From: a bacterium
GTDB lineage: Bacteria > Armatimonadota > Zipacnadia > Zipacnadales > UBA11051
DNA: 64,000 bases
Reading direction: 5' to 3'
Assembly (NCBI GenBank): GCA_030604405.1
Contig: JAUVVY010000001.1
Span: forward strand, 1 to 64,000
The notes beneath the pieces were generated by a model, which worked only from the letters and a program-made list of their open reading frames with translations, was not told the DNA's origin and ran no database searches. The number at the start of each line of letters is the position of its first letter. The stretch's first letter is position 1. This document shows, one piece after another, positions 1 through 64,000 of the stretch. A program made the position numbers and the translations under genes.

Positions 1-174
1 CACGAACTTGCACGTGATCTCGATCTGCGGCCCTTGGCCCGGCTGGGCCCACGGCGGCAGCGGCCCTTGGTCCGCACCCGGCTGCGCTGCGCCCGCAACT
101 GCCAGAGTAGAGAGGATCATTACCATTAGAGCAACAGCAAACCCCTGACAGGACTGCCTGCTATTCTGTTTCAT
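1..174 (-). CDS. Partial CDS (5' end only, runs off window start): exported protein, possibly secretin-like
   Basis: Reverse complement reads MKQNSRQSCQGFAVALMVMILSTLAVAGAAQPGADQGPLPPWAQPGQGPQIEITCKFV, a signal peptide followed by a QIEITCKFV segment resembling VEFEIACTF in the neighbouring secretin-like protein; RBS gaggagga upstream. Confidence 0.55.
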   Translation of the reverse strand, partial: MKQNSRQSCQGFAVALMVMILSTLAVAGAAQPGADQGPLPPWAQPGQGPQIEITCKFV

Positions 175-267
175 CGGATAGTCCTCCTCGATAATCGCGT
201 GTGCGCTGACCGCATTATACCATACTATTGCCCACCGCGCAGAAGGCCTGAAAGACAGTCCGGCAAA

Positions 268-315
268 GAAGTATTTTGGCGGCGGGCGGAGAATATGTAA
301 CTGCGTGCCAACTAT
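268..315. repeat. 48-bp direct repeat, copy 1 (gaagtattTtggcggcgggcggagaatatgtaactgcgtgccaactat)
   Basis: One mismatch to 3325-3372, read directly. Confidence 0.9.
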
Positions 316-339
316 CGGCCTGGCCGCTGACGTGCGCTA

Positions 340-1830
340 TTACTCTGTTTTCTCCGGTTCCTTATCGGCCTCGGGCTTATCTGGTGTTTGAGGAGGCACT
401 GGTTCGAGCACTTTGGGCGTGATCGTGATCAGCATGTCTCTGGGCTCCCCCTCAACGCCGGCTTCTGTCTCAGCGGGGGCGCGCTTGGAGCGGAATCGTT
501 TTCCAATGATCGGCAACTTACTCAAGAGTGGGGTGTTCTGATGCGTGTAGCTCTCGCCGACCCGACCACATTGAATTGTCACCGTCTGCCGGTCAGGCAC
601 GGTAACGCTAGTATGGAACTCCTGTGTGGCCAGAATGGGCATGATCTGACCCTCTGGACCGGCGACATTGCCAAGAACATTCTTGAAAATGATTTCGAGG
701 TCTATCGCGATCTTGCCATCCTCCAGCAGAACCGGCTTGACCCTCAGGAAGTTCTCCATGTCTCTTTGCTCGGTTTCAGATGTGATGCGCTGACCGTGCT
801 GGTCGTATTCAGTGGTCGCGACCCGAATGGTCGGATAGAAACTCAGTTCCGCCCACTGGTTGTTGAGGCACGTTATGTGCGGTGCACGTATTACCGTAGC
901 TTTCCCCTCGCTCGCCGCTTTGGCAAGCCATGCCGCCGTGCTTTTTGTGGTCAGGGCCTCCTTCGCCGGGAATGCTCCGGGCGCAACCTCAGCAAACGTG
1001 CAGGCGATTTCGAACTCTACAGGCTTCGCCGCGCCCCACTGCTCCGAAGCTTCAACCTCCAGCAGTGCCGCCACGCCCATGCGTGGCTGCTGCACGTAGA
1101 AGAAGCTCCCCCCCCTGCTTCCGCCATATCCAAACGACAGTGCGGAGCCATAGGGCTTGCCCACGCTCGGATCCATTACGGGCGGTGTCTGCCATATCAC
1201 TAGCGTCTTCTCTCCCGCGCTGATCGGTGCAGATGTGGTACAGACGGTTTTTACGAAGTCTGGCCGGCCCACAAAAGCCTTGATCGTCTCATCATATTTG
1301 CCACTGGTGAGCCGGTTGTGGACTATTTCTGTTTCGACGGTCAAGTTCGGCGGCGTGCCGGTCGGGTGCAGCGACACCGTATAGCCTTCTTTCTCGGCCA
1401 GTTGGACGCGCCGGTACAGGTCCGCCCCCTGCGCCTCCAGGTAGTACTGCGGTCCCAGCCGGGGCCAATCAAGCTCAAGTGTCAGCATTTCAGTGAGCTC
1501 CAGGGCGTGCGAAACAATACTGTGCGCAAGGCCCGGCGAACGGATGTCGCCCTCAGATGTTTGGAATAGGTGCTTCAGACACGCTTCGCCCGGTCGCCTG
1601 ATTGTCACCACCTTGCCCCCGCTTATTCTTGAAGTGGTTATTTGATCCCCGGAAAGACTTAACTGGGACTCAGTAGCGCTATATATAGCCACCTTGGCGG
1701 TTATTCTCGGATGCGTCAGGGGAGTCGCCGCCGCTCCATCTGCCACAACTATCCCCTGCAAAGTCAGCAGTGCCAACATAGCCATAACTGGTACACACTT
1801 GCTGATGAATTCCCTGTCAAGAGACCGCAT
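340..1830 (-). CDS. Exported secretin-like protein (type II/III secretion system protein family)
   Basis: N-terminal signal peptide; C-terminal secretin signature-like TPLLSKLPIIGKRFRSKRA...DMLITITPKVLEP. Confidence 0.7.
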   Translation of the reverse strand: MRSLDREFISKCVPVMAMLALLTLQGIVVADGAAATPLTHPRITAKVAIYSATESQLSLSGDQITTSRISGGKVVTIRRPGEACLKHLFQTSEGDIRSPGLAHSIVSHALELTEMLTLELDWPRLGPQYYLEAQGADLYRRVQLAEKEGYTVSLHPTGTPPNLTVETEIVHNRLTSGKYDETIKAFVGRPDFVKTVCTTSAPISAGEKTLVIWQTPPVMDPSVGKPYGSALSFGYGGSRGGSFFYVQQPRMGVAALLEVEASEQWGAAKPVEFEIACTFAEVAPGAFPAKEALTTKSTAAWLAKAASEGKATVIRAPHITCLNNQWAELSFYPTIRVATTEYDQHGQRITSETEQRDMENFLRVKPVLLEDGKIAIDLEIIFKNVLGNVAGPEGQIMPILATQEFHTSVTVPDRQTVTIQCGRVGESYTHQNTPLLSKLPIIGKRFRSKRAPAETEAGVEGEPRDMLITITPKVLEPVPPQTPDKPEADKEPEKTE

Positions 1831-1859
1831 GGTACAATCCTCCTCTGAAGTCGCTTCTC

Positions 1860-2594
1860 TTACGGAGCCACAAGCCTTTGTGCCAGCATGTTTTCATCTG
1901 CCGCCTGCTCAGCGGGAGCGGCATTTTGTCCGCCATCGTCAGTTTCGATCGCTTCCGGCTCTGGCTCGTGTTCTCCAACGATCCTGGCCGGCCGAATCTC
2001 CTCGGTCACAACCGGCGGGGGAATCAGCGGCGGCACATCCAGATGGATGACTATTTCTCCTAGCTTCGCCGGCTCCGGTTCGGCTGCAACTAAGATCTGC
2101 TCTGGCGGCTGTGGCCGCTCGCGATAGACGACCCTTTCCTTGATCACCGTCACTTCTTTGACCACTACACGCTCCTTGACTACCGGCACCCCAACCTCCA
2201 CCAGCTTCTCCACGATCTTGGGCACCTTCACGACCTCGCTAACAATGGCCTCACGCGGCCATACTGACCGGCCCGCCCACACGCCCACGCTGAAAGCCAG
2301 AAGCAGCGCGACAGCAACTCCCGCCAGCGCCTGTGCTCTCCTGCTGGTCCTCGCTGCGGGGGCCGCACTGTCCTTCTCGACGGCCTGCAGGATGCCCGCC
2401 GTAGCCCGTTCCAGGCTCTCTTCATCTACCGGACCACGCACGGCTGCCTGCACTGCACTCTGCGCCTGCTGCAGCCTGTGCAGTTCGGCCCGGCAGTCGG
2501 GACATTCGGCCAGATGCCGGTCAAGCTCATCGCGGTCAAAGCTTACTCCGTCCAGCATTTGATGCATTAGTGTCCGCGCTTTGCGACAGTTCAC
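1860..2594 (-). CDS. Anti-sigma factor, zinc-finger (zf-HC2) type with one TM segment
   Basis: N-terminal HLAECPDCRAEL motif, central TM AGVAVALLLAFSVGVWAG, location directly after an ECF sigma gene. Confidence 0.8.
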   Translation of the reverse strand: MNCRKARTLMHQMLDGVSFDRDELDRHLAECPDCRAELHRLQQAQSAVQAAVRGPVDEESLERATAGILQAVEKDSAAPAARTSRRAQALAGVAVALLLAFSVGVWAGRSVWPREAIVSEVVKVPKIVEKLVEVGVPVVKERVVVKEVTVIKERVVYRERPQPPEQILVAAEPEPAKLGEIVIHLDVPPLIPPPVVTEEIRPARIVGEHEPEPEAIETDDGGQNAAPAEQAADENMLAQRLVAP

Positions 2595-2597
2595 AGC

Positions 2598-3200
2598 TCA
2601 GTCCTCCTCCACATAATCCGCCAGTAGTTCGGCCAGCTTTTGCCTGGCACGGTGCAGGTGTGATTTTACCGTCCCCACCGCGCAGCCCATAGCTTCTGCC
2701 ACACCGGCCAGGTCCATATCTGCCAGCGCAAAGAGTGTAATTGCCGCACGCTGCCTAGGTGGCAGGGCGGCCAGAGCCTGGCGCACCTCATCCTGCAGAT
2801 CATTTGTCGCCGCGTGCCCCGCCGGATCAGCATCTGCCGCCTCGCCAGTAACCAGCGCACTTAACGACGTCCCATTTCCAAGGCGCCGCTGTTTTCGCAA
2901 TCTGGTCAGCGCGCAGTTGACGGTGATGCGCCGGATCCAGTCAGCGAACGCATAGCGTGCATCGTACCTGCTGATGGCCTGGTATCCGCGCACGAAGGCC
3001 TCCTGCACCACATCTTCGGCATCTTCGGCGTCGCCGAGTATGGCATAGGCCACCCGATAAACCATTTTCCGGTGCCGATGCACAAGCTGCGCATAGGCAT
3101 CAACATCGCCCTGCTGGCACTTATGTGCTAGCTCTTTGTCGAGGCTGGCCATGTCTTCCAGGCTGGCGCTGGCGGTCTGGGTACCCATAGACATATACAC
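2598..3200 (-). CDS. RNA polymerase ECF-type sigma-70 family factor
   Basis: Region 2 (YRVAYAILGDAEDAEDVVQEAFVRGYQAI) and region 4 (LAALPPRQRAAITLFALADMDLAGVAEAMGCAVGTVKSHLHRARQKL). Confidence 0.93.
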   Translation of the reverse strand: MYMSMGTQTASASLEDMASLDKELAHKCQQGDVDAYAQLVHRHRKMVYRVAYAILGDAEDAEDVVQEAFVRGYQAISRYDARYAFADWIRRITVNCALTRLRKQRRLGNGTSLSALVTGEAADADPAGHAATNDLQDEVRQALAALPPRQRAAITLFALADMDLAGVAEAMGCAVGTVKSHLHRARQKLAELLADYVEED

Positions 3201-3324
3201 CCGTCGCGGCTGGTGGGTTTACAGGACGCAAAACTATTCTGGATATTATTGCTGTCCTCACGCGTGTACTGACAGGTAATGATTCGCTGGCAAGGCAGAT
3301 TTACCCTTCCGTGTGTGAAAGCAG

Positions 3325-3372
3325 GAAGTATTCTGGCGGCGGGCGGAGAATATGTAACTGCGTGCCAACTAT
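3325..3372. repeat. 48-bp direct repeat, copy 2
   Basis: One mismatch to 268-315. Confidence 0.9.
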
Positions 3373-3402
3373 ACTCGCCATCTACGGCGGGGAGGCCGGA
3401 AT

Positions 3403-5982
3403 ATGAAAATGAGACTCGCTTCGCTCATAGTAATCATCCTTCTTCTCGGCGGCTGCACGTCACTGGCTGCAGTCGAGCTGAACCTGCTTGCCGGCGGCGG
3501 CTTCGAGGCCGGCAGTTGGAGTCAGGCGGTGTGGGACGGCCAGGGCAAAGCTGCCATCAGTACCGACCAGTTCCACGGCGGAGCCAAGTCTCTGCACCTG
3601 CAAGGCACCGACAAAGCTACCATCGTCACCGACCGTAGGTTCAGGCTGTTTGCCCCGGGCGACCCGGTCACGCTCAGCGGCTATTGGAAGGGCAAGGTGA
3701 CTGCCGGCACCGGCGGCCGCATCGTCCTGCGCTGGCTTGATGCGGCGGGCCAGACGCTAGCGGACGAGCCGCCGATGGCTAAGAGCGGGGAGTTCGACTG
3801 GGAAAAGTTCGAGGCTACCTTCACACCACCGCAGCAGGCTGCCACCGGCCAGCTCTTTCTCGAAATCTGGGAGACCGTCGGTGACGTCTGGTATGACGAT
3901 GTACGGATTGTCCAGCAGATTGAGCCGCTGAAGCCTGCCGACATACTAACCGGCAAGGATCTCGACATTGTCAGGGTTGCGGTATTCGACGCCAATGCGG
4001 CCGGTGGCACGGGCTACGGCGGGCCGGGCATTCAGGAGATGCTGGCCGCACAGCCCGGCATCACGGCCGACATTATCAGTGATCTTTCCCTCCATACACT
4101 GGTCAAGTATGACACCCTGGTGCTGCCGAATGTCCACAACCTGGGCCAGGCGCAAAACGACAAACTGCTCGCCGCAAATCCCGATGTGGCCTGGCTTGCC
4201 GACGGCCGCGCGATGGTTTCTGCTTATGTCCGGATGGGCGGCGGCCTGGTCCTGACGCACCAGTCCAACGGTCAGGGCGCTTTCACAACTCCGCTGACAC
4301 CGCGGATTGCCACAGTCACAGACAGGACTTTCGACATCAAGGCGACCGAGTTTGTTGACCATCCCGTCACCCTCGGCCTGCAGCCGTTCGAATCGAGCTT
4401 CGAGGACTCCCGCATCCTGCGGCCAGGCCCGCTGGGACACGTCATCATGAAGAACGAGTCCGGTCACGCGCTGGCTGTAGTCGGCAACCTCGGCGACGGC
4501 AGAGTCATAGGGATCGGTATGTGCCCGGGCATTGACCAGGACACTAAGCCGGTGGTCCCCAGCGGCGGCGAGGCGCAACTGGTCACCAACGCCGTCAAGT
4601 GGGCCGCCGCCACAACGCTGCAGCCCTTCATGGTGGTGGTCTCGCCAAACGTCGTCACCCTCGCCGAGCCTGACCAGCCGCTTGAGTTGACCGTGACCAT
4701 CATCCCCGCACAGGAGGCCGCCGATGGTGAAGTGGCCCTCGAATTCGCCCTGGCAGGCCAGGAGCATAGAGTCGCGCCCGACAAGATCGCCGACGTGGAG
4801 AGTGCGGACAATCTAACCACCATGCAAGTCAGCTTTCCCACTGCTGACCTGACTGATGGGAGCTACTATGTCGAGGTGAAAACGAATATGGCCACCTATG
4901 ATGAGCCTGACCTTGTCGCCACAATCAAGAACCAGTCCGGGTTTGCCAAATTCGCCGATACGCTGCCCAAGTCGCAGTTTGAATGGACCGCGATGAATGT
5001 GCATGGGCCGGGCGCGATCAGGAGTGAAGCGGACGCTGTCCAGATCGCCCAAATGGCCAAGGAGATGAATTTCGACGCCGTGCTATACAATGCCAAGCCG
5101 CCCAGCGGCTACCAGTATTACAATACTGAGATCGGCGAAAAACCAGCCGGCTTTGAGGACATTGACTCACTGGCGCTGGGAGTCAAGGCCTGCCATGCCC
5201 AGGGGCTGCAGCTTCTGGTGCAGTTTTGCGCCTTCGCCGAGGGTAGCGCCGCCAATCCCAGCAAGTTCATCCGCGAGCATCCCGAATATGCCGACTGGAA
5301 CCCCGGCGACGGGCCGGACCTGACCAAGCACCAGTATGGTGCGGTATTCGGCTGCCCGGACCGGCCTGAAGTGCGCGAGTACGAACTGGCCTTGATCCGC
5401 GAAATGTGCGAAAACTACGACATTGACGGCATCAGCTTCGACTACATCCGCTACAAGAACGACGCCTATTGCGTGTGCCCCTACAGCCAGCAAAAACTTG
5501 CCGAATACTGCAAGGCGCACCCCGATTTGAGCGAAGCCGGGGCCCGCGCCCAGATGTCGAAGCATGCTATCGTCAGCTTTACCTGGGAGGTGCGCAAGCT
5601 GCTGGACGAGTTCGACCCCAAGCTGCTGCTGCACGGCTACTGCCATCCGACCTGGGCCAACGAATTCCCGCTGAAGTACCTGTCCTTCCGCGCCTCAGCC
5701 CACGGCAAGGACCCCGCACGCGGCGGCGGATGGTCGCTGGAGAAAGTCTATGAATCGGCCAAGCGCAATGTCGAGCTGGCCGACGATCACATTGACTACA
5801 TGGTGGCGGCGCCGATGGCCGACACGGCTTATCTGAAATGGGCCAAGAGCCCGGAGCGCTTCCGCCGCGAGCTGCGCCTGATCAGCCATGCCGGCGCGCG
5901 CGATATCATGATCTATCTTTACTCCACGCTGCGCCAGAAACCCGAACTGCGCGAGACCATCAGGCAGGAATTAACCGACTGA
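3403..5982 (+). CDS. Lipoprotein, family-10-like glycoside hydrolase (GHL10/DUF187 type) with N-terminal CBM-like and ThuA/GATase-like regions
   Basis: Lipobox LLGGC; YDIDGISFDYIRYKNDAYCVC GHL10-type motif; RBS ggggagg. Confidence 0.75.
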   Translation: MKMRLASLIVIILLLGGCTSLAAVELNLLAGGGFEAGSWSQAVWDGQGKAAISTDQFHGGAKSLHLQGTDKATIVTDRRFRLFAPGDPVTLSGYWKGKVTAGTGGRIVLRWLDAAGQTLADEPPMAKSGEFDWEKFEATFTPPQQAATGQLFLEIWETVGDVWYDDVRIVQQIEPLKPADILTGKDLDIVRVAVFDANAAGGTGYGGPGIQEMLAAQPGITADIISDLSLHTLVKYDTLVLPNVHNLGQAQNDKLLAANPDVAWLADGRAMVSAYVRMGGGLVLTHQSNGQGAFTTPLTPRIATVTDRTFDIKATEFVDHPVTLGLQPFESSFEDSRILRPGPLGHVIMKNESGHALAVVGNLGDGRVIGIGMCPGIDQDTKPVVPSGGEAQLVTNAVKWAAATTLQPFMVVVSPNVVTLAEPDQPLELTVTIIPAQEAADGEVALEFALAGQEHRVAPDKIADVESADNLTTMQVSFPTADLTDGSYYVEVKTNMATYDEPDLVATIKNQSGFAKFADTLPKSQFEWTAMNVHGPGAIRSEADAVQIAQMAKEMNFDAVLYNAKPPSGYQYYNTEIGEKPAGFEDIDSLALGVKACHAQGLQLLVQFCAFAEGSAANPSKFIREHPEYADWNPGDGPDLTKHQYGAVFGCPDRPEVREYELALIREMCENYDIDGISFDYIRYKNDAYCVCPYSQQKLAEYCKAHPDLSEAGARAQMSKHAIVSFTWEVRKLLDEFDPKLLLHGYCHPTWANEFPLKYLSFRASAHGKDPARGGGWSLEKVYESAKRNVELADDHIDYMVAAPMADTAYLKWAKSPERFRRELRLISHAGARDIMIYLYSTLRQKPELRETIRQELTD

Positions 5983-6093
5983 CACAGCAGGTGCAGATTC
6001 CGCCTGCAGGAATATGGCCTGACATGAGGAAGTATTGCTTACTTAGCGCAGACAATTCACAGTGACAAAACTATATATGGAGGTGCAGAGAAT

Positions 6094-7119
6094 ATGTCAG
6101 ACAAGATCGGTGTCGGGATACATGGTGCTGGCTGGGTGGCCGGCGAGCACCTGAACGCTTACATGGGCAATCCGCATTGTGAGGTAGTCGCGGTGTCCTC
6201 GCGGAAGGAAGAGTCGGCGCGGGCCGCGGCCGAAAACTGCGGCGCGCCGGATGCCACCATCTATACTGACTATGAAAAGTTCCTCGAAGACGAGCGGGTG
6301 CAGCTCCTCTCGATCTGCACGCCAAGTCATCTGCACGTTGCAGAGGGCGTCGCCGCAGCGCAGGCCGGCAAGCATTTCATCATGGAGAAGCCGATGGCTC
6401 TGGACGTGGATGGCATCTATGCTCTGCGCGATGCGGTCAGAGAGGCCGGCGTCAAGACGGTCGTCAGCTTCGTGCTGCACTGGTGCCCCTCGCTTATCAA
6501 TGCCAAGAAGTTCATCGAGGCCAATGCCATCGGCAACATCTTCTACGTCGAGACCGACTACTGGCACGGCGTGGATGACTGGTACAGCGGCTGGGAGTGG
6601 GCGATCACCAGGGCGCAGGGCGGCTCCAGTTTCCTGTTTGGCGGCTGTCATGCCGTGGACGCCGCGCGGTGGCTGACGGACCTCGACATCGTGGAGGTCG
6701 CTGCATTCGGCGGCGGCTGGGACAAGCGCTACGAGTATCCGGCCACCTGTGTCGGCATCGTCAAGTACTCCAACGGCGCTATCGGCAAGATCTCCAGTTC
6801 GGTGGACCTGATCTCCCCGTATCAGTTCAACATAGACATCCTGGGCGATCAGGGCGCCATCCGCGACAACAAGCTCTGGTCGCGCACGCTCCAACCTGAG
6901 GCCAGCGACTGGACCGTAACTCCGGCGATTCTGCCCGACAGCGGCGATGTCGAGCACCATCCGTTTGAGGGCGAGATTGATCACATGGTTGACTGCGTAC
7001 TCAACGATGTCGAATCCGACGTCAACATCGAGGACGCCGTCAACACTCACGAGACCTGTGTGGCAATGGACATGTCCATCGAGCAGGACGGGGCCACGGT
7101 CAAGCTGCCGCTGAAGTAG
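6094..7119 (+). CDS. Gfo/Idh/MocA family oxidoreductase
   Basis: N-terminal Rossmann segment GIHGAGWVAGEHL; ICTPSHLH and EKPMALD motifs. Confidence 0.92.
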   Translation: MSDKIGVGIHGAGWVAGEHLNAYMGNPHCEVVAVSSRKEESARAAAENCGAPDATIYTDYEKFLEDERVQLLSICTPSHLHVAEGVAAAQAGKHFIMEKPMALDVDGIYALRDAVREAGVKTVVSFVLHWCPSLINAKKFIEANAIGNIFYVETDYWHGVDDWYSGWEWAITRAQGGSSFLFGGCHAVDAARWLTDLDIVEVAAFGGGWDKRYEYPATCVGIVKYSNGAIGKISSSVDLISPYQFNIDILGDQGAIRDNKLWSRTLQPEASDWTVTPAILPDSGDVEHHPFEGEIDHMVDCVLNDVESDVNIEDAVNTHETCVAMDMSIEQDGATVKLPLK

Positions 7120-7178
7120 CAGCGTAGCGGCCCGGCGGCAAGACCGACGTAGGATAAGCAAGCGGAGGTTGCGGCGCA

Positions 7179-8207
7179 ATGTCTGATAAGATCGGCTGTG
7201 GGATACACGGCGCGGGCCGGGTATCGCACCAGCATCTCAAGGCTTACATCAACAATCCGCACTGTGAGGTGGTGGCAATTTCCTCGCGGACGGAGGCCTC
7301 GGCCCGCCGGGCGGCGGAAGAATGCGAGCTGCCCGACGCGACCATCTATACCGATTACGAAGAATTCCTGGCCGACGACCGCGTGCAGCTAGTCTCGATA
7401 TGCACTCCCAACCACCTGCATGCAGATGAAGGCGTGGCGGCGGCACAGGCCGGCAAGCACTTCGTCATGGAAAAGCCGATGGCCATCACCCTGGAGGGCG
7501 TCACCAAGCTGGACGCGGCGGTCAGGGAGGCCGGCGTCAAGACCGTCGTCAGTTTCGTCTTACACTGGAACCCCTCGCTGATCAATACCAAGCGGCTTAT
7601 CGCGGCGGGTGCCATCGGCGAGGTCTTCTACGTCGAGACCGATTACTGGCACGGCGTGGGCCCGCGGCTGACTAGCTGGAAGTGGGTCACCACCAGAGCG
7701 CAGGGCGGCTCCAGCTACCTCTTCGGCGGCTCCCACGCAGTCGATGCGGCCCGCTGGCTGACCGGCCTCAATATCGTCGAGGTCGCCGCATACGCCGGCG
7801 GATGGGATGAGAGGTGGGAATTCCCGCCTACGTGTGTGGGTATTGTCAAGTACGACAACGGAGCGATTGGCAAGATCGGCACTTCCCTGGACTGCGTGAT
7901 GCCATACCAGTTCAATATTGACATAATGGGCGATAAGGGCACGATCCGCGACAACAAGCTGTGGTCACGGGAGCTGTTACCTGAAGCCAACGGCTGGACG
8001 GTCACACCGGCCATCCTGCCCAACAGCGGCGATGTCCGGCATCATCGCTTCCAGGACCAAATAGACCATACCGTTGACTGCATACTCAACGATGTCGAAT
8101 CCGACGTCAACATCGCGGACGCGGTCAACACCCACGAGGCGTGTCTGGCTTTCGAGATGTCAATCGAACAGGACGGGGCCACGGTCAAGCTGCCGCTCGG
8201 GAACTAG
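7179..8207 (+). CDS. Gfo/Idh/MocA family oxidoreductase, tandem paralog of the preceding gene
   Basis: GIHGAGRVSHQHL, ICTPNHLHADEG, EKPMAIT; strong similarity to 6094-7119 along the length. Confidence 0.92.
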   Translation: MSDKIGCGIHGAGRVSHQHLKAYINNPHCEVVAISSRTEASARRAAEECELPDATIYTDYEEFLADDRVQLVSICTPNHLHADEGVAAAQAGKHFVMEKPMAITLEGVTKLDAAVREAGVKTVVSFVLHWNPSLINTKRLIAAGAIGEVFYVETDYWHGVGPRLTSWKWVTTRAQGGSSYLFGGSHAVDAARWLTGLNIVEVAAYAGGWDERWEFPPTCVGIVKYDNGAIGKIGTSLDCVMPYQFNIDIMGDKGTIRDNKLWSRELLPEANGWTVTPAILPNSGDVRHHRFQDQIDHTVDCILNDVESDVNIADAVNTHEACLAFEMSIEQDGATVKLPLGN

Positions 8208-8248
8208 AAGGAGGGCAACAGCCGCGCCGGCAGAAGCTGGACAGTGCT

Positions 8249-9016
8249 ATGAACGGGCTGAGCATGGATGGCTACCAGTGTCTGCTAGTCATGGCTGAGG
8301 AGCCTGTCTCGCGCCTTATCGAGGCCTGCCTGCGCGCTCACGGCATGTGTGTGACAGCCTGCGCCACGGCGAGGCAGGCGATTGAAGTTCTGCGTGACCC
8401 CACGAAGCCGCTGCCGCATGTCTGCATCCTGGATGAGGACACCGCTGGCGATCAGGACACAGAAGAGATCGTCGCTCTGGCGAAGGGCGCGTCGGTTTTC
8501 GGCCTCGCAGTAGATCCGGCCGTGTGCGCTGAAAAGTGGCGGGAAGCCGGCCTCCGTTGCCTCAGTAAGCCGTTCAGCCCTCCGGATTTCACCATTGCTG
8601 TTCGGGCGGCTCTGGCACGAGACCATGGCTTATGCATAAAACCCGGGCGCCCGACTAAATGGGAGTCTGCCGTACTCGATCTCTGCTCGGGAAGCGGCTT
8701 TTCCACGTGCATCGCTGCCGACGGCGAAGGTGAAAATGTCCTGGTTGTTGGCGTTGACAGGGCTCCTGATGCTATAATGCGGGCTCGTGAGTGTGTCCGT
8801 CTGATTGGATATCAGAACATCGTGTTCGTGGCAGGCGATGTAACCGCTCTGCCGTTCAAAGCAGCAAGTTTCGCGCGCGCTTACGGCACCAAACATCTGC
8901 ACCTTTATGGACTTACGGCTGAGGCAGTGCAGCAGGCAATGCTCGAAGTAGAACGCGTTAACGCATCAGTCGTTAATGGAGGGGAAGTAATTGGTAATGA
9001 ACAGTCCAGGATCTGA
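8249..9016 (+). CDS. Degenerate receiver-like domain fused to a short SAM-methyltransferase-like domain
   Basis: Start MNGLSMDGYQCLLV; receiver-like CILDED...CLSKPF; methyltransferase motif I VLDLCSGSGFST and VFVAGDVTALPF. ORF track start at 8141 overlaps the previous gene, so 8249 is preferred. Confidence 0.6.
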   Translation: MNGLSMDGYQCLLVMAEEPVSRLIEACLRAHGMCVTACATARQAIEVLRDPTKPLPHVCILDEDTAGDQDTEEIVALAKGASVFGLAVDPAVCAEKWREAGLRCLSKPFSPPDFTIAVRAALARDHGLCIKPGRPTKWESAVLDLCSGSGFSTCIAADGEGENVLVVGVDRAPDAIMRARECVRLIGYQNIVFVAGDVTALPFKAASFARAYGTKHLHLYGLTAEAVQQAMLEVERVNASVVNGGEVIGNEQSRI

Positions 9017-9368
9017 AGGCTCCGGCGGGTCTAGCGGCGTGCTCGCGCAGTTGCGGGCAAGCAATCCCGACATCACCGGCGCGGCGCTGGTGACCGCAGA
9101 CGGCTTTGCCGTCGAGGCCGACACCGGCCCTGAAATAGACGAGGAGAGCCTGGCCGCCCTGGCTGCTGATTTGCTGGCACGCGCCTCGCGCAGCAGTGAG
9201 GAGTTCGGCAATGGCAGGCTCGATGAGCTGTATGCTCGCGGCGACGAGGGCTATCTGATTGTGGTGCGTGCCGGGGCCGGCCAGGTGCTTGCGTGCTTGG
9301 CCTCCTCGAACGCAACCGTGGGGCTGTTGCTGCGCGATGTCAGACACGCTGCGGCCCAGTTGGCATGA
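8991..9368 (+). CDS. Roadblock/LC7 domain protein
   Basis: ITGAALVTADGFAVEAD...LARASRSSEEFGNGRLDELYARGDEGYLIVVRAGAGQVLACLAS pattern; start TTG 8991 or ATG 8997. Confidence 0.75.
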   Translation: MVMNSPGSEGSGGSSGVLAQLRASNPDITGAALVTADGFAVEADTGPEIDEESLAALAADLLARASRSSEEFGNGRLDELYARGDEGYLIVVRAGAGQVLACLASSNATVGLLLRDVRHAAAQLA

Positions 9369-9414
9369 CAAGTACTTGCTGCGCCGGCTCGGGAGCTTTT
9401 GGGCACTGCCATGC

Positions 9415-9443
9415 TTGACACTGTAGCGCTTTTAGGCTAAGCT
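9415..9443 (+). promoter_or_regulatory. Candidate sigma70-type promoter for the infC operon
   Basis: TTGACA (9415-9420), 17-nt spacer, TAAGCT (9438-9443). Confidence 0.45.
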
Positions 9444-9454
9444 TCAGCGTGTTT

Positions 9455-9483
9455 CGTCGCTCTGCGTCACTGCAGAGGCGACG
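9455..9483 (+). promoter_or_regulatory. Strong hairpin in infC 5' leader
   Basis: CGTCGC-TCTGC / GCAGAGGCGACG, one bulge, 6-nt loop. Confidence 0.5.
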
Positions 9484-9545
9484 GCGTACCGGTACCTGGC
9501 AGAATCTTGAGGTGATGTGAGATAGCGCAAAAAAGAGGCTATCGT

Positions 9546-10097
9546 GTGAACGATCGTATCCGCGCTCCTAAGGTTCGCGTCGTGGATCGCGACGGCGAGC
9601 AGCTTGGGATCATGGATATCGCGGCGGCTCGCGCGGCGGCTGAGGCAGCAGGACTTGATCTTATCGAGGTGGCTCCCAATGCCGATCCGCCCGTGTGTCG
9701 CCTGTTGGACTGGGGCCGCTTCCGCTACGAGCAGAAGAAAAAGGCCAAGGAGTCTCATAAGAAAACCAAGCAGAGCGAGACCAAGAACATCAGGCTCCGT
9801 CCCAATACCAGCACGCACGACATCCAGTTCAAGACCCGCAACGCTATCAAGTTCCTCAAGCAGGGCAACAAGGTCAACTTCACCGTCATTTTTCGCGGTC
9901 CTGAGTTGCGTCACAAGGATATCGGCCGCGACCAGTTGCTTAAGATAGCCGAAGGCTGCGAGGAGTACGGAGAAATCGAGACTCCTCCCCGCATGGAGGG
10001 CCGGCGGATGTTAATGCTCATGGCTCCCAAGTCCAGTACCGCTTCGAAGAGCCCTGACAATAAAGACCAGCAACAGGACGCATCAGATAGGAGTTAG
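9546..10097 (+). CDS. infC: Translation initiation factor IF-3
   Basis: MNDRIRAPKVRVVDRDGEQLGIM; IRLRPNTSTHDIQFKTRNAIKFLKQGNKVNFTVIFRGPE; GTG start. Confidence 0.97.
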   Translation: MNDRIRAPKVRVVDRDGEQLGIMDIAAARAAAEAAGLDLIEVAPNADPPVCRLLDWGRFRYEQKKKAKESHKKTKQSETKNIRLRPNTSTHDIQFKTRNAIKFLKQGNKVNFTVIFRGPELRHKDIGRDQLLKIAEGCEEYGEIETPPRMEGRRMLMLMAPKSSTASKSPDNKDQQQDASDRS

Positions 10098-10099
10098 TC

Positions 10100-10300
10100 G
10101 TGCCAAAAACCAAGACCAAGAAAGCCGCTCAGAAGCGGTTCAAGATTACGGGTAGTGGCCGCATACTGCACAGAAGCACGCGGTTGAACCACCTCTTGAG
10201 CAAGAAATCCAGCAAGCGCAAGCGCCGCATGGCTATGCCATCTGAGGTCACCGGCAAGCAGGGCAAAGCCGTACGCCAACTGCTGCCGCACGACCACTAA
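10100..10300 (+). CDS. rpmI: 50S ribosomal protein L35
   Basis: MPKTKTKKAAQKRFKITGSGRILHRSTRLNHLLSKKSSKRKR. Confidence 0.97.
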   Translation: MPKTKTKKAAQKRFKITGSGRILHRSTRLNHLLSKKSSKRKRRMAMPSEVTGKQGKAVRQLLPHDH

Positions 10301-10396
10301 AATTGGGGACAGTCACCTATTTCCTAACATTTCCGCAGTCTCCACTGCTATTCCTGTACGGGGGGAATTGGCGGAAATAGGTGACTGTCCCCAATT
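10301..10396. repeat. Perfect 24-bp inverted repeat (aattggggacagtcacctatttcc / ggaaataggtgactgtccccaatt), REP-like element
   Basis: Arms 10301-10324 and 10373-10396; same core at 19233 and 55452. Confidence 0.93.
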
Positions 10397-10417
10397 CTCC
10401 AGAGAGGAAAGATCGTT

Positions 10418-10774
10418 ATGCCGAGAGTAAGAAGCGGGCCACTGAGAAGGCGCCGCCATAAGAGGGTACTTAAGCTAGCCAAGGGTTACGTGGGTGGCAG
10501 GCATCGGTTGTTCAAGACCGCCAAAGAGGCCGTGATGAGGGCGGGCAACTACGCCTACCGCCATCGCAGGCTGCGCAAGCGCGAATTCCGCCGCTTGTGG
10601 ATCGCCCGCATCAATGCCGCCGCCCGCATGCATGGCCTCAACTACAGCCGCCTCATCAGCGCTCTGAGGAAGGCTGATATCCAACTCAACCGCAAGATGC
10701 TGGCCGAAATCGCCCTCTCCGACCCGGAAGCTTTCAAGCTGCTGCTGGTACAGGCCGAATTACTGCCCGGCTAG
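10418..10774 (+). CDS. rplT: 50S ribosomal protein L20
   Basis: [62 protein letters not shown]. Confidence 0.97.
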
Positions 10775-10811
10775 TGCCGACTGGCTTTGATCTATCTCGC
10801 CCGGCTCCAGT

Positions 10812-10895
10812 GGCGCGGTACCAGCCCGCGCCCTACAAAGGCAAAGCAGGCACTATCGGGGCAACGTTCTGTAGGGCGGGGACTTGTGCCCCGCC
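10812..10895. repeat. Inverted dispersed repeat, GTAGGGCGGGGxCTTGTxCCCCGCC family
   Basis: ggcgcggtaccagcccgcgccctaca ... gtagggcggggacttgtgccccgcc. Confidence 0.75.
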
Positions 10896-10940
10896 GCAGT
10901 TGCTGTTGCTTTCCAGAGAGGCCGGAAAGCGTTTTGACCT

Positions 10941-11735
10941 ATGCCCACAATTGACAGCCCGCAGAATCAGCAGGTCAAGCTATATCGGTCGCTGCTTTCC
11001 AAAAAGGGACGACAAAAGGCCGGACTCTGCCCTCTGGAAGGAGTCCGGCTGATTGATTCTGCCCTGCAAAACGGCGCAGACCTCCAGACCGTCTATGTAT
11101 GCCCCGAACTCCTCACAGACCAGCGCGGCCAGGAGCTGCTGCGGGAAATCCGCGACCGCGACATCGCCGTCCTGGAGCTATCCCCCCGCGCCTTTTCCAG
11201 CATGACCGACACCCAGCACCCCCAGGGCATCGCCGCCACTGCACCAGCGCAATATCACAGCCTGCAGAGTCTTTCCAAGCCCGGCCCGGCGGTCTATCTG
11301 TGGCTCTACGAGATCCGCGAGCCGGGCAACCTCGGCACCATCTTCCGCACCGCCGCGGCCTTCGATGTCGCGGGCATCGTACTGCTGGGCAACTGCGCGG
11401 ACGTGTACAATCCCAAGGCAATCCGCGCCTCCAGCGGCGCAATCTTCGCCGTGCCTGCCGCACAAGCCACCTGGGATGAGGCGATGACATGGGCTGACCA
11501 GGGCGACATACACACGGTGGCTGCCGCGCTTTGTGCCGAGACCTCGTGCCATGAGGCCGGCTATCCCGACCGCCTGGCCGCGGTCATCGGCTCCGAGGCC
11601 CACGGCCTGCCGGAGCACGTATTGACATCGGCACAGTTGCAAGTTAAGATACCAGTGTCGGACAAAGTGGAGAGCTTGAATGCCGGCGTTGCCACCGGCA
11701 TTCTCTTATACGAGATATATAGACAAAGGTACTGA
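10941..11735 (+). CDS. TrmH/SpoU family RNA 2'-O-methyltransferase
   Basis: LWLYEIREPGNLGTIFRTAAAFDVAGIVLLG; IGSEAHGLP; VKIPVSDKVESLNAGVATGILLYEI. Confidence 0.92.
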   Translation: MPTIDSPQNQQVKLYRSLLSKKGRQKAGLCPLEGVRLIDSALQNGADLQTVYVCPELLTDQRGQELLREIRDRDIAVLELSPRAFSSMTDTQHPQGIAATAPAQYHSLQSLSKPGPAVYLWLYEIREPGNLGTIFRTAAAFDVAGIVLLGNCADVYNPKAIRASSGAIFAVPAAQATWDEAMTWADQGDIHTVAAALCAETSCHEAGYPDRLAAVIGSEAHGLPEHVLTSAQLQVKIPVSDKVESLNAGVATGILLYEIYRQRY

Positions 11736-12003
11736 CGGAGAAGAGTAGGCGCCAGAGGGCTGAGATCGGCTCTCGCAAAACGCGTGGGTTACAGAGAGAA
11801 GGAACCGTGGGCTGAAAGTTCCTTTACCTGTCGCTGGTGCCGAAGTTCGCTCCCGAACCGCGTGCTGAAGCGAATGCCACCCAGAGGTGGTACCAGTGTG
11901 TAGGCGGCGACGGCTTGTCCCACCGTTACCCGGGACCCCGCCTGTCAGGGTGGTTTGCGGAGACCTCCGGTTTTCGTCCCTACGACGAGACGGGGGTTTT
12001 TTT
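11734..12003 (+). promoter_or_regulatory. T-box riboswitch leader of pheST, specifier codon TTC (Phe)
   Basis: Stem I: GGAG/CTCC below the specifier loop and GGCGCCAG (11748-11755)/CTGGTGCC (11834-11841) above it; AGTA on the 5' side and GAAG-TTC-G (TTC 11846-11848) on the 3' side of the loop; CAGAGAG...GCTGAAA distal pattern; T-box-like AGAGGTGGTACC (11883-11894); intrinsic terminator before pheS. Confidence 0.88.
11963..12003 (+). terminator. Intrinsic terminator of the T-box leader
   Basis: ACCTCCG...TTTCGTC-CCTAC-GACGAGA-CGGGGGT followed by a T-run. Confidence 0.85.
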
Positions 12004-12095
12004 GTTTTCCCGCAAATGCGGATGAGTGCGACCCAAGCACAGCAGGGGCCCGATTCATTGCGCCCAATCACCCCCGCTGTCAGGAGGCACGGAAC

Positions 12096-13121
12096 ATGGA
12101 ATTCCAGGACCTGATGAGCCAAGTTCAGCAGCAGGCAGAAGACGCCATCCTCGCCGCCCAGGACCTCGACACGCTCGAAGAACTGCGGGTCAAATACCTG
12201 GGCAGAAACGGCATCCTGCGGCAGCAGTACAAGCAGATCGGCTCCCTGCCGGAGGAGGACCGCCCACTCGCCGGACAGGCGCTCAACAAGGCCAGCAACA
12301 GCCTTAAGAAGCTATTTGAGGGCCGCAAGAGCGCGCTTTCCGAGCAGGCTGAGCAGCACAAGCTGCAGGCCGAGGCGATTGATGTTACGCTGCCCGGCCG
12401 CACGCCGCAGGTCGGCCACCAGCACCCACTGCTGGCTACCCTGGACGAGATGATCGAGATCTTCCTGGGCCTCGGCTTCGTGGTCGCTGAAGGGCCGGAG
12501 GTCGAGGACTACTACCACAGCTTTGAGGCCCTCAACTACCCGGAGTACCATCCCGCCATGGACGAGCAGGACACCTTCTACGTCAGCGATGACGTGTTGC
12601 TGCGCAGCCAGACTTCCACGGTGCAGATCCGCACAATGGCAAAGCAGAAACCGCCGGTAAGGATTATTGCCCCGGGCCGCTGCTATCGCCGCGACACTGT
12701 GGATGCTACCCACTGCCACACCTTCTACCAACTCGAGGGCCTGCTGGTGGACGAGGACATCACCTTTGCCGATCTGAAGGGCACGCTCGAAATCTTTGCC
12801 CATAGCATGTACGGAGAACGCTGCCATGTACGCTTCCGGCCCGACTTTTTCCCTTTCACCGAGCCCAGTGCCGAGATCGCACTGACCTGCACTCTGTGCG
12901 GAGGCGAGGGGTGCCGTATCTGCTCGGACAGCGGCTACCTGGAAGTCGGCGGCAGCGGCCAGGTGGACCCCAACGTGCTGGCCGGCGTCGGCTATGATAC
13001 CGAGAAGTACACCGGGTATGCCTTCGGCGTCGGCGTCGAGCGCTTCGCGATGCTGCGCCACGGCATTGATGACATCCGTCTCTTCTACAGCGGCGACATG
13101 CGCTTTCTGGAGCAGTTCTGA
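12096..13121 (+). CDS. pheS: Phenylalanyl-tRNA synthetase alpha subunit
   Basis: [22 protein letters not shown]...[32 protein letters not shown]-like; [34 protein letters not shown]. Start moved from 11955 (inside the T-box) to ATG 12096 with RBS aggagg. Confidence 0.97.
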   Translation: [341 protein letters not shown]

Positions 13122-13210
13122 ACGCGGCTGCTTTTCGGAGGAGGCCTACGTGCCACAGGCTTCCCAAATACATTCGCGTGGCACAGCTTTTCCAGCCTGT
13201 GGGCCGTTGT

Positions 13211-13279
13211 TGTAGGGCGCGGGCTTGTACCGCGCCAGTCGTCCAATGGGTGCGGCGGGGCACAAGTCCCCGCCCTACA
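13211..13279. repeat. Inverted dispersed repeat, GTAGGGCGGGGxCTTGTxCCCCGCC family
   Basis: tgtagggcgcgggcttgtaccgcgcc ... ggcggggcacaagtccccgccctaca. Confidence 0.8.
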
Positions 13280-13317
13280 GAACCCTCGATACAGACTCTT
13301 AGCTCAGGAGGGTCAAA

Positions 13318-15438
13318 ATGCGAGTACCATATAGCTGGTTGATGGAATATCTGAAAGCCGACCTGGAGCCACAGGAGCTTGCCCAGGTCCTGACTATGGG
13401 CGGGCTTGAGGTCGAAGAAATAATAGATTTCCGCTCCGAAGACGGCGAATTCGCCGACACGGTGCTGGTCACTTCTGTCACCTCCAACCGGGGCGACCTG
13501 TTGTCCATGACCGGTACGGCGCGTCATGCCGCGGCACTGCTGGGCGCTGAATGGAAAATGCCGGAAATTGACATGGGGCTGCTCGGCGACCCGGTCAGCG
13601 GCCAGACCGAGGCGGCCAATGACCAGATGCGCATTGAACTGGCTAATCCGAAGGCCTGCCCGCGCTATTCGGGCCTGGTGATGGACGAGCTAACGGTCGC
13701 CGAAAGCCCCGACTGGCTGGCCTACCGGCTGGAGGCGGCGGGAATGCGGCCCCTGGCTAACCTGGTGGACTGTACCAACTACGTCATGCTGGAGCTGGGC
13801 CAGCCGCTGCACGGCTTTGACTACAACCTGCTGCAGGACGGTCACATAATCGTCCGCTCCGCCACCGAGGGCGAGCAGATGCTCACGCTCGATCAGCAGT
13901 GGCGCACTCTGGGCGAGCAGGACTTGCTGATTGCTGATGCGGCAGGGCCGGCGGCAATCGCCGGCATCATGGGCGGCGCCGACACCGAGATGACCTGGGA
14001 CACGACCAAGGTTCTGCTCGAAAGCGCCCACTTCGACGCCACCACCATCCGCAAGACCTCCCTGCGCATCGGCCTGAGCAGCGAGGCCAATTACCGCTTC
14101 GAGCGAATAGTTGACCCCCAGGGCACGCTCAGAGCACTGGCGCGCGTGGCCGGACTGCTGCTGGAAACCTGCGGCGGCACAATCGTCGGCGAGGCAGTGG
14201 ATGTGTGCGCGCCTGATCTCACGCCCCTGCGGGTGCCGCTGCGCGTCGAGAAGTGCAACAAGATACTCGGCACTCAAATTCCCGCTCAGCAGATGCAAGC
14301 GCACCTCACCGCGCTTGGCTTTGAAGTAGAAGCAGACGGGCCGGACAAGTTCCAGGTCACAGTGCCCGGCTTCCGCCCGGATGTCGAGCGCGAAATAGAC
14401 CTGGTCGAGGAAGTCGCCATCGTCCACGGCTACGAAAACATCCCCAGCACCGTGCCCGGCAAACTGACCCAGAGCGGGCAGTTGACACGTAACCAGAAGC
14501 TGGAGCGGCGAGCGCGGCAGGCCCTGCGCGCAGCGGGCCTCAACGAGACCATATCGTATTCCATGATCTCGCGCCGCGACCTGGACCGCATGGGGTATCC
14601 CCAAGACGCGCCCGAGCGCAATATGCTGCCACTGGCCAGCCCCGTCAGCGAAGAGGAAACACACATGCGCACTACGCTGCTGCCGAGCCTGCTGGAGGCG
14701 GCGGAGCACAACCAGCGCCAGCGCGTCTCGTCGGTGCGCCTGTACGAGATTGCTAACGTCTTCTACCCTCGCGGCCAGGACGAGCTGCCCGAGGAGCGGC
14801 TGCACGCAGCCAGCCTGATCATGGGCCCGTACTGGTCAAGCACCTGGAACCTTCCCGAGGACACGCAGAGCCCGGACTTCTACATCATCAAGGGCATCGT
14901 CGAGCAGCTTATCGCCGCGCTTGGGGTCGAAGGTGTGAGCTATCAGGCAGCCGAGCATCCCAGCCTCCACCCCGGCCAGTGCGCCGCCGTAATCCTGGAC
15001 GACAAGCAAATCGGCGTCATCGGCGAACTGAGCCGCGAAGTGCAGGCCGAGTACGACCTCGAGGAGCCGGCGTATCTCTTCGAGCTGGAATTGGAGCCAC
15101 TGATGCAGCAGGCCTCCCAGTACGCGGAGTACGAGCACCTGCCGCGGTATCCGGCGGCGCTGCGCGACATCGCAGTGGTCCTAGACGATACGCCCGAAAA
15201 CACCGCCGGGGCGCTGGGGCAAGTGGTCATGGAGGCAGGCGGCGAGTACCTCAGTGAGGTCGCGGTCTTCGATGTCTTTGAAGATGCCGAAAAGCTGGGT
15301 GAGGGCAAGAAGCAGCTCGCCTTCAACCTCACATTCCGCACGCCCGAGGGTACGCTGACCGACGAGCAGGTGGATGATCTCGTCGCCGCCATCGTGTCTC
15401 ACCTGCGGAAAAAACTCGGTGCCGAACTGCGAAGCTAG
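13318..15438 (+). CDS. pheT: Phenylalanyl-tRNA synthetase beta subunit (no obvious N-terminal tRNA-binding extension)
   Basis: MRVPYSWLMEYLKADLEPQELAQVLTMGGLEVEEI; B3/B4, B5 and FDX-ACB-like regions; FDVFEDAEKLGEGKKQLAFNLTFRTPEGTLTDEQVD. Confidence 0.95.
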   Translation: MRVPYSWLMEYLKADLEPQELAQVLTMGGLEVEEIIDFRSEDGEFADTVLVTSVTSNRGDLLSMTGTARHAAALLGAEWKMPEIDMGLLGDPVSGQTEAANDQMRIELANPKACPRYSGLVMDELTVAESPDWLAYRLEAAGMRPLANLVDCTNYVMLELGQPLHGFDYNLLQDGHIIVRSATEGEQMLTLDQQWRTLGEQDLLIADAAGPAAIAGIMGGADTEMTWDTTKVLLESAHFDATTIRKTSLRIGLSSEANYRFERIVDPQGTLRALARVAGLLLETCGGTIVGEAVDVCAPDLTPLRVPLRVEKCNKILGTQIPAQQMQAHLTALGFEVEADGPDKFQVTVPGFRPDVEREIDLVEEVAIVHGYENIPSTVPGKLTQSGQLTRNQKLERRARQALRAAGLNETISYSMISRRDLDRMGYPQDAPERNMLPLASPVSEEETHMRTTLLPSLLEAAEHNQRQRVSSVRLYEIANVFYPRGQDELPEERLHAASLIMGPYWSSTWNLPEDTQSPDFYIIKGIVEQLIAALGVEGVSYQAAEHPSLHPGQCAAVILDDKQIGVIGELSREVQAEYDLEEPAYLFELELEPLMQQASQYAEYEHLPRYPAALRDIAVVLDDTPENTAGALGQVVMEAGGEYLSEVAVFDVFEDAEKLGEGKKQLAFNLTFRTPEGTLTDEQVDDLVAAIVSHLRKKLGAELRS

Positions 15439-15479
15439 GCTTCAGGCTCGGCAGAGAATCTCGATTTGAGGGCACTTTT

Positions 15480-15511
15480 ACCCCCCTCAGCAAGCACTTG
15501 CTCAGGGGGGT
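15480..15511. terminator. Strong hairpin after pheT (possible terminator or processing hairpin)
   Basis: ACCCCCCT-C-AGCAAG-CA-CTTGCT-C-AGGGGGGT; no T-run on + strand. Confidence 0.5.
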
Positions 15512-15799
15512 CAAATCGGCCTTTTTCGGCGATTTGCTCCAGGGGGTCAAACCATCACCAACGCCACGAGCCCCTGGTACTACGGCATTTGTTGCTAGGG
15601 GGGGAGGAAATCTACTTTAGTTGCCAGCATGCAAAGTTGCAGACTGGAATGCGAATTTTTTTCTATTGGGTAACCCAATAAGTTTCCTCGTCGACTGATG
15701 CGGCGGCGTGATGTCAAGACAACGCCAACGGGGTCGGGCAACGCTCTTATCCCTGCCGCCGGACAGCAACTAATATTTATACCCACACTGCAGGCGCTT

Positions 15800-16015
15800 C
15801 AAACATTTTAGGGAGTCGGGCTGGAAGCCCGACCCACGGGAATGTGTTTGGGGAGGCCGAGGTGTGCGGCAAAGGCGCCCTCACCCCCGGCCCCTCTCCC
15901 AGTGGGAGAGGGGAGAACGGCAACGGCAGAGTCGGGCTGGGCTTCGACAAGCTCAGCCCCTGCGGGAAAGCCCGACCCACGGGGTTTTTAGCGGAAGCCC
16001 GACCCACGCGTCAGT
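15800..16015. repeat. Repeat-rich intergenic region: TCGGGCTGG...CCCGACCCACG elements plus CCCCTCTCCCAGTGGGAGAGGGG element
   Basis: tcgggctggaagcccgacccacgg (about 15815), cccctctcccagtgggagagggg (about 15890-15912), tcgggctgggcttcgacaagctcagcccctgcgggaaagcccgacccacgg (about 15930-15980). Confidence 0.8.
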
Positions 16016-16065
16016 GAATGATATGGGCTAAGCGGGAAGGGCATGGAGCAGCCGTGTTGGACCTG

Positions 16066-19000
16066 CTATTGATGAAAGTCCTGCTTGTGATCGGCTTTGA
16101 GCAGGACCCTGTCGCCTAGCTTGACGGTGCTGCCCCAGACCACCGACATCTTCTCCACCGCGCCAGCCCTCATCCTGATCCACACCAGCCGGGCGTCGGA
16201 TTCGATGGGCTCAAGACCGCGCTCCCAGTCTGTCTTCGGAGCCCATACCCATAGCTCACCTGTGAGGTTGAAGAAGACGTAGTCTATCACTTCGTCTGTC
16301 ATCATGCTGAGTTGGACACTTCTGAGCGTACTAGTACTCTTCGTTCGAGTGATCTCATGTCCGGCGATTGATTCTTCAGGGCCCGCGAATAGCATCGTTT
16401 GACGGAGGCTCGGCCAGTCGAGGTGGTAAGAGTGAACCAGCTTTCTTGGCCCCTTGTCTCCTATGACCTCTACATCCTCGCCCATAGCATCGATCCATAC
16501 GACACAGGATTGGCTGGGCGCGTTGACATTGCGGCCGGCTTGCCCCGAGGGGTCCAGGTACACTGTGACACCCGGCTCCACCCACGGCTCTTCAACTCCG
16601 GTGACCAGTTGCGAACGGACATCCACCGGCTGATCCGCCGGAGCCACCTCATCGAAGATGACAAAGTATGATTTGTCAATCATGATGACATGGCGGACGA
16701 AGCGGCTGAGGCCGTCGTAGCACCCTGATGCGTCGCCGGCTGCATAGACGACATCACCGACCACACCGAACGCCTCGACGCTGCCACCCGCAGCCGCCTG
16801 TCCCTGCCCATCAACCAACAGAGTGCTGTGAAGCTCGGTCGCCCGCCTGCCGTAGCCGGGGTCGGTGAGGAGCCAGTTACCACCTACGTTGAGCATGAAG
16901 GAGTTTTGGTCCAGTTGGCAATGGCTGCCCTGGTAGCCGGAGCGCATGGCGAAGAGCAAGTCGGATTCGCCGCCCGCGAAGCCGGAGCGCATGATGAGCC
17001 AGCCGATGTCGCGGTAGTGGGCTGCCGGGAGCCAGCCGGCCGGAGCCTGCGGCACGGTGTCCAGCGGGTGCCACAAGACCGCCAGTGGCGGCGTGTAGGT
17101 GAAGAGCTTCGTCAGGCCGGTGCTGTGTGCGAGATACCACTGGGCCAGGCCGTCGCCGCCCCTGGCGCGCCACGCGGCCATCGAGTTGTAGGCCCGCGCC
17201 GAGTAGCCGGAGTCGCAGAAGTTCACACTCGTGGCAGTGCCCGGGTCGAGGCAATAGGTCACGAAACGCAGCGTCTTCTCAATGTAAGGATGAGCAACCA
17301 GCGCGTCGTCTCCGTGCAGAGACAAAGTGCCGGCGAACGGCATGATCAGGCTCATCGCATACCCGCCATAGACCAGGCCCTCCACGTAGCCGCCGTCGCG
17401 GTCGCGGGCGTCGAGAAACACCGACAGCCGCCGCCGGGCATACTGCACATACTCATCAGCCCGGTCGTCATCGCCAAGCGTGGCCATGCCGGCGATGCCC
17501 ATCCCGCCCATGACAACAGCGAAGCCGTTGGGCCAGGACATTGTCCGCGCCCAGCCGTCCTGACCGGTCTTCATCACCGCGGCGGCGCCCTTCTCGAGCA
17601 GGGCATCAGCGATCGTCTTCCGCTCCTGCTCGGACAGGACATCATACAGAAAGTCATAAGCGAAGGCGACCGCGTGGCAGAAGTGACCGGTATCAAGGCA
17701 AGCGGGCTGGGAGGGATAATCCGGGTCGTTCCAGCGGGGCCATTCACACAGCGCCAGCGTCCAGGACTTCGCCAGGTCCGCGTAGCGCTGCTCGCCGGTC
17801 AGAAGATATGCAGTCGCCATGGCCTCAATGCGAATCTCAATAGCCCGCGAAAGGCCGGTCCAATACGGGAAGGGGTCGTCGTGGCGCGGCGGCACAGCCG
17901 GTGGCATGGCCGTCTTGTAACGCTCCCCGTACACCACGATCTCCTTTTCATCAAAACATTTGTCCGCCACGCTGATGAGCTGGGTATACAGCTCGGCAAG
18001 CTGTGGGTGCTGCTCGCGCAGTTGCTCCGGCGGCAGCTTGACCAACTCGCGCAGCCTCGCCAGCTCGGCCGGGCTTACGAACAAGCGCGGGTGAGGTGCA
18101 GGTGCGAGCTCTGCAGGCGGCAGATCTTGCTCTGGAATCTGCTCAACAGTGACGGGCGTGACCTCAGCGGCGTCCCACGCGGCCCTGGACTCGGCATAGA
18201 CAATCGGGCGGAAGGCATCGGCCGCGGGAAGCGCGCTGAGCGGCACGCTGACTGCGGTCGAGGTTTGCCAGGCCTTCGCGGGCGTGGTGACGGTGGCGAG
18301 CTGCTGTTCGCCCTTGTACCACACGGCGCCGATATGGATGGTCTGCGGGAGGGCGGACCTGCCGGAGAGCGTAGAGGTGAGGTGGAGGCCCTCGGCGGGT
18401 GCTGCTACCGGCCCCAACATGCCGAAGCGGCCGTCGCCAAGGTCAATCAGTTCGCCGGCCGGCGCTTGTCGGGTGGCCGCGGGGATAGTGTCGTGCGGCT
18501 CAAATTCGGCGGCAGCATCATCAAACAGCGCCGTGCCAATGCCTGCGAACTCCACCGACATGCGCCAAGCGTCGGCCTCAAGGGGAGGCGAGGCGGAAAG
18601 CTCCAGCGTGCGCCATTCGCCGGCTGAATCTTTCAGCTCGGTGCTGTTGTGCAGCTGTACGTAGTCGTCACCTTTGAGAAACATCAGCCTCAGGAAAGCT
18701 CCGCTGTACCTATTTCGCACAGCTTCATCCATAGCGACCTTGAGGTGCGCAGAAACGGTGACTCGTTTGCACGGTGTAAGAGGTTGAGGGTCGGAATAGT
18801 AGTAGCCGGATATGCTTGTGCCCTCGCCCTCGGTGAATGTGATCTGGGCCGCGCGTTGACCCGAGCGTGCGTCTTCAGTGAGTCTGTGAGCAGGGAAGGT
18901 AATGCTGCGGCCCATCCAGGCGGCAGGCAGTAGTCCCTGCTCGCGGTCCTGGGAATCGTCCCGGACCTGCTCAAAGCCCGGATTGGCCAGCTCTAGTGCT

Positions 19001-19086
19001 GTCGCCGCCGGCTGCACGTCCTGGCCGAGACAGATGGCGCTGGAACTGAGCAAGATCACGGAAAGTACCTGACAGAATGTGCGCAT
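16066..19086 (-). CDS. Exported heparinase II/III-like (polysaccharide lyase-like) protein
   Basis: Signal peptide MRTFCQVLSVILLSSSAICLGQ; PHPRLFVSPAELARLREL; SHCQLDQNSFMLNVGGNWLLTDPGYG and SYFVIFDEV heparinase II/III-type segments. Confidence 0.75.
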   Translation of the reverse strand: MRTFCQVLSVILLSSSAICLGQDVQPAATALELANPGFEQVRDDSQDREQGLLPAAWMGRSITFPAHRLTEDARSGQRAAQITFTEGEGTSISGYYYSDPQPLTPCKRVTVSAHLKVAMDEAVRNRYSGAFLRLMFLKGDDYVQLHNSTELKDSAGEWRTLELSASPPLEADAWRMSVEFAGIGTALFDDAAAEFEPHDTIPAATRQAPAGELIDLGDGRFGMLGPVAAPAEGLHLTSTLSGRSALPQTIHIGAVWYKGEQQLATVTTPAKAWQTSTAVSVPLSALPAADAFRPIVYAESRAAWDAAEVTPVTVEQIPEQDLPPAELAPAPHPRLFVSPAELARLRELVKLPPEQLREQHPQLAELYTQLISVADKCFDEKEIVVYGERYKTAMPPAVPPRHDDPFPYWTGLSRAIEIRIEAMATAYLLTGEQRYADLAKSWTLALCEWPRWNDPDYPSQPACLDTGHFCHAVAFAYDFLYDVLSEQERKTIADALLEKGAAAVMKTGQDGWARTMSWPNGFAVVMGGMGIAGMATLGDDDRADEYVQYARRRLSVFLDARDRDGGYVEGLVYGGYAMSLIMPFAGTLSLHGDDALVAHPYIEKTLRFVTYCLDPGTATSVNFCDSGYSARAYNSMAAWRARGGDGLAQWYLAHSTGLTKLFTYTPPLAVLWHPLDTVPQAPAGWLPAAHYRDIGWLIMRSGFAGGESDLLFAMRSGYQGSHCQLDQNSFMLNVGGNWLLTDPGYGRRATELHSTLLVDGQGQAAAGGSVEAFGVVGDVVYAAGDASGCYDGLSRFVRHVIMIDKSYFVIFDEVAPADQPVDVRSQLVTGVEEPWVEPGVTVYLDPSGQAGRNVNAPSQSCVVWIDAMGEDVEVIGDKGPRKLVHSYHLDWPSLRQTMLFAGPEESIAGHEITRTKSTSTLRSVQLSMMTDEVIDYVFFNLTGELWVWAPKTDWERGLEPIESDARLVWIRMRAGAVEKMSVVWGSTVKLGDRVLLKADHKQDFHQ

Positions 19087-19232
19087 TGGATCTCCTCCGT
19101 TCGAAAGTACCAGACGCAGGCGGGGCGACTGCTGCCTGGTCGCATTGGTTGCCGGTATCTGCTGCTGTTGATTTCGCCTTGCGTGAGTGCTTCTCCTGCA
19201 GATGGCAAGGCTGAGGCCGAGCTACGCAACAT

Positions 19233-19320
19233 GGGAAATTGGGGACAGTCACCTATTCCAGAGGAATAGGAGTGGGACTTAGAGAAGTGGGAATAAATAG
19301 GTGACTGTCCCCAATTTCCC
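19233..19320. repeat. Perfect 25-bp inverted repeat, GGGGACAGTCACCTATT REP-like element
   Basis: gggaaattggggacagtcacctatt / aataggtgactgtccccaatttccc. Confidence 0.93.
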
Positions 19321-19324
19321 GGCG

Positions 19325-20419
19325 TCAGGGGCGGATGGTGACAGCGTCCGAGACGACCTGCCTGGTCTCAGCTTCGATCCTTAGGCCGCCGGAGATCAGA
19401 ACTGCCCCGGACGACAACAGCGTGGCTTTGTGCTCGTGGACCGCAGTGGACAGAGGCGGCCCCGGGCGGAAGCAACCCTCTTTCGGGTCAAACACCTCGC
19501 ACGAGGCTACCGTGTGTGGCCCACCCTGGCCGTTGAAGCCCCCGGCGATGAGTACCCGCCCACCGGGCAGCAAAGTTGCCGTATGGTCCATGCGCGGCTC
19601 GGCCAGGTCCGGCCCCGCAGTAAAGGTGCCGGTGGCAGGGTCGAACAGCTCCGTGCTGCCAAGCTGGCGGCCCGCCGTCGCACTGTAACCGCCAGTAATA
19701 AGAACGCGGCCATCACGCAGCAGTGTGGTAGTGTGACGGGACCGATGAGCCAGCATCCGACCAGCAGGTTGGAACTGTGCGGCAGCCGGGTCATACAACT
19801 CAGCAGCGGCCAGTGTCCGTTCGCCAGGATATTGCGTGCCACCAGTGATGAGCACGCGACCGTCGCCCAGCAGGCAGGCGGCATGGCCGAAGCGGCTGAA
19901 CCGCATATCACTGGTAGGGCTGAAGGTGTGCGTGGCCGGATCGAACAGGTCGCACCCGGCGAGTGATGTGACCCCGCCGACAAATCCGCCGGTGATGAGC
20001 ACGGTCCCGTCGGCGAGTAGAGTAGCCGCGTGCAGTTCCCTCGGCGCGGACATCTTCTGCTCCAGGAAGACAAAGCGCTGACCATCAAACAGCTCAGCGG
20101 TGCGGGAGGTCGAGTAGGGAAGGATGAAGCCGCCGGCGATGAGTACGGTGCCGTCGGGCAGAGCAGTGGCAGTGTGAAAGGCTCGGCCTTTGTGGCCTGG
20201 CGGCCCGGGCGAGAATTGATTAGTGGCCGGGTGGAAGAGCTGAGTTCCAGTGACGAACGCGTCTCCTGGCCCGAGCCCTCCGTATATCAGTATTCGGCCA
20301 TCTGCCAGCAGCGTAGCGGTATGGGCATAGCGCGGCGTAAGCATCTGCGCCTGAGCCCAGGCCAATCCAGAAATGGCGATAAGCAAGGCTGCACTGAGAT
20401 GTCGTGCTGCGTGTAGCAT
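19325..20419 (-). CDS. Exported kelch-repeat protein (beta-propeller)
   Basis: Repeated (H)TATLL.DGRVLI(T/A)GG motif with six or more copies. Confidence 0.88.
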   Translation of the reverse strand: MLHAARHLSAALLIAISGLAWAQAQMLTPRYAHTATLLADGRILIYGGLGPGDAFVTGTQLFHPATNQFSPGPPGHKGRAFHTATALPDGTVLIAGGFILPYSTSRTAELFDGQRFVFLEQKMSAPRELHAATLLADGTVLITGGFVGGVTSLAGCDLFDPATHTFSPTSDMRFSRFGHAACLLGDGRVLITGGTQYPGERTLAAAELYDPAAAQFQPAGRMLAHRSRHTTTLLRDGRVLITGGYSATAGRQLGSTELFDPATGTFTAGPDLAEPRMDHTATLLPGGRVLIAGGFNGQGGPHTVASCEVFDPKEGCFRPGPPLSTAVHEHKATLLSSGAVLISGGLRIEAETRQVVSDAVTIRP

Positions 20420-20497
20420 GGGCTTGTCGGCTAGTCCTTACTTGAGTTAGCCCGCATTATATGCTCAGCGAGGGGACAGTGTAATGATCCCACTCAC

Positions 20498-20575
20498 CTC
20501 GGGCTGGAAGCTGAGAATGCTTGCGCATTCTCACCTGAGCCTTGCAAAAGGCGCAAGGCTCAGGCCGAGCCACGG
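20498..20575 (+). repeat. Modular palindromic element with two internal hairpins (three-way-junction fold), copy A
   Basis: CTCGGGC/GCCGAG outer stem; GAGAATGC/GCATTCTC; CTGAGCCTTGC/GCAAGGCTCAG. Confidence 0.8.
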
Positions 20576-20677
20576 GTTTGTGGGTAATGCGGGCTAGTGG
20601 CTTACTCGACTTAGTTCGCATTGTTATGAATATTGGACCGATTGTTCTGCAGGCAAGGCCGCGATGGGCCATTTTCG

Positions 20678-23600
20678 CTACTCTAACCGGACGTCGGCCC
20701 AGGCGGCGTGGTCCGAGCCAATACCATCGCCAGCGTCAGTGCAGTACAGCCTGAGCTTACTCGCGCCTGAAATATCCACCGAGATCGCCAGCGGCTCCCT
20801 GCCACCGCGCAGGACAGGTGAGGTGTAGCGCGTTTCCCACTCGCCGTCCTCTGCCACCTGCACCTCGAAGACAACGCTTCCGGAGGTCCCGGCGGTATCG
20901 TCCACACCGATGACGGCCTTGAATAGCCTGCGCCCCGGCGCCTGTGCGAGATCGTAGATGACCTCGGCGCGTGCCGGGCGTTGACCCGCAATCCCCACCT
21001 CCGGATGGGTGTGGAGGCCCTTGTCGTAAGCGTCACCGCCCATCTGCAGGAGTTTCCCGAAGTAGTCAGTGTCTTTGCGCAAGCCACCATGGACAGAGGA
21101 ACTGCTCTCCTTCAGGTCGCTGAGATAGACTACGTCCTCGGGAATGTCAATCAGCTTCCTGTACGACAGCGAGAAGGACGTGCTCTCCTGATCCACTGCC
21201 AGGTCGTCGAGAGTGATGGTCACGGTGTGATGCGCGGGAGCCTCCTGCTCCTCGCCGGCCAGTGCCCGGGCCATGTCAATCTCAATAGTCACGGACCTGG
21301 GGTTGGCGGGCGGCAGGCTGATTTTGACCAGGTCGCCGCTGTCATCTATTCTCTTCCCATCCAGGCTGACGACGATGGAGCTTCTATCTATGCGATTGGC
21401 GTCATCCTCGGCCTCGACAATAAGCGTTTTCGGCGGGGGAATTCTGGCAAGCATCACGACAGGTTTCAGCTCCAAAGACTCCTCATCCAGCAGGACTTTG
21501 GTGATCTCAGGGGGCCCAATATCGTCCAGCTCAAGCCAGTCGGGCTTATTCGTCAGCAGCCACGCCACTTGCTCTGCGCTCTCACTGGCGGGCACTGTCA
21601 GCGTCACGACGCCGGCCTGCTGACTAAAGGTGGCCTCGGCCTTCTGCCACTTGCCACCGCCAATTCGCAGCCAGATGTCCGCGTCTTGGGCCGGCATGGT
21701 GATCGTCGCTGCACCGGTAGCAGACATGCTGTAGCGGTGAAATCCGGCGTCGAGCTCCGAGGCATCGTCGCTCAGCGGATTACGATCTCGGCGCCATGCC
21801 AGCTGGCACGGTACGCTGACGGTCTGTCCGGGCTCGATGGCGTGGATGATGAACCAATCGCCCGGCTCGATGCCCTCGGCGGCCAGGTCAACTTCATCAG
21901 CGATATCCATCGTCATGCGGTCACCGTAAGTCTTGGCGATGGTGTAGGTCTGGTCCTTCTCCGGGAACCAGGCCCTGGCTCCCGACCACCAGGGGCTGTT
22001 GATGCCGGCCCAGAGCTGCCGATTGCTACTCAGGCTATTGGGTTTGTCGGGATCGAGCAAGCTAACCTGATACCAGCCCATGGACAGGGGAGCGTACCTG
22101 GCCAGGTCCACGCGCAACAGGCCATCGGCAAGAGCCGTCACCTTTTCGATGTCATAGGCCTCTTTATGGCCATTGACTACGTCAATCGATATGGGCTTGC
22201 CGGCCAGGCCATGGCCCAGCGGCCAGGGGCGGTCGGGGCGCACGATCAGAGCGCTTTCCAGGTGGGTTCCGGTGAGGTCGCCGACGAGGTCCACAATGGT
22301 CCCGGTGAAATCACCGGATAGACTTGCGGAGAATTTGCCACATTGCAGCGTGCTTCCGCGCACCATGTGAGCTTCGGCCACCTCCCCGTCAGCATCTCGG
22401 CGCACCAGAGCGTACCGGGCGTCAGTTGATAGACCGTCAGGCAAGCGGACCTGTCCAGGGGCGGGCTGGAAGATAACAGTATCGGTGTGCCCGCCGGCCA
22501 TTGCCAAGCTCAGCGCCACAACGTCTTGTGACAACTGCGTCGCCCTGGCGAGGGGCAGTCGCTTTACGTCCTTGATGACTGACTGTTCGCCCTCGCGGAA
22601 CCCTTCCAGAATGTGCAAATACGTGCTCTTGAGCGTCTCCTGCTCTTGTCCCTCAGGCAGGGCACGGCTTTCGATCAAGAAATCCCAGGCATCCCGGAAC
22701 CCTAGATTGTCTTTGAGGGTCTCACCGTTCGGTAGCGGCTGACGGATGTGGGTTACCCAGGGCCCTCTGCCCCGCAGTAGCGTGGTATTGTCGTCCTGTT
22801 TGAGACCGATCAGGCGCAGGCGCACCAGACCGACATCGTCGGGCAGCGGACGCTTCGGCTTGGTCCCGTCAGCCTTGAACGGCGCGTAGGCGGCGCAGTC
22901 GGTCTTCCAGGTCACGTCCCAGAGGTCAGGAGGAGACTCGAGGACTTGTAGCGGCCGGATCTGCCGGTACTCTCGCCGGTAAGGGAGGCTGTCGGGCGGC
23001 TGGTTCCTGAGCTTGTCGAGATGAACTGCCAGGTCAGGTCGCTCCGAGGCCACAGCCGGCAAGTTCTCTTCCGCCCGCTCGGCCCACGCACTCTGGTACA
23101 AAGCATGACGCTCTCCGCCGTCGAGACGCAGGATGTCAACAGCATAGGGGCGGCCGTCCGGCCCTTCGACGGCGAGCAGTGCCCGGCGGAATTCATCCAC
23201 CTCCACTTCCATGCGCTCGAAGGAGAACAGGTCTGTGGAATCGAGCACCTGAAAGTGCGCGCCCGGTTCTCCGGGAGCTTCGCCACCCTTGAAGGTGACC
23301 AACTCTCCGAAGCCCTCATTGTCCGACCAGCCGAGTCCCGTGCCCACCTCATTGACGGAGACTGTATTGTGGGCGATATGGCTGTGCGCCCAGCCCCAGC
23401 AATCGAACTCCATGCCGGAATAGCGGCGACATTCAAAGGGCTCATGCGGGTACGGCATGTCAAAGAAGGCCTGAATCTCCGGCTTGGACTTATCCAGATA
23501 CGCCGTGTGCCAGTGGGCCGCATAGCCGCCCTCGCGCATCACAGGGGTTCCATCCACCCAACATTCGATCCCGAGCTTATCGCCCGCCCCGTGCAGCGAG

Positions 23601-25234
23601 ACACGGTCGTAGGTCATGAATACTTCCTGGCGGTGGCCCGGACCACCGACGCGCAGAATCCCGATGCCGTATCCCGGCCAGTTCATGCTGGGCCACTTTT
23701 CATTGGTGCTGACCTGCTCGGGATTGGTGATAAAGCCGCTCGGGAAGGTATAGTTGTGCTGGTCGCCGAAGCCGAGTTGGTATCCGCGAACTGTGCGCAC
23801 TTTGCGAAGCTCGCTGCTGGCCGGGCCGAAGAAGGGATGCTCGTCCAGGAAATTGGGGACAAACGCCAGCCAGCCACGCGGATCCGTCATGTATCGGTAG
23901 TACCCGTTGAGCATGTCCATATAGTTGGGCGCGCCCTCACCATTCATCCCGTCGTGATAATGGTGGTTGTATAACACGCACTCCTGGTGGCCGGCAGCGA
24001 AGTCGAACAGGTACTCGTTTTCCAGCAGGATGCCCAGCATCATCAGGTCGGTGTAGGCCCCGTCCTGATAGTCGGATTGCAGGGGAAAGCTCTCGAAGAG
24101 CAGGGCCAGCTCCCGCATCAGCTTGGTCATAATCTTGCGGTCGAGGGCTTCCGGATCGCCGTATTTCTTCTGGGAGTAGTATTTGAAGGTCGGATGGTGG
24201 CGGACACGGGCAAACGGCTCGACCCAAGTAAGCTCATTGCCCTGAAAAATCCAGCCGCGGCTGATGCAGGGACGTCCCCGGTTCCAAAGCGATTTATTCC
24301 CGGTGCTTCCGGCTCGAATCGGCCGCGGCCAGGTCTCCCACTCGGCGCGCGTCAGGGGCTGGCCGTCCTCGCCGGTCGCCAGTTCGTTGCGGAAGGACAG
24401 CGGCAGGCCGTAGTACACATCCGCGACCCGGTCCAGAAGCGCCGCAAGCTTGTGAACGTGCAGCGGATTTCCGGTGTCATAAAATGCACTCATCAAGGCG
24501 TCGGCGCGTCCTGAGACGCCACACCAGCGGGCGTGTGCGGCTATTGTTCCCGGGAAGATCTGCCACTTCACGCCGTCCTTGTCGGTGAATTCGTATGCGG
24601 GAACCTCTTTGACGCTGCCGTCCAGGTGCAGGAATTCGGCTGTGCCGTTCGGGCGCAGTTTGTAATCATCCGGCATGTCCTCTGCGCGCTCGTAGAGGTC
24701 CTGCCCGCAGCAGGAGGTCGTGGCATGAAAAGCATTCTCGGGGTCCAATATCACGCCAGGCAGAGACCACGAGGCTATTGCCCCGCACAAGGGACAATAG
24801 GAGACCATAGCGCCCTGGGCTTTTTTGTCGCCAGGATCGCCTTCCAGGACACGTCCGAAGGGCGAAACGTGATCCGGGATCAGGACCTCAAGCTGGTCGT
24901 CAGGAGGGGCCGCTTTGGCATAGGTCTCGTACGCTTCCTGTGGAGGCAGCGGCTCGTGGTCCTTGTCCCACTCCTCGATCCGCGTGCGGGTCCACTCGGC
25001 CATGAACTGCTCAGGTGGCGGCGTCGGTATCTTTCTGCCCGGAATCAGCTCGGCGACCTTTGCCGCCCGGTCCGGTGCGTGCCACGAATAAGCCAACTCG
25101 GCCGCGCATGCCTTCGAGGCGAGAACCGCGAGTGCAACCATCATCAGGCCCGTCGCGACAATGAGCACGCGTCTCGGATGCGTCATTGACTCAAATCCGG
25201 CCGGAGTATCAACATGCAATTGCTGATTAGACAT
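20678..25234 (-). CDS. Large exported heparinase II/III-like protein with C-terminal NPCBM-like domain
   Basis: Heparinase-like core (GMEFDCWGWAHSHIAHNTVSVNEVGTG); C-terminal VYLSDLKESSSSVHGGLRKDTDYFGKLLQMGGDAYDKGLHTHPEVG NPCBM-like segment. Start set at MSNQQLHVDT with RBS gaggga; the ORF-track start at 25357 lies in repeat sequence. Confidence 0.72.
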   Translation of the reverse strand: MSNQQLHVDTPAGFESMTHPRRVLIVATGLMMVALAVLASKACAAELAYSWHAPDRAAKVAELIPGRKIPTPPPEQFMAEWTRTRIEEWDKDHEPLPPQEAYETYAKAAPPDDQLEVLIPDHVSPFGRVLEGDPGDKKAQGAMVSYCPLCGAIASWSLPGVILDPENAFHATTSCCGQDLYERAEDMPDDYKLRPNGTAEFLHLDGSVKEVPAYEFTDKDGVKWQIFPGTIAAHARWCGVSGRADALMSAFYDTGNPLHVHKLAALLDRVADVYYGLPLSFRNELATGEDGQPLTRAEWETWPRPIRAGSTGNKSLWNRGRPCISRGWIFQGNELTWVEPFARVRHHPTFKYYSQKKYGDPEALDRKIMTKLMRELALLFESFPLQSDYQDGAYTDLMMLGILLENEYLFDFAAGHQECVLYNHHYHDGMNGEGAPNYMDMLNGYYRYMTDPRGWLAFVPNFLDEHPFFGPASSELRKVRTVRGYQLGFGDQHNYTFPSGFITNPEQVSTNEKWPSMNWPGYGIGILRVGGPGHRQEVFMTYDRVSLHGAGDKLGIECWVDGTPVMREGGYAAHWHTAYLDKSKPEIQAFFDMPYPHEPFECRRYSGMEFDCWGWAHSHIAHNTVSVNEVGTGLGWSDNEGFGELVTFKGGEAPGEPGAHFQVLDSTDLFSFERMEVEVDEFRRALLAVEGPDGRPYAVDILRLDGGERHALYQSAWAERAEENLPAVASERPDLAVHLDKLRNQPPDSLPYRREYRQIRPLQVLESPPDLWDVTWKTDCAAYAPFKADGTKPKRPLPDDVGLVRLRLIGLKQDDNTTLLRGRGPWVTHIRQPLPNGETLKDNLGFRDAWDFLIESRALPEGQEQETLKSTYLHILEGFREGEQSVIKDVKRLPLARATQLSQDVVALSLAMAGGHTDTVIFQPAPGQVRLPDGLSTDARYALVRRDADGEVAEAHMVRGSTLQCGKFSASLSGDFTGTIVDLVGDLTGTHLESALIVRPDRPWPLGHGLAGKPISIDVVNGHKEAYDIEKVTALADGLLRVDLARYAPLSMGWYQVSLLDPDKPNSLSSNRQLWAGINSPWWSGARAWFPEKDQTYTIAKTYGDRMTMDIADEVDLAAEGIEPGDWFIIHAIEPGQTVSVPCQLAWRRDRNPLSDDASELDAGFHRYSMSATGAATITMPAQDADIWLRIGGGKWQKAEATFSQQAGVVTLTVPASESAEQVAWLLTNKPDWLELDDIGPPEITKVLLDEESLELKPVVMLARIPPPKTLIVEAEDDANRIDRSSIVVSLDGKRIDDSGDLVKISLPPANPRSVTIEIDMARALAGEEQEAPAHHTVTITLDDLAVDQESTSFSLSYRKLIDIPEDVVYLSDLKESSSSVHGGLRKDTDYFGKLLQMGGDAYDKGLHTHPEVGIAGQRPARAEVIYDLAQAPGRRLFKAVIGVDDTAGTSGSVVFEVQVAEDGEWETRYTSPVLRGGREPLAISVDISGASKLRLYCTDAGDGIGSDHAAWADVRLE

Positions 25235-25253
25235 CGCATTCCCTCTCAGTCTA

Positions 25254-25311
25254 GAAGCGGTTTCAAGACCTCGTTTTCGAAGACTCACAGGCTGGAAAGA
25301 CGCTGCTGCTT
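25254..25311. repeat. Direct repeat GAAGCGGTTTCAARACCTCGTTTxCGxAGACTCACAGGCTGG, copy 1
   Basis: Matches 29152 onward. Confidence 0.85.
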
Positions 25312-25344
25312 TTTGGGCTTGCTTGCTTAGTCGTCTAATACCTG

Positions 25345-25372
25345 CGGCGGGGTACAAGCCCCCGCCCTACAG
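25345..25372. repeat. Dispersed repeat GGCGGGGTACAAGCCCCCGCCCTACA
   Basis: Same family as 10812 and 13211. Confidence 0.75.
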
Positions 25373-25472
25373 AACGCCGGCTGTTGTCAATAGGTTGTTG
25401 AAAGTTCCTAATAGATACGACAAGAATGTCGCGAAGCAGCTATCACGCACTCCGACCTATTCAGGACCTAGT

Positions 25473-25495
25473 GGGGGACTGTCCCCCCATCCACA
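25473..25495. repeat. GGGGACTGTCCCCCCATCCA palindromic element
   Basis: Shared with 29271-29290. Confidence 0.75.
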
Positions 25496-25514
25496 CTCGG
25501 TTCTAAAACAGCTT

Positions 25515-28500
25515 CTAGTTGTCCACGAGCCTGCCAGGACGTACAGTGCTTCCCTTGGGGAGGTTGAGGGTGATGGATACCGGAGCTGCGACCCGGTAGA
25601 TGCTGTTGCCAATGAGCTCGACACTCACCGCATACGGCCAGACGATTTCATCTCCAACACCATAGTCATATACATCAAACCACGTGCCGTCGGCGAACTC
25701 CTCGGCCAGCTTGTCAGCGTTCGCATCCGGGTGGGTCTCGGGGTCAATTATCGCCCCGTTGGCACTTCGCACCTCGATGATTTTATACTCGACGCTGCGC
25801 TCGGCATTGACCAGTCGCGCCCCGTGATAGTAGCGATAGCCTTGCAGTTGGAAAGGCGTGTCGGTCTTGACGCAGAAATCCTCGACACCCGTAATCTGCC
25901 CCGTGCCGACGCGCGAGTCCATGTCCAGGCTCAGCTCGACACCTGCGTTGACCGCCTTCGCGGCCAGCACCTTGTAGGCCAGGCGGCGGACAGGATTGGT
26001 GATGAATACATAAGCGCCGATCATGGCCTCGGGCGAGGGCGGAGCCGGCGAGACGGTAATGGTCTCGGCGGCCCGGTCCACTCTGGTTATCTTAGCGCGG
26101 TATTCCGGGCTGTCCAAGGTAATGCCGAGGTCGCCTTTGGTCAGGGTGGTGCCCCCTACCAGGGACATTGCCACCGGCACCCCGTCCTGCTCGGCCCAGA
26201 AGCCGAAGCGCCCAGCGAACTTGAGACCGCCCTCAACCGTGCGCTCAACCGTCGGGTCGGCGGCACGGACCAAGGTATCAGTGCGGTCAGCCATCCGCAC
26301 GACACAGCCCTGCGCCGCGAAGCCGGATTCGTCATCGCCGGAGACTTCCAGGGGCTGCACCTCGCGGATGAAGGGGCTGTCCATGTACGGCTCGATGACG
26401 CTGACCAACTGGGTCTTCAACGGCGTTTCGCCCTGGCGGTGCAGCATGATCCATTTCATCTCGTAAGGGTTACCGCCTGCAGGCGAGGTGCCGTCGCAGA
26501 TGTTGACCTCGGTGCCCTCGGCACTGGCGACCGTGAGGCGAAGGTGCAGGCCGCCACCGGTCTTCAGCTCCCAATCCGCCGACCAGACGCCCTCGGTCTC
26601 ACCCTTCTCCACATTGTACAGGTGCGGGAAGGCAAACAGCAGGCCTCTCCAGCCGTAACCCCCGTAGCTGCAGCCGTGCTCCTTGAGCCACGTCGGGTCG
26701 CCGTAAGGCACATCCGCTCCGGCCAGGGTGCCACCCTCCTGCTTGGTAAGCTCGATGCCGGTGGTGGTGAATTCGCCTTCCTGGCCATGAAAGGGCCACC
26801 AGTGCTCATTGCCGCCGGAGATGCGGTAGAAGTCAACGCAGTAGAACTGGTCGGGACCGGCATCCACCAGCGCCAGCGTGCGGCGCTGCCAGTCATCGGC
26901 GGGCAGTTCGATCTGCTTATCCGCGTCCACCTGGTCCACGAAGTTCTGCGCCCGAGCCTCGACGACATGCACCAGCCCGGCATCGGCAAATAACTGCGCC
27001 TGAGCCGTCATCCGCTGGTACGGAAATTGTCGGGCAGCGTAGTGGCTCGTCCAGGACGGCTCCCAGGCCCCCCAGTTGCGCGGATAGCCCATGTGGGTCA
27101 GCAGCAGGCCCTGATAGCCCTGCAAGCCGAAGTCCATGATGTCATCCTGGCAGTGACCGCGGCTGCGGCCGTAGTACATCCAGAAGGCCCGCTTGTGCTC
27201 GCCCTCGCCCCCGCGCAAAATCGCAATGCCATAGCCGTCGTGCAGGGAACTGCTATCGTTCCAGTCATCAGGCCACTTGTCCGCTTGGTTCTCGATCTCC
27301 TCGCGGGTGAAGGGGAAGCCTGCCGAGGGCTGCCATTTCGAATCGCGAGCCAAGGCCCATGCGAACTTGGGGTCCTCGAACATCCTGTAAGCGTGTTCGA
27401 AAGCGCCAAAGCCACCATTCTGGAACGTTGTCCTGGGCAGCTTCGAATAGCGGGGAAAGCTGCCACCGTCGCCGATCTGCGGGAAGGAGCGGTCAATGGT
27501 GACGGTGTCCATGGAGAAGTCGAAGACGTTGCGGTAGCGACGGCTCACAAGGGAAGGGTACTTGTCTTGCGGATAGCGGTCGGGGTGTCTTTCGCGCATC
27601 CGCTCGATGATCTCGACGATTGGCCCCAGGCCGACCAGGTGCATACCGTTGTAGCCGCCGGTCGATTCGAAAGGAGCGCCATCACGGAAGAAGGTGTTGG
27701 GCGCGAAGATGATCATTGGATTGAACTCGAACACAGCGCCGTAGTAGAGGAAATCCATGAATTCGGTGCCGCGTTCGTAGTCGAGTATCTCGGCCATGCG
27801 CGCGAAGCCCCACTGCGAATATGGCTCATTGGAGGCACATGACGCGTCCATGCTGCCCTGCATCCAGACGGCGAAGAGGTTCTCCTCTATGAAGCGGCGC
27901 ACGTCTTCGTGGGTCTTGACGTCGAAGCCCTTGCTCTGGAGGAAGGGGATGATGTCCGGATCTTTTTCGATTGCAGGGAAGATCTTGTCGTAGGCTTCGG
28001 CATGGGCGATCTGCTGGCCGGGCTGCTCTATCGGGTAGGTGTTGAAGCCGGTTGCCCGCAAGTACGGCCCCTCGTCGAAGCGTCCCTGGCCGAAGCGTTC
28101 GACCTGTGAGACTCTGTTGCGGTGGCGGTGCTGGGTCATGGTAGCGAGGTAGCCGTACTCTACGGCCAGGCGGGAGAGCGCCACCAAAGCCTTGTGGACA
28201 TATCTGACGTCGCCGGTAGCCGCATAGCTGTTGGCGCACGCCGGCGCGACCGTCATCATTCTGCGGCAGTAGTACTGGCACACCTCGGCGATGAAGCCAT
28301 AGTGCTTGTCGTCCTGAACGTAGCCACCGCCGACGCCGTCATCCGGGAAATCGCCACCGGTCATGTCACCGTTGGCGAAGTCGTTGGAGGGGTAAGACTC
28401 ATCGCCCACGGGGCAGCGGATCTTCCAATTCCACGGCGGCATCGAGGTCTCAAAGTGCCAGGGGTAATAGGCCGTCTTCTGGTAGATCTCTTTGCCGTGG

Positions 28501-29072
28501 ACCGGGCATCCCAGCGGCAGGTTGACCCAGTGCCAGCGAGGTATGGTGCTGTCGGGCTGCATGGCCCAGATGGTGTCGTCGGAGACATCCAGCCACCCAC
28601 CGCTGCCCTCGGCGGCCTTCTCTTCCGCACCGGTCGGGAATAACTGTCTCTCTTTGAGCTCCGGCAGCGACTCGCTCAACGGCCAGCGCCGAGGCAACTG
28701 CACGCCCTTTAATTCCCTGAACTGCCGCAGGTCGTCAAAAGACCAGATTTCGATGGTGATGGTGATCTCATGGTCTGGGTGCGCAAACACGATCTCCGCT
28801 TGCGCGGCGGGCTTTAGACTGCGGAAATAGTATCTGCGCACCTCCTGGTTCGTGGGCAGTGGCGTGCGGTCGAACATCTCGACACAATCGGGCGGTGTGA
28901 CCTGGATCTCTGGCGCGTCAGTCGGCGCCTTCAGGGCGACCATGAACATGCGGTCCACGCCCACGACGTCGGGGGCGTAGGCCACGAGCGGGTCAGGCTC
29001 GTTCTCCTGCGCCCGGCACTGCGCCACTGTCAGCACAAGTAGGACAACGGCAATAAGCAACTCACGATCCAT
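25515..29072 (-). CDS. Large exported heparinase II/III-like protein
   Basis: Signal peptide MDRELLIAVVLLVLTVAQCRAQ with RBS aggtgg; GCPVHGKEI...CPVGDESYPSNDF shared with the 30938 gene; heparinase-like C-terminal region. ORF-track start 29186 is in repeat sequence. Confidence 0.73.
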   Translation of the reverse strand: MDRELLIAVVLLVLTVAQCRAQENEPDPLVAYAPDVVGVDRMFMVALKAPTDAPEIQVTPPDCVEMFDRTPLPTNQEVRRYYFRSLKPAAQAEIVFAHPDHEITITIEIWSFDDLRQFRELKGVQLPRRWPLSESLPELKERQLFPTGAEEKAAEGSGGWLDVSDDTIWAMQPDSTIPRWHWVNLPLGCPVHGKEIYQKTAYYPWHFETSMPPWNWKIRCPVGDESYPSNDFANGDMTGGDFPDDGVGGGYVQDDKHYGFIAEVCQYYCRRMMTVAPACANSYAATGDVRYVHKALVALSRLAVEYGYLATMTQHRHRNRVSQVERFGQGRFDEGPYLRATGFNTYPIEQPGQQIAHAEAYDKIFPAIEKDPDIIPFLQSKGFDVKTHEDVRRFIEENLFAVWMQGSMDASCASNEPYSQWGFARMAEILDYERGTEFMDFLYYGAVFEFNPMIIFAPNTFFRDGAPFESTGGYNGMHLVGLGPIVEIIERMRERHPDRYPQDKYPSLVSRRYRNVFDFSMDTVTIDRSFPQIGDGGSFPRYSKLPRTTFQNGGFGAFEHAYRMFEDPKFAWALARDSKWQPSAGFPFTREEIENQADKWPDDWNDSSSLHDGYGIAILRGGEGEHKRAFWMYYGRSRGHCQDDIMDFGLQGYQGLLLTHMGYPRNWGAWEPSWTSHYAARQFPYQRMTAQAQLFADAGLVHVVEARAQNFVDQVDADKQIELPADDWQRRTLALVDAGPDQFYCVDFYRISGGNEHWWPFHGQEGEFTTTGIELTKQEGGTLAGADVPYGDPTWLKEHGCSYGGYGWRGLLFAFPHLYNVEKGETEGVWSADWELKTGGGLHLRLTVASAEGTEVNICDGTSPAGGNPYEMKWIMLHRQGETPLKTQLVSVIEPYMDSPFIREVQPLEVSGDDESGFAAQGCVVRMADRTDTLVRAADPTVERTVEGGLKFAGRFGFWAEQDGVPVAMSLVGGTTLTKGDLGITLDSPEYRAKITRVDRAAETITVSPAPPSPEAMIGAYVFITNPVRRLAYKVLAAKAVNAGVELSLDMDSRVGTGQITGVEDFCVKTDTPFQLQGYRYYHGARLVNAERSVEYKIIEVRSANGAIIDPETHPDANADKLAEEFADGTWFDVYDYGVGDEIVWPYAVSVELIGNSIYRVAAPVSITLNLPKGSTVRPGRLVDN

Positions 29073-29151
29073 CGTTACCACCTGCCTCATATCTGCTAGC
29101 CAATCCTGAGGTCCTAGTTCCACCGAAGTACTCTGGAACCTGCCAGAGCTA

Positions 29152-29290
29152 GAAGCGGTTTCAAAACCTCGTTTGCGGAGACTCACAGGCTGGGCTTCGA
29201 CAAGCTCCCTTCGACAAGCTCAGGGCGGACACGGCAGCCCCTGCGGGAAAGACGCTGCTGCTTCTACCCAGGGGACTGTCCCCCCATCCA
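29152..29290. repeat. Direct repeat copy 2, interrupted by a CTTCGACAAGCTC-containing segment, followed by GGGGACTGTCCCCCCATCCA
   Basis: gaagcggtttcaaaacctcgtttgcggagactcacaggctgg ... gggaaagacgctgctgcttc ... ggggactgtccccccatcca. Confidence 0.85.
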
Positions 29291-29337
29291 TTGTTGCACA
29301 GCTCTCCTAATATTCCTGGTATGTGGCACGTCGGCCG

Positions 29338-30516
29338 CTAGCGCACAGCTAGCTCTCGCGGAACGCTGGTGAGAGCTTCACAGCCATCGTCCGTGACGAG
29401 CACTGTTTCGCTGACCGTCACACCGAACTCGCCGACCTCGCGCAGTGAAGTGCTGCAATGGAAGGTCATGCCCGCCTGCAAAATGAACTCAGTGTCCTCC
29501 GTAACGCTGCCCCCGAGCTTGCAGTCCGTACACATAGGGGGAAAGCCCAATCCTACGGAGTAGGCATAGCAGCCGTGCCAGACCAGGTCGGGCACAATCG
29601 CCCGCAGCGCCTCGCCGGCTCGTCGTGCCGCCGCCTGCCCGCTGGCGCCATCGTGGACATTGTCCATGAAGGTGCTCACACTCGCCAGACAGCCATCGAA
29701 GCCCCGGCGCACCTCATCACTCGGCGGCCCGACGCAGATCGTCCTCATCGTCGGAGCACTGTAGCGCTCGCAGGCGGCGCTCACTTCCATAAGCACGCAG
29801 TCTCCGCGCTCCAATTGGTGACGCCGAAATGTCGAATGTGGGATCCCCGAGCGTCGGCCTGAAGTCACAATTGGCTGCAGGCTGAAGTACTCCCCGCCGC
29901 CCTGCACTATCGTCTGATAGACGGCCGCGGCGATGTCATTGTCGCTCTTGCCTGCGGCTGCGGCGGCGATTCCCGCATTGGCTCCCGCTGTGGTCAGCTC
30001 GGCGGCCCGGCGCATCACAGCGATCTCCTCCGGCGACTTCACGATCTTGACCTGCTCCACCAGGCCGCTGGCATCAACCAGGTGCGCGTCGCTGAGGCCG
30101 ACGGAGAACTCACGAAACTCCTGCACCGTCATGGCGAAATGTGCCTGATCGCAGCCTATTATGCCAGAGCCATGGCCCCGCTCCCTGACGAGCGCTACCA
30201 ACTGCGTCATGGGGCTGCCGGCGCTATGGCTTGTGCGGTCATAGACAACCACATCATCCACCCATGACCCAATCCTGGCGTTGTGGCTTTCGAAATCGGA
30301 AGCGAACAGCGTCGGCTCACCTGAACGCCCGACAAGCAACGCATACAGCCCATAGCCATAGGAGCCGATGGTTTGAAAGCCGGACAGGTAGCAGATGTTG
30401 GACAGGTCGCTGACAACCAGGGCATCCAGATTCCGCTCCTGCACGATCTGCCGGACAGCCTGCAGTCGCCGGCGATATTCCTGTTCGGAGAATGCAAGCG
30501 TCTTGATGCTATCCAT
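29338..30516 (-). CDS. M24 family metallopeptidase (Xaa-Pro aminopeptidase / creatinase-like)
   Basis: NICYLSGFQT; ELTTAGANAGIAAAAAGKSDNDIAAAVY; GDCVLMEVSAACERYSAPTMRTICVG; ATG 30516 with RBS aggaaagg. Confidence 0.87.
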   Translation of the reverse strand: MDSIKTLAFSEQEYRRRLQAVRQIVQERNLDALVVSDLSNICYLSGFQTIGSYGYGLYALLVGRSGEPTLFASDFESHNARIGSWVDDVVVYDRTSHSAGSPMTQLVALVRERGHGSGIIGCDQAHFAMTVQEFREFSVGLSDAHLVDASGLVEQVKIVKSPEEIAVMRRAAELTTAGANAGIAAAAAGKSDNDIAAAVYQTIVQGGGEYFSLQPIVTSGRRSGIPHSTFRRHQLERGDCVLMEVSAACERYSAPTMRTICVGPPSDEVRRGFDGCLASVSTFMDNVHDGASGQAAARRAGEALRAIVPDLVWHGCYAYSVGLGFPPMCTDCKLGGSVTEDTEFILQAGMTFHCSTSLREVGEFGVTVSETVLVTDDGCEALTSVPRELAVR

Positions 30517-30937
30517 CCCGTACCTTTCCTGCGACCAGCACTTCACGTGCGGGCGCTATTGTCTGGTATTCACTCTGACCGAATTCTCGTCCATCACAAT
30601 GTCGCCGTCAACTCCGCAAGCGCTCTTCGTATTTCACCAGTCCCTCGCCTGCATCTGGTTCCTGGATCACCTGTAAGGATATTCTTTCAACTCCCGTCAT
30701 TTACCTGTCGCCAGCGAATATACAGTTGCCAGCCTCCACGCCAGGCCAATTGTCGTGCGATGCCACGCAAGGGTTTCACCTTTGCGCTAGAAGTTGTCTG
30801 GCAAAGCACGTCTCTCGATGCCACATAAACAGCTTGCGCAGGTGAAAATCTGTGATTGTCGAAGTGAGACACGCAGCCACTTGAAAAGCCGGTCTCCCCA
30901 GCAACCGTGTCTGGCATCGTTTTGGGAGGAATAATCC

Positions 30938-33900
30938 ATGCGCATCGCCGTTCTCACGTTAATTGTGCTTCTTTTGTGCCTCATCCCCGACATCTCGTCA
31001 AGCTCCACGAAGACAGAGCGGACCTACTACACTGCAGAGCGTCTCGAAGCGATGCGGGCTAACCTGGAGAAATACGAGTGGGCGAAGAATAAGCGCGACA
31101 GCATCGTCAGCGAGGCCAACAAATGGGTGGACATCCCGGACGAGGAACTGCGCATGATGGTTCCTCCGCCGCAGCTTCCGCGTGCCGCGTACGTGAACGA
31201 GACCGGCTGCCCGGTGCATGGCCTGGAAATCCGCAAGCACGGCACCTACGCGTGGAAGGTCGCCTCCGAGCATCCCTTCAAGGTCCAATGCCCCGTCGGC
31301 GGTGAGTTCTATCCGGACAACGATTTCGACGCCTACTACCGTTCGTGCTGGGTTGACGGTGAATACAACCCCGACAAGGGTGACAGGTCGCTTCTCAAAG
31401 GCGAGATAATTGACGACGGCTGGGGGTGGGACAAGCCGGATGATGACAGCGAGCAGAAGTACTGGTTCGTCGCCTACTACACCCACTGGTACCTGGCAAA
31501 CAAGGTCGTGACGGGTGTGCTCAGGGATTGCGCGCAGGCGTATCTGCTGACTGGTGACGAACGCTACGCTCACAAGACGGCCCTGGTGCTATGGCAGCTT
31601 GCCCACTACTATCCGGACTACGCCTACGAGAAACAATCCCGCCGTGGCACCGAGTTCAATCCCCACTACTGGGGCAAGCTGAAATACCACACCTGGGAGT
31701 GCTACACCGTCACCTCGGCTGCAAAGGCCTATGACGCGGTATTTCCGTACCTCGAAAAGGACGTGGCACTGCAGGAATTGACGGGCCAGAACGCCGGCGA
31801 GATCGGAGAGTACATCGAAAGCCGCATGCTGCGGGATATGGCCCGTCTGATCTTCTCGCGCACCATCCAGGGCAACTATGGCATGCACCAGTCGGGACTG
31901 CTGCTGGTGGCGCTGGTGTGCGGGGACGAAGAAAACGAGCCGAAGCGCTCTGAAATGATTGACTGGGTACTCAACAACGACGACGTTGAGCGATATACCG
32001 ACCTCAGTCTCAATGATGCGCTCTACAATGTCATCTACCGGGATGGCGTGCCCTTCGAATCGCCAGGCTACAACTGGAGCTGGATCCGCAACCTGCTGGT
32101 GATTGCACAGATGCTGGAGGAGTGCGGTGTCGAGGTGTTGTCATGGCCGCGATTCCGGGGGCTATTCGACTGGCTCATTGACATGCGCATCGCCGGCAAT
32201 TTCACTCCCGCGCTTGGTGACAGTGGGCACATGTACCACCGACCGGTGGGCCGCAACCGTACGGTTTACGGACCGGCGTTTGCCAAATGGGGAGACCCCC
32301 GCTACGCCGTCATCTCGCTGGAGGGCGGATCCTACTACGACCTTTTCACCGAGACCGCGGATGAAGCGATGGAGAGGGCCGCGGCCGAGTATGACGCAGT
32401 CCTCGGCACAGAAAGCTTCCTCTTTCCCGGCTACGGCATGAGCATACTGCAGACCGGCAACGAGCAGAATCGCACCGCGCTGATGCTGTACCAGGGCGCA
32501 TACAGGTGGGCGCACGCTCATTTCGACGCCATGCACATTGACTTCTACTCCCGCGGTTTTGCCCTGATGCCGGACTTCGGCTACCCCGAGACGGCCAATA
32601 GCAATGACCCGCGCCGCTTTGGCTTCTTCTCTCACAGCCTTGCCCACAACCTGGTGATGATTGACGAGACGCGCAGCGCCCGCGCCGCAGGCCATGTCAC
32701 CGCCTTTGACCCCACGCCGTTCTGCCAAATCGTTGACGCGCATTGCGAAGAGCTCTATCCGCGCCTGGCAGGCCAGTACCGGCGCACTCTGGGGCTGGTT
32801 GATGTGACGGGATCTGACGCGTACCTGGTAGATATTGTGCGGGTCGCGGGCGGGCAGCAGCATGACTGGGTTGTCCACGGCCATGAGGGAACCTATGAAA
32901 GCAACCTCGCCCTGACCCCGCCGCGTGCCGAGGGCACACTGGCCGGGCCGGATGTCGAGTATGGCTATTTCTACGACAATGAGGAAATGGCCAAGGCGCC
33001 CTACGGCACCATCAGTTACATCTCATATACAGGCAGTGCCTTCATGTATCTGTTCAATGTCCAGGAGGGCGTGCTTGACGGCTGCGACACCTTCTCCTTC
33101 ATTCCCACCCGTCGCCCGCCGGGAACACCGACGGGCAAGATCGTCAACCGCGCGCACCTCATTGGCGATGACGAGCGCATCTTCGTCTGTGACGGCAAGC
33201 CGCAACAGAACGTGAAGGTGCATCCGGAGACTGTCAAATTCCTGCTGCGGAGGCGCGGCGACAAGCACAATCCCGCCGACCAGGAGCTTCAGAGCACCTT
33301 CATCACGGTGTTCGAGCCCTACGTGGATGAGCCCTTTCTCAACTTCGTGCAGCGACTTACCACACAGCCCCAGGACCCGACCATGGTCGCGCTGAAAATC
33401 CAAAAGGCCGACGGCGGGATTGACTACTTCCTCAGCGCCACCGACCCCGAGCAGGTCTATCGGGTAGAAGGCGGCATCGTCTTCGAGGGCGAGACCGGCG
33501 CGATAAGCACAGACGCTGAGGGCCGGGTAACTCACGGTCGGCTGACCAATGGCTCGCAACTGCAGATGAAGGAGTTGAATCTGGCCGCCCAGCCGGTGCA
33601 GCGAGTGAAGATAGCGGAGCTTAATTACGAGACCGGCACGGTGGTGCTCGCCAGGCCCGCTCTAACGGACGAGACGCTGGTCGGGCGCTGGGTTACGATA
33701 TCCAACGACCTCCATAGCACCATGTATCGTGTGGAAAAGCTGATTGACGAGAAGACCTTCTCTATCGGGGACCAGGATCCGCGCTGCGGGCGACTGCTGC
33801 CGTCTAGTTGGGACGACAACACCCATACATTGGCGACCTCCAACTACAGTGAAGCCGTGCGTCCCGGCATGTACATTGCTGACGAGGAAAATCGCATCCT

Positions 33901-34075
33901 CGGCCAGATTACCGCCGGCAGAGCCGACTCACTCGTTCTCGGCACCGGCCCGTCATTCGAACTCGACAATCTGCCTGACAAGGACCGCGACGGCAAGAGG
34001 CGCGTTTGGGCAATGGACTTCGCTGTCGGCGATGAGGTCAAGCTGTGCAACTCGCTGTCATACGAGGCGCCGTGA
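30938..34075 (+). CDS. Exported heparinase II/III-like protein
   Basis: Signal peptide MRIAVLTLIVLLLCLIPDISSSS; GCPVHGLEI...CPVGGEFYPDNDFDAYY; HAHFDAMHIDFYSRGFALMPDFGYP and SLAHNLVMIDE. Confidence 0.78.
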   Translation: MRIAVLTLIVLLLCLIPDISSSSTKTERTYYTAERLEAMRANLEKYEWAKNKRDSIVSEANKWVDIPDEELRMMVPPPQLPRAAYVNETGCPVHGLEIRKHGTYAWKVASEHPFKVQCPVGGEFYPDNDFDAYYRSCWVDGEYNPDKGDRSLLKGEIIDDGWGWDKPDDDSEQKYWFVAYYTHWYLANKVVTGVLRDCAQAYLLTGDERYAHKTALVLWQLAHYYPDYAYEKQSRRGTEFNPHYWGKLKYHTWECYTVTSAAKAYDAVFPYLEKDVALQELTGQNAGEIGEYIESRMLRDMARLIFSRTIQGNYGMHQSGLLLVALVCGDEENEPKRSEMIDWVLNNDDVERYTDLSLNDALYNVIYRDGVPFESPGYNWSWIRNLLVIAQMLEECGVEVLSWPRFRGLFDWLIDMRIAGNFTPALGDSGHMYHRPVGRNRTVYGPAFAKWGDPRYAVISLEGGSYYDLFTETADEAMERAAAEYDAVLGTESFLFPGYGMSILQTGNEQNRTALMLYQGAYRWAHAHFDAMHIDFYSRGFALMPDFGYPETANSNDPRRFGFFSHSLAHNLVMIDETRSARAAGHVTAFDPTPFCQIVDAHCEELYPRLAGQYRRTLGLVDVTGSDAYLVDIVRVAGGQQHDWVVHGHEGTYESNLALTPPRAEGTLAGPDVEYGYFYDNEEMAKAPYGTISYISYTGSAFMYLFNVQEGVLDGCDTFSFIPTRRPPGTPTGKIVNRAHLIGDDERIFVCDGKPQQNVKVHPETVKFLLRRRGDKHNPADQELQSTFITVFEPYVDEPFLNFVQRLTTQPQDPTMVALKIQKADGGIDYFLSATDPEQVYRVEGGIVFEGETGAISTDAEGRVTHGRLTNGSQLQMKELNLAAQPVQRVKIAELNYETGTVVLARPALTDETLVGRWVTISNDLHSTMYRVEKLIDEKTFSIGDQDPRCGRLLPSSWDDNTHTLATSNYSEAVRPGMYIADEENRILGQITAGRADSLVLGTGPSFELDNLPDKDRDGKRRVWAMDFAVGDEVKLCNSLSYEAP

Positions 34076-34205
34076 AGCCTAAGCCTCCATTATTCATGAG
34101 TGAAATGGGATGTGTAGCAGAATTGGACAGGCAGGTTGTTTGTGTGTACATAGAGGGGCTTTTGCGGAGGGGCGCAAAATGACACACTGTAATTAGCCCA
34201 AGGAC

Positions 34206-34283
34206 CTCGGGCTGGAAGCTGAGAACGCTGACCCCCGCGTTCTCACCTGACCTGCGCCAGGCGCAGGTCAGGCCGAGCCACGC
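34206..34283 (+). repeat. Modular palindromic element with two internal hairpins, copy B
   Basis: CTCGG...CCGAG outer stem; GAGAACGC/GCGTTCTC; CTGACCTGCG/CGCAGGTCAG; compensatory changes relative to 20498. Confidence 0.8.
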
Positions 34284-34362
34284 GTTTTGTGAATTATTCG
34301 GGCTAAACGAAAAGCCGAAGCCTGAAGAAATGTCGGACGCCTGCAACCCCGATACTGCGCAC

Positions 34363-37300
34363 TTACTCGCGGATGACCTCGATGGTGTTGAGGATAGGGG
34401 CTTGGTCTCTCGGCGTGTTCTCACCCTTAGGCACAAGCTCGATATTGAGGTTATCCTCGACCTCAATGCCGTTGAACTCCTCTATCACGGCTTTGTTCTG
34501 GCCGCCTGCCGCAGCGACCACGTCGAAGTTCTTGGCCACGCCCTTGCCCTGTAGCTTGATGTCAAAGACCCGCTTGCCGCGCCGCGTGTTTTCGCTGTCG
34601 GCGAACCCGAGCCGCACGGTGTACCGAGCCGGGCCATCTTCCTCTTTCACAAGAGGGAGTGTGCAGGATGTCATACCGGCGCAGCCCGAGGCATAGAGCC
34701 ATGAGGTATCCGCATTGACGGCTCCCCAGTCCTCCTCCCCGTAATTGAAGTAGCCACATTCGGGCAGGATTTCGGTCTCCATTTTGAAGCTGAGCAGCAT
34801 CCGCCCACGCGGGCGAGGATAGGCAAGCCACAATTCTCCGTCCTTATCCTTTCTATCCCCCGGGCCTCCCACATTGATAGCGAGATGCTTGACCGGCGTC
34901 GTCTCACCGGCGGAGGAATAGACGCCCCACATCCTATTGGTAGCGCATGGCTCAAACACGACGGTGGCGGTGAGCGAGTGGAGACAGGCACAACCGGAAC
35001 TGGCCTCGGGTTCGATCACCAGCCCATTGGCGGGTATCATATTGATCCAGCAGCCGGGCCGCTGGCCGCCGAAATGCTGCGTTCCGTGGTCCGACAGCAG
35101 GTCGTAGTAGGCGGATGTCCAGGAGCGGAAGAACAGGGCGTTGGGAGACCCGGAGATACAGCCACAGTGGTGGCCCGGGCGTTCGAATTTCCACGGCACC
35201 GTCTCCCCTGTCACAGGGTTAGTACGCATCTGCTGTTCGCCCGTATGCAGGTCGAAGCGCCACGGCTCCGCATAGAATGTGTCACCGATGACCAGGGGCC
35301 GGATGCGGCAGCCGACGGCCTTCGACCACAGCAACGAGCCGTCTCTTGTAGAAAGGGCGGTGGCGCGGCGGCTGGCGTAGTCCCCGCCGAGGAATTGCTT
35401 CCAGTAGTGCCCGTTGATGTAGGAGCCGGCAAAGACCAGAACACCGTTGTTACAAATAGAGAACAGAAGTGTCCCGCCGCAGTCCGTCAGGTCCGCCGGC
35501 TGCTCCCAGGCAACCTCTCCCGTCGCGGCGTCAAGCGCCACGACCATTCGCACATCAGCATCAGTCGCTGCCTCAGCGGCTGAAGGCGCATCGCTCCCCG
35601 TGGCCTCCTCCACAAGCTCGGCCATTTGTTTCAGCCCAACCTGCCGCTGCTCTTCTGTCGCTCTGTCATCGGCGAAGAAGACGCGGCCATCGTCTATCGC
35701 AATCGTATTGTTCCTGATATTCTTGCCGTGGTGAACCCATTTCAGTTCCCCGGTTTCGATGTCCACGGCGAACACGGAATCACTGGTTTGGGATTTGGCC
35801 GAGGTGCTGCCGAAGAGCAGGTTGTCCACGACGGCGACATAGGCCCAGGTGCGCTCGGTTTCATCTTCGGACGCAGGCATCTCATACGTGGCTTGGGTCA
35901 GGCCGGTTGCGGCGTCCAGACGCAGGCACCCGGAGCCGGTGGCGACGAAGAGGCTGTCTTCATTGCAGGCCAGATTGCTGCACTCGCGCGCCATGCGGAC
36001 ACGGTAGGCGCCCTCGATCTCTCGCTCCCAATGCATAAACCCGTTGTAGGCGTCGAAGCACATGATGCGGTTGATGCCCTGCAGGAACACACGCCCGTTG
36101 ATTGAGAGGGGAGCTGTATTGCGATAGTGTCGGCTGGGCACTTTGCCGGGCCCCGGTTCGCCATACCACAGCACTCGCAAGGGTGCCTTGACCAGCGTGT
36201 CCTCGGAGGAGGCGGTATTGCCCGGGTCGCCGTACTGGTGGGTCCATTTGCCGGCGCCTTGCAGCGGCCCGCGCGCAAAGTTGAGCCAGGTGCCTCCAGA
36301 GTCTGTGGGCTCCAACTCCTGGCTGATGCCGGCCGAACTCACCCAGTTGTTCAATGCCTCTGCGCTCAAGGGCTTGACTATGTCCGCCCGGGTAGCTGGC
36401 TGGCCGATGCACAGCACGCCGCCGCACGGTTTGAGCATGCGCATCGCCTCGTCAGCAGGGGTGCTCAGCCGGCCCGATATCAAAGCCTCTTCTGAAACGA
36501 TCAGGTTGGCGAAGTAATTCGAGTAGGGTACCGCATCGAGCGCGGCCTGTTCAACAGTGATTCTGTTGCCATACATTCCGGCGGCATCGAGCCGCTCCCG
36601 TGCGATCTCGACCTTCTTTGCATCGGGTTCGATACCGTAGATCACCAGGTCGGTGCGTTTCGCCAGCTCATAGGCCAGGCGTCCGGTGCCACATCCCAGG
36701 ACCAGGCAGTAACCTTTCTCCACGCCGCTCGATCTTACGATTAGTTGAGCCGCCCGCTGGTAGTACAGCGTCAATTGGTCCCGGGGATACGGATCGGAGA
36801 CAGTCTCTGCCGCCGCTGACGTCGGCTTCGGTCCTTTTCCGAAACACTGAATAGTGCCCTTGTCGGTGCTGACTAAAAGCCGCCCATCGGCAACGGCGAG
36901 CCCCTTTGCTTTGCCGTCCGTCCTGGCTGTGCAGAGCTGCTCTCCCGTATTGCTCTCAATCGCCAGGACCTGATTGTCGCCGCCGGCCAACAGCACTTCG
37001 CCGGCGACGATCATTGAATCCAGCCCCTCGGCCTCAAGGCGCCATTTGGTACACGCCGCCATGGCCGCGTCCGCCGCCTTTTCCTGCTGGGTCAGGGCCG
37101 CGAGCTTTTCATCGAAGTTCTCTGTAGTTGCCTTTTGTCGCACTAGTGACCTGCGTTTGTTCGCCAGTTGCTTGCGGTGGGCATTGGCCTTGGGATAGGC
37201 GATGCGGTCAAGGGCCTGGATACCCGCATTTTCCAGCAGGTAAGAAATCTCCCTTGTGATGACAAGGCGGTGGCCGGGGAACCAGGCAAAGCCGATATTG

Positions 37301-38304
37301 CCTTTTTCCTGATCATAGCCAACCGTCTGTTTGCCGCCGCAGAAGAACTGCTCGCCGGCCAGCAGCGCGTACGTGCCGCCCACGACGCCATTGCTCCGCC
37401 AGCCGAAGCTGCGCTGGTAGTGAAAGCGGCCATCTTTCCGATCGAAGCGCGCGGGTAGTGCTCGTCCCGAGGGCACGAACAGATAATCCTCCGTCGCCAG
37501 CAGATAGCCCTGCGGCGTGAACCCGTGTTGACCTGCTGACAGGTCGCTCATAGTTGCGTTTTTCCAGATGGGCGCCCCGTCCCTGGCCCCCACGGCATAC
37601 ACATACACCCGCTCGCCCGGGAACATACCCGCTCCGAAGTAGGCCACGTCGTCGTCCACCACTACGCCGGTTCGGACCGGCCACAACGACATCATCTTCC
37701 CACTCCCCAGCACCCTTTCATCACTCGGCGCCGCCTGAAACTTCCAGACAAGCTCGCCGTCGGCAGCATTCAGGCAATAGACGTAGCCGTCATCGGCGCC
37801 CACGTATATGCGCCCCTTATAGACAGTTGGCGCCAGCCGTACCGGCCCGTCTGTGAAAAACGTCCAGCGAACCTCTCCGCTAGCCAGGTCAATACAGCAG
37901 ACCTTGTTGTCCTCGGTGGAGCCGAAATACACGGCACCGTCGCTCACAGCGATGTGGAAGGCGTCATCGAACTTCAGCCTCGGCCTTTCGAGGTTGACGT
38001 CTCCCATGCCTTCGACTGCGACGCTGTGGGGATCCGGCCACGCGGAATGTGGCGGGGCCGGCGAGGTCCAGGCCCAGTGCTCCGCCAGCGGCAAGTCCGG
38101 AGCGGCAGGGCAAACGCCACTGCGCGCGTTGTCGTGAAGGTAGGCGGGCCAGTCGCTGCTGTTGCTGCCCGGGCTGGTGGCCACGGCATACCCGACCCAA
38201 ATAAGGGCTATGCCGAGCAATAGCGCAAGCATCACAGCAGAACGGCGAAAAGACTGAAAACGGCTGCTTAACTCATGGGTACAAAGTCGCAGACGGGTGT
38301 TCAT
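34363..38304 (-). CDS. PQQ-like beta-propeller / SAM-methyltransferase-like domain / PQQ-like / malectin-like fusion protein with N-terminal signal-anchor
   Basis: Anchor AVMLALLLGIALIWVGYA; DWPAYLHDNARSG and VYCLNAADGELVWKF propeller motifs; VLGCGTGRLAYELAKRTDLVIYGIEPDAKKVEIAR methyltransferase motif I; C-terminal INVGGPGD...YTVRLGFAD...FDIKLQG malectin-like. Confidence 0.78.
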   Translation of the reverse strand: MNTRLRLCTHELSSRFQSFRRSAVMLALLLGIALIWVGYAVATSPGSNSSDWPAYLHDNARSGVCPAAPDLPLAEHWAWTSPAPPHSAWPDPHSVAVEGMGDVNLERPRLKFDDAFHIAVSDGAVYFGSTEDNKVCCIDLASGEVRWTFFTDGPVRLAPTVYKGRIYVGADDGYVYCLNAADGELVWKFQAAPSDERVLGSGKMMSLWPVRTGVVVDDDVAYFGAGMFPGERVYVYAVGARDGAPIWKNATMSDLSAGQHGFTPQGYLLATEDYLFVPSGRALPARFDRKDGRFHYQRSFGWRSNGVVGGTYALLAGEQFFCGGKQTVGYDQEKGNIGFAWFPGHRLVITREISYLLENAGIQALDRIAYPKANAHRKQLANKRRSLVRQKATTENFDEKLAALTQQEKAADAAMAACTKWRLEAEGLDSMIVAGEVLLAGGDNQVLAIESNTGEQLCTARTDGKAKGLAVADGRLLVSTDKGTIQCFGKGPKPTSAAAETVSDPYPRDQLTLYYQRAAQLIVRSSGVEKGYCLVLGCGTGRLAYELAKRTDLVIYGIEPDAKKVEIARERLDAAGMYGNRITVEQAALDAVPYSNYFANLIVSEEALISGRLSTPADEAMRMLKPCGGVLCIGQPATRADIVKPLSAEALNNWVSSAGISQELEPTDSGGTWLNFARGPLQGAGKWTHQYGDPGNTASSEDTLVKAPLRVLWYGEPGPGKVPSRHYRNTAPLSINGRVFLQGINRIMCFDAYNGFMHWEREIEGAYRVRMARECSNLACNEDSLFVATGSGCLRLDAATGLTQATYEMPASEDETERTWAYVAVVDNLLFGSTSAKSQTSDSVFAVDIETGELKWVHHGKNIRNNTIAIDDGRVFFADDRATEEQRQVGLKQMAELVEEATGSDAPSAAEAATDADVRMVVALDAATGEVAWEQPADLTDCGGTLLFSICNNGVLVFAGSYINGHYWKQFLGGDYASRRATALSTRDGSLLWSKAVGCRIRPLVIGDTFYAEPWRFDLHTGEQQMRTNPVTGETVPWKFERPGHHCGCISGSPNALFFRSWTSAYYDLLSDHGTQHFGGQRPGCWINMIPANGLVIEPEASSGCACLHSLTATVVFEPCATNRMWGVYSSAGETTPVKHLAINVGGPGDRKDKDGELWLAYPRPRGRMLLSFKMETEILPECGYFNYGEEDWGAVNADTSWLYASGCAGMTSCTLPLVKEEDGPARYTVRLGFADSENTRRGKRVFDIKLQGKGVAKNFDVVAAAGGQNKAVIEEFNGIEVEDNLNIELVPKGENTPRDQAPILNTIEVIRE

Positions 38305-38509
38305 TGTCCACAGCTCCTGTTGAGTGGTCGCGATCCCCTCTGTTGTCGTTCAGGTGTATTATACCAGTTTGCCGCCAGATTGTGAATTCCTCCCTGCCGG
38401 CGAACTTTACAAATACAATCCTTCGCGCTACCATAGCTTACACACAAGGCCGGCATAAGACATCGCGCTCAGATCAGGCATCAATGCCAGCTCAACGCGG
38501 GAGGCACTT

Positions 38510-39703
38510 ATGATAGCCGCTAGACGTCTCGTCTCACGGCGACACGTGCTCCTGGCAATCGCAGCAATGTGGTTGTTCTGGTTTGTGCCGGCAGCACTAG
38601 GCTGTCCGTACTGCATCCAGGAAGCCGGCTTCATCGTTCGCGAATCGAGCCCGTACAAACTCGTTATCTTCGTGCGCGATGAGACCCCGCTGAAGGACGA
38701 ATTGGCGCAATGGCTGGCGAGCGCCTCGGATGCCTGGCTGCGGGAGTCGAACGTCGAAGCCGAGGTAGTCAACCTCGGCCAGCAGCCGCGTCACGAAGCC
38801 CGGCGTCAGTTCGATGAGCTAAGCCCCGAACACCTGCCTGCCGCAATACTCATCTCGCCGCAACAGAAGGCCATGCTGCTACCAAGTCTGAGCGGGAGCG
38901 ATCTTTCTGAGCACGCGGTCGGTGAGGCAGTTTCGGAGGTGGTCGTATCGCCGGTGCGCGAGGAGATAATCGAGCATATCATCACCGATTGGTGCGTCGC
39001 GATCATCGCAGAAGGCGCTGACGCAGCCGAAAACCGCCGGCTCAAGACCGAGGTTGCCGCCGCTGCAGAAGCTCTTGTCGGTTTCAGAACCGAGATGGGC
39101 TATAAGATAGAGAAGCCGCCGCATATCATCACCATCTCGCCCGATGACCCGGATGAGGAGGTCCTGATATGGAGCCTCGGCCTCAAGGCAAGCGCCACGG
39201 GCAAAGCACAGGTCGCCGTGCTTTTTGGCATGATTCGCCGAGTCGGGTCGGTATTGCCGGCTGAAGAGGTCACGGAGATGACCATGCTGGACATCTTCCG
39301 GCTGCTGGGGCGCAGTTGTGCCTGCACCAGTGATCCCAGTTGGTTGCTGGGGCCTGCCGCGCCAGTCATTTGGGGTCAGGACCTCGACCTTCGCGTTCGC
39401 GACCAGTTCGGCTTCGATCCCAACAGCCCGGCGGTGCTCAATACGCTGGCGGGGGTATGGATCAGCCTCGGCGAGGCAGACGCCGAAGCAGCAGAGCGGG
39501 CCCTTCCTCCTGCGGAGACTGGTTATATGGAGTTTCCCGTGGAGCCGCAGCAGACCAAAGGCGAAGGGGCGGACTTGAGCGGCGCAGAGCCGACAGCAGC
39601 ACAGCGCGGGCGTCGAGTGCTTTTCATAGTGGCCGCAGCCCTTGCCTGCATGGCCATCATCGGCACTGTAATCATCCTATTGCGGCAACGCAGGAGCACC
39701 TGA
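38510..39703 (+). CDS. Exported/membrane-anchored protein with N-terminal CPYC motif and C-terminal TM helix, function unknown
   Basis: Signal peptide then LGCPYCIQEAG; C-terminal VLFIVAAALACMAIIGTVIILLRQRRST. Confidence 0.7.
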   Translation: MIAARRLVSRRHVLLAIAAMWLFWFVPAALGCPYCIQEAGFIVRESSPYKLVIFVRDETPLKDELAQWLASASDAWLRESNVEAEVVNLGQQPRHEARRQFDELSPEHLPAAILISPQQKAMLLPSLSGSDLSEHAVGEAVSEVVVSPVREEIIEHIITDWCVAIIAEGADAAENRRLKTEVAAAAEALVGFRTEMGYKIEKPPHIITISPDDPDEEVLIWSLGLKASATGKAQVAVLFGMIRRVGSVLPAEEVTEMTMLDIFRLLGRSCACTSDPSWLLGPAAPVIWGQDLDLRVRDQFGFDPNSPAVLNTLAGVWISLGEADAEAAERALPPAETGYMEFPVEPQQTKGEGADLSGAEPTAAQRGRRVLFIVAAALACMAIIGTVIILLRQRRST

Positions 39704-39704
39704 A

Positions 39705-40844
39705 ATGTGGTCATTGCGCCTGCTCCTCAGAGAGATCGGTCACCGCTTCCCCGGCTTCTTCCTCGGCTTGCTGGCCGTGGTCGCAGCAGTCGCCCTGTAT
39801 GTGGGGCTGGAAACAATGGGCCGGGCCTCCTACAGGGAAACGAAACGCCTGATGCGCAACCTGGGTTTCAACCTGCTGATCGTGCCCGAGGGGACAGACA
39901 TGGCGGATTTCTGGACGGCGGATTTTGCCAGCGGTGACATGCCCGAACAATACGTGCGCCGCCTGGCCGAAACCCCCGGTATGCTTGCCGATCACTATGT
40001 AGCCACGTTGCAAAAGAAGGTCTTGTGGGAAGGCCGAGAGGTCCTGCTGACCGGGATATTGCCGGAGCGCTCCGCCATAGATGCCCGCAAGAAGGCGCCG
40101 ATGGGATATAGCATCGCCCGTGGGGAGTGCTATGTGGGATACGCGATTGCCAAGTCGCCGGGTATCGAGCCTGGGAAGACAATCAACGTGCTGGGCAAGG
40201 ACCTCACCGTTGCGCGACGCCTGCTCGAAGACGGCTCGAAGCAAGACATCCGCATCTACGCCCACCTTCACGACGTTCAGGACATCCTCGACATGAAAGG
40301 CCGCATCAACGCCATTGAGGCCCTCCACTGTTTATGCGCGGGGGCGTCATTGCCGGACCTCAAGCAACAGATCGCGAAGGTCTTGCCCGGCACGCACGTG
40401 ACAGAGCTGCGCGATATCGCCGCTGCCCGTTCGGAGACGCGGAAAATGGTCGAGCAACACGTCGAGTTGATCGTGGCGGTGGTCCTGGTGGTGTGTGCCG
40501 CGTGGATAGCCTTCCTGGCGCTGCTCAACGTCCGTGAGAGACGCCAGGAGATCGGCATCCTGCGCGCTTTGGGATTCGGTTCGGGGCATATCGCGGCTCT
40601 GTTCCTGGGGAGGGCGATTCTGATGGGCCTGCTCGGCGCGCTGGCAGGATTCTTTGTGGGCACCGCCGTGGCCATGCACTACGGGCCGGACATGTTCAAG
40701 CTCACTTTCAGTGCAGTACGGCCCCCGTATGACATTTTCATTCCGACGCTGCTGGTCGCACCTCTGATCGCGGCCTTAGCCGCCATGCTGCCGGCCGTCA
40801 TCGCTATCAGCCAGGACCCGGCCGTGGTACTGAGGGAGGAATGA
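39705..40844 (+). CDS. ABC transporter permease, FtsX/MacB-like
   Basis: N-terminal TM, large extracytoplasmic loop, C-terminal TMs with LLNVRERRQEIGILRALGFGSGHIAALFLGRAILMGLLGALAG. Confidence 0.88.
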   Translation: MWSLRLLLREIGHRFPGFFLGLLAVVAAVALYVGLETMGRASYRETKRLMRNLGFNLLIVPEGTDMADFWTADFASGDMPEQYVRRLAETPGMLADHYVATLQKKVLWEGREVLLTGILPERSAIDARKKAPMGYSIARGECYVGYAIAKSPGIEPGKTINVLGKDLTVARRLLEDGSKQDIRIYAHLHDVQDILDMKGRINAIEALHCLCAGASLPDLKQQIAKVLPGTHVTELRDIAAARSETRKMVEQHVELIVAVVLVVCAAWIAFLALLNVRERRQEIGILRALGFGSGHIAALFLGRAILMGLLGALAGFFVGTAVAMHYGPDMFKLTFSAVRPPYDIFIPTLLVAPLIAALAAMLPAVIAISQDPAVVLREE

Positions 40845-41515
40845 CGGTGATTCACCTGCACAACCTCACCAAGCGATACCGCGGCCGCAGAGGCGACATT
40901 ATCGCCCTGGGCGATGTCAACTTATGCGTCCCCGAGGGCGAGTTCCTGACTATCAGAGGCCCCAGCGGGAGCGGGAAATCCACATTACTGCTCACCATCG
41001 CCGGGATGATACATCCGACGGACGGGAAGACCGTAGTGAATAGCACAGACATCTATGCCGTCTCGGGCCGACAGCGTGCGCGCTTCCGCGCCGAGAACAT
41101 CGGCTTCGTATTTCAGATGTTTCATCTGGTGCCCTATCTCAGCGTGCTTGACAATGTTGCTCTTCCTACTGTGCTGCTTCCCGGCCGCATCCGCAGCCAC
41201 GAGGCGCGCGAACTGTTGGCGAGCTTCGGCATGTCCGAGCGTCTGACCCACAAGCCGGCCGAGCTCAGCACCGGCGAAAGGCAGCGCACCGCCGTAGCAA
41301 GAGCTCTCGTCAACCATCCCCGGCTGCTCCTGGCGGACGAGCCTACAGGCAATCTTGACCCGGACAACTCGGCGCAGATTTTCGAGTATCTGGCCGATTT
41401 TCACCACCAGGGCGGCACCGTTGTAGTGGTCACGCACGATCCGCTGGTTGAGAGGTACGCTCAGCGCACGGTGTCGCTTGCGGCGGGCCGGCTGATCTCA
41501 AAGGAGGCGGGATGA
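40841..41515 (+). CDS. ABC transporter ATP-binding protein, LolD/MacB-like
   Basis: Walker A GPSGSGKST, signature LSTGERQRTAVARAL, Walker B LLLADEPTGNLD. Confidence 0.96.
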   Translation: MTVIHLHNLTKRYRGRRGDIIALGDVNLCVPEGEFLTIRGPSGSGKSTLLLTIAGMIHPTDGKTVVNSTDIYAVSGRQRARFRAENIGFVFQMFHLVPYLSVLDNVALPTVLLPGRIRSHEARELLASFGMSERLTHKPAELSTGERQRTAVARALVNHPRLLLADEPTGNLDPDNSAQIFEYLADFHHQGGTVVVVTHDPLVERYAQRTVSLAAGRLISKEAG

Positions 41516-42525
41516 TGACCTCATACGAAATTGTGCGTCGCGCCATTGAGTTTGAGACCCCGGAGCGCCTGCCGATTCGTTTCGCCGCGCTGGGCGTGGA
41601 TGATACTTATGGCGTGCCTCTCCGCAATGCCGCGGGCTGGGAGCCCAGCCGGCCCGATGAAGACGAGTGGGGCTGCATCTGGCACAAGCCCGACCCGGAA
41701 ACCGGCATCGCCAACATGGGCCAACCCAGGGGCCATCCGCTCGACAGTCTCGACCACATGGACGAGATTAACTGGCCCGACCCACACGATCCGGCCCGCT
41801 ACGCCGATATCGAGCAGGCGCTTGCCGAGGCCGACGACAAGTACGTCCTGGTCGGATGCGGTTACACTCTCTTCGAACGCATGCACTACCTCTACGGGAT
41901 GGACAAGCTCTTCATCGCGATGTACGAGCAGCCCGAGGAGGTCCACGAACTGGCCGAAAGGGTATTGGCCTTCCCTGTCGGTGTGGCCCAGGAGATCGGA
42001 AGGCGCTTCAAAGGCCGCGTCCACGGCTTCACCATGACCGACGACTGGGGCACCCAGGAGAACCACTTCATCGCCATACCGATGTGGCGCGAGTTTTTCA
42101 AGAGCCGCTACGCTCGCCTCTTTGACGCGATTCACCAGGCCGGGATGCACGCCTGGATGCACTCCTGCGGCCACATCAACGAGGTGATCCAGGAGTGGAT
42201 TGACTGCGACCTGGACGTGGTGAATCTCCAGCAGCCCACCAACCTGGGCATCGAGGAGATCGGACGGCGTTATCGGAGCCGCATCTGCTTTGAATCGCTC
42301 TGCGACATCCAGATGACCCTGCCGTGGCGGCCGGCCGAAGAAATCTGCGCCGAAGCCAGCCTGCTCCTGCAGCAGTGGGCCACGCCCGAAGGCGGCTTCA
42401 TCCTCAGCGACTACGGCGACGGCCGGGCCATCGGCGTTTCCGACGACAAGAAGCGCGTCATGCTCCAGGCTTTCATTGACCTGGCCGCACCGGGCCTGCA
42501 GATACCGGAAGCCACTGAAGCCTGA
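41512..42525 (+). CDS. Uroporphyrinogen decarboxylase (URO-D) family protein
   Basis: YEIVRRAIEFETPERLPI; GFTMTDDWGTQENHFI; HSCGHINEVIQEWIDCDLDVVNLQQPTN. Confidence 0.85.
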   Translation: MMTSYEIVRRAIEFETPERLPIRFAALGVDDTYGVPLRNAAGWEPSRPDEDEWGCIWHKPDPETGIANMGQPRGHPLDSLDHMDEINWPDPHDPARYADIEQALAEADDKYVLVGCGYTLFERMHYLYGMDKLFIAMYEQPEEVHELAERVLAFPVGVAQEIGRRFKGRVHGFTMTDDWGTQENHFIAIPMWREFFKSRYARLFDAIHQAGMHAWMHSCGHINEVIQEWIDCDLDVVNLQQPTNLGIEEIGRRYRSRICFESLCDIQMTLPWRPAEEICAEASLLLQQWATPEGGFILSDYGDGRAIGVSDDKKRVMLQAFIDLAAPGLQIPEATEA

Positions 42526-42546
42526 TTGACCGCGTGTGAGTGAGCA

Positions 42547-43986
42547 ATGGCTGAGATAGCACTGGTCAACTCGAATGTGACCAAGCCTCCGATTTCGCCG
42601 CTGGGACTGGAGTACATCGCCGAGGCCTGCCGCGAGCAGGAGATTGAGGTCGAAGTCGTGGACCTCTGTTTCGAGACCGATCCAGCGGCTGCATTGGAGC
42701 ACCACCTGGTGCAGGCAGATCCTGAGCTTGTCGCCATCACCTTCCGGAATACCGACAACTGCATGCTGCTGAGTTCACATTCATTCGTGCCGGAGCTAAC
42801 GGAGTTCGTCGCCACAGCTCGATCCGCCACTGAGGCGCCGATTGTAGTGGGCGGCGCCGGCTTCTCGGTCGCTCCGGCAGCGATTATGAGGGCGCTCGGC
42901 GTGGAATACGGGGTGCTGGGTGACGGCGAGCAGGCGGTCCCGCTACTGCTCCGTGCGCTGCGGGGCGAGGTAGATCTGCAGGATGTGCCCGGGCTGCTGT
43001 GGCGCGAGGCTGACGGCATCCGCAGCAACTGTCCCGAGTGGCCGGAGCTACTGAGCCAGTCAGCTCTGCGGAGAGATACAATAGACAATGCGTTGTATCT
43101 CGAACGCGGCGGCCAACTCGGCATCGAGACCAAGCGCGGATGTGACCGCGATTGCATCTACTGCGCAGACCCACTGAGCAAGGGCCGACGAATCCGACCG
43201 CGCTCACCCGCAGCCGTTGCGGACGAGGTCGAGAACTTACTCCGCCAGGGCATTGAGGTTTATCACCTCTGCGACAGCGAATTCAACGTGCCTCAGGAGC
43301 ACGCTGCTGCAGTCTGCGATGAGCTGATCCGGCGCGGCCTCGGCGCGAGGATTCAGTGGTACGGCTACCTCACGCCGCGCCCATTCTCAGCCGAACTTGC
43401 GGACCTGATGCAGCACGCCGGTTGTGCGGGTATAAACTTCGGAGCCGACAGCGGGGATGATGAAATGCTGGCACGTCTCGGGCGCGACTTCTCCTGCAAC
43501 GAGAGCCTGGAAGCCGTGCGCTGGTGCCGTGAGCGCGGCATCGCGGCGATGCTCGATTTGCTCATCGGCGCACCTGGCGAGACGCGAGAGACTGCACGCC
43601 AGACCATCGAGTTCGCAAAGGCTGCTGAGCCGTCCTGTGCCGGCATCTCTCTCGGTGTGCGCATCTACCCGGGCACGAAGCTCGCACATATCATCGCGGC
43701 CCAGGGGCCGATGGAGGAGAATCCGGCAATCTACGGACACGCCGAAGACAACGCGGATATGCTGGCCCCGGTATTCTATCTCTCCCCGGACCTGGGCACT
43801 CCGCAGGAGGCGGCGGGCTTGCTGTCGGAAGTCATCGCCGGTGACAGACGCTTCTTTTTTGGTGGCAGCGGCGACGACCGCGACTATGACTACGATGACA
43901 ACCAGGCACTGGTGGATGCGATCGCCGCCGGCGCACGCGGAGCGTACTGGGACATTCTCCGGCGCCTCCGAGCCAGCACGCTCTAA
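42547..43986 (+). CDS. B12-binding domain radical SAM protein
   Basis: N-terminal cobalamin-binding-like ISPLGLEYIAEACREQEIEVEVVDL; TKRGCDRDCIYCADPLSKG CxxxCxxC. Confidence 0.92.
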   Translation: MAEIALVNSNVTKPPISPLGLEYIAEACREQEIEVEVVDLCFETDPAAALEHHLVQADPELVAITFRNTDNCMLLSSHSFVPELTEFVATARSATEAPIVVGGAGFSVAPAAIMRALGVEYGVLGDGEQAVPLLLRALRGEVDLQDVPGLLWREADGIRSNCPEWPELLSQSALRRDTIDNALYLERGGQLGIETKRGCDRDCIYCADPLSKGRRIRPRSPAAVADEVENLLRQGIEVYHLCDSEFNVPQEHAAAVCDELIRRGLGARIQWYGYLTPRPFSAELADLMQHAGCAGINFGADSGDDEMLARLGRDFSCNESLEAVRWCRERGIAAMLDLLIGAPGETRETARQTIEFAKAAEPSCAGISLGVRIYPGTKLAHIIAAQGPMEENPAIYGHAEDNADMLAPVFYLSPDLGTPQEAAGLLSEVIAGDRRFFFGGSGDDRDYDYDDNQALVDAIAAGARGAYWDILRRLRASTL

Positions 43987-44158
43987 TGGTCCACCCTCTT
44001 ACACCCTCTCCGCCGCCCCTTTCCCCATTCGCGCTAACTTAAGGTATTGGATGTTGGGTGTATGTTGTGGTAATATCTGGCAGATAGAGGCCACTCTCAG
44101 GCGTCTGGAGGACAGGGAAAGCTGTCATCGGGAGGACCATAGTTGAGGAGGCAGCAGT

Positions 44159-44599
44159 GTGCGGGTAGTGATCCAGAGAGTGCGGCGGGCAGATGTGACC
44201 ATCGCGGGCGCGACTATCGCAGAGATCGGGCCGGGGCTGCTGGTGCTGGCCGGCTTCAAGGACGGCGACGGGCCGGAGCAGTTGCAGTGGATGGCCCAGA
44301 AGATCGCCGGCCTGCGCATATTTGAGGACGCCGAGGGCAAGATGAACCTGGCGGTGGCTGAGACCGGCGGCTCAATTCTGCTGGTGCCGAATTTCACGCT
44401 CTACGCCGACTGCAACAAGGGCCGACGGCCGGGCTTTTCCGGGGCTGCTGACCCCGGGGTGGCAAGCCGACTTTTTGACGAGTTCTGCGCCCTGATGCAG
44501 GAATTTGAGGTGCCTGTTGAGAAGGGGGAGTTTGGAGCCTACATGCAGGTGAGCCTGCAAAATGACGGCCCCGTGACCCTAATCATTGACAGTCCATAA
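44159..44599 (+). CDS. dtd: D-aminoacyl-tRNA deacylase
   Basis: MRVVIQRVRRADVTI; ILLVPNFTLYADCNKGRRPGF; GEFGAYMQVSLQNDGPVTLIIDS. Confidence 0.96.
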   Translation: MRVVIQRVRRADVTIAGATIAEIGPGLLVLAGFKDGDGPEQLQWMAQKIAGLRIFEDAEGKMNLAVAETGGSILLVPNFTLYADCNKGRRPGFSGAADPGVASRLFDEFCALMQEFEVPVEKGEFGAYMQVSLQNDGPVTLIIDSP

Positions 44600-44607
44600 A
44601 CCACCGT

Positions 44608-44655
44608 CGCGTCGGGTACCCACTTCAAAGGAGTGGGTGCGGCTTCCAGCCCGAC
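44608..44655 (-). repeat. Modular palindromic element with one internal hairpin
   Basis: Minus strand reads GTCGGGCTGGAAGCCGC-ACCCACT-cctttga-AGTGGGT-A-CCCGACGCG. Confidence 0.7.
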
Positions 44656-44677
44656 ACCTATTGAAGCAGTTGATTAA

Positions 44678-45532
44678 ATGGCGCGTTCAAAATCGCAGCG
44701 CAAAAACACACGCAAGCGCGAAGCCACCAATCACCGGGTGCAGGGCGATCTGCTGGCCGAGCAGGGCTTGATCGAAGAGGCCATTGGCGAGTATGAGGAG
44801 TCCAGCAGACTCGACGGCCATGACCCGGATACCTCGGTGGCGCTGGGTGACGCGTACTTTGCGGCCAACATGCCCCAGCAGGCCTACCGGGCGTATAAGA
44901 AGGCGCTCAGCATCCATCCGCGGCATGCCGATGCGCACTTCTGTCTGGCCGAGTTCTGGATCCATCTCAGCCGCTTTACTGCAGCGGTGCGGGCCCTGGA
45001 AAAAGCGGTGAAGTGCGACCCGACAAGGCACTACTACCAGTGCCGGCTGGGACAGCTTTATCTGGCGCGGGGAGATTTCCAGCGCGCCCGGCGGCAGTTT
45101 CAGCGTGCCATCGAACTGGCGCCCAGAGATGGCTTCTACCACCACAAGCTGGCAGATTTGCACGCGCGGCGGCGCGAGTGGGACGCGGCGGCCGCCGGAT
45201 ACGAAACCGCCATCGCCTGCGCGCCGGCGGAAGATTTCTACAACGTCCGGCTCAGCATCGTCTATGTGCGCCAGCAGCGCTTTACCAAGGCTCTGCAGCA
45301 AGTGCGGCGCGCCTACAAGATCAACCCCGAAAATGGGGTCTATCTTCACCTGATGGGCGAACTGTTGCTGCTCATGGATAACCCGGCCGCGGCGATGGAG
45401 GCCTACCGGCAGGCCGGGCCGCTGGATGAATACGACCGCGACTGGGTGCGGCGCTGGCACCTGCGTGCCGCTCTGCCATCGCAGATGGCCCGGGTCGGCT
45501 GGGACCAGGAGATATACGAAAGCGAAACATAA
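44678..45532 (+). CDS. Tetratricopeptide-repeat protein
   Basis: Repeats such as YRAYKKALSIHPRHADAHFCLAEFWIHL, AVRALEKAVKCDPTRHYYQCRLGQLYLARGDF. Confidence 0.87.
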   Translation: MARSKSQRKNTRKREATNHRVQGDLLAEQGLIEEAIGEYEESSRLDGHDPDTSVALGDAYFAANMPQQAYRAYKKALSIHPRHADAHFCLAEFWIHLSRFTAAVRALEKAVKCDPTRHYYQCRLGQLYLARGDFQRARRQFQRAIELAPRDGFYHHKLADLHARRREWDAAAAGYETAIACAPAEDFYNVRLSIVYVRQQRFTKALQQVRRAYKINPENGVYLHLMGELLLLMDNPAAAMEAYRQAGPLDEYDRDWVRRWHLRAALPSQMARVGWDQEIYESET

Positions 45533-45535
45533 ACC

Positions 45536-46171
45536 ATGCTCAGGATACGCACTTTGACGGTCGGCGCCCTTGCCACAAACTGCTATCTGGTGGGCGCCGA
45601 TGATGCTGACTGCATCGTGATGATTGACCCCGGAGGCGAGCCGGAAGTACTCCTCGAAGAAGCCGGCGAGATGGGCGCGTCCGTCGAGGCGATTCTGCTC
45701 ACTCACGGCCATGTGGATCACATTGCCGGAGCAGCCGGAATCCAACGCGCCACCGCAGCCAAGCTCTATGCACATGCGGCCGGTGTAGAGATGGTCAACA
45801 AGCCGGACGCGTACTGGGCCTCGCTTGTCGGCGGGGCGGAGGCCTGTGGTGTTGATGTGGAGCTTGGAGAGGGCGACGAACTGCACCTGGCCGGGCTCGA
45901 CATCGCCGTAATGCACACGCCGGGACACTCGCCGGGGGGCGTATGTTTCGTGACGGCTGATGCACTATTCTGCGGTGATACGCTGTTTGCCGGCAGCATC
46001 GGGCGCACGGATTTGCCCGGCGCGAATGAGCAGGAAATGATCGCTTCCTTGACACGCCTGGTATCAACGCTGCCTGATGAGACGCGAGTCTTCCCCGGCC
46101 ACGGCCCCGCCACAACCATGCGCCAGGAGAAGGCCAGCAACCCGTTCCTGCAGAACCTGTGCGGCGCTTGA
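45536..46171 (+). CDS. MBL-fold metallo-hydrolase (glyoxalase II-like)
   Basis: LTHGHVDHIAGAAGI; HTPGHSPGGVCFVTADALFCGDTLFAGSIGRTDLPG; VFPGHGPATTM. Confidence 0.94.
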   Translation: MLRIRTLTVGALATNCYLVGADDADCIVMIDPGGEPEVLLEEAGEMGASVEAILLTHGHVDHIAGAAGIQRATAAKLYAHAAGVEMVNKPDAYWASLVGGAEACGVDVELGEGDELHLAGLDIAVMHTPGHSPGGVCFVTADALFCGDTLFAGSIGRTDLPGANEQEMIASLTRLVSTLPDETRVFPGHGPATTMRQEKASNPFLQNLCGA

Positions 46172-46254
46172 GGCGAGGCCTGAAGCTGGTCTGCTTTGAC
46201 AGGGTCGGCTGCGTGACCGGCCTTTTTTTGTTTGCGCGACTGAGACAGAAAATA

Positions 46255-46275
46255 GGACGCCCTTCCCGGGCGTCC
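46255..46275. terminator. Hairpin between convergent genes (likely bidirectional terminator)
   Basis: GGACGCCC-TTCCC-GGGCGTCC; a T-run tract also sits at 46222-46229. Confidence 0.65.
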
Positions 46276-46308
46276 CATTGGTTTGTTTCTGTTCGGTTGA
46301 CAGGCGGT

Positions 46309-47037
46309 TTAGAAGCCGGTCTGGAAGTTGACACCAGCGCCGAGGTCGCCGTCAATCGAGGCGATTTCGAGTGACAGTTTATCTGACCACGAATAGGCGA
46401 GCGCAGCATTGAAGTCATCGGCGTCGTATTCGATCTTCACCAGGCCTGACTCAAAGGGCACAAACTCAATGCCGCCGAAGATACCGTCCATCACGCCGCC
46501 ATCGACGTCGGTATCGCCATAACCGATGCTCACCCGCAAGTTGGACACCTCGGCCTCCTCAGCAATTTCCATATCTTGGGTCAGTACCAGGTAGTAGGTG
46601 CGGTTGACGGCATTTCCCATGTCCCAGACACCAACAGCGACTTCCGGCGCGTCTGGATTCTCACTCCAGCGCCCCAGGTCGAGGTTGTACTTGGCATTGG
46701 CGATGATTTCTGAATCCCTACCGGCCCATTCCTGGCTCAGTCGGGCTGCGCCGATTTCCAGATCGGCTGTAATACCGATATTCACACTCCAGATGTCGGC
46801 CGCGCTGGGCTCAATGTCAATCCAGTGGAAGCTGCCGATCATGGCTTGGGGCACACAGGTGTTGGCCGTCGGCGTCAGGATCATACCAGTAGAGCCTGTC
46901 CAGGAATTCGTTACATTGCTTTCCGCTGTCTCCATCTCCCAGATCGAAAGATATGGATCAGCCACCACCGTGGCACACGCCAGAGCCAAGACAAGAGCTG
47001 CGACTGTAAATACGAGCCGAGTTCGCAAGCGGCTCAC
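46309..47037 (-). CDS. Exported protein, predicted beta-rich (possible outer-membrane beta-barrel)
   Basis: Signal peptide VFTVAALVLALACATVVA; GMILTPTANT start; alternating beta pattern; ends in aromatic GVNFQTGF. Confidence 0.5.
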   Translation of the reverse strand: MSRLRTRLVFTVAALVLALACATVVADPYLSIWEMETAESNVTNSWTGSTGMILTPTANTCVPQAMIGSFHWIDIEPSAADIWSVNIGITADLEIGAARLSQEWAGRDSEIIANAKYNLDLGRWSENPDAPEVAVGVWDMGNAVNRTYYLVLTQDMEIAEEAEVSNLRVSIGYGDTDVDGGVMDGIFGGIEFVPFESGLVKIEYDADDFNAALAYSWSDKLSLEIASIDGDLGAGVNFQTGF

Positions 47038-47240
47038 CTCCTAGTAGTTGTCCCCGTTCAATCGCTCTCCAACACGGCAAGTATATGAGATGGAATTACA
47101 AAAGTCAAATCAATATGTTGGCGTTTTGATGGATGACCAGATAGCGAAATGCCATCAGATGGCTGAGGAGGAAAGCGGCGAAGCTGTGGGGAAGTTCGCA
47201 CCGAAGGTTGCGCCAAGAGGCCTGTGACAGGAGATGCGAA

Positions 47241-48695
47241 ATGAAACTGTTGACTCGCCCGCCGGAAGTGCTCGATGAACAGGAGCTGGAGCATATCTGG
47301 GCAGCAGCGCAGCGGATCTGGGCCAAGGTGCCGCTGCGGGTCCAGGGCACCGAGGAGTTTTACGACCATCTGAGCAGCTTCGGCTGCCACATTGACGGGG
47401 AGCTGGTGACCTTCCCCGAAGCGGTGCGCGATAAGGTGCTGGCCGCCCTGGAAAAGAGTCGCGCCGAAAAAGGCCCGGGCCGGCCGGCGGCGGTGCAAAA
47501 CGATCATCTCGACTACTCCGCCTCCGGTCAGGCGCTGTGGGCGCACGACCTCGAGACCGACCAGATCCGGCCGGCCACCAGCCAGGACCAGGCCAGGTTC
47601 TCCCACATCTGCGACATGTTCCCCGACCTCGGCCGAACCCACCCCACCTTCATCCCCCAGGACGTGCCGGCTGACACCTGTGACGTGCATACCTTCGCGC
47701 TGATCATAAAAAACAGCACACGCCCCTGGCGCGTGTCGGTCTATAACGCCGACATGCTGCCGCTGATGATCCAGTTGCAGATGGCCGCCGGGTACACCGC
47801 AGAAGAGGTGAAGAAGGAGCCCATCTTCGCGGCCAAGTGCTGGTACAATTCGCCGTTCAAGATTACCGGGGAGAACATCCGCATCGGGATGGAAGCGCGG
47901 CGGCTGCTCGAGCAGCCGCTGCAGGTTTCGACGATGCCGGTGGCCGGGATCGCAACACCGGCCACGATCAGCGGCTGCCTGGCGCAGATAGCCGCCGAGG
48001 TGCTCGGCTGTAACGTCATCGGCATGGCCGTGGACGACAGGCTGATGGGCTGGAACGCCAACCCGCTGACCTTCGACATGAAAACCGGCATCCACACCCA
48101 GACGGGGCCGGATAATGATGTGCTGCGAGTGGCGACGGCCCAGCTTGCGGCACACATATTCGGGGGCGAATACACCGTCGGCGGCGGCCCGACCACTGCC
48201 GCCAAAGTCCCCGGCATCCAGTCGCTTATGGAAAAATCGCTGTGCGCCCTGTTCGCAATCATGGGCGGCTGCCGCAGCTTCGGCTCGCTGGCTATCACCG
48301 CCTTCGCCGACATCGGCAGTGTGCTGCAGCTCATGATTGACCTGGAACTGATGAGCTACTTCGAGCGGCTGCTGCAGGGCGTGGCAGTAGATGAGGAGCG
48401 CATCGGCGAGGATGTCATCTGCGAAGTCGCGCCGAAGGGAGCCTACTTCCTCGCAGAGCCGCACACGGCCAGGTACTACCGCGAGGAGTTGTGGATACCG
48501 GAACTGATGGACCGGCGGGTGCCGATGGCCTGGGCCGAAGACCCGGTGACCATGCTCGACAACGCAAAGGCCAAGGCGAGAAAGGTCACCGCCGAAGCAC
48601 AAAACCAGTGCCCGCTTTCCGAGGAGCAGCTCAAGCAGATTGACGAGATCGTCGCCGAAGCTGACAAACTCGCCAAGACGATGCAGACACGATAA
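47241..48695 (+). CDS. MttB family methyltransferase (trimethylamine/glycine-betaine methyltransferase-like, no in-frame TAG)
   Basis: LLEQPLQVSTMPVAGIATPATISGCLAQIAAEVLG; FGGEYTVGGGPTTAAKVPGIQSLMEK; RBS caggaga before ATG 47241. Confidence 0.82.
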   Translation: MKLLTRPPEVLDEQELEHIWAAAQRIWAKVPLRVQGTEEFYDHLSSFGCHIDGELVTFPEAVRDKVLAALEKSRAEKGPGRPAAVQNDHLDYSASGQALWAHDLETDQIRPATSQDQARFSHICDMFPDLGRTHPTFIPQDVPADTCDVHTFALIIKNSTRPWRVSVYNADMLPLMIQLQMAAGYTAEEVKKEPIFAAKCWYNSPFKITGENIRIGMEARRLLEQPLQVSTMPVAGIATPATISGCLAQIAAEVLGCNVIGMAVDDRLMGWNANPLTFDMKTGIHTQTGPDNDVLRVATAQLAAHIFGGEYTVGGGPTTAAKVPGIQSLMEKSLCALFAIMGGCRSFGSLAITAFADIGSVLQLMIDLELMSYFERLLQGVAVDEERIGEDVICEVAPKGAYFLAEPHTARYYREELWIPELMDRRVPMAWAEDPVTMLDNAKAKARKVTAEAQNQCPLSEEQLKQIDEIVAEADKLAKTMQTR

Positions 48696-48696
48696 C

Positions 48697-48735
48697 GGCC
48701 CCTCATCCCCGCCCCTCTCCCAGTGGGAGAGGGGA
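48697..48735. repeat. CCCCTCTCCCAGTGGGAGAGGGG dispersed element, second copy
   Basis: Same core as about 15890-15912. Confidence 0.75.
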
Positions 48736-48792
48736 AATGGCAAAGGCAACGACAACAACGCCGCCACACGGCAACACGAAGGGAGTGGACTA

Positions 48793-49524
48793 ATGCGCAT
48801 CATTGATGCCCACATTCACCTGTGCAATATGAGAAAGCCCTACACTAAGGAAGAGATGATGGCCGACCTTGAGGACGCCGGCGCTAGCGGAGCAGTCATA
48901 TTCGCCCAGCCCGCAGACATGTACCGGGAGGTGGATACCGCAGAGGCCCGCGCCGAGGCCAACCGGTATTGTCTGGACTCGGCGGAGGGCGAAGAGGCCA
49001 TCTACCCATACTACTTCGTGTGGAACGACTATGTAATACCCGACAATTTTTCAGAATATGTCGGCATCAAGTGGCACCGGCACCACGACGAGCCGCGCTA
49101 TGATTACAAGATACCGGCCTGCGAGACGTTCATCCAGGCGGTGAGGGAGCGCAACCTGCCGGTGATAATCGAGGAGGAGTTTGACAATACAGTGCAGCTC
49201 ATCGAGCGGCTGATGCCGACGCCGGTGATCATTCCGCACTGTGGCAGCATCAACGGCGGCGTGGACAAAATGCCGGTGTTCTTCGATAATCCGCTGGTCT
49301 ATTTCGACACATCGGTGCACGCACTTGAGGGTGTGAAGTTTATCCTGCAAGGCGTCGGCCCTGAGCGGCTGATTTACGGCTCAGATGTCTCGGGCACCTC
49401 ACTGCCGTTTTTCAATTTCCCCAAAGTCGAACTGGAGAAGATACTCCAACTCGGCTTATCGGACGCCGAGCTGGAGATGGTGCTGGCGGGGAATGTGGAG
49501 GGGCTGATTGCAGAGGGGCGCTGA
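48793..49524 (+). CDS. Amidohydrolase family (TIM-barrel metal-dependent hydrolase)
   Basis: MRIIDAHIHLCNMRKPY; VIIPHCGSINGG; ERLIYGSDVSGTSLPF; ORF-track start 48640 overlaps the upstream gene and a repeat. Confidence 0.82.
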   Translation: MRIIDAHIHLCNMRKPYTKEEMMADLEDAGASGAVIFAQPADMYREVDTAEARAEANRYCLDSAEGEEAIYPYYFVWNDYVIPDNFSEYVGIKWHRHHDEPRYDYKIPACETFIQAVRERNLPVIIEEEFDNTVQLIERLMPTPVIIPHCGSINGGVDKMPVFFDNPLVYFDTSVHALEGVKFILQGVGPERLIYGSDVSGTSLPFFNFPKVELEKILQLGLSDAELEMVLAGNVEGLIAEGR

Positions 49525-49607
49525 GAACATCGTGTGCGTGGGGGCGTTGGGATGCCCGTCATTTCACACGCAGAGGTGGATTGATTATCGTGTCGCCGGA
49601 GTTTTCC

Positions 49608-51524
49608 TCAGGGCTCCTGCGAGGACTGTCCATGTATCTGCCGAAGCCGTTGCTTGATATCTGTCTTTCTCGGCTCGGGTCCCGTTATGCTTAGTGCTTT
49701 CGCCAGATACGGCAGAGCTTCCTGTTCTGTCCCCAGTTCCATGAGAGCTACGCCCAGGGCGTAGCTAGCGTTCGGATGGTCGAGATCACGATCATAGACA
49801 CTCTTGAAGTACGAGACCGCTTCGCGCCCACGGTCGCGCATGAGCTTGCCGGCCGCTTGCGTGTGCGGGTAGTCCAACGCCAGACGAAGGGCTTCACCAA
49901 TACGACCGCTTTTCCGGTACGTCGCTATTGCAGCCTGGATGGGCTCTTCGGAGCGATATTCCTGAGCCATGTACCACTCAAGAATACTATCGGCCGATTG
50001 CGCTGAAAGGTCTTTACTGAATAGCGTGCTATAGGTGATGAGGTCTGGCAGGATGCCTTCTTGACGCATCGTTTCGACCCATTCCACAGCCTGGCCGTAG
50101 TCCGGTGCCAGTGAGACCAGCGTGTTGTAGGTGACGACGTCTGGCACGATGCCTTTTTGACGCATCCTTTCGACCCATTCGATAGCCTGGCCGTAGTCCG
50201 GTGCCAGTGAGACCAGCGTGTTGTAGGTGACGACGTCTGCCGCGATGCCTTCTTGACGCATCCTTTCGACCCAGTCCACAGCCTGGGCGTAGTCTGGTGC
50301 CCGGGAGACCAGCGTGTTGTAGGTGACGACGTCTGCCACGATGCCTTCTTGACGCATCGTTTCGACCCAGTCCACAGCCTGGGCGTAGTCCGGTGCCCGG
50401 GAGACCAGCGTGTTGTAGCTGACGACGTTTGGCAGGATGCCTTCTTGAGGCATCCTTTCGACCCACTCCACAGCCTGGGCGTAGTCCGGTGCCCGGGAGA
50501 CCAGCGTGTTGTAGCTGACGACGTTTGGCACGATGCCTTCTTGAGGCATCCTTTCGACCCACTCCACAGCCTGGGCGTACTCCGGTGCCCGGGAGACCAG
50601 CGTGTTGTAGCTCACGACGTCGGGGTCCAATCCGATAGTCTGCATGCGCCTTAGAGTTTCAAGCGCAGCCGAATAGTCACGACGGCTCGCAATAATTCGG
50701 TTCCAACGCCGAACAAGAGGTTCTTTATCGGCGTCTGGTTTGCTCGCTTGGACCTTCATATGTTGTGAAACTTGGTCAACAAGGTATTCGGCCTTGTCTT
50801 TCTCTTCGAGAACATCAAGCGTGTAGACGAAGCGCTCGGGCGCACTCGACTCTGCGGCTACTCCCGGCTTCAGGTCCCCTAATAGGTGCAGTGAGAAGTC
50901 CTCCTCCCACTTTTCAGCCTTACGGTCTGTACATTCCTCGACATTGTCAAGTTCGATGCAGAAATCGCGGGAAACGGCAGTGCGAATAGTATCATCAATA
51001 ATTATGTCGTTGGGATAGCACCATCCAGATGCGCGCGTCGCTTTCCTCGCACTGTCTCCTACCCAGTCGCTACGTCCATCAGGAAGCTCAACGTTAATGT
51101 CTCGCCCGGAGCACACAGCCAGCCGAAGCTTCGGTATATGTTCCACATTGATATTTGCGCATTTCTGGATTTTGTCGTGCATTTCGTACTGAAATCTGTT
51201 AGCCATGATCGTCGCAAGGCAGCAAAGAGCGGAAATCTTTCTAGAATCAGGGGTCATCACTATCCAGCCATCCCCTGTGAATTTTGCCAAAGCATGATGC
51301 AACTGGAGTTTCTGCAGATGGGGTTTGATCTGGTCCACCAACAGGCGATTGAAGCAGTCTAACAGCGCTGTGGAGAAACCCCGTGTACACTCTGTCGAGC
51401 CGATCATATCCACGCACAAGCAGAAAACGAGGCGGCCCTGGTCCTGGTCCGACGTCCGACCTTCGGTAGTGCTATTGACGTCTCCTGTCGTTTCAGCGAT
51501 ACCGGGGTCCGTGCTATCTATCAT
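49608..51524 (-). CDS. Class III nucleotide-cyclase-like domain fused to pentatricopeptide (PPR)-like repeats and a C-terminal TPR-like segment
   Basis: VFCLCVDMIGSTECTRGFS and LAKFTGDGWIVMT (class III cyclase metal-Asp motifs); six near-identical VV(S/T)YNTLVSxAPDYxQAxxWVExMxQxGIxx(N/D) repeats plus degenerate flanking units; C-terminal NASYALGVALMELGTEQEALPYLAKALS. Confidence 0.82.
   Translation of the reverse strand: MIDSTDPGIAETTGDVNSTTEGRTSDQDQGRLVFCLCVDMIGSTECTRGFSTALLDCFNRLLVDQIKPHLQKLQLHHALAKFTGDGWIVMTPDSRKISALCCLATIMANRFQYEMHDKIQKCANINVEHIPKLRLAVCSGRDINVELPDGRSDWVGDSARKATRASGWCYPNDIIIDDTIRTAVSRDFCIELDNVEECTDRKAEKWEEDFSLHLLGDLKPGVAAESSAPERFVYTLDVLEEKDKAEYLVDQVSQHMKVQASKPDADKEPLVRRWNRIIASRRDYSAALETLRRMQTIGLDPDVVSYNTLVSRAPEYAQAVEWVERMPQEGIVPNVVSYNTLVSRAPDYAQAVEWVERMPQEGILPNVVSYNTLVSRAPDYAQAVDWVETMRQEGIVADVVTYNTLVSRAPDYAQAVDWVERMRQEGIAADVVTYNTLVSLAPDYGQAIEWVERMRQKGIVPDVVTYNTLVSLAPDYGQAVEWVETMRQEGILPDLITYSTLFSKDLSAQSADSILEWYMAQEYRSEEPIQAAIATYRKSGRIGEALRLALDYPHTQAAGKLMRDRGREAVSYFKSVYDRDLDHPNASYALGVALMELGTEQEALPYLAKALSITGPEPRKTDIKQRLRQIHGQSSQEP
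50043..50618 (-). repeat. Coding tandem repeat, 6 x 96 bp (32-aa PPR-like units)
   Basis: Anchor gagaccagcgtgttgtag recurs every 96 bp; units 50618-50523, 50522-50427, 50426-50331, 50330-50235, 50234-50139, 50138-50043. Confidence 0.95.
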
Positions 51525-51782
51525 ATGGCATCCGAACTTCAGTATGCATTGTCAGGTATGGTTGTTCAGAGCTCTTGCACGTCGCAGACTTGGAAGCCAG
51601 GCAGCACGCCGGCTTGCGTTCCACGTCCCTGGGACTGCACTGCATTGTCCGGATCATGTTCTATCCATACGTTTCATGTATAGTTCCACGCTGCACATCC
51701 CTTGTCCTGCCTGCGATGTCTTCGCGCCACCAAGGCGCGAGTGCTGGCAACTGTGTCATTGTAGCGGTTGTTCTCGGGTCAC

Positions 51783-53393
51783 TCATCCCTGGGGTAACGC
51801 GAGCTTGGTGCTCCCGATGCCGGCGCGGGGGTGCGAGGCCGTGATGGTGATCTCATCGCCCGGCGAGGCCTTCACAAACCACTCCATCTGCTGGCATCCG
51901 CCGCCGGCCGCCAATGCAGCAAATTCATAGACCTGCGGGCGCGAGACTATCTTTTCGGCCTCCACGTTTTCCAGCTTCACCGCCACCGGCTCGGCAGTGC
52001 GGCTGTCCATACCTGTTGACATGACGTTTGTAGCTAAGCGGCCAGTGTTGGCGACATCGACCCTGATGCGATAGACGCCTGCGCCTACGCTGGTGGCTTC
52101 CACGTTGGACAGGCAAATCTGCGAATGCCAGGAGGCGTGCTGCAGCAGGAACTGAGTGGTGTTGGTGGATATCTCGGCCATGTGGGGCGGATACGGGTAG
52201 TGAGTGGCCGCAGTCTTCATGCCGCCGACCTGCACTTTGCCGAGTTGCGGGTGGTCGCAATCCTGCCAGGGAACGAATACGTCGCGGCCTTCGTTCTCGT
52301 CGGCGAACTTCATAATCTGGCGCATGAAATCCCGCTGGCGGGTATCCTCGTCGGCGCTGAAGTATGCCTCGGCATCTATACCTGAGCTGCTGTAGCCGTT
52401 GCCGAGTTCGATTACGTACCACGAAATGCCTAACTCGAAATAGGCAAAATCGTTGGAGTTGCCGCGCAGGGTAACCGGCGCGCGCCACGGGTCGCGGTAG
52501 TCGCGCACATTCATCAGCCGGAAGCCGGTCAGCTTTTCGCCGAGCTTGCCGATCTCGATGATCAGGCCCAGGTCGGCCTGATTCATGTCGTTGTCGGGCG
52601 TGCTGGAAGGGCGCAGGACGGCCTGGGATCCGCAGTGGAAATCTATGCCGGCGAAGATATTCTTGTGCTGGAGCATGAAAGTGCCGACCGCCTTCATTTC
52701 CGGCTGTGCGAAAGCGTGGTCGGCCTGGTCCGTGTTGAAGTCCCAGTTGGCCGGGTAGTTGCGGTTGAAGTCATAGCCCTTAACTGCCGAGACTATCAGG
52801 CCACCATCGTAGCGGCGGATCGTGCCTTCCTGATACTGCTGGTAGAACGGCCCTTCATCGCCCGGACGCCTGGGCACCATAATCCTGGGGTCTTCCGGGT
52901 CCTCGGTGAACGGGCCGGCGGGGTCCTCCCAGCGCATGTTCAGAATCAGGCCGTCGCCGTTGATGTCTTCCGGGACCAGGCCGTTTCTCTTCTCCAGAAT
53001 GTCGAAGCGACTGCGAACCGTCCCGTGAGTGCTCATGGTGTATTCTACCGCGTCCGGGTTCACGCGCGGCACGACGTAAAACGTCGTGTCGTCGAGCATC
53101 GCACGCGCCTTGTCGTCGGTGAGCAGAGTGTGGATCAGCCGCAAGGCCGCAGTCGTGCCGGCCATCTCCTGGGCGTGGACGTTGGCCTGGACGTAATAGG
53201 CAGGCTTGTCCTCCGCTGGGCCGGTAGCCGGGTTGGTGAGTGTGGCCAGCCAGACCTCACGGTCCTCCGGCGTCTTAGTAAGGCTCTCCAGTGTGAAGAC
53301 ATCCCCGGCCGCCGCCTCGCACCCCTTGAGAAACTCCACCATTTCGTCATACGGATAGAAGCTGTCAAATTTCACGTCAGGCACGGCGCTCAT
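51783..53393 (-). CDS. M14 family zinc carboxypeptidase
   Basis: YYVQANVHAQEMAGTTAALRLIHTLL; FYVVPRVNPDAVEYTMS; IFAGIDFHCGSQAVLRP; ATG 53393 with RBS aaggag. Confidence 0.87.
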   Translation of the reverse strand: MSAVPDVKFDSFYPYDEMVEFLKGCEAAAGDVFTLESLTKTPEDREVWLATLTNPATGPAEDKPAYYVQANVHAQEMAGTTAALRLIHTLLTDDKARAMLDDTTFYVVPRVNPDAVEYTMSTHGTVRSRFDILEKRNGLVPEDINGDGLILNMRWEDPAGPFTEDPEDPRIMVPRRPGDEGPFYQQYQEGTIRRYDGGLIVSAVKGYDFNRNYPANWDFNTDQADHAFAQPEMKAVGTFMLQHKNIFAGIDFHCGSQAVLRPSSTPDNDMNQADLGLIIEIGKLGEKLTGFRLMNVRDYRDPWRAPVTLRGNSNDFAYFELGISWYVIELGNGYSSSGIDAEAYFSADEDTRQRDFMRQIMKFADENEGRDVFVPWQDCDHPQLGKVQVGGMKTAATHYPYPPHMAEISTNTTQFLLQHASWHSQICLSNVEATSVGAGVYRIRVDVANTGRLATNVMSTGMDSRTAEPVAVKLENVEAEKIVSRPQVYEFAALAAGGGCQQMEWFVKASPGDEITITASHPRAGIGSTKLALPQG

Positions 53394-53705
53394 GGCATTC
53401 TCCTTGCTGCTTGGGACGGTGTAGTAGATCGGATAGGGGCAACTATGCAGCAACATCCCGCGGCGCGCTAATCAAGCGAAGCCAGGCTCTCCTGTGACAT
53501 GACTTGCTGGGTCAGGTCCCTGTCCACCGGCACCTGCCCCGCCCTGGTGATGGTGATATGTCCGCTGACATCGCCAGTCGTGACGAAACTTAGTGTGACG
53601 GACTTATCAGCGGTGTCGGTGCACCACAGAGCACAAGCGCGCAGTAGGTCGCCGCCCCACGTGTCGCTCCACTCATCCGCCTCACTTTGCTACCGCGATT
53701 CGCAG

Positions 53706-55340
53706 TTAGGGTCGCACGACGAGGTCCACTTGCTCGACAACCGTGCGATTCATGCGCATGTCCACCGTGATCCTGAACTGCTTCACCTCGACGCGCTGGT
53801 CGCGGCGAACGGCGCGAGCGTTGACCTCGATGCTCCACCTGCCATCGCCGCCGACCTTGGCTTCGGCGTTCTCGAGGAGTGGCGATGTCGCGCTCTGGCC
53901 GGTGGCCTTGAGCGTGGCCTCGGCGATGACGGTGATGCGCATGCTCCGACCTGGGACGCTGGTTCCGCTAATGGTGAAGCGCTCGGGCACAGTAGCGCCG
54001 TCGGTGGGCGATGTGACGATCAGTTTTGGGCCCTGAGCGTGCGTGGTACAAGGGCCGGGCACGGAGTTGCGCGCGAACGGGCGGGTCAGCGTGTTTGGGC
54101 AGAGGCCGGTCGCCTTCAGCCCCGTCTCGCGGCAGATACTGATCTGGATCAAGCCTTGCGGAGGCGTTGGCGGGGTGTAGGGCGGCGTGGTCGCTGAGCC
54201 GCTGAGCGGCGGCATGCTTCCGGTGGTGATCATGACCGCGCGGTTGGACGCATCGTAGGTGACGCCCGCGCCGAGGGCCTGCGAAACGAAACGCACGGGG
54301 ACGTAGGTCTTCCCGCCGGCGAGGATCAGCGGCGGAACATCAAGCGTGACGGCCGATCCATCGACCAGCGCGGTCGTGCGGCCAATCCAGAGCTTCACGA
54401 CTCTCGAGCCCCGGGTTGCGGTGATTGCTCGCTGCGCACCATCCCAAACGACGCTGGCGCCTAACTCGCGGAAGATATCCGCCAGCCCGACAAGTACGCG
54501 CCGGTTCACCTCCGTCGGCGGAGCCTGTGTGCGCATGAGCTGCCCGTCGATGAAGACGCGGTAGCGCTTCGAAGGTTGAGGCATCGGTGGGGGCGGGGGA
54601 GGCTGCACAACCACTGGCGGATCGGGCGGCGGCCAGGGAGGCGTTGTAACTGTCGGCGGGACGGGCTTTGGCGCCGACGAAAGTGCGTGCATAAGCTTGT
54701 GGAGCCGTTCGACCTCAGCCCAGTCACGCGGCGTGTCGCACACGATGAAGGTGCGCCCGCGCACCCACGCGGCGACGTAGTTCGTGTACACGTTAACCAC
54801 GAAGCCCTCAGCGATGAACTTCTGCTCGGTCCACATCCTCATGACGTCGCGATCGATTGAGCGGCCGTGCCCCGTGCTTGGCATCTCAGGGGCCTTGACC
54901 GTGCTTTCGCCACGGTAGCACGCGTGGCCGTGGAACTGAGTCATCTTGAAGCTATGGCTGACGTAAGTCGGGAAGTTGGGCCAGGGGCGGTAAGCCGGCA
55001 GACGATCGTAGCCGGGCTTCATGCGAGCGTAGTTGTTGTTCAGGCATTGGAGCGCTTCGTCGGGTGTCCGGAAGACAACGACCAGCACCGTCCACCCGAT
55101 GCCGGGCCAGTCATAGGCGCGTTCCGGCGTAGGCGTCGGCGGGTTCGCGAAGCCGTCTAGCCCGACGTTGAACGCGTTAAGTTGCTCCCGCGCCGATCTC
55201 CCCAGCGGGCCAACCTCGTTCACGTAGTGCTTGTTAAGAACGCTGATGATGTCGGCCCCCGCCGGCGCCCACATAGGGTCGTCTTGAGCTACTGCGCTGC
55301 CTGTCAAGACCACAGCGATCAACGCCATGACGCACTTCAT
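53706..55340 (-). CDS. Exported protein with copper-amine-oxidase N-terminal-like (stalk) domain and C-terminal Gmad2/Ig-like domain
   Basis: Signal peptide MKCVMALIAVVLTGSAVAQ; VFIDGQLMRTQ...VLVGLADIFRELGASVVWDGAQRAITATRG...KTYVPVRFVSQALGAGVTYDASNRAVMI; LIVTSPTDGATVPERFTISGTS. Confidence 0.75.
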   Translation of the reverse strand: MKCVMALIAVVLTGSAVAQDDPMWAPAGADIISVLNKHYVNEVGPLGRSAREQLNAFNVGLDGFANPPTPTPERAYDWPGIGWTVLVVVFRTPDEALQCLNNNYARMKPGYDRLPAYRPWPNFPTYVSHSFKMTQFHGHACYRGESTVKAPEMPSTGHGRSIDRDVMRMWTEQKFIAEGFVVNVYTNYVAAWVRGRTFIVCDTPRDWAEVERLHKLMHALSSAPKPVPPTVTTPPWPPPDPPVVVQPPPPPPMPQPSKRYRVFIDGQLMRTQAPPTEVNRRVLVGLADIFRELGASVVWDGAQRAITATRGSRVVKLWIGRTTALVDGSAVTLDVPPLILAGGKTYVPVRFVSQALGAGVTYDASNRAVMITTGSMPPLSGSATTPPYTPPTPPQGLIQISICRETGLKATGLCPNTLTRPFARNSVPGPCTTHAQGPKLIVTSPTDGATVPERFTISGTSVPGRSMRITVIAEATLKATGQSATSPLLENAEAKVGGDGRWSIEVNARAVRRDQRVEVKQFRITVDMRMNRTVVEQVDLVVRP

Positions 55341-55391
55341 CTGCAATTGACCCTTCATCTGCAATTCACCCTTTCATCGGCAATTCACTCT
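55336..55391. repeat. Three tandem copies of a 18-19 bp unit (ttcatctgcaattgaccc)
   Basis: ttcatctgcaattgaccc / ttcatctgcaattcaccct / ttcatcggcaattcactct. Confidence 0.85.
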
Positions 55392-55451
55392 TGATTGATA
55401 GGCGCTGCGTTCTGTGATAGGCGAATCCCGCATCCGCTCGGAGTTCGGGAG

Positions 55452-55534
55452 AATCGGGGACAGTCACCCATTTATTGCCACTTCTCTAAGTGCTACTCTC
55501 ACTCCTCTACAGAAATGGGTGACTGTCCCCGATT
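55452..55534. repeat. Perfect 22-bp inverted repeat, GGGGACAGTCACC REP-like element
   Basis: aatcggggacagtcacccattt / aaatgggtgactgtccccgatt. Confidence 0.93.
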
Positions 55535-55981
55535 TTGCACGCCGAGCTTCTTCAACCCGGCGTCGAGGTTAGCCGCGCGTTCTTCGACGGAGCGCTTCGG
55601 GTGGACGCAGATCTCGGGGAGGCCCTCGAAACGCGCACGCACCACCCGTAGGAATTCGCGCACGGTCATAACTGCGCCTGCCTGCATCTGCAGGTGCGCA
55701 AACACGCGGCGGTCGAGATCATCGTTGTAGTCCTGCTTGGATGGCGGCGGGTCGAGCTGTGACACCACGTCATCACAGCGGCCCTCAACCAGGTGGATGC
55801 AGGGCTGGCAGATGAAGTCGGCACCCACGAGGAACTCAACCTCGGTGTCGAGGTCATTGAGCACGATTTCGGCGCAGGTGTGCACGGCGTGGCCGTAAGG
55901 ATGAGGCTTGAACTCCGCGCCCGCACCGTACGCAGTGATGATGTCGAGCAGATGATGGGGGCGAAGCGTCATACTTTGCAT
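55499..55981 (-). CDS. DUF1284-like protein whose C-terminus runs into a REP-like element
   Basis: MTLRPHHLLDIITAYG start resembling DUF1284; Cys-containing CQPCIHLVEGRC; C-terminal NRGQSPISVEE is encoded by the repeat. Confidence 0.6.
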   Translation of the reverse strand: MQSMTLRPHHLLDIITAYGAGAEFKPHPYGHAVHTCAEIVLNDLDTEVEFLVGADFICQPCIHLVEGRCDDVVSQLDPPPSKQDYNDDLDRRVFAHLQMQAGAVMTVREFLRVVRARFEGLPEICVHPKRSVEERAANLDAGLKKLGVQNRGQSPISVEE

Positions 55982-56015
55982 GTGCGCGCCTCCTTTGGCT
56001 TATTGGGGGACAGCC

Positions 56016-58418
56016 TCAGAATGGTGCGTCCGGCTCTTCGGCGCTTTCGCTCTGCTGGTAGTACAGTAGTGGGCGCTCGTCCGGATGGCCCTCGCGCATT
56101 TCCTTGTACTGCGGCTTGGCCTTCTTGATGACTACCGTGTAGCCGCCGGAATCAACCATGGGTGTCGCCGTGGGCTCGTAAATCCACGTATCTCTGCGGC
56201 CCGTCAATGGGTCTTTTGGTAGTTGTTCAAGGTACGGTCCCCGGTATTGGCCCGTGAGTTGCACCGGATTGCCGCTGGAGTCTACGCCATAAGCGGGCGG
56301 CGTTTCTGCCAGCAAGTCCTTGAGTTTTCCCGGAAAACACCCGGCATGTTCGAGGAATGTCTCAAGCGCCCGGTCTATTTGCGTCAAGGGACCATAGAGT
56401 TTGTCGTGAGCAGCCGAATGTCCGCCGATGGTTCCGGCATAGGCAGCCGAGATAACATGACGCGGAAGCTGCGCAACTACAGCCGCCGCGGTCAACAGAA
56501 AGAGCGTGACGACTACAAGCTGGGTCGCAGCCCGAGCCTTCGGACTCATATAGGGACCGAGGATAAGCAAACTGCACAAGAGCCCGAAAGCTGCCCATGT
56601 CGCGATAGCTGCTAAAACGGAGAAGACAGCCAGGGGTAGGTCCGCGATCACGGCTACCAAGAGACTCCTAATCGACAGCCAGACAACATCGAAAGGAACA
56701 ATTGCAGAGAGCGCATCGCGCCCGGATACAACGAGAACAAGTACAGGTATGACAGTGGCGATGGCTGCGAAACATGCCTTCAGTGAGCGGCTGGTCCCGG
56801 AAAGATACGCAAGAAGCGTAGGAATGGTCAAGGCACACCACCCAACCTGCACTAGCGCCGCCGCCAACGCAAACGGCTCGGCCGTCCATTCATCGACGAA
56901 GAACCATAGAAGAATACTCTCATAGTGGGGGAGAAAATCCCAGTTGTACCAGGCAATTGTAGCCAATGCGACCACACCGAGAACTACAAATCCAGCCAGG
57001 ATGATAACCCAGCGTAGAAATTGGGCTACAGGTAAGAGCTTGGCGAGCTCTTCGCGCTCGTGAGGCTCAATCGCTCTGGATCTCAAACGCCCAAGCAGAA
57101 ACGCGACCATCAATAGAGCGATCAGACCGACAATGAGGCTTTCGAAACTCGACAGACACAACGCCACGGTGCTCAGAATAAGCAAGCCTGTGATCTTCGC
57201 CGGGGTCATGCTGAAACCACGTCTGAGCAGCCAGTAGCTGATCAGCGAACAGGTGATGCAGAGAAGGGCCAGCAGCGCGATACGAGCGCCGGGCTGGTGG
57301 AGAATGAGCTTGATAGCCGGGTAATGGACTGTGCCCTGGCGCTGTATTGATAGCTGGTACTCATCGGCGCCGCGGTCTGCGGCGAATGTCAGGTCCTCCA
57401 TGTCCTGCTTGTCCAGCAGCGTCCAGAAGCGGCTGCCCTTTAGTTCAGTGAGCGGCGACCTCCCGCGCGGCCACTTTCCGTCCTCTTTGTAATGCAGGTC
57501 CTCATAAGGCACCGCCTGTCCGCCGCGGTATTCGACCACGCAGCCGGGGCCCTGCGTCTCCAGAGCCTGTCGGCGAATGGTGGCATAGCTGCTGCCTTCG
57601 GGATGCTGCACATCGAGTGGGAGCTGCACGTCCTTGAGCTGATCACAGACCACCGGCGCCTCGGACAACACTACAAGGAGTATCTCTGTCTTCTGGCGCG
57701 AGCTGGCCCGCGAAATGGTCAGGGGATAAACAAGCTGCTCCGTGGCAAAGCGGATGCCTATCGGCTCAACATCTTCGATTATCGGATCTTTGGTTGCCTC
57801 AGCGGGCAGAATGCGCAGAGCTACGAAGTACCAACTCTTGTCAACATAGATGCCGAGCGTGTCTTGGGTGTTTTCGGGCACCTGGTAGCCGTTCTCCCGC
57901 AACCAGTCAACCAGGACCTGTGTGCCTGTGGCCGAAAGGACGGCCACATCGTACTTGCCCATCTCAAACCGCTCATGGACCGTGACCGACGGCGCCTCGG
58001 CGAGGCCTTCAACGCCTGGTGGCGGGGGAGCCGATGGGGGAAAGCCGCCCGCCATGCCCCCGTATTCTGCTTCCAGCGGGTCATGAATAGTCGTCTTCAC
58101 CCGGGGTGCGCTCTGGCCGAAGGCGACGTCCAGCAGGTCTGTCGAAGCGGAGAAGACATCTTCTTTGCCGGGCCTGCCGGGAACGGGGATTACCCAGGCA
58201 AAATCCTCCGACGGGCCCTGGTATGTGGTCTGCAGCAGGAGCACTTCCCTGTCGTTGAGCAGGTCTATGATCAGACCTTTCTGAGCCGTTGACGCGACCC
58301 CGGCATCGCCGGCGACTCGTGCGCTCATTTGGGGCGGCATAAACATGCCGTCGGCGAGGACGAGTTGCGCGGGAATCACTAAGGCGGCCAATAAGAACGC
58401 TGCCACAATGTTGCGCAT
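56016..58418 (-). CDS. DUF2330-like exported/membrane protein with C-terminal GspG (T2SS pseudopilin)-like segment
   Basis: ADGMFMPPQMSARVAGDAGVASTAQKGLIIDLLNDREVLLLQTTYQGPSEDFAWVIPVPGRPGKEDVF; several TMs; C-terminal GVDSSGNPVQLTGQYRGPYLEQLPKDPLTGRRDTWIYEP; ATG 58418 with RBS agaggag. Confidence 0.78.
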   Translation of the reverse strand: MRNIVAAFLLAALVIPAQLVLADGMFMPPQMSARVAGDAGVASTAQKGLIIDLLNDREVLLLQTTYQGPSEDFAWVIPVPGRPGKEDVFSASTDLLDVAFGQSAPRVKTTIHDPLEAEYGGMAGGFPPSAPPPPGVEGLAEAPSVTVHERFEMGKYDVAVLSATGTQVLVDWLRENGYQVPENTQDTLGIYVDKSWYFVALRILPAEATKDPIIEDVEPIGIRFATEQLVYPLTISRASSRQKTEILLVVLSEAPVVCDQLKDVQLPLDVQHPEGSSYATIRRQALETQGPGCVVEYRGGQAVPYEDLHYKEDGKWPRGRSPLTELKGSRFWTLLDKQDMEDLTFAADRGADEYQLSIQRQGTVHYPAIKLILHQPGARIALLALLCITCSLISYWLLRRGFSMTPAKITGLLILSTVALCLSSFESLIVGLIALLMVAFLLGRLRSRAIEPHEREELAKLLPVAQFLRWVIILAGFVVLGVVALATIAWYNWDFLPHYESILLWFFVDEWTAEPFALAAALVQVGWCALTIPTLLAYLSGTSRSLKACFAAIATVIPVLVLVVSGRDALSAIVPFDVVWLSIRSLLVAVIADLPLAVFSVLAAIATWAAFGLLCSLLILGPYMSPKARAATQLVVVTLFLLTAAAVVAQLPRHVISAAYAGTIGGHSAAHDKLYGPLTQIDRALETFLEHAGCFPGKLKDLLAETPPAYGVDSSGNPVQLTGQYRGPYLEQLPKDPLTGRRDTWIYEPTATPMVDSGGYTVVIKKAKPQYKEMREGHPDERPLLYYQQSESAEEPDAPF

Positions 58419-58493
58419 AAGATGACACTCCTCTGGCTCGGGCGGTCTCGCCACCTCTGCTTGATTATTGTTGTACAATACGCTTGCGGGGGC

Positions 58494-60875
58494 TCACATC
58501 TCTTCTTCGTAATACAAACGATGGCCCTCGTCGTGGGCCTTGCGGACGTGCGGCCAGTAGCGGGTGTATCTTTCGCGCACTTCTCGGTACTCGGGCTGGC
58601 CTGTTCCTATCACAAGCGTGTAGCCGCCAGAGTCGACCATGGGGGTGCCGGTAGGTTCATAGTTCCAGGTGTCATTGCGCCGGGTACACGGGTCCTGTGG
58701 CAGGGATTCCAGATACGGCCCCTTCCATTGCCCGTGAAGTCGGACCGGGTTGCCGCTGGCATCTGCGCCTTTTCTTGGCTTTCGCTTTGCTGTCAGATCA
58801 GCCAGCCGCGTCGGATAGCAGCCATGATGGGCGACGAAGCTCTCGACCGCCTCGTCAATCTCTTCGAGCGCACGGTCAAGTTGTCGGTAAGCGACGCTCT
58901 GGCGGCCGCCGCCTGCATGTGCCGGAGGCACAAATTGCATGAGAAACGGCAGCAGAAATACGAGTAGTAAAGTGAGCACAACAGCCAGTGTTAGATACGA
59001 CGCGTGCAAGCGGGTCGGCTGTGGGGCCAGGTGCGGGAAGACGATAAGCCCTGCCAGCAGGGACCAAGCGGCGATGGTGATGAGGCCCATCATCGAGCCG
59101 AGTGTGGCAAGCAACCACGCCCACGCGCCACTGACAGAGCTAACATGCGCTGAGGCAGCTCCAAAGTAAGCCTCAAGGAGCAGGACAACTACCAGGAAGA
59201 ATATGATGATGGCCGCCGTGTGGCCGTACGGGCGGAACTTGGTATCCGCCAGAGTCGGCCGCATCACTTTCCATACGAGTGCCGCCCAGGCGATCTGCAG
59301 GGCTATCAACACAAAGGTCAACAGTGTGGCCGCGTTGCCTGTGAGCAGCTTGTCTATCTGCTGGCCGAGGAAGTCATGCTCAAAGAAATTGTATTTGTAT
59401 TGCAGCAGCCCGGCAAAGATGGCGAGCAGGACGAAGCTGATGAACAAGCAACCAGCGCCTACCAGAGCCCAGAGAATCTCCGTGCGGCCCGGCGCCTTTA
59501 TGCCCAGCTTGCCGCCGCCCTCTTTCTCGCGGCTCTTGCGGTGCGCCTGGAGAATCAGAACCGGGACTGCGATCGCTGCCAATATGCCGACCGGGCACAG
59601 CACCGCCCCAATCGCGGTCAGAACCAGCGTCAGAACCAGCATACCTCTGACGTCACGCGGATCGAAATCCGCCTGGCCGATATTGATGGTGGACATGAGC
59701 AGGAAGAGGAACACACCGTACAGAGTCAAACACAGTATCTGACCGCAGGTTGTGTGGAGCAGCAACGTATGCCACGGATGGTTGATGTAGGCGTAGCGTT
59801 TGACGACTACCGCCTCCCGCTGCGGGGCCACCCCGTAACTGAATGTGAGGTCGTCCATGTGCTCTCTGTTCAGCAGCGTCCAGAAACGCGTGCCCTGCAG
59901 GTCAACCAGCGGCGAGCTGTTATGTCGCCATTTCAAACGGGTATCAAAATGCAGGTCATGGTAAGGCATGGGCTGCCCACCAGCGTACTCCATCACCACG
60001 CCGGGAGCGCTGTCTTCGAGCACCGTGCGGCGGATGGTTGCGTAGCTTGCTCCGGGCTGGTAGGTCTTTCCCAGAGGTAAATTCACGGCCGAGAGCTGAT
60101 CGCACTGCACCGGTACGTCAGAGAGTACAACTAGCAGAATCTCGGTTTTCTGGCGGGAGCTGGCCCGCGATATGGTCAGTGGAAATACGAGCTTGTCGGT
60201 CGCAAAGCGAATACCGATTGGATCAACATCTCTGACCATGCCGCTCTCCGGGGACTGTTCCGGTCGGATCTGGAGAGCGACGAAATACCAGCCCTTTTGG
60301 ACATAGGTATCGAGCAACTCATCAGCCTTGTGGGGGACCTGGTAGCCGTTGTCAACGAGCCACCCGGCGAGTACCCCGGTGCCTGTAGCCGAGAGCACCT
60401 CCGCATCGTACATCCCAACCTGCATACGCTCATGGACGATCACCTGCGGCGGCGGGACAGAGCCGGTACCAGCTATGCGGCCGCCAGCGAATTGCGGTGC
60501 CATTAGCGTATTGAAAAAGTCTTTGCCGGCCAGGGGGTCCTCGATTTCGGTTTCCACACGTGGCATAGTCTGGCGGAATACAACGTCGAGGAAATCCGTT
60601 GAGGCCTCAAAAACGTTCTCTCTGCTGGGCCTGCCGGGCACGGGGATAACCCACGCGAAGTCTTCAGCCGGGCCTTGGTATGTGGTCTGCAGAAGGAGAA
60701 CTTCTTTGCCATCAGCCATGTCAATGATAACGGCCTTCTGAGTGGTGGAGGCAGCGCCTGTCTCACCCGCGGCACGGGGGCTAAGCCTGGGGGGCATGAA
60801 CATGCCATCGGCGAGGGCGAGTTGCGCGGAAATCACTAAGGCCGCCAATGAACACGCTGCCATAGTTCTGCGCAT
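58494..60875 (-). CDS. DUF2330-like protein, tandem paralog
   Basis: ADGMFMPPRLSPRAAGETGAASTTQKAVIIDMADGKEVLLLQTTYQGPAEDFAWVIPVPGRPSRENVF; C-terminal GADASGNPVRLHGQWKGPYLESLPQDPCTRRNDTWNYEP. Confidence 0.8.
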   Translation of the reverse strand: MRRTMAACSLAALVISAQLALADGMFMPPRLSPRAAGETGAASTTQKAVIIDMADGKEVLLLQTTYQGPAEDFAWVIPVPGRPSRENVFEASTDFLDVVFRQTMPRVETEIEDPLAGKDFFNTLMAPQFAGGRIAGTGSVPPPQVIVHERMQVGMYDAEVLSATGTGVLAGWLVDNGYQVPHKADELLDTYVQKGWYFVALQIRPEQSPESGMVRDVDPIGIRFATDKLVFPLTISRASSRQKTEILLVVLSDVPVQCDQLSAVNLPLGKTYQPGASYATIRRTVLEDSAPGVVMEYAGGQPMPYHDLHFDTRLKWRHNSSPLVDLQGTRFWTLLNREHMDDLTFSYGVAPQREAVVVKRYAYINHPWHTLLLHTTCGQILCLTLYGVFLFLLMSTINIGQADFDPRDVRGMLVLTLVLTAIGAVLCPVGILAAIAVPVLILQAHRKSREKEGGGKLGIKAPGRTEILWALVGAGCLFISFVLLAIFAGLLQYKYNFFEHDFLGQQIDKLLTGNAATLLTFVLIALQIAWAALVWKVMRPTLADTKFRPYGHTAAIIIFFLVVVLLLEAYFGAASAHVSSVSGAWAWLLATLGSMMGLITIAAWSLLAGLIVFPHLAPQPTRLHASYLTLAVVLTLLLVFLLPFLMQFVPPAHAGGGRQSVAYRQLDRALEEIDEAVESFVAHHGCYPTRLADLTAKRKPRKGADASGNPVRLHGQWKGPYLESLPQDPCTRRNDTWNYEPTGTPMVDSGGYTLVIGTGQPEYREVRERYTRYWPHVRKAHDEGHRLYYEEEM

Positions 60876-61037
60876 AAGATGACACTCCTCTGGCTCGGGC
60901 GGTCTGCAGACCCACTCGCCTGGTGCCCTCCATCCTTATTCTACAACACTTTTGCGGGAACCTGCATGCCATCGCCCTGTGGCCGCAGAGGTCTCCCGGC
61001 TTGCTCGTGTCGAGCTGGACGCCCGACCCACGGGACG

Positions 61038-61076
61038 GAAAAAAGAGCACTGCTGGACTGTCTCCAGCAGTGCTCT
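61038..61076 (-). terminator. Intrinsic terminator of thrS
   Basis: Minus strand: AGAGCACTGCTGGA-gacag-TCCAGCAGTGCTCT followed by TTTTT. Confidence 0.9.
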
Positions 61077-61129
61077 GTATCAGCGTTGACATAAAACGCC
61101 GAGAGACGATTGGCCCCGGAAGGACTGCC

Positions 61130-63121
61130 CTATTTGCCAGGGACGTCTTCGGCCTTTAACTTCTCGATGAAGGCGTCGAGGGCCTGCGGCCCGAGGTCGC
61201 CCTCCTGGTGGTCGCGGACAGCAACCTGCCCCTGCTCCTGTTCCCGGTCCCCTACGATGAGCATGTAGGGGTACTTGTGCAGCTCGGCGTTGCGGATCTT
61301 GGAACTCAGGGTCGCAGCGCCAGTGTCGGCCTCGACGCGAAAGCCCTCTTCGCTCAGCCGCTGCACGACCTCGGCGGCATAGTCCAGATGCCTGTCAGTA
61401 ATCGGCAGCACGACGACCTGCACGGGGGCGAGCCACAACGGAAAGGCGCCGGCGTAGTTCTCGATGATGATGCCCAGGAAGCGCTCGATGCCGGCCAGCA
61501 CCACGCGATGGATCATGACCGGGCGATGCTCTTTGCCGTCGTCGCCGACATAGCTGAGATCAAAGCGCTCGGGCTGCGTGAAGTCGCACTGGATAGTGGG
61601 GCATTGCCACAGCCGGCCGATGGCGTCTTTGACACTGATGTCAATCTTCGGGCCGTAGAAGGCGCCGGCACCTTCGTCAACTTCGTATTCCACGTTATGA
61701 GCGTGTAATGCCTCGATCAGCGCGTTGGTCCCGCGCTCCCACTGCTCGTCGGTACCCACCGATTTCTCCGGCCGCGTTGACAGGTACACCTGGTACTCGT
61801 CAAAGCCGAAGACCCTGAGCATGTAGGTGGCAAAGTCAATGACGCCGATGATCTCATCCTGAAGCTGGTCGGGAGTGCAGAAGATGTGGGCGTCGTCCTG
61901 AGTGAAGCCGCGCACGCGGAAGAGGCCGTGCAACACACCGCTGCGCTCGTGCCGATAGACGGTGCCGAGTTCGAAGTAGCGGATCGGCAGGTCGCGGTAG
62001 GAGCGGGTGCGCGAGCCGAATATCAGCAGGTGCCCGGGGCAGTTCATCGGCTTGATGCCGTAGGACTGGCCCTCGACGTCGGTATAGTACATGGGATAGC
62101 CCTGCTGGGCGTGGCCGGAAGTGTGCCAGATGTCGGCTTTGATCAGATGCGGCGTTCTGAGCAGTTGGTAGCCGCGCTTGAGGTGTTCTTTGATGGAGAA
62201 GTCGATGACTAACTGCCGCAGCATCGCACCCTTGGGATGGTAATACGGCAGGCCGGCACCGGCTTCCTCAAAGAAGGTGAACAGCTCCAGCTCTCGGCCC
62301 AGGACTCGATGATCGCGGCGCTTGGCCTCGGCCATGCGATCGAGATACTCCTGCAGCAGCTTCTGGTCGGGGAAGGATATCCCGTAGATGCGCTGCAGCA
62401 TGGGATTGAGCTCAGTGCCGCGCCAGTAGGCACCGGCCACCGAGGTGAGCTTGAAGGCTTTGATGCGGCCGGTTGATGGGAGGTGCGGGCCGCGGCACGT
62501 GTCGGTGAAATCGCCGTGAGTGTACTGGGTGACAACAACGCTCTCAAAGAGGCCGGAGTTGTTGTCCATGAACTCCTGAACCGCATCCTGCCCGCGCGGC
62601 GGTTGCTGGTCGGTCTCGGCGGCCACGATGTCGGCGGCCAGTTCCACCTTGTAGCGGTTGTCGCGGCCCTGCCAATACTCGACCGCCTCCGCAGCCGTCA
62701 TCTCCGCGCAGCTAAACGCCATGTCCTGGGCGATTATTTTCACCATCTCGGCTGCTATCTTCTCCAGGTCCTCTTCGCTGAAAGGCCGGTCCATGTGAAA
62801 GTCGTAATAGAAGCCCTCTTCGATGGCCGGGCCGATCGTCAGTTTGGCCTGCGGGAAGATGCGCAGCACCGCATCGGCCATCACGTGAGCCGTGGAATGC
62901 CAATAGACAGCCTTCCCCTCGGGGTCATCGCAGGTGAGGATGGCGAACTCGGCATCTTCCTGCAGTGGCTTTTGCAGGTCGGTGATCTGCCCGTTGACCT
63001 TGGCGGCTACAGCGTCCCTGGCGAGCCCGGGGCCGATTTCTTCGGCAACCTGCAGGGGGGTAGTCCCCTGGGGCACCTCCATCTCAGAATTGTCGGGTAG
63101 AATCAGTGTGATCTCGCTCAT
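61130..63121 (-). CDS. thrS: Threonyl-tRNA synthetase
   Basis: N-terminal TGS-like domain; HSTAHVMADAVLRIFP; KPMNCPGHLLIF; LAPVQVVVLPITDRHLDYA; ATG 63121 with RBS aaggaggt. Confidence 0.97.
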   Translation of the reverse strand: MSEITLILPDNSEMEVPQGTTPLQVAEEIGPGLARDAVAAKVNGQITDLQKPLQEDAEFAILTCDDPEGKAVYWHSTAHVMADAVLRIFPQAKLTIGPAIEEGFYYDFHMDRPFSEEDLEKIAAEMVKIIAQDMAFSCAEMTAAEAVEYWQGRDNRYKVELAADIVAAETDQQPPRGQDAVQEFMDNNSGLFESVVVTQYTHGDFTDTCRGPHLPSTGRIKAFKLTSVAGAYWRGTELNPMLQRIYGISFPDQKLLQEYLDRMAEAKRRDHRVLGRELELFTFFEEAGAGLPYYHPKGAMLRQLVIDFSIKEHLKRGYQLLRTPHLIKADIWHTSGHAQQGYPMYYTDVEGQSYGIKPMNCPGHLLIFGSRTRSYRDLPIRYFELGTVYRHERSGVLHGLFRVRGFTQDDAHIFCTPDQLQDEIIGVIDFATYMLRVFGFDEYQVYLSTRPEKSVGTDEQWERGTNALIEALHAHNVEYEVDEGAGAFYGPKIDISVKDAIGRLWQCPTIQCDFTQPERFDLSYVGDDGKEHRPVMIHRVVLAGIERFLGIIIENYAGAFPLWLAPVQVVVLPITDRHLDYAAEVVQRLSEEGFRVEADTGAATLSSKIRNAELHKYPYMLIVGDREQEQGQVAVRDHQEGDLGPQALDAFIEKLKAEDVPGK

Positions 63122-63185
63122 GGGACTACCTCCTTCCGTGCTGATTGGTTGATATGCGGCCAAAGCCGCAACTTGCGACATCGTG

Positions 63186-63212
63186 TCGGGCTGGAAGCCC
63201 GACCTACGCGTT
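63186..63212 (+). repeat. TCGGGCTGGAAGCCCGACCTACGCG palindromic element (minimal form)
   Basis: Read directly. Confidence 0.75.
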
Positions 63213-63294
63213 TATTGTATCGCTGGTTGATTTGTCGAACCAGAATTTGCGCAAATGCCGCCGGCAACTGATGCCCGCGGCTGTTGCTATCAAG

Positions 63295-63369
63295 TGGTGG
63301 GCGCTGGTGGACTTGAACCACCGACCTCTACCGTGTCAAGGTAGCGTTCTTCCCCTGAACTAAGCGCCC
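63295..63369 (-). tRNA. tRNA-Val (GAC), 3' CCA encoded
   Basis: Minus strand gggcgcttagttcaggggaagaacgctaccttGACacggtagaggtcggtggttcaagtccaccagcgcccacca; 7-bp acceptor GGGCGCT/AGCGCCC, anticodon stem CTACC/GGTAG. Confidence 0.95.
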
Positions 63370-63574
63370 GCCGGGATGCGGCATTATAGCAGACTGCAGG
63401 GCAGGTGTAAAGCGTAGTGAGCGGCCCGGTGAACTGGTAACATACACGCGTTACAGTCGGCGCGGATACTTGACAGGCGGGCGCAAGCACCGCTACAATC
63501 GCCCATGCGTGTGCAGCAACGGCAACGACGATGTCAGTCACGGCCAATCCCGGCGTGGGAAGGTGTCCAGGCCA

Positions 63575-64000
63575 ATGACAAGAGCAGCACGGCAATTGCT
63601 ATTGATTGCGGCAGTCCTGGCGCTGGTATGCGGCGCGGTATCAATGGCACAGACTACAAGCCGTGAGCAGCTCCAGGAGCTGTGCGGCAGTACCAGCGCG
63701 CTGTCGGGCTACGATTTCTCACAGGCCTCAGCGCCAGGGATGGATTTCAAGGCGCTGGAGCTGCGAAATACCAGGTGGCACGGGGCCGACTTGCGGGGAT
63801 GCCGGTTTATCGGCTGCAACCTGCAGGGAGCGGATTTGAGCGGGGCTGCAGTGCGCGGCGCGATCATAGAGGACAGCAGCCTGGCCGATGCAGTGATGAC
63901 GGGCACCGACCTGAGCGGGGCGCTGCTGCGGGGCGTCAACCTGGCCGGCGCGAATATGACCGATTGCCGATTTGAGGGGGCCTTGTTTGAGGACGTGCGG
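63575..64000 (+). CDS. Exported pentapeptide-repeat protein (3' end beyond window)
   Basis: MTRAARQLLLIAAVLALVCGAVSMAQ then ADLRGCRFIGCNLQGADLSGAAVRGAIIEDSSLADAVMTGTDLSGALLRGVNLAGANM; frame open to 64000. Confidence 0.85.
   Translation, partial: MTRAARQLLLIAAVLALVCGAVSMAQTTSREQLQELCGSTSALSGYDFSQASAPGMDFKALELRNTRWHGADLRGCRFIGCNLQGADLSGAAVRGAIIEDSSLADAVMTGTDLSGALLRGVNLAGANMTDCRFEGALFEDVR

Follow-up and report, generated by a model that had tools for sequence, protein, structure and literature searches.

The components of the locus described here resemble three known systems. BamB of E. coli (3p1l), built of PQQ repeats (PF13360), is a periplasmic eight-bladed propeller. Class I methyltransferases such as MMP1179 (3dlc) and RebM (3bus) use SAM, the cytoplasmic methyl donor, while members of the Lol, MacB, and FtsEX superfamily transmit ATP-driven motion to periplasmic proteins. 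We analyzed a window of 64,000 nucleotides (positions 1 to 64,000 of contig JAUVVY010000001.1) from a bacterium of the Armatimonadota. Its minus strand encodes at 34363..38304, in a single uninterrupted frame, a 1313-residue protein predicted to be exported (here PMM), which consists of a propeller, a methyltransferase-like domain, a second propeller, and a malectin domain, an order kept across phyla. An initial annotation had proposed just such an exported propeller/methyltransferase/malectin protein, and the Pfam matches, the AlphaFold models, and the recurrence of the architecture confirm that it is real.

Our literature search, which covered papers outside subscription journals, found none that describes this architecture or gene set. 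The nearest report is of a planctomycete proteome with 28 “BamB” paralogues of 43 to 193 kDa in one organism (PMC8567305), among which PMM-type proteins may be present. Rather than a paradoxical extracellular enzyme, PMM appears to be a repurposed component of a hitherto undescribed system of the cell envelope, because the residues for SAM use are mostly lost from its family and a dedicated inner-membrane ABC machine travels together with it.

PMM contains two BamB-like propellers joined by a methyltransferase-like domain

Five stretches of PMM match PQQ_2 (E 1.9e-35), residues 534 to 628 match Methyltransf_25 (E 3.7e-10; 40.8 against a cut-off of 27), and residues 1142 to 1285 (34450..34881, minus strand) match Malectin (PF11721, E 2.3e-12), with the PQQ_2 and Malectin matches likewise above the curated Pfam cut-offs. 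AlphaFold modeled a compact core of 1093 residues with a pLDDT of 90.7 and a pTM of 0.91, so that the domain arrangement is predicted with confidence. The strand list of the model contains two propellers of ~32 strands each, which we read as about 8 blades per propeller, with the methyltransferase-like domain between them. The first propeller spans residues 48 to 495 (36820..38163, minus strand) and includes a helical hairpin at residues 369 to 416 (37057..37200, minus strand) according to the AlphaFold secondary structure; the second spans residues 700 to 1130 (34915..36207, minus strand). The methyltransferase had been described as lying between the halves of one propeller: a position between propeller modules is borne out, but the modules are two ~32-strand propellers and not halves.

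In the PDB, the core matches BamB structures best, and by fold match and strand number the PMM propellers agree with the periplasmic eight-bladed type. Unlike BamB, PMM has two propellers as well as methyltransferase-like and malectin domains, and the BamB equivalog model TIGR03300 gives 66.6 bits versus a cut-off of 285.2. The family models of PQQ-dependent dehydrogenases score far below their cut-offs, with matches at the level of repeats only.

The methyltransferase-like domain (residues 498 to 692; 36229..36813, minus strand) was modeled from 70 alignment rows with a pLDDT of 92.6 and shows the seven-strand Rossmann-like fold of class I methyltransferases. Among PDB structures, it is closest to 3dlc, RebM, and SpnF, with a Foldseek probability of 1.00 against 3dlc, 3bus, and 3dh0, and it resembles these enzymes in sequence as well (profile E of 6.5e-16 against 3dlc). 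The objection that the segment might lack a SAM-binding fold is thereby answered.

The architecture recurs in independent genomes and several phyla

The same architecture was found in 30 of the 291 genomes of the phylum. Several families contain full-length relatives with 46 to 63% identity; for paralogues, the figure is 30 to 40%. A scan of bacterial genomes returned at least 577 confirmed related stretches, and relatives of PMM occupy hundreds of loci in other phyla. The best 80 loci among these at least 577 stretches come from Armatimonadota (including Zipacnadia), Planctomycetota, Verrucomicrobiota, Lentisphaerota, Kiritimatiellota, and Omnitrophota, as well as from one Hydrogenedentes bin and two Bacteroidota bins, the taxon names being those of the records, many of which are metagenome bins. 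Recurrence in 30 phylum genomes and at hundreds of loci elsewhere is more than chance would give. It also rules out that two genes were merged by assembly, which had been raised as a possible refutation: given one open frame and a domain order kept by about 100 aligned proteins from independent genomes of several phyla, we regard an artefact as practically out of the question.

Within the phylum, the domain subfamily has 74 matches, none of which is a small stand-alone gene; the sole short frame among them (genome G276) is a fragment at a contig end. In one genome of the same class as that of the window (G253), the domain has expanded locally to 11 copies, which lie in large ORFs. Spread of PMM by viruses or plasmids was also considered and rejected, since viral contigs yielded no match and plasmids yielded short PQQ-repeat matches only.

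PMM carries a predicted signal peptide conserved in its family

The sole hydrophobic segment of the window PMM is N-terminal (residues 19 to 46) and follows the pattern of a signal peptide (residues 1 to 43; 38176..38304, minus strand; h-region AVMLALLLGIALIWVGYAVA), with an inferred cleavage site between AVA and TS. An N-terminus is available for 97 relatives; in 94 of them, a hydrophobic core of 12 residues lies at most 45 residues from the mature DWP motif, and 93 combine this core with a small-x-small (A-x-A-like) site immediately preceding the DWP start of the mature protein (W52). Some relatives (L090 and L104) have lipobox-like N-termini. Many homologues extend by about 270 or 388 C-terminal residues that are absent in the window PMM; one such tail (L022) contains the carbohydrate-binding module CBM96, and another (L031) weakly matches the 5'-nucleotidase C-terminal family, with a score slightly under the cut-off. 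From several independent signs, namely, the signal peptides, the lipobox-like ends, and the CBM96 tail, we infer that PMM is exported.

The initial annotation had called the N-terminus a signal-anchor and offered an inverted topology, with the domains in the cytoplasm, as one way out of the SAM paradox. The N-terminus is indeed hydrophobic, and the long h-region of the window PMM would suit an anchor, but a cleavable signal peptide is the more likely reading. Given the cleavable-type signal peptides throughout the family, the lipobox-like ends, the extracytoplasmic modules malectin and CBM96, and the BamB-like propellers, we rejected the inverted topology as very improbable.

A partner protein and an ABC permease and ATPase are co-inherited with PMM

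Divergent from the PMM gene lie three plus-strand genes, including an ABC gene set that the initial annotation had overlooked. The first (38510..39703) encodes a conserved partner with a signal peptide, a Cys at the predicted mature N-terminus, an invariant CxC, and, in the window copy, a C-terminal TM segment; it belongs to no Pfam family, and sequence searches assigned it to no known fold or family. It is followed by an FtsX/LolC/MacB-type ABC permease (39705..40844) with 1+3 TM segments and a large periplasmic domain and by a LolD/FtsE-like ABC ATPase (40841..41515) with intact Walker A, signature, and DEP motifs. The FtsX-domain permease and the LolD-like ATPase resemble LolCDE, MacB, and FtsEX, yet they differ from these systems in being partnered by a Cys/CxC protein and PMM. 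The LolD equivalog model gives 204.8 bits with the ATPase versus a cut-off of 307.75, the LolCE model gives 43.6 bits with the permease versus 362.45, and both proteins are also below the curated FtsX/FtsE cut-offs.

The partner is present in 26 of the 291 phylum genomes and the permease in 23, and all of these (26/26 and 23/23) are among the 30 PMM genomes (P = 3e-33, a value that overstates independence, as the genomes are related). The four PMM genomes without the partner are 55 to 86% complete. The partner gene, which is single copy in the genome of the window, stands beside the PMM gene in 15 of the 26 loci that have flanks of at least 5.5 kb in both directions, either divergently or on the same strand, and the ABC genes do not adjoin PMM at every locus. 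This co-inheritance and linkage of the partner and ABC genes is the strongest functional clue to PMM. PMM, the partner, the permease, and the ATPase make up a putative, previously undescribed four-gene envelope system.

The second propeller contains four near-invariant cysteines, C1047, C1085, and the CxC pair C1105/C1107 (34984..34992, minus strand). Together with the CxC of the partner, they suggest metal or thiol chemistry, which we offer as a lead only.

Most of the family has lost the residues for SAM use

In an alignment of 104 family proteins, the motif-I acid (position 535) is kept in 1 and lost in 103, and the motif-IV Asp (position 600) is kept in 9 and lost in 95. The 17 cytoplasmic methyltransferases found in the genome of the window with the same Pfam model keep these residues in 15 and 16 cases, respectively; their motifs were inspected visually in the translated matches, and P values for the loss are indicative only, as the family members are related. 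The PMM domain thus differs from class I enzymes in its predicted export and in the loss of both residues in nearly all members. In the window PMM, motif I is degenerate (LVLGCGTGRL, residues 534 to 543; 36676..36705, minus strand), with V535 at the acid position, and the motif-IV region (YFANLIVS, residues 597 to 604; 36493..36516, minus strand) has N600 instead of Asp. What it does keep is GCGTG, that is, GxGxG, as well as the post-I acid for the ribose, E559, at the end of beta 2. An acid is found at the latter position in 94/104 proteins, and D561 is kept in 90/104. The second glycine of GxGxG (G539) is kept in 41 of 103 relatives, and a tree computed from the alignment minus the domain columns requires at least 14 changes of the GxGxG state. 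By conservation, G539 ranks 69th and the motif-III acid site ranks 87th of 125, whereas E546, R569, R581, and Y597 rank high. The focus of conservation has shifted away from the SAM loop and toward residues of this kind.

The domain is therefore most likely a pseudo-enzyme, noncatalytic and repurposed, in most of the family, including the window PMM. This reading, for which the initial annotation had allowed under “pseudo-enzyme or ligand sensor,” is well supported by the loss of SAM-motif residues, from which the loss of activity is deduced. It is less certain for the window PMM than for most of the family, because GCGTG and E559 are kept, and with these two features some binding of SAM or a nucleoside is conceivable.

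The initial annotation had also considered a working extracytoplasmic methyltransferase, which would need SAM to be delivered across the membrane. In its favor are the GxGxG and post-I acid of the window PMM and one relative (L105:473-3976, plus strand), which alone among the 104 combines all canonical SAM motifs (LDLGCGDG ... ADLIVS) with a signal peptide. This exported relative is the best candidate for an active enzyme and makes an active minority within the family conceivable. However, the two acidic residues that cytoplasmic controls keep almost universally are gone from nearly all members, we are not aware of any SAM source beyond the bacterial cytoplasm, and Lol/MacB-type permeases are, to our knowledge, not suppliers of small metabolites to the periplasm. 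Overall, we consider a working enzyme improbable. There is likewise only a slim chance that the motif-keeping members (the window PMM in part, L105 fully) methylate an envelope glycan or protein with SAM or methyl groups provided via the linked membrane system.

A ligand sensor is possible, if doubtful. The Rossmann pocket would bind a ligand other than SAM (a sugar, a nucleoside, or another diol held by the post-I acid), and the propellers would signal its presence to the partner and the ABC machine. Consistently with such a role, the acid at 559 and D561 persist where methionine-side and motif-IV residues have been lost, and glycan-binding modules (malectin and CBM96) are attached. On the other hand, the pocket loop does not belong to the best-conserved parts, and the retained acid may be structural.

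A proposed role for PMM in the cell envelope

As a whole, the observations are best explained by PMM being a repurposed scaffold of the co-inherited ABC envelope system, a reading that we regard as reasonably probable. PMM would be secreted via Sec and would be a large scaffold or effector located in the periplasm or at the cell surface. Its methyltransferase fold, which would have lost SAM-dependent activity in most of the family, would join the two BamB-like propellers as a rigid bridge and would probably also bind ligands or proteins; glycans would be bound by malectin (and, in relatives, by CBM96). The protein would work with the products of the three co-inherited genes, the Cys-rich periplasmic partner, the FtsX/LolC-like permease, and the LolD-like ATPase. 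By analogy with Lol, MacB, and FtsEX, to whose superfamily the permease and the ATPase belong, the energy of ATP hydrolysis would be passed via the permease to the partner and the PMM scaffold and spent on work in the envelope, for instance on the assembly, loading, or release of one of its components. In mechanism, this analogy is a loose one, because the two proteins are below the curated LolCE, LolD, and FtsX/FtsE cut-offs.

If the proposal is right, one envelope system would be common to Planctomycetota, Verrucomicrobiota, Armatimonadota, and other poorly studied phyla, a system hitherto split among the labels “PQQ-repeat/BamB protein,” “methyltransferase,” “FtsX permease,” and “hypothetical.” Its four genes would form a unit open to testing, and PMM would clearly exemplify how the fold of a SAM methyltransferase can leave the cytoplasm and lose its cofactor residues. 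It would also caution against assigning methyltransferase function from these common annotations.

Other genes near PMM loci

In the window, the convergent neighbor of PMM (30938..34075, plus strand) encodes a large heparinase II/III-like protein (PF07940), possibly a polysaccharide lyase. Downstream of the ABC genes are a URO-D-like gene (41512..42525, plus strand) and a gene for a B12-binding radical SAM protein (42547..43986, plus strand), both of which are outside the conserved set as far as tested. Four planctomycete copies of PMM (L069, L073, L078, and L088) are near ModA-like solute-binding proteins (SBP_bac_11), and the last three are also near a ThiF/MoeB-like gene, a possible link to metal or cofactor handling. 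The ModA-like and ThiF genes were left out of the model, as they stand beside PMM in only 6 and 3 loci, respectively.

A second exported family, in which the same modules are reordered, was found beside the main gene at three loci (L095:2554-6471, minus strand; L082:3-2234, minus strand; and L051:2-3061, plus strand, cut at its 5' end). Here the signal peptide is followed by the methyltransferase-like domain (IVVHLGSGDG, with His at the acid site) and then by the propellers, and the L095 member also contains LamG.
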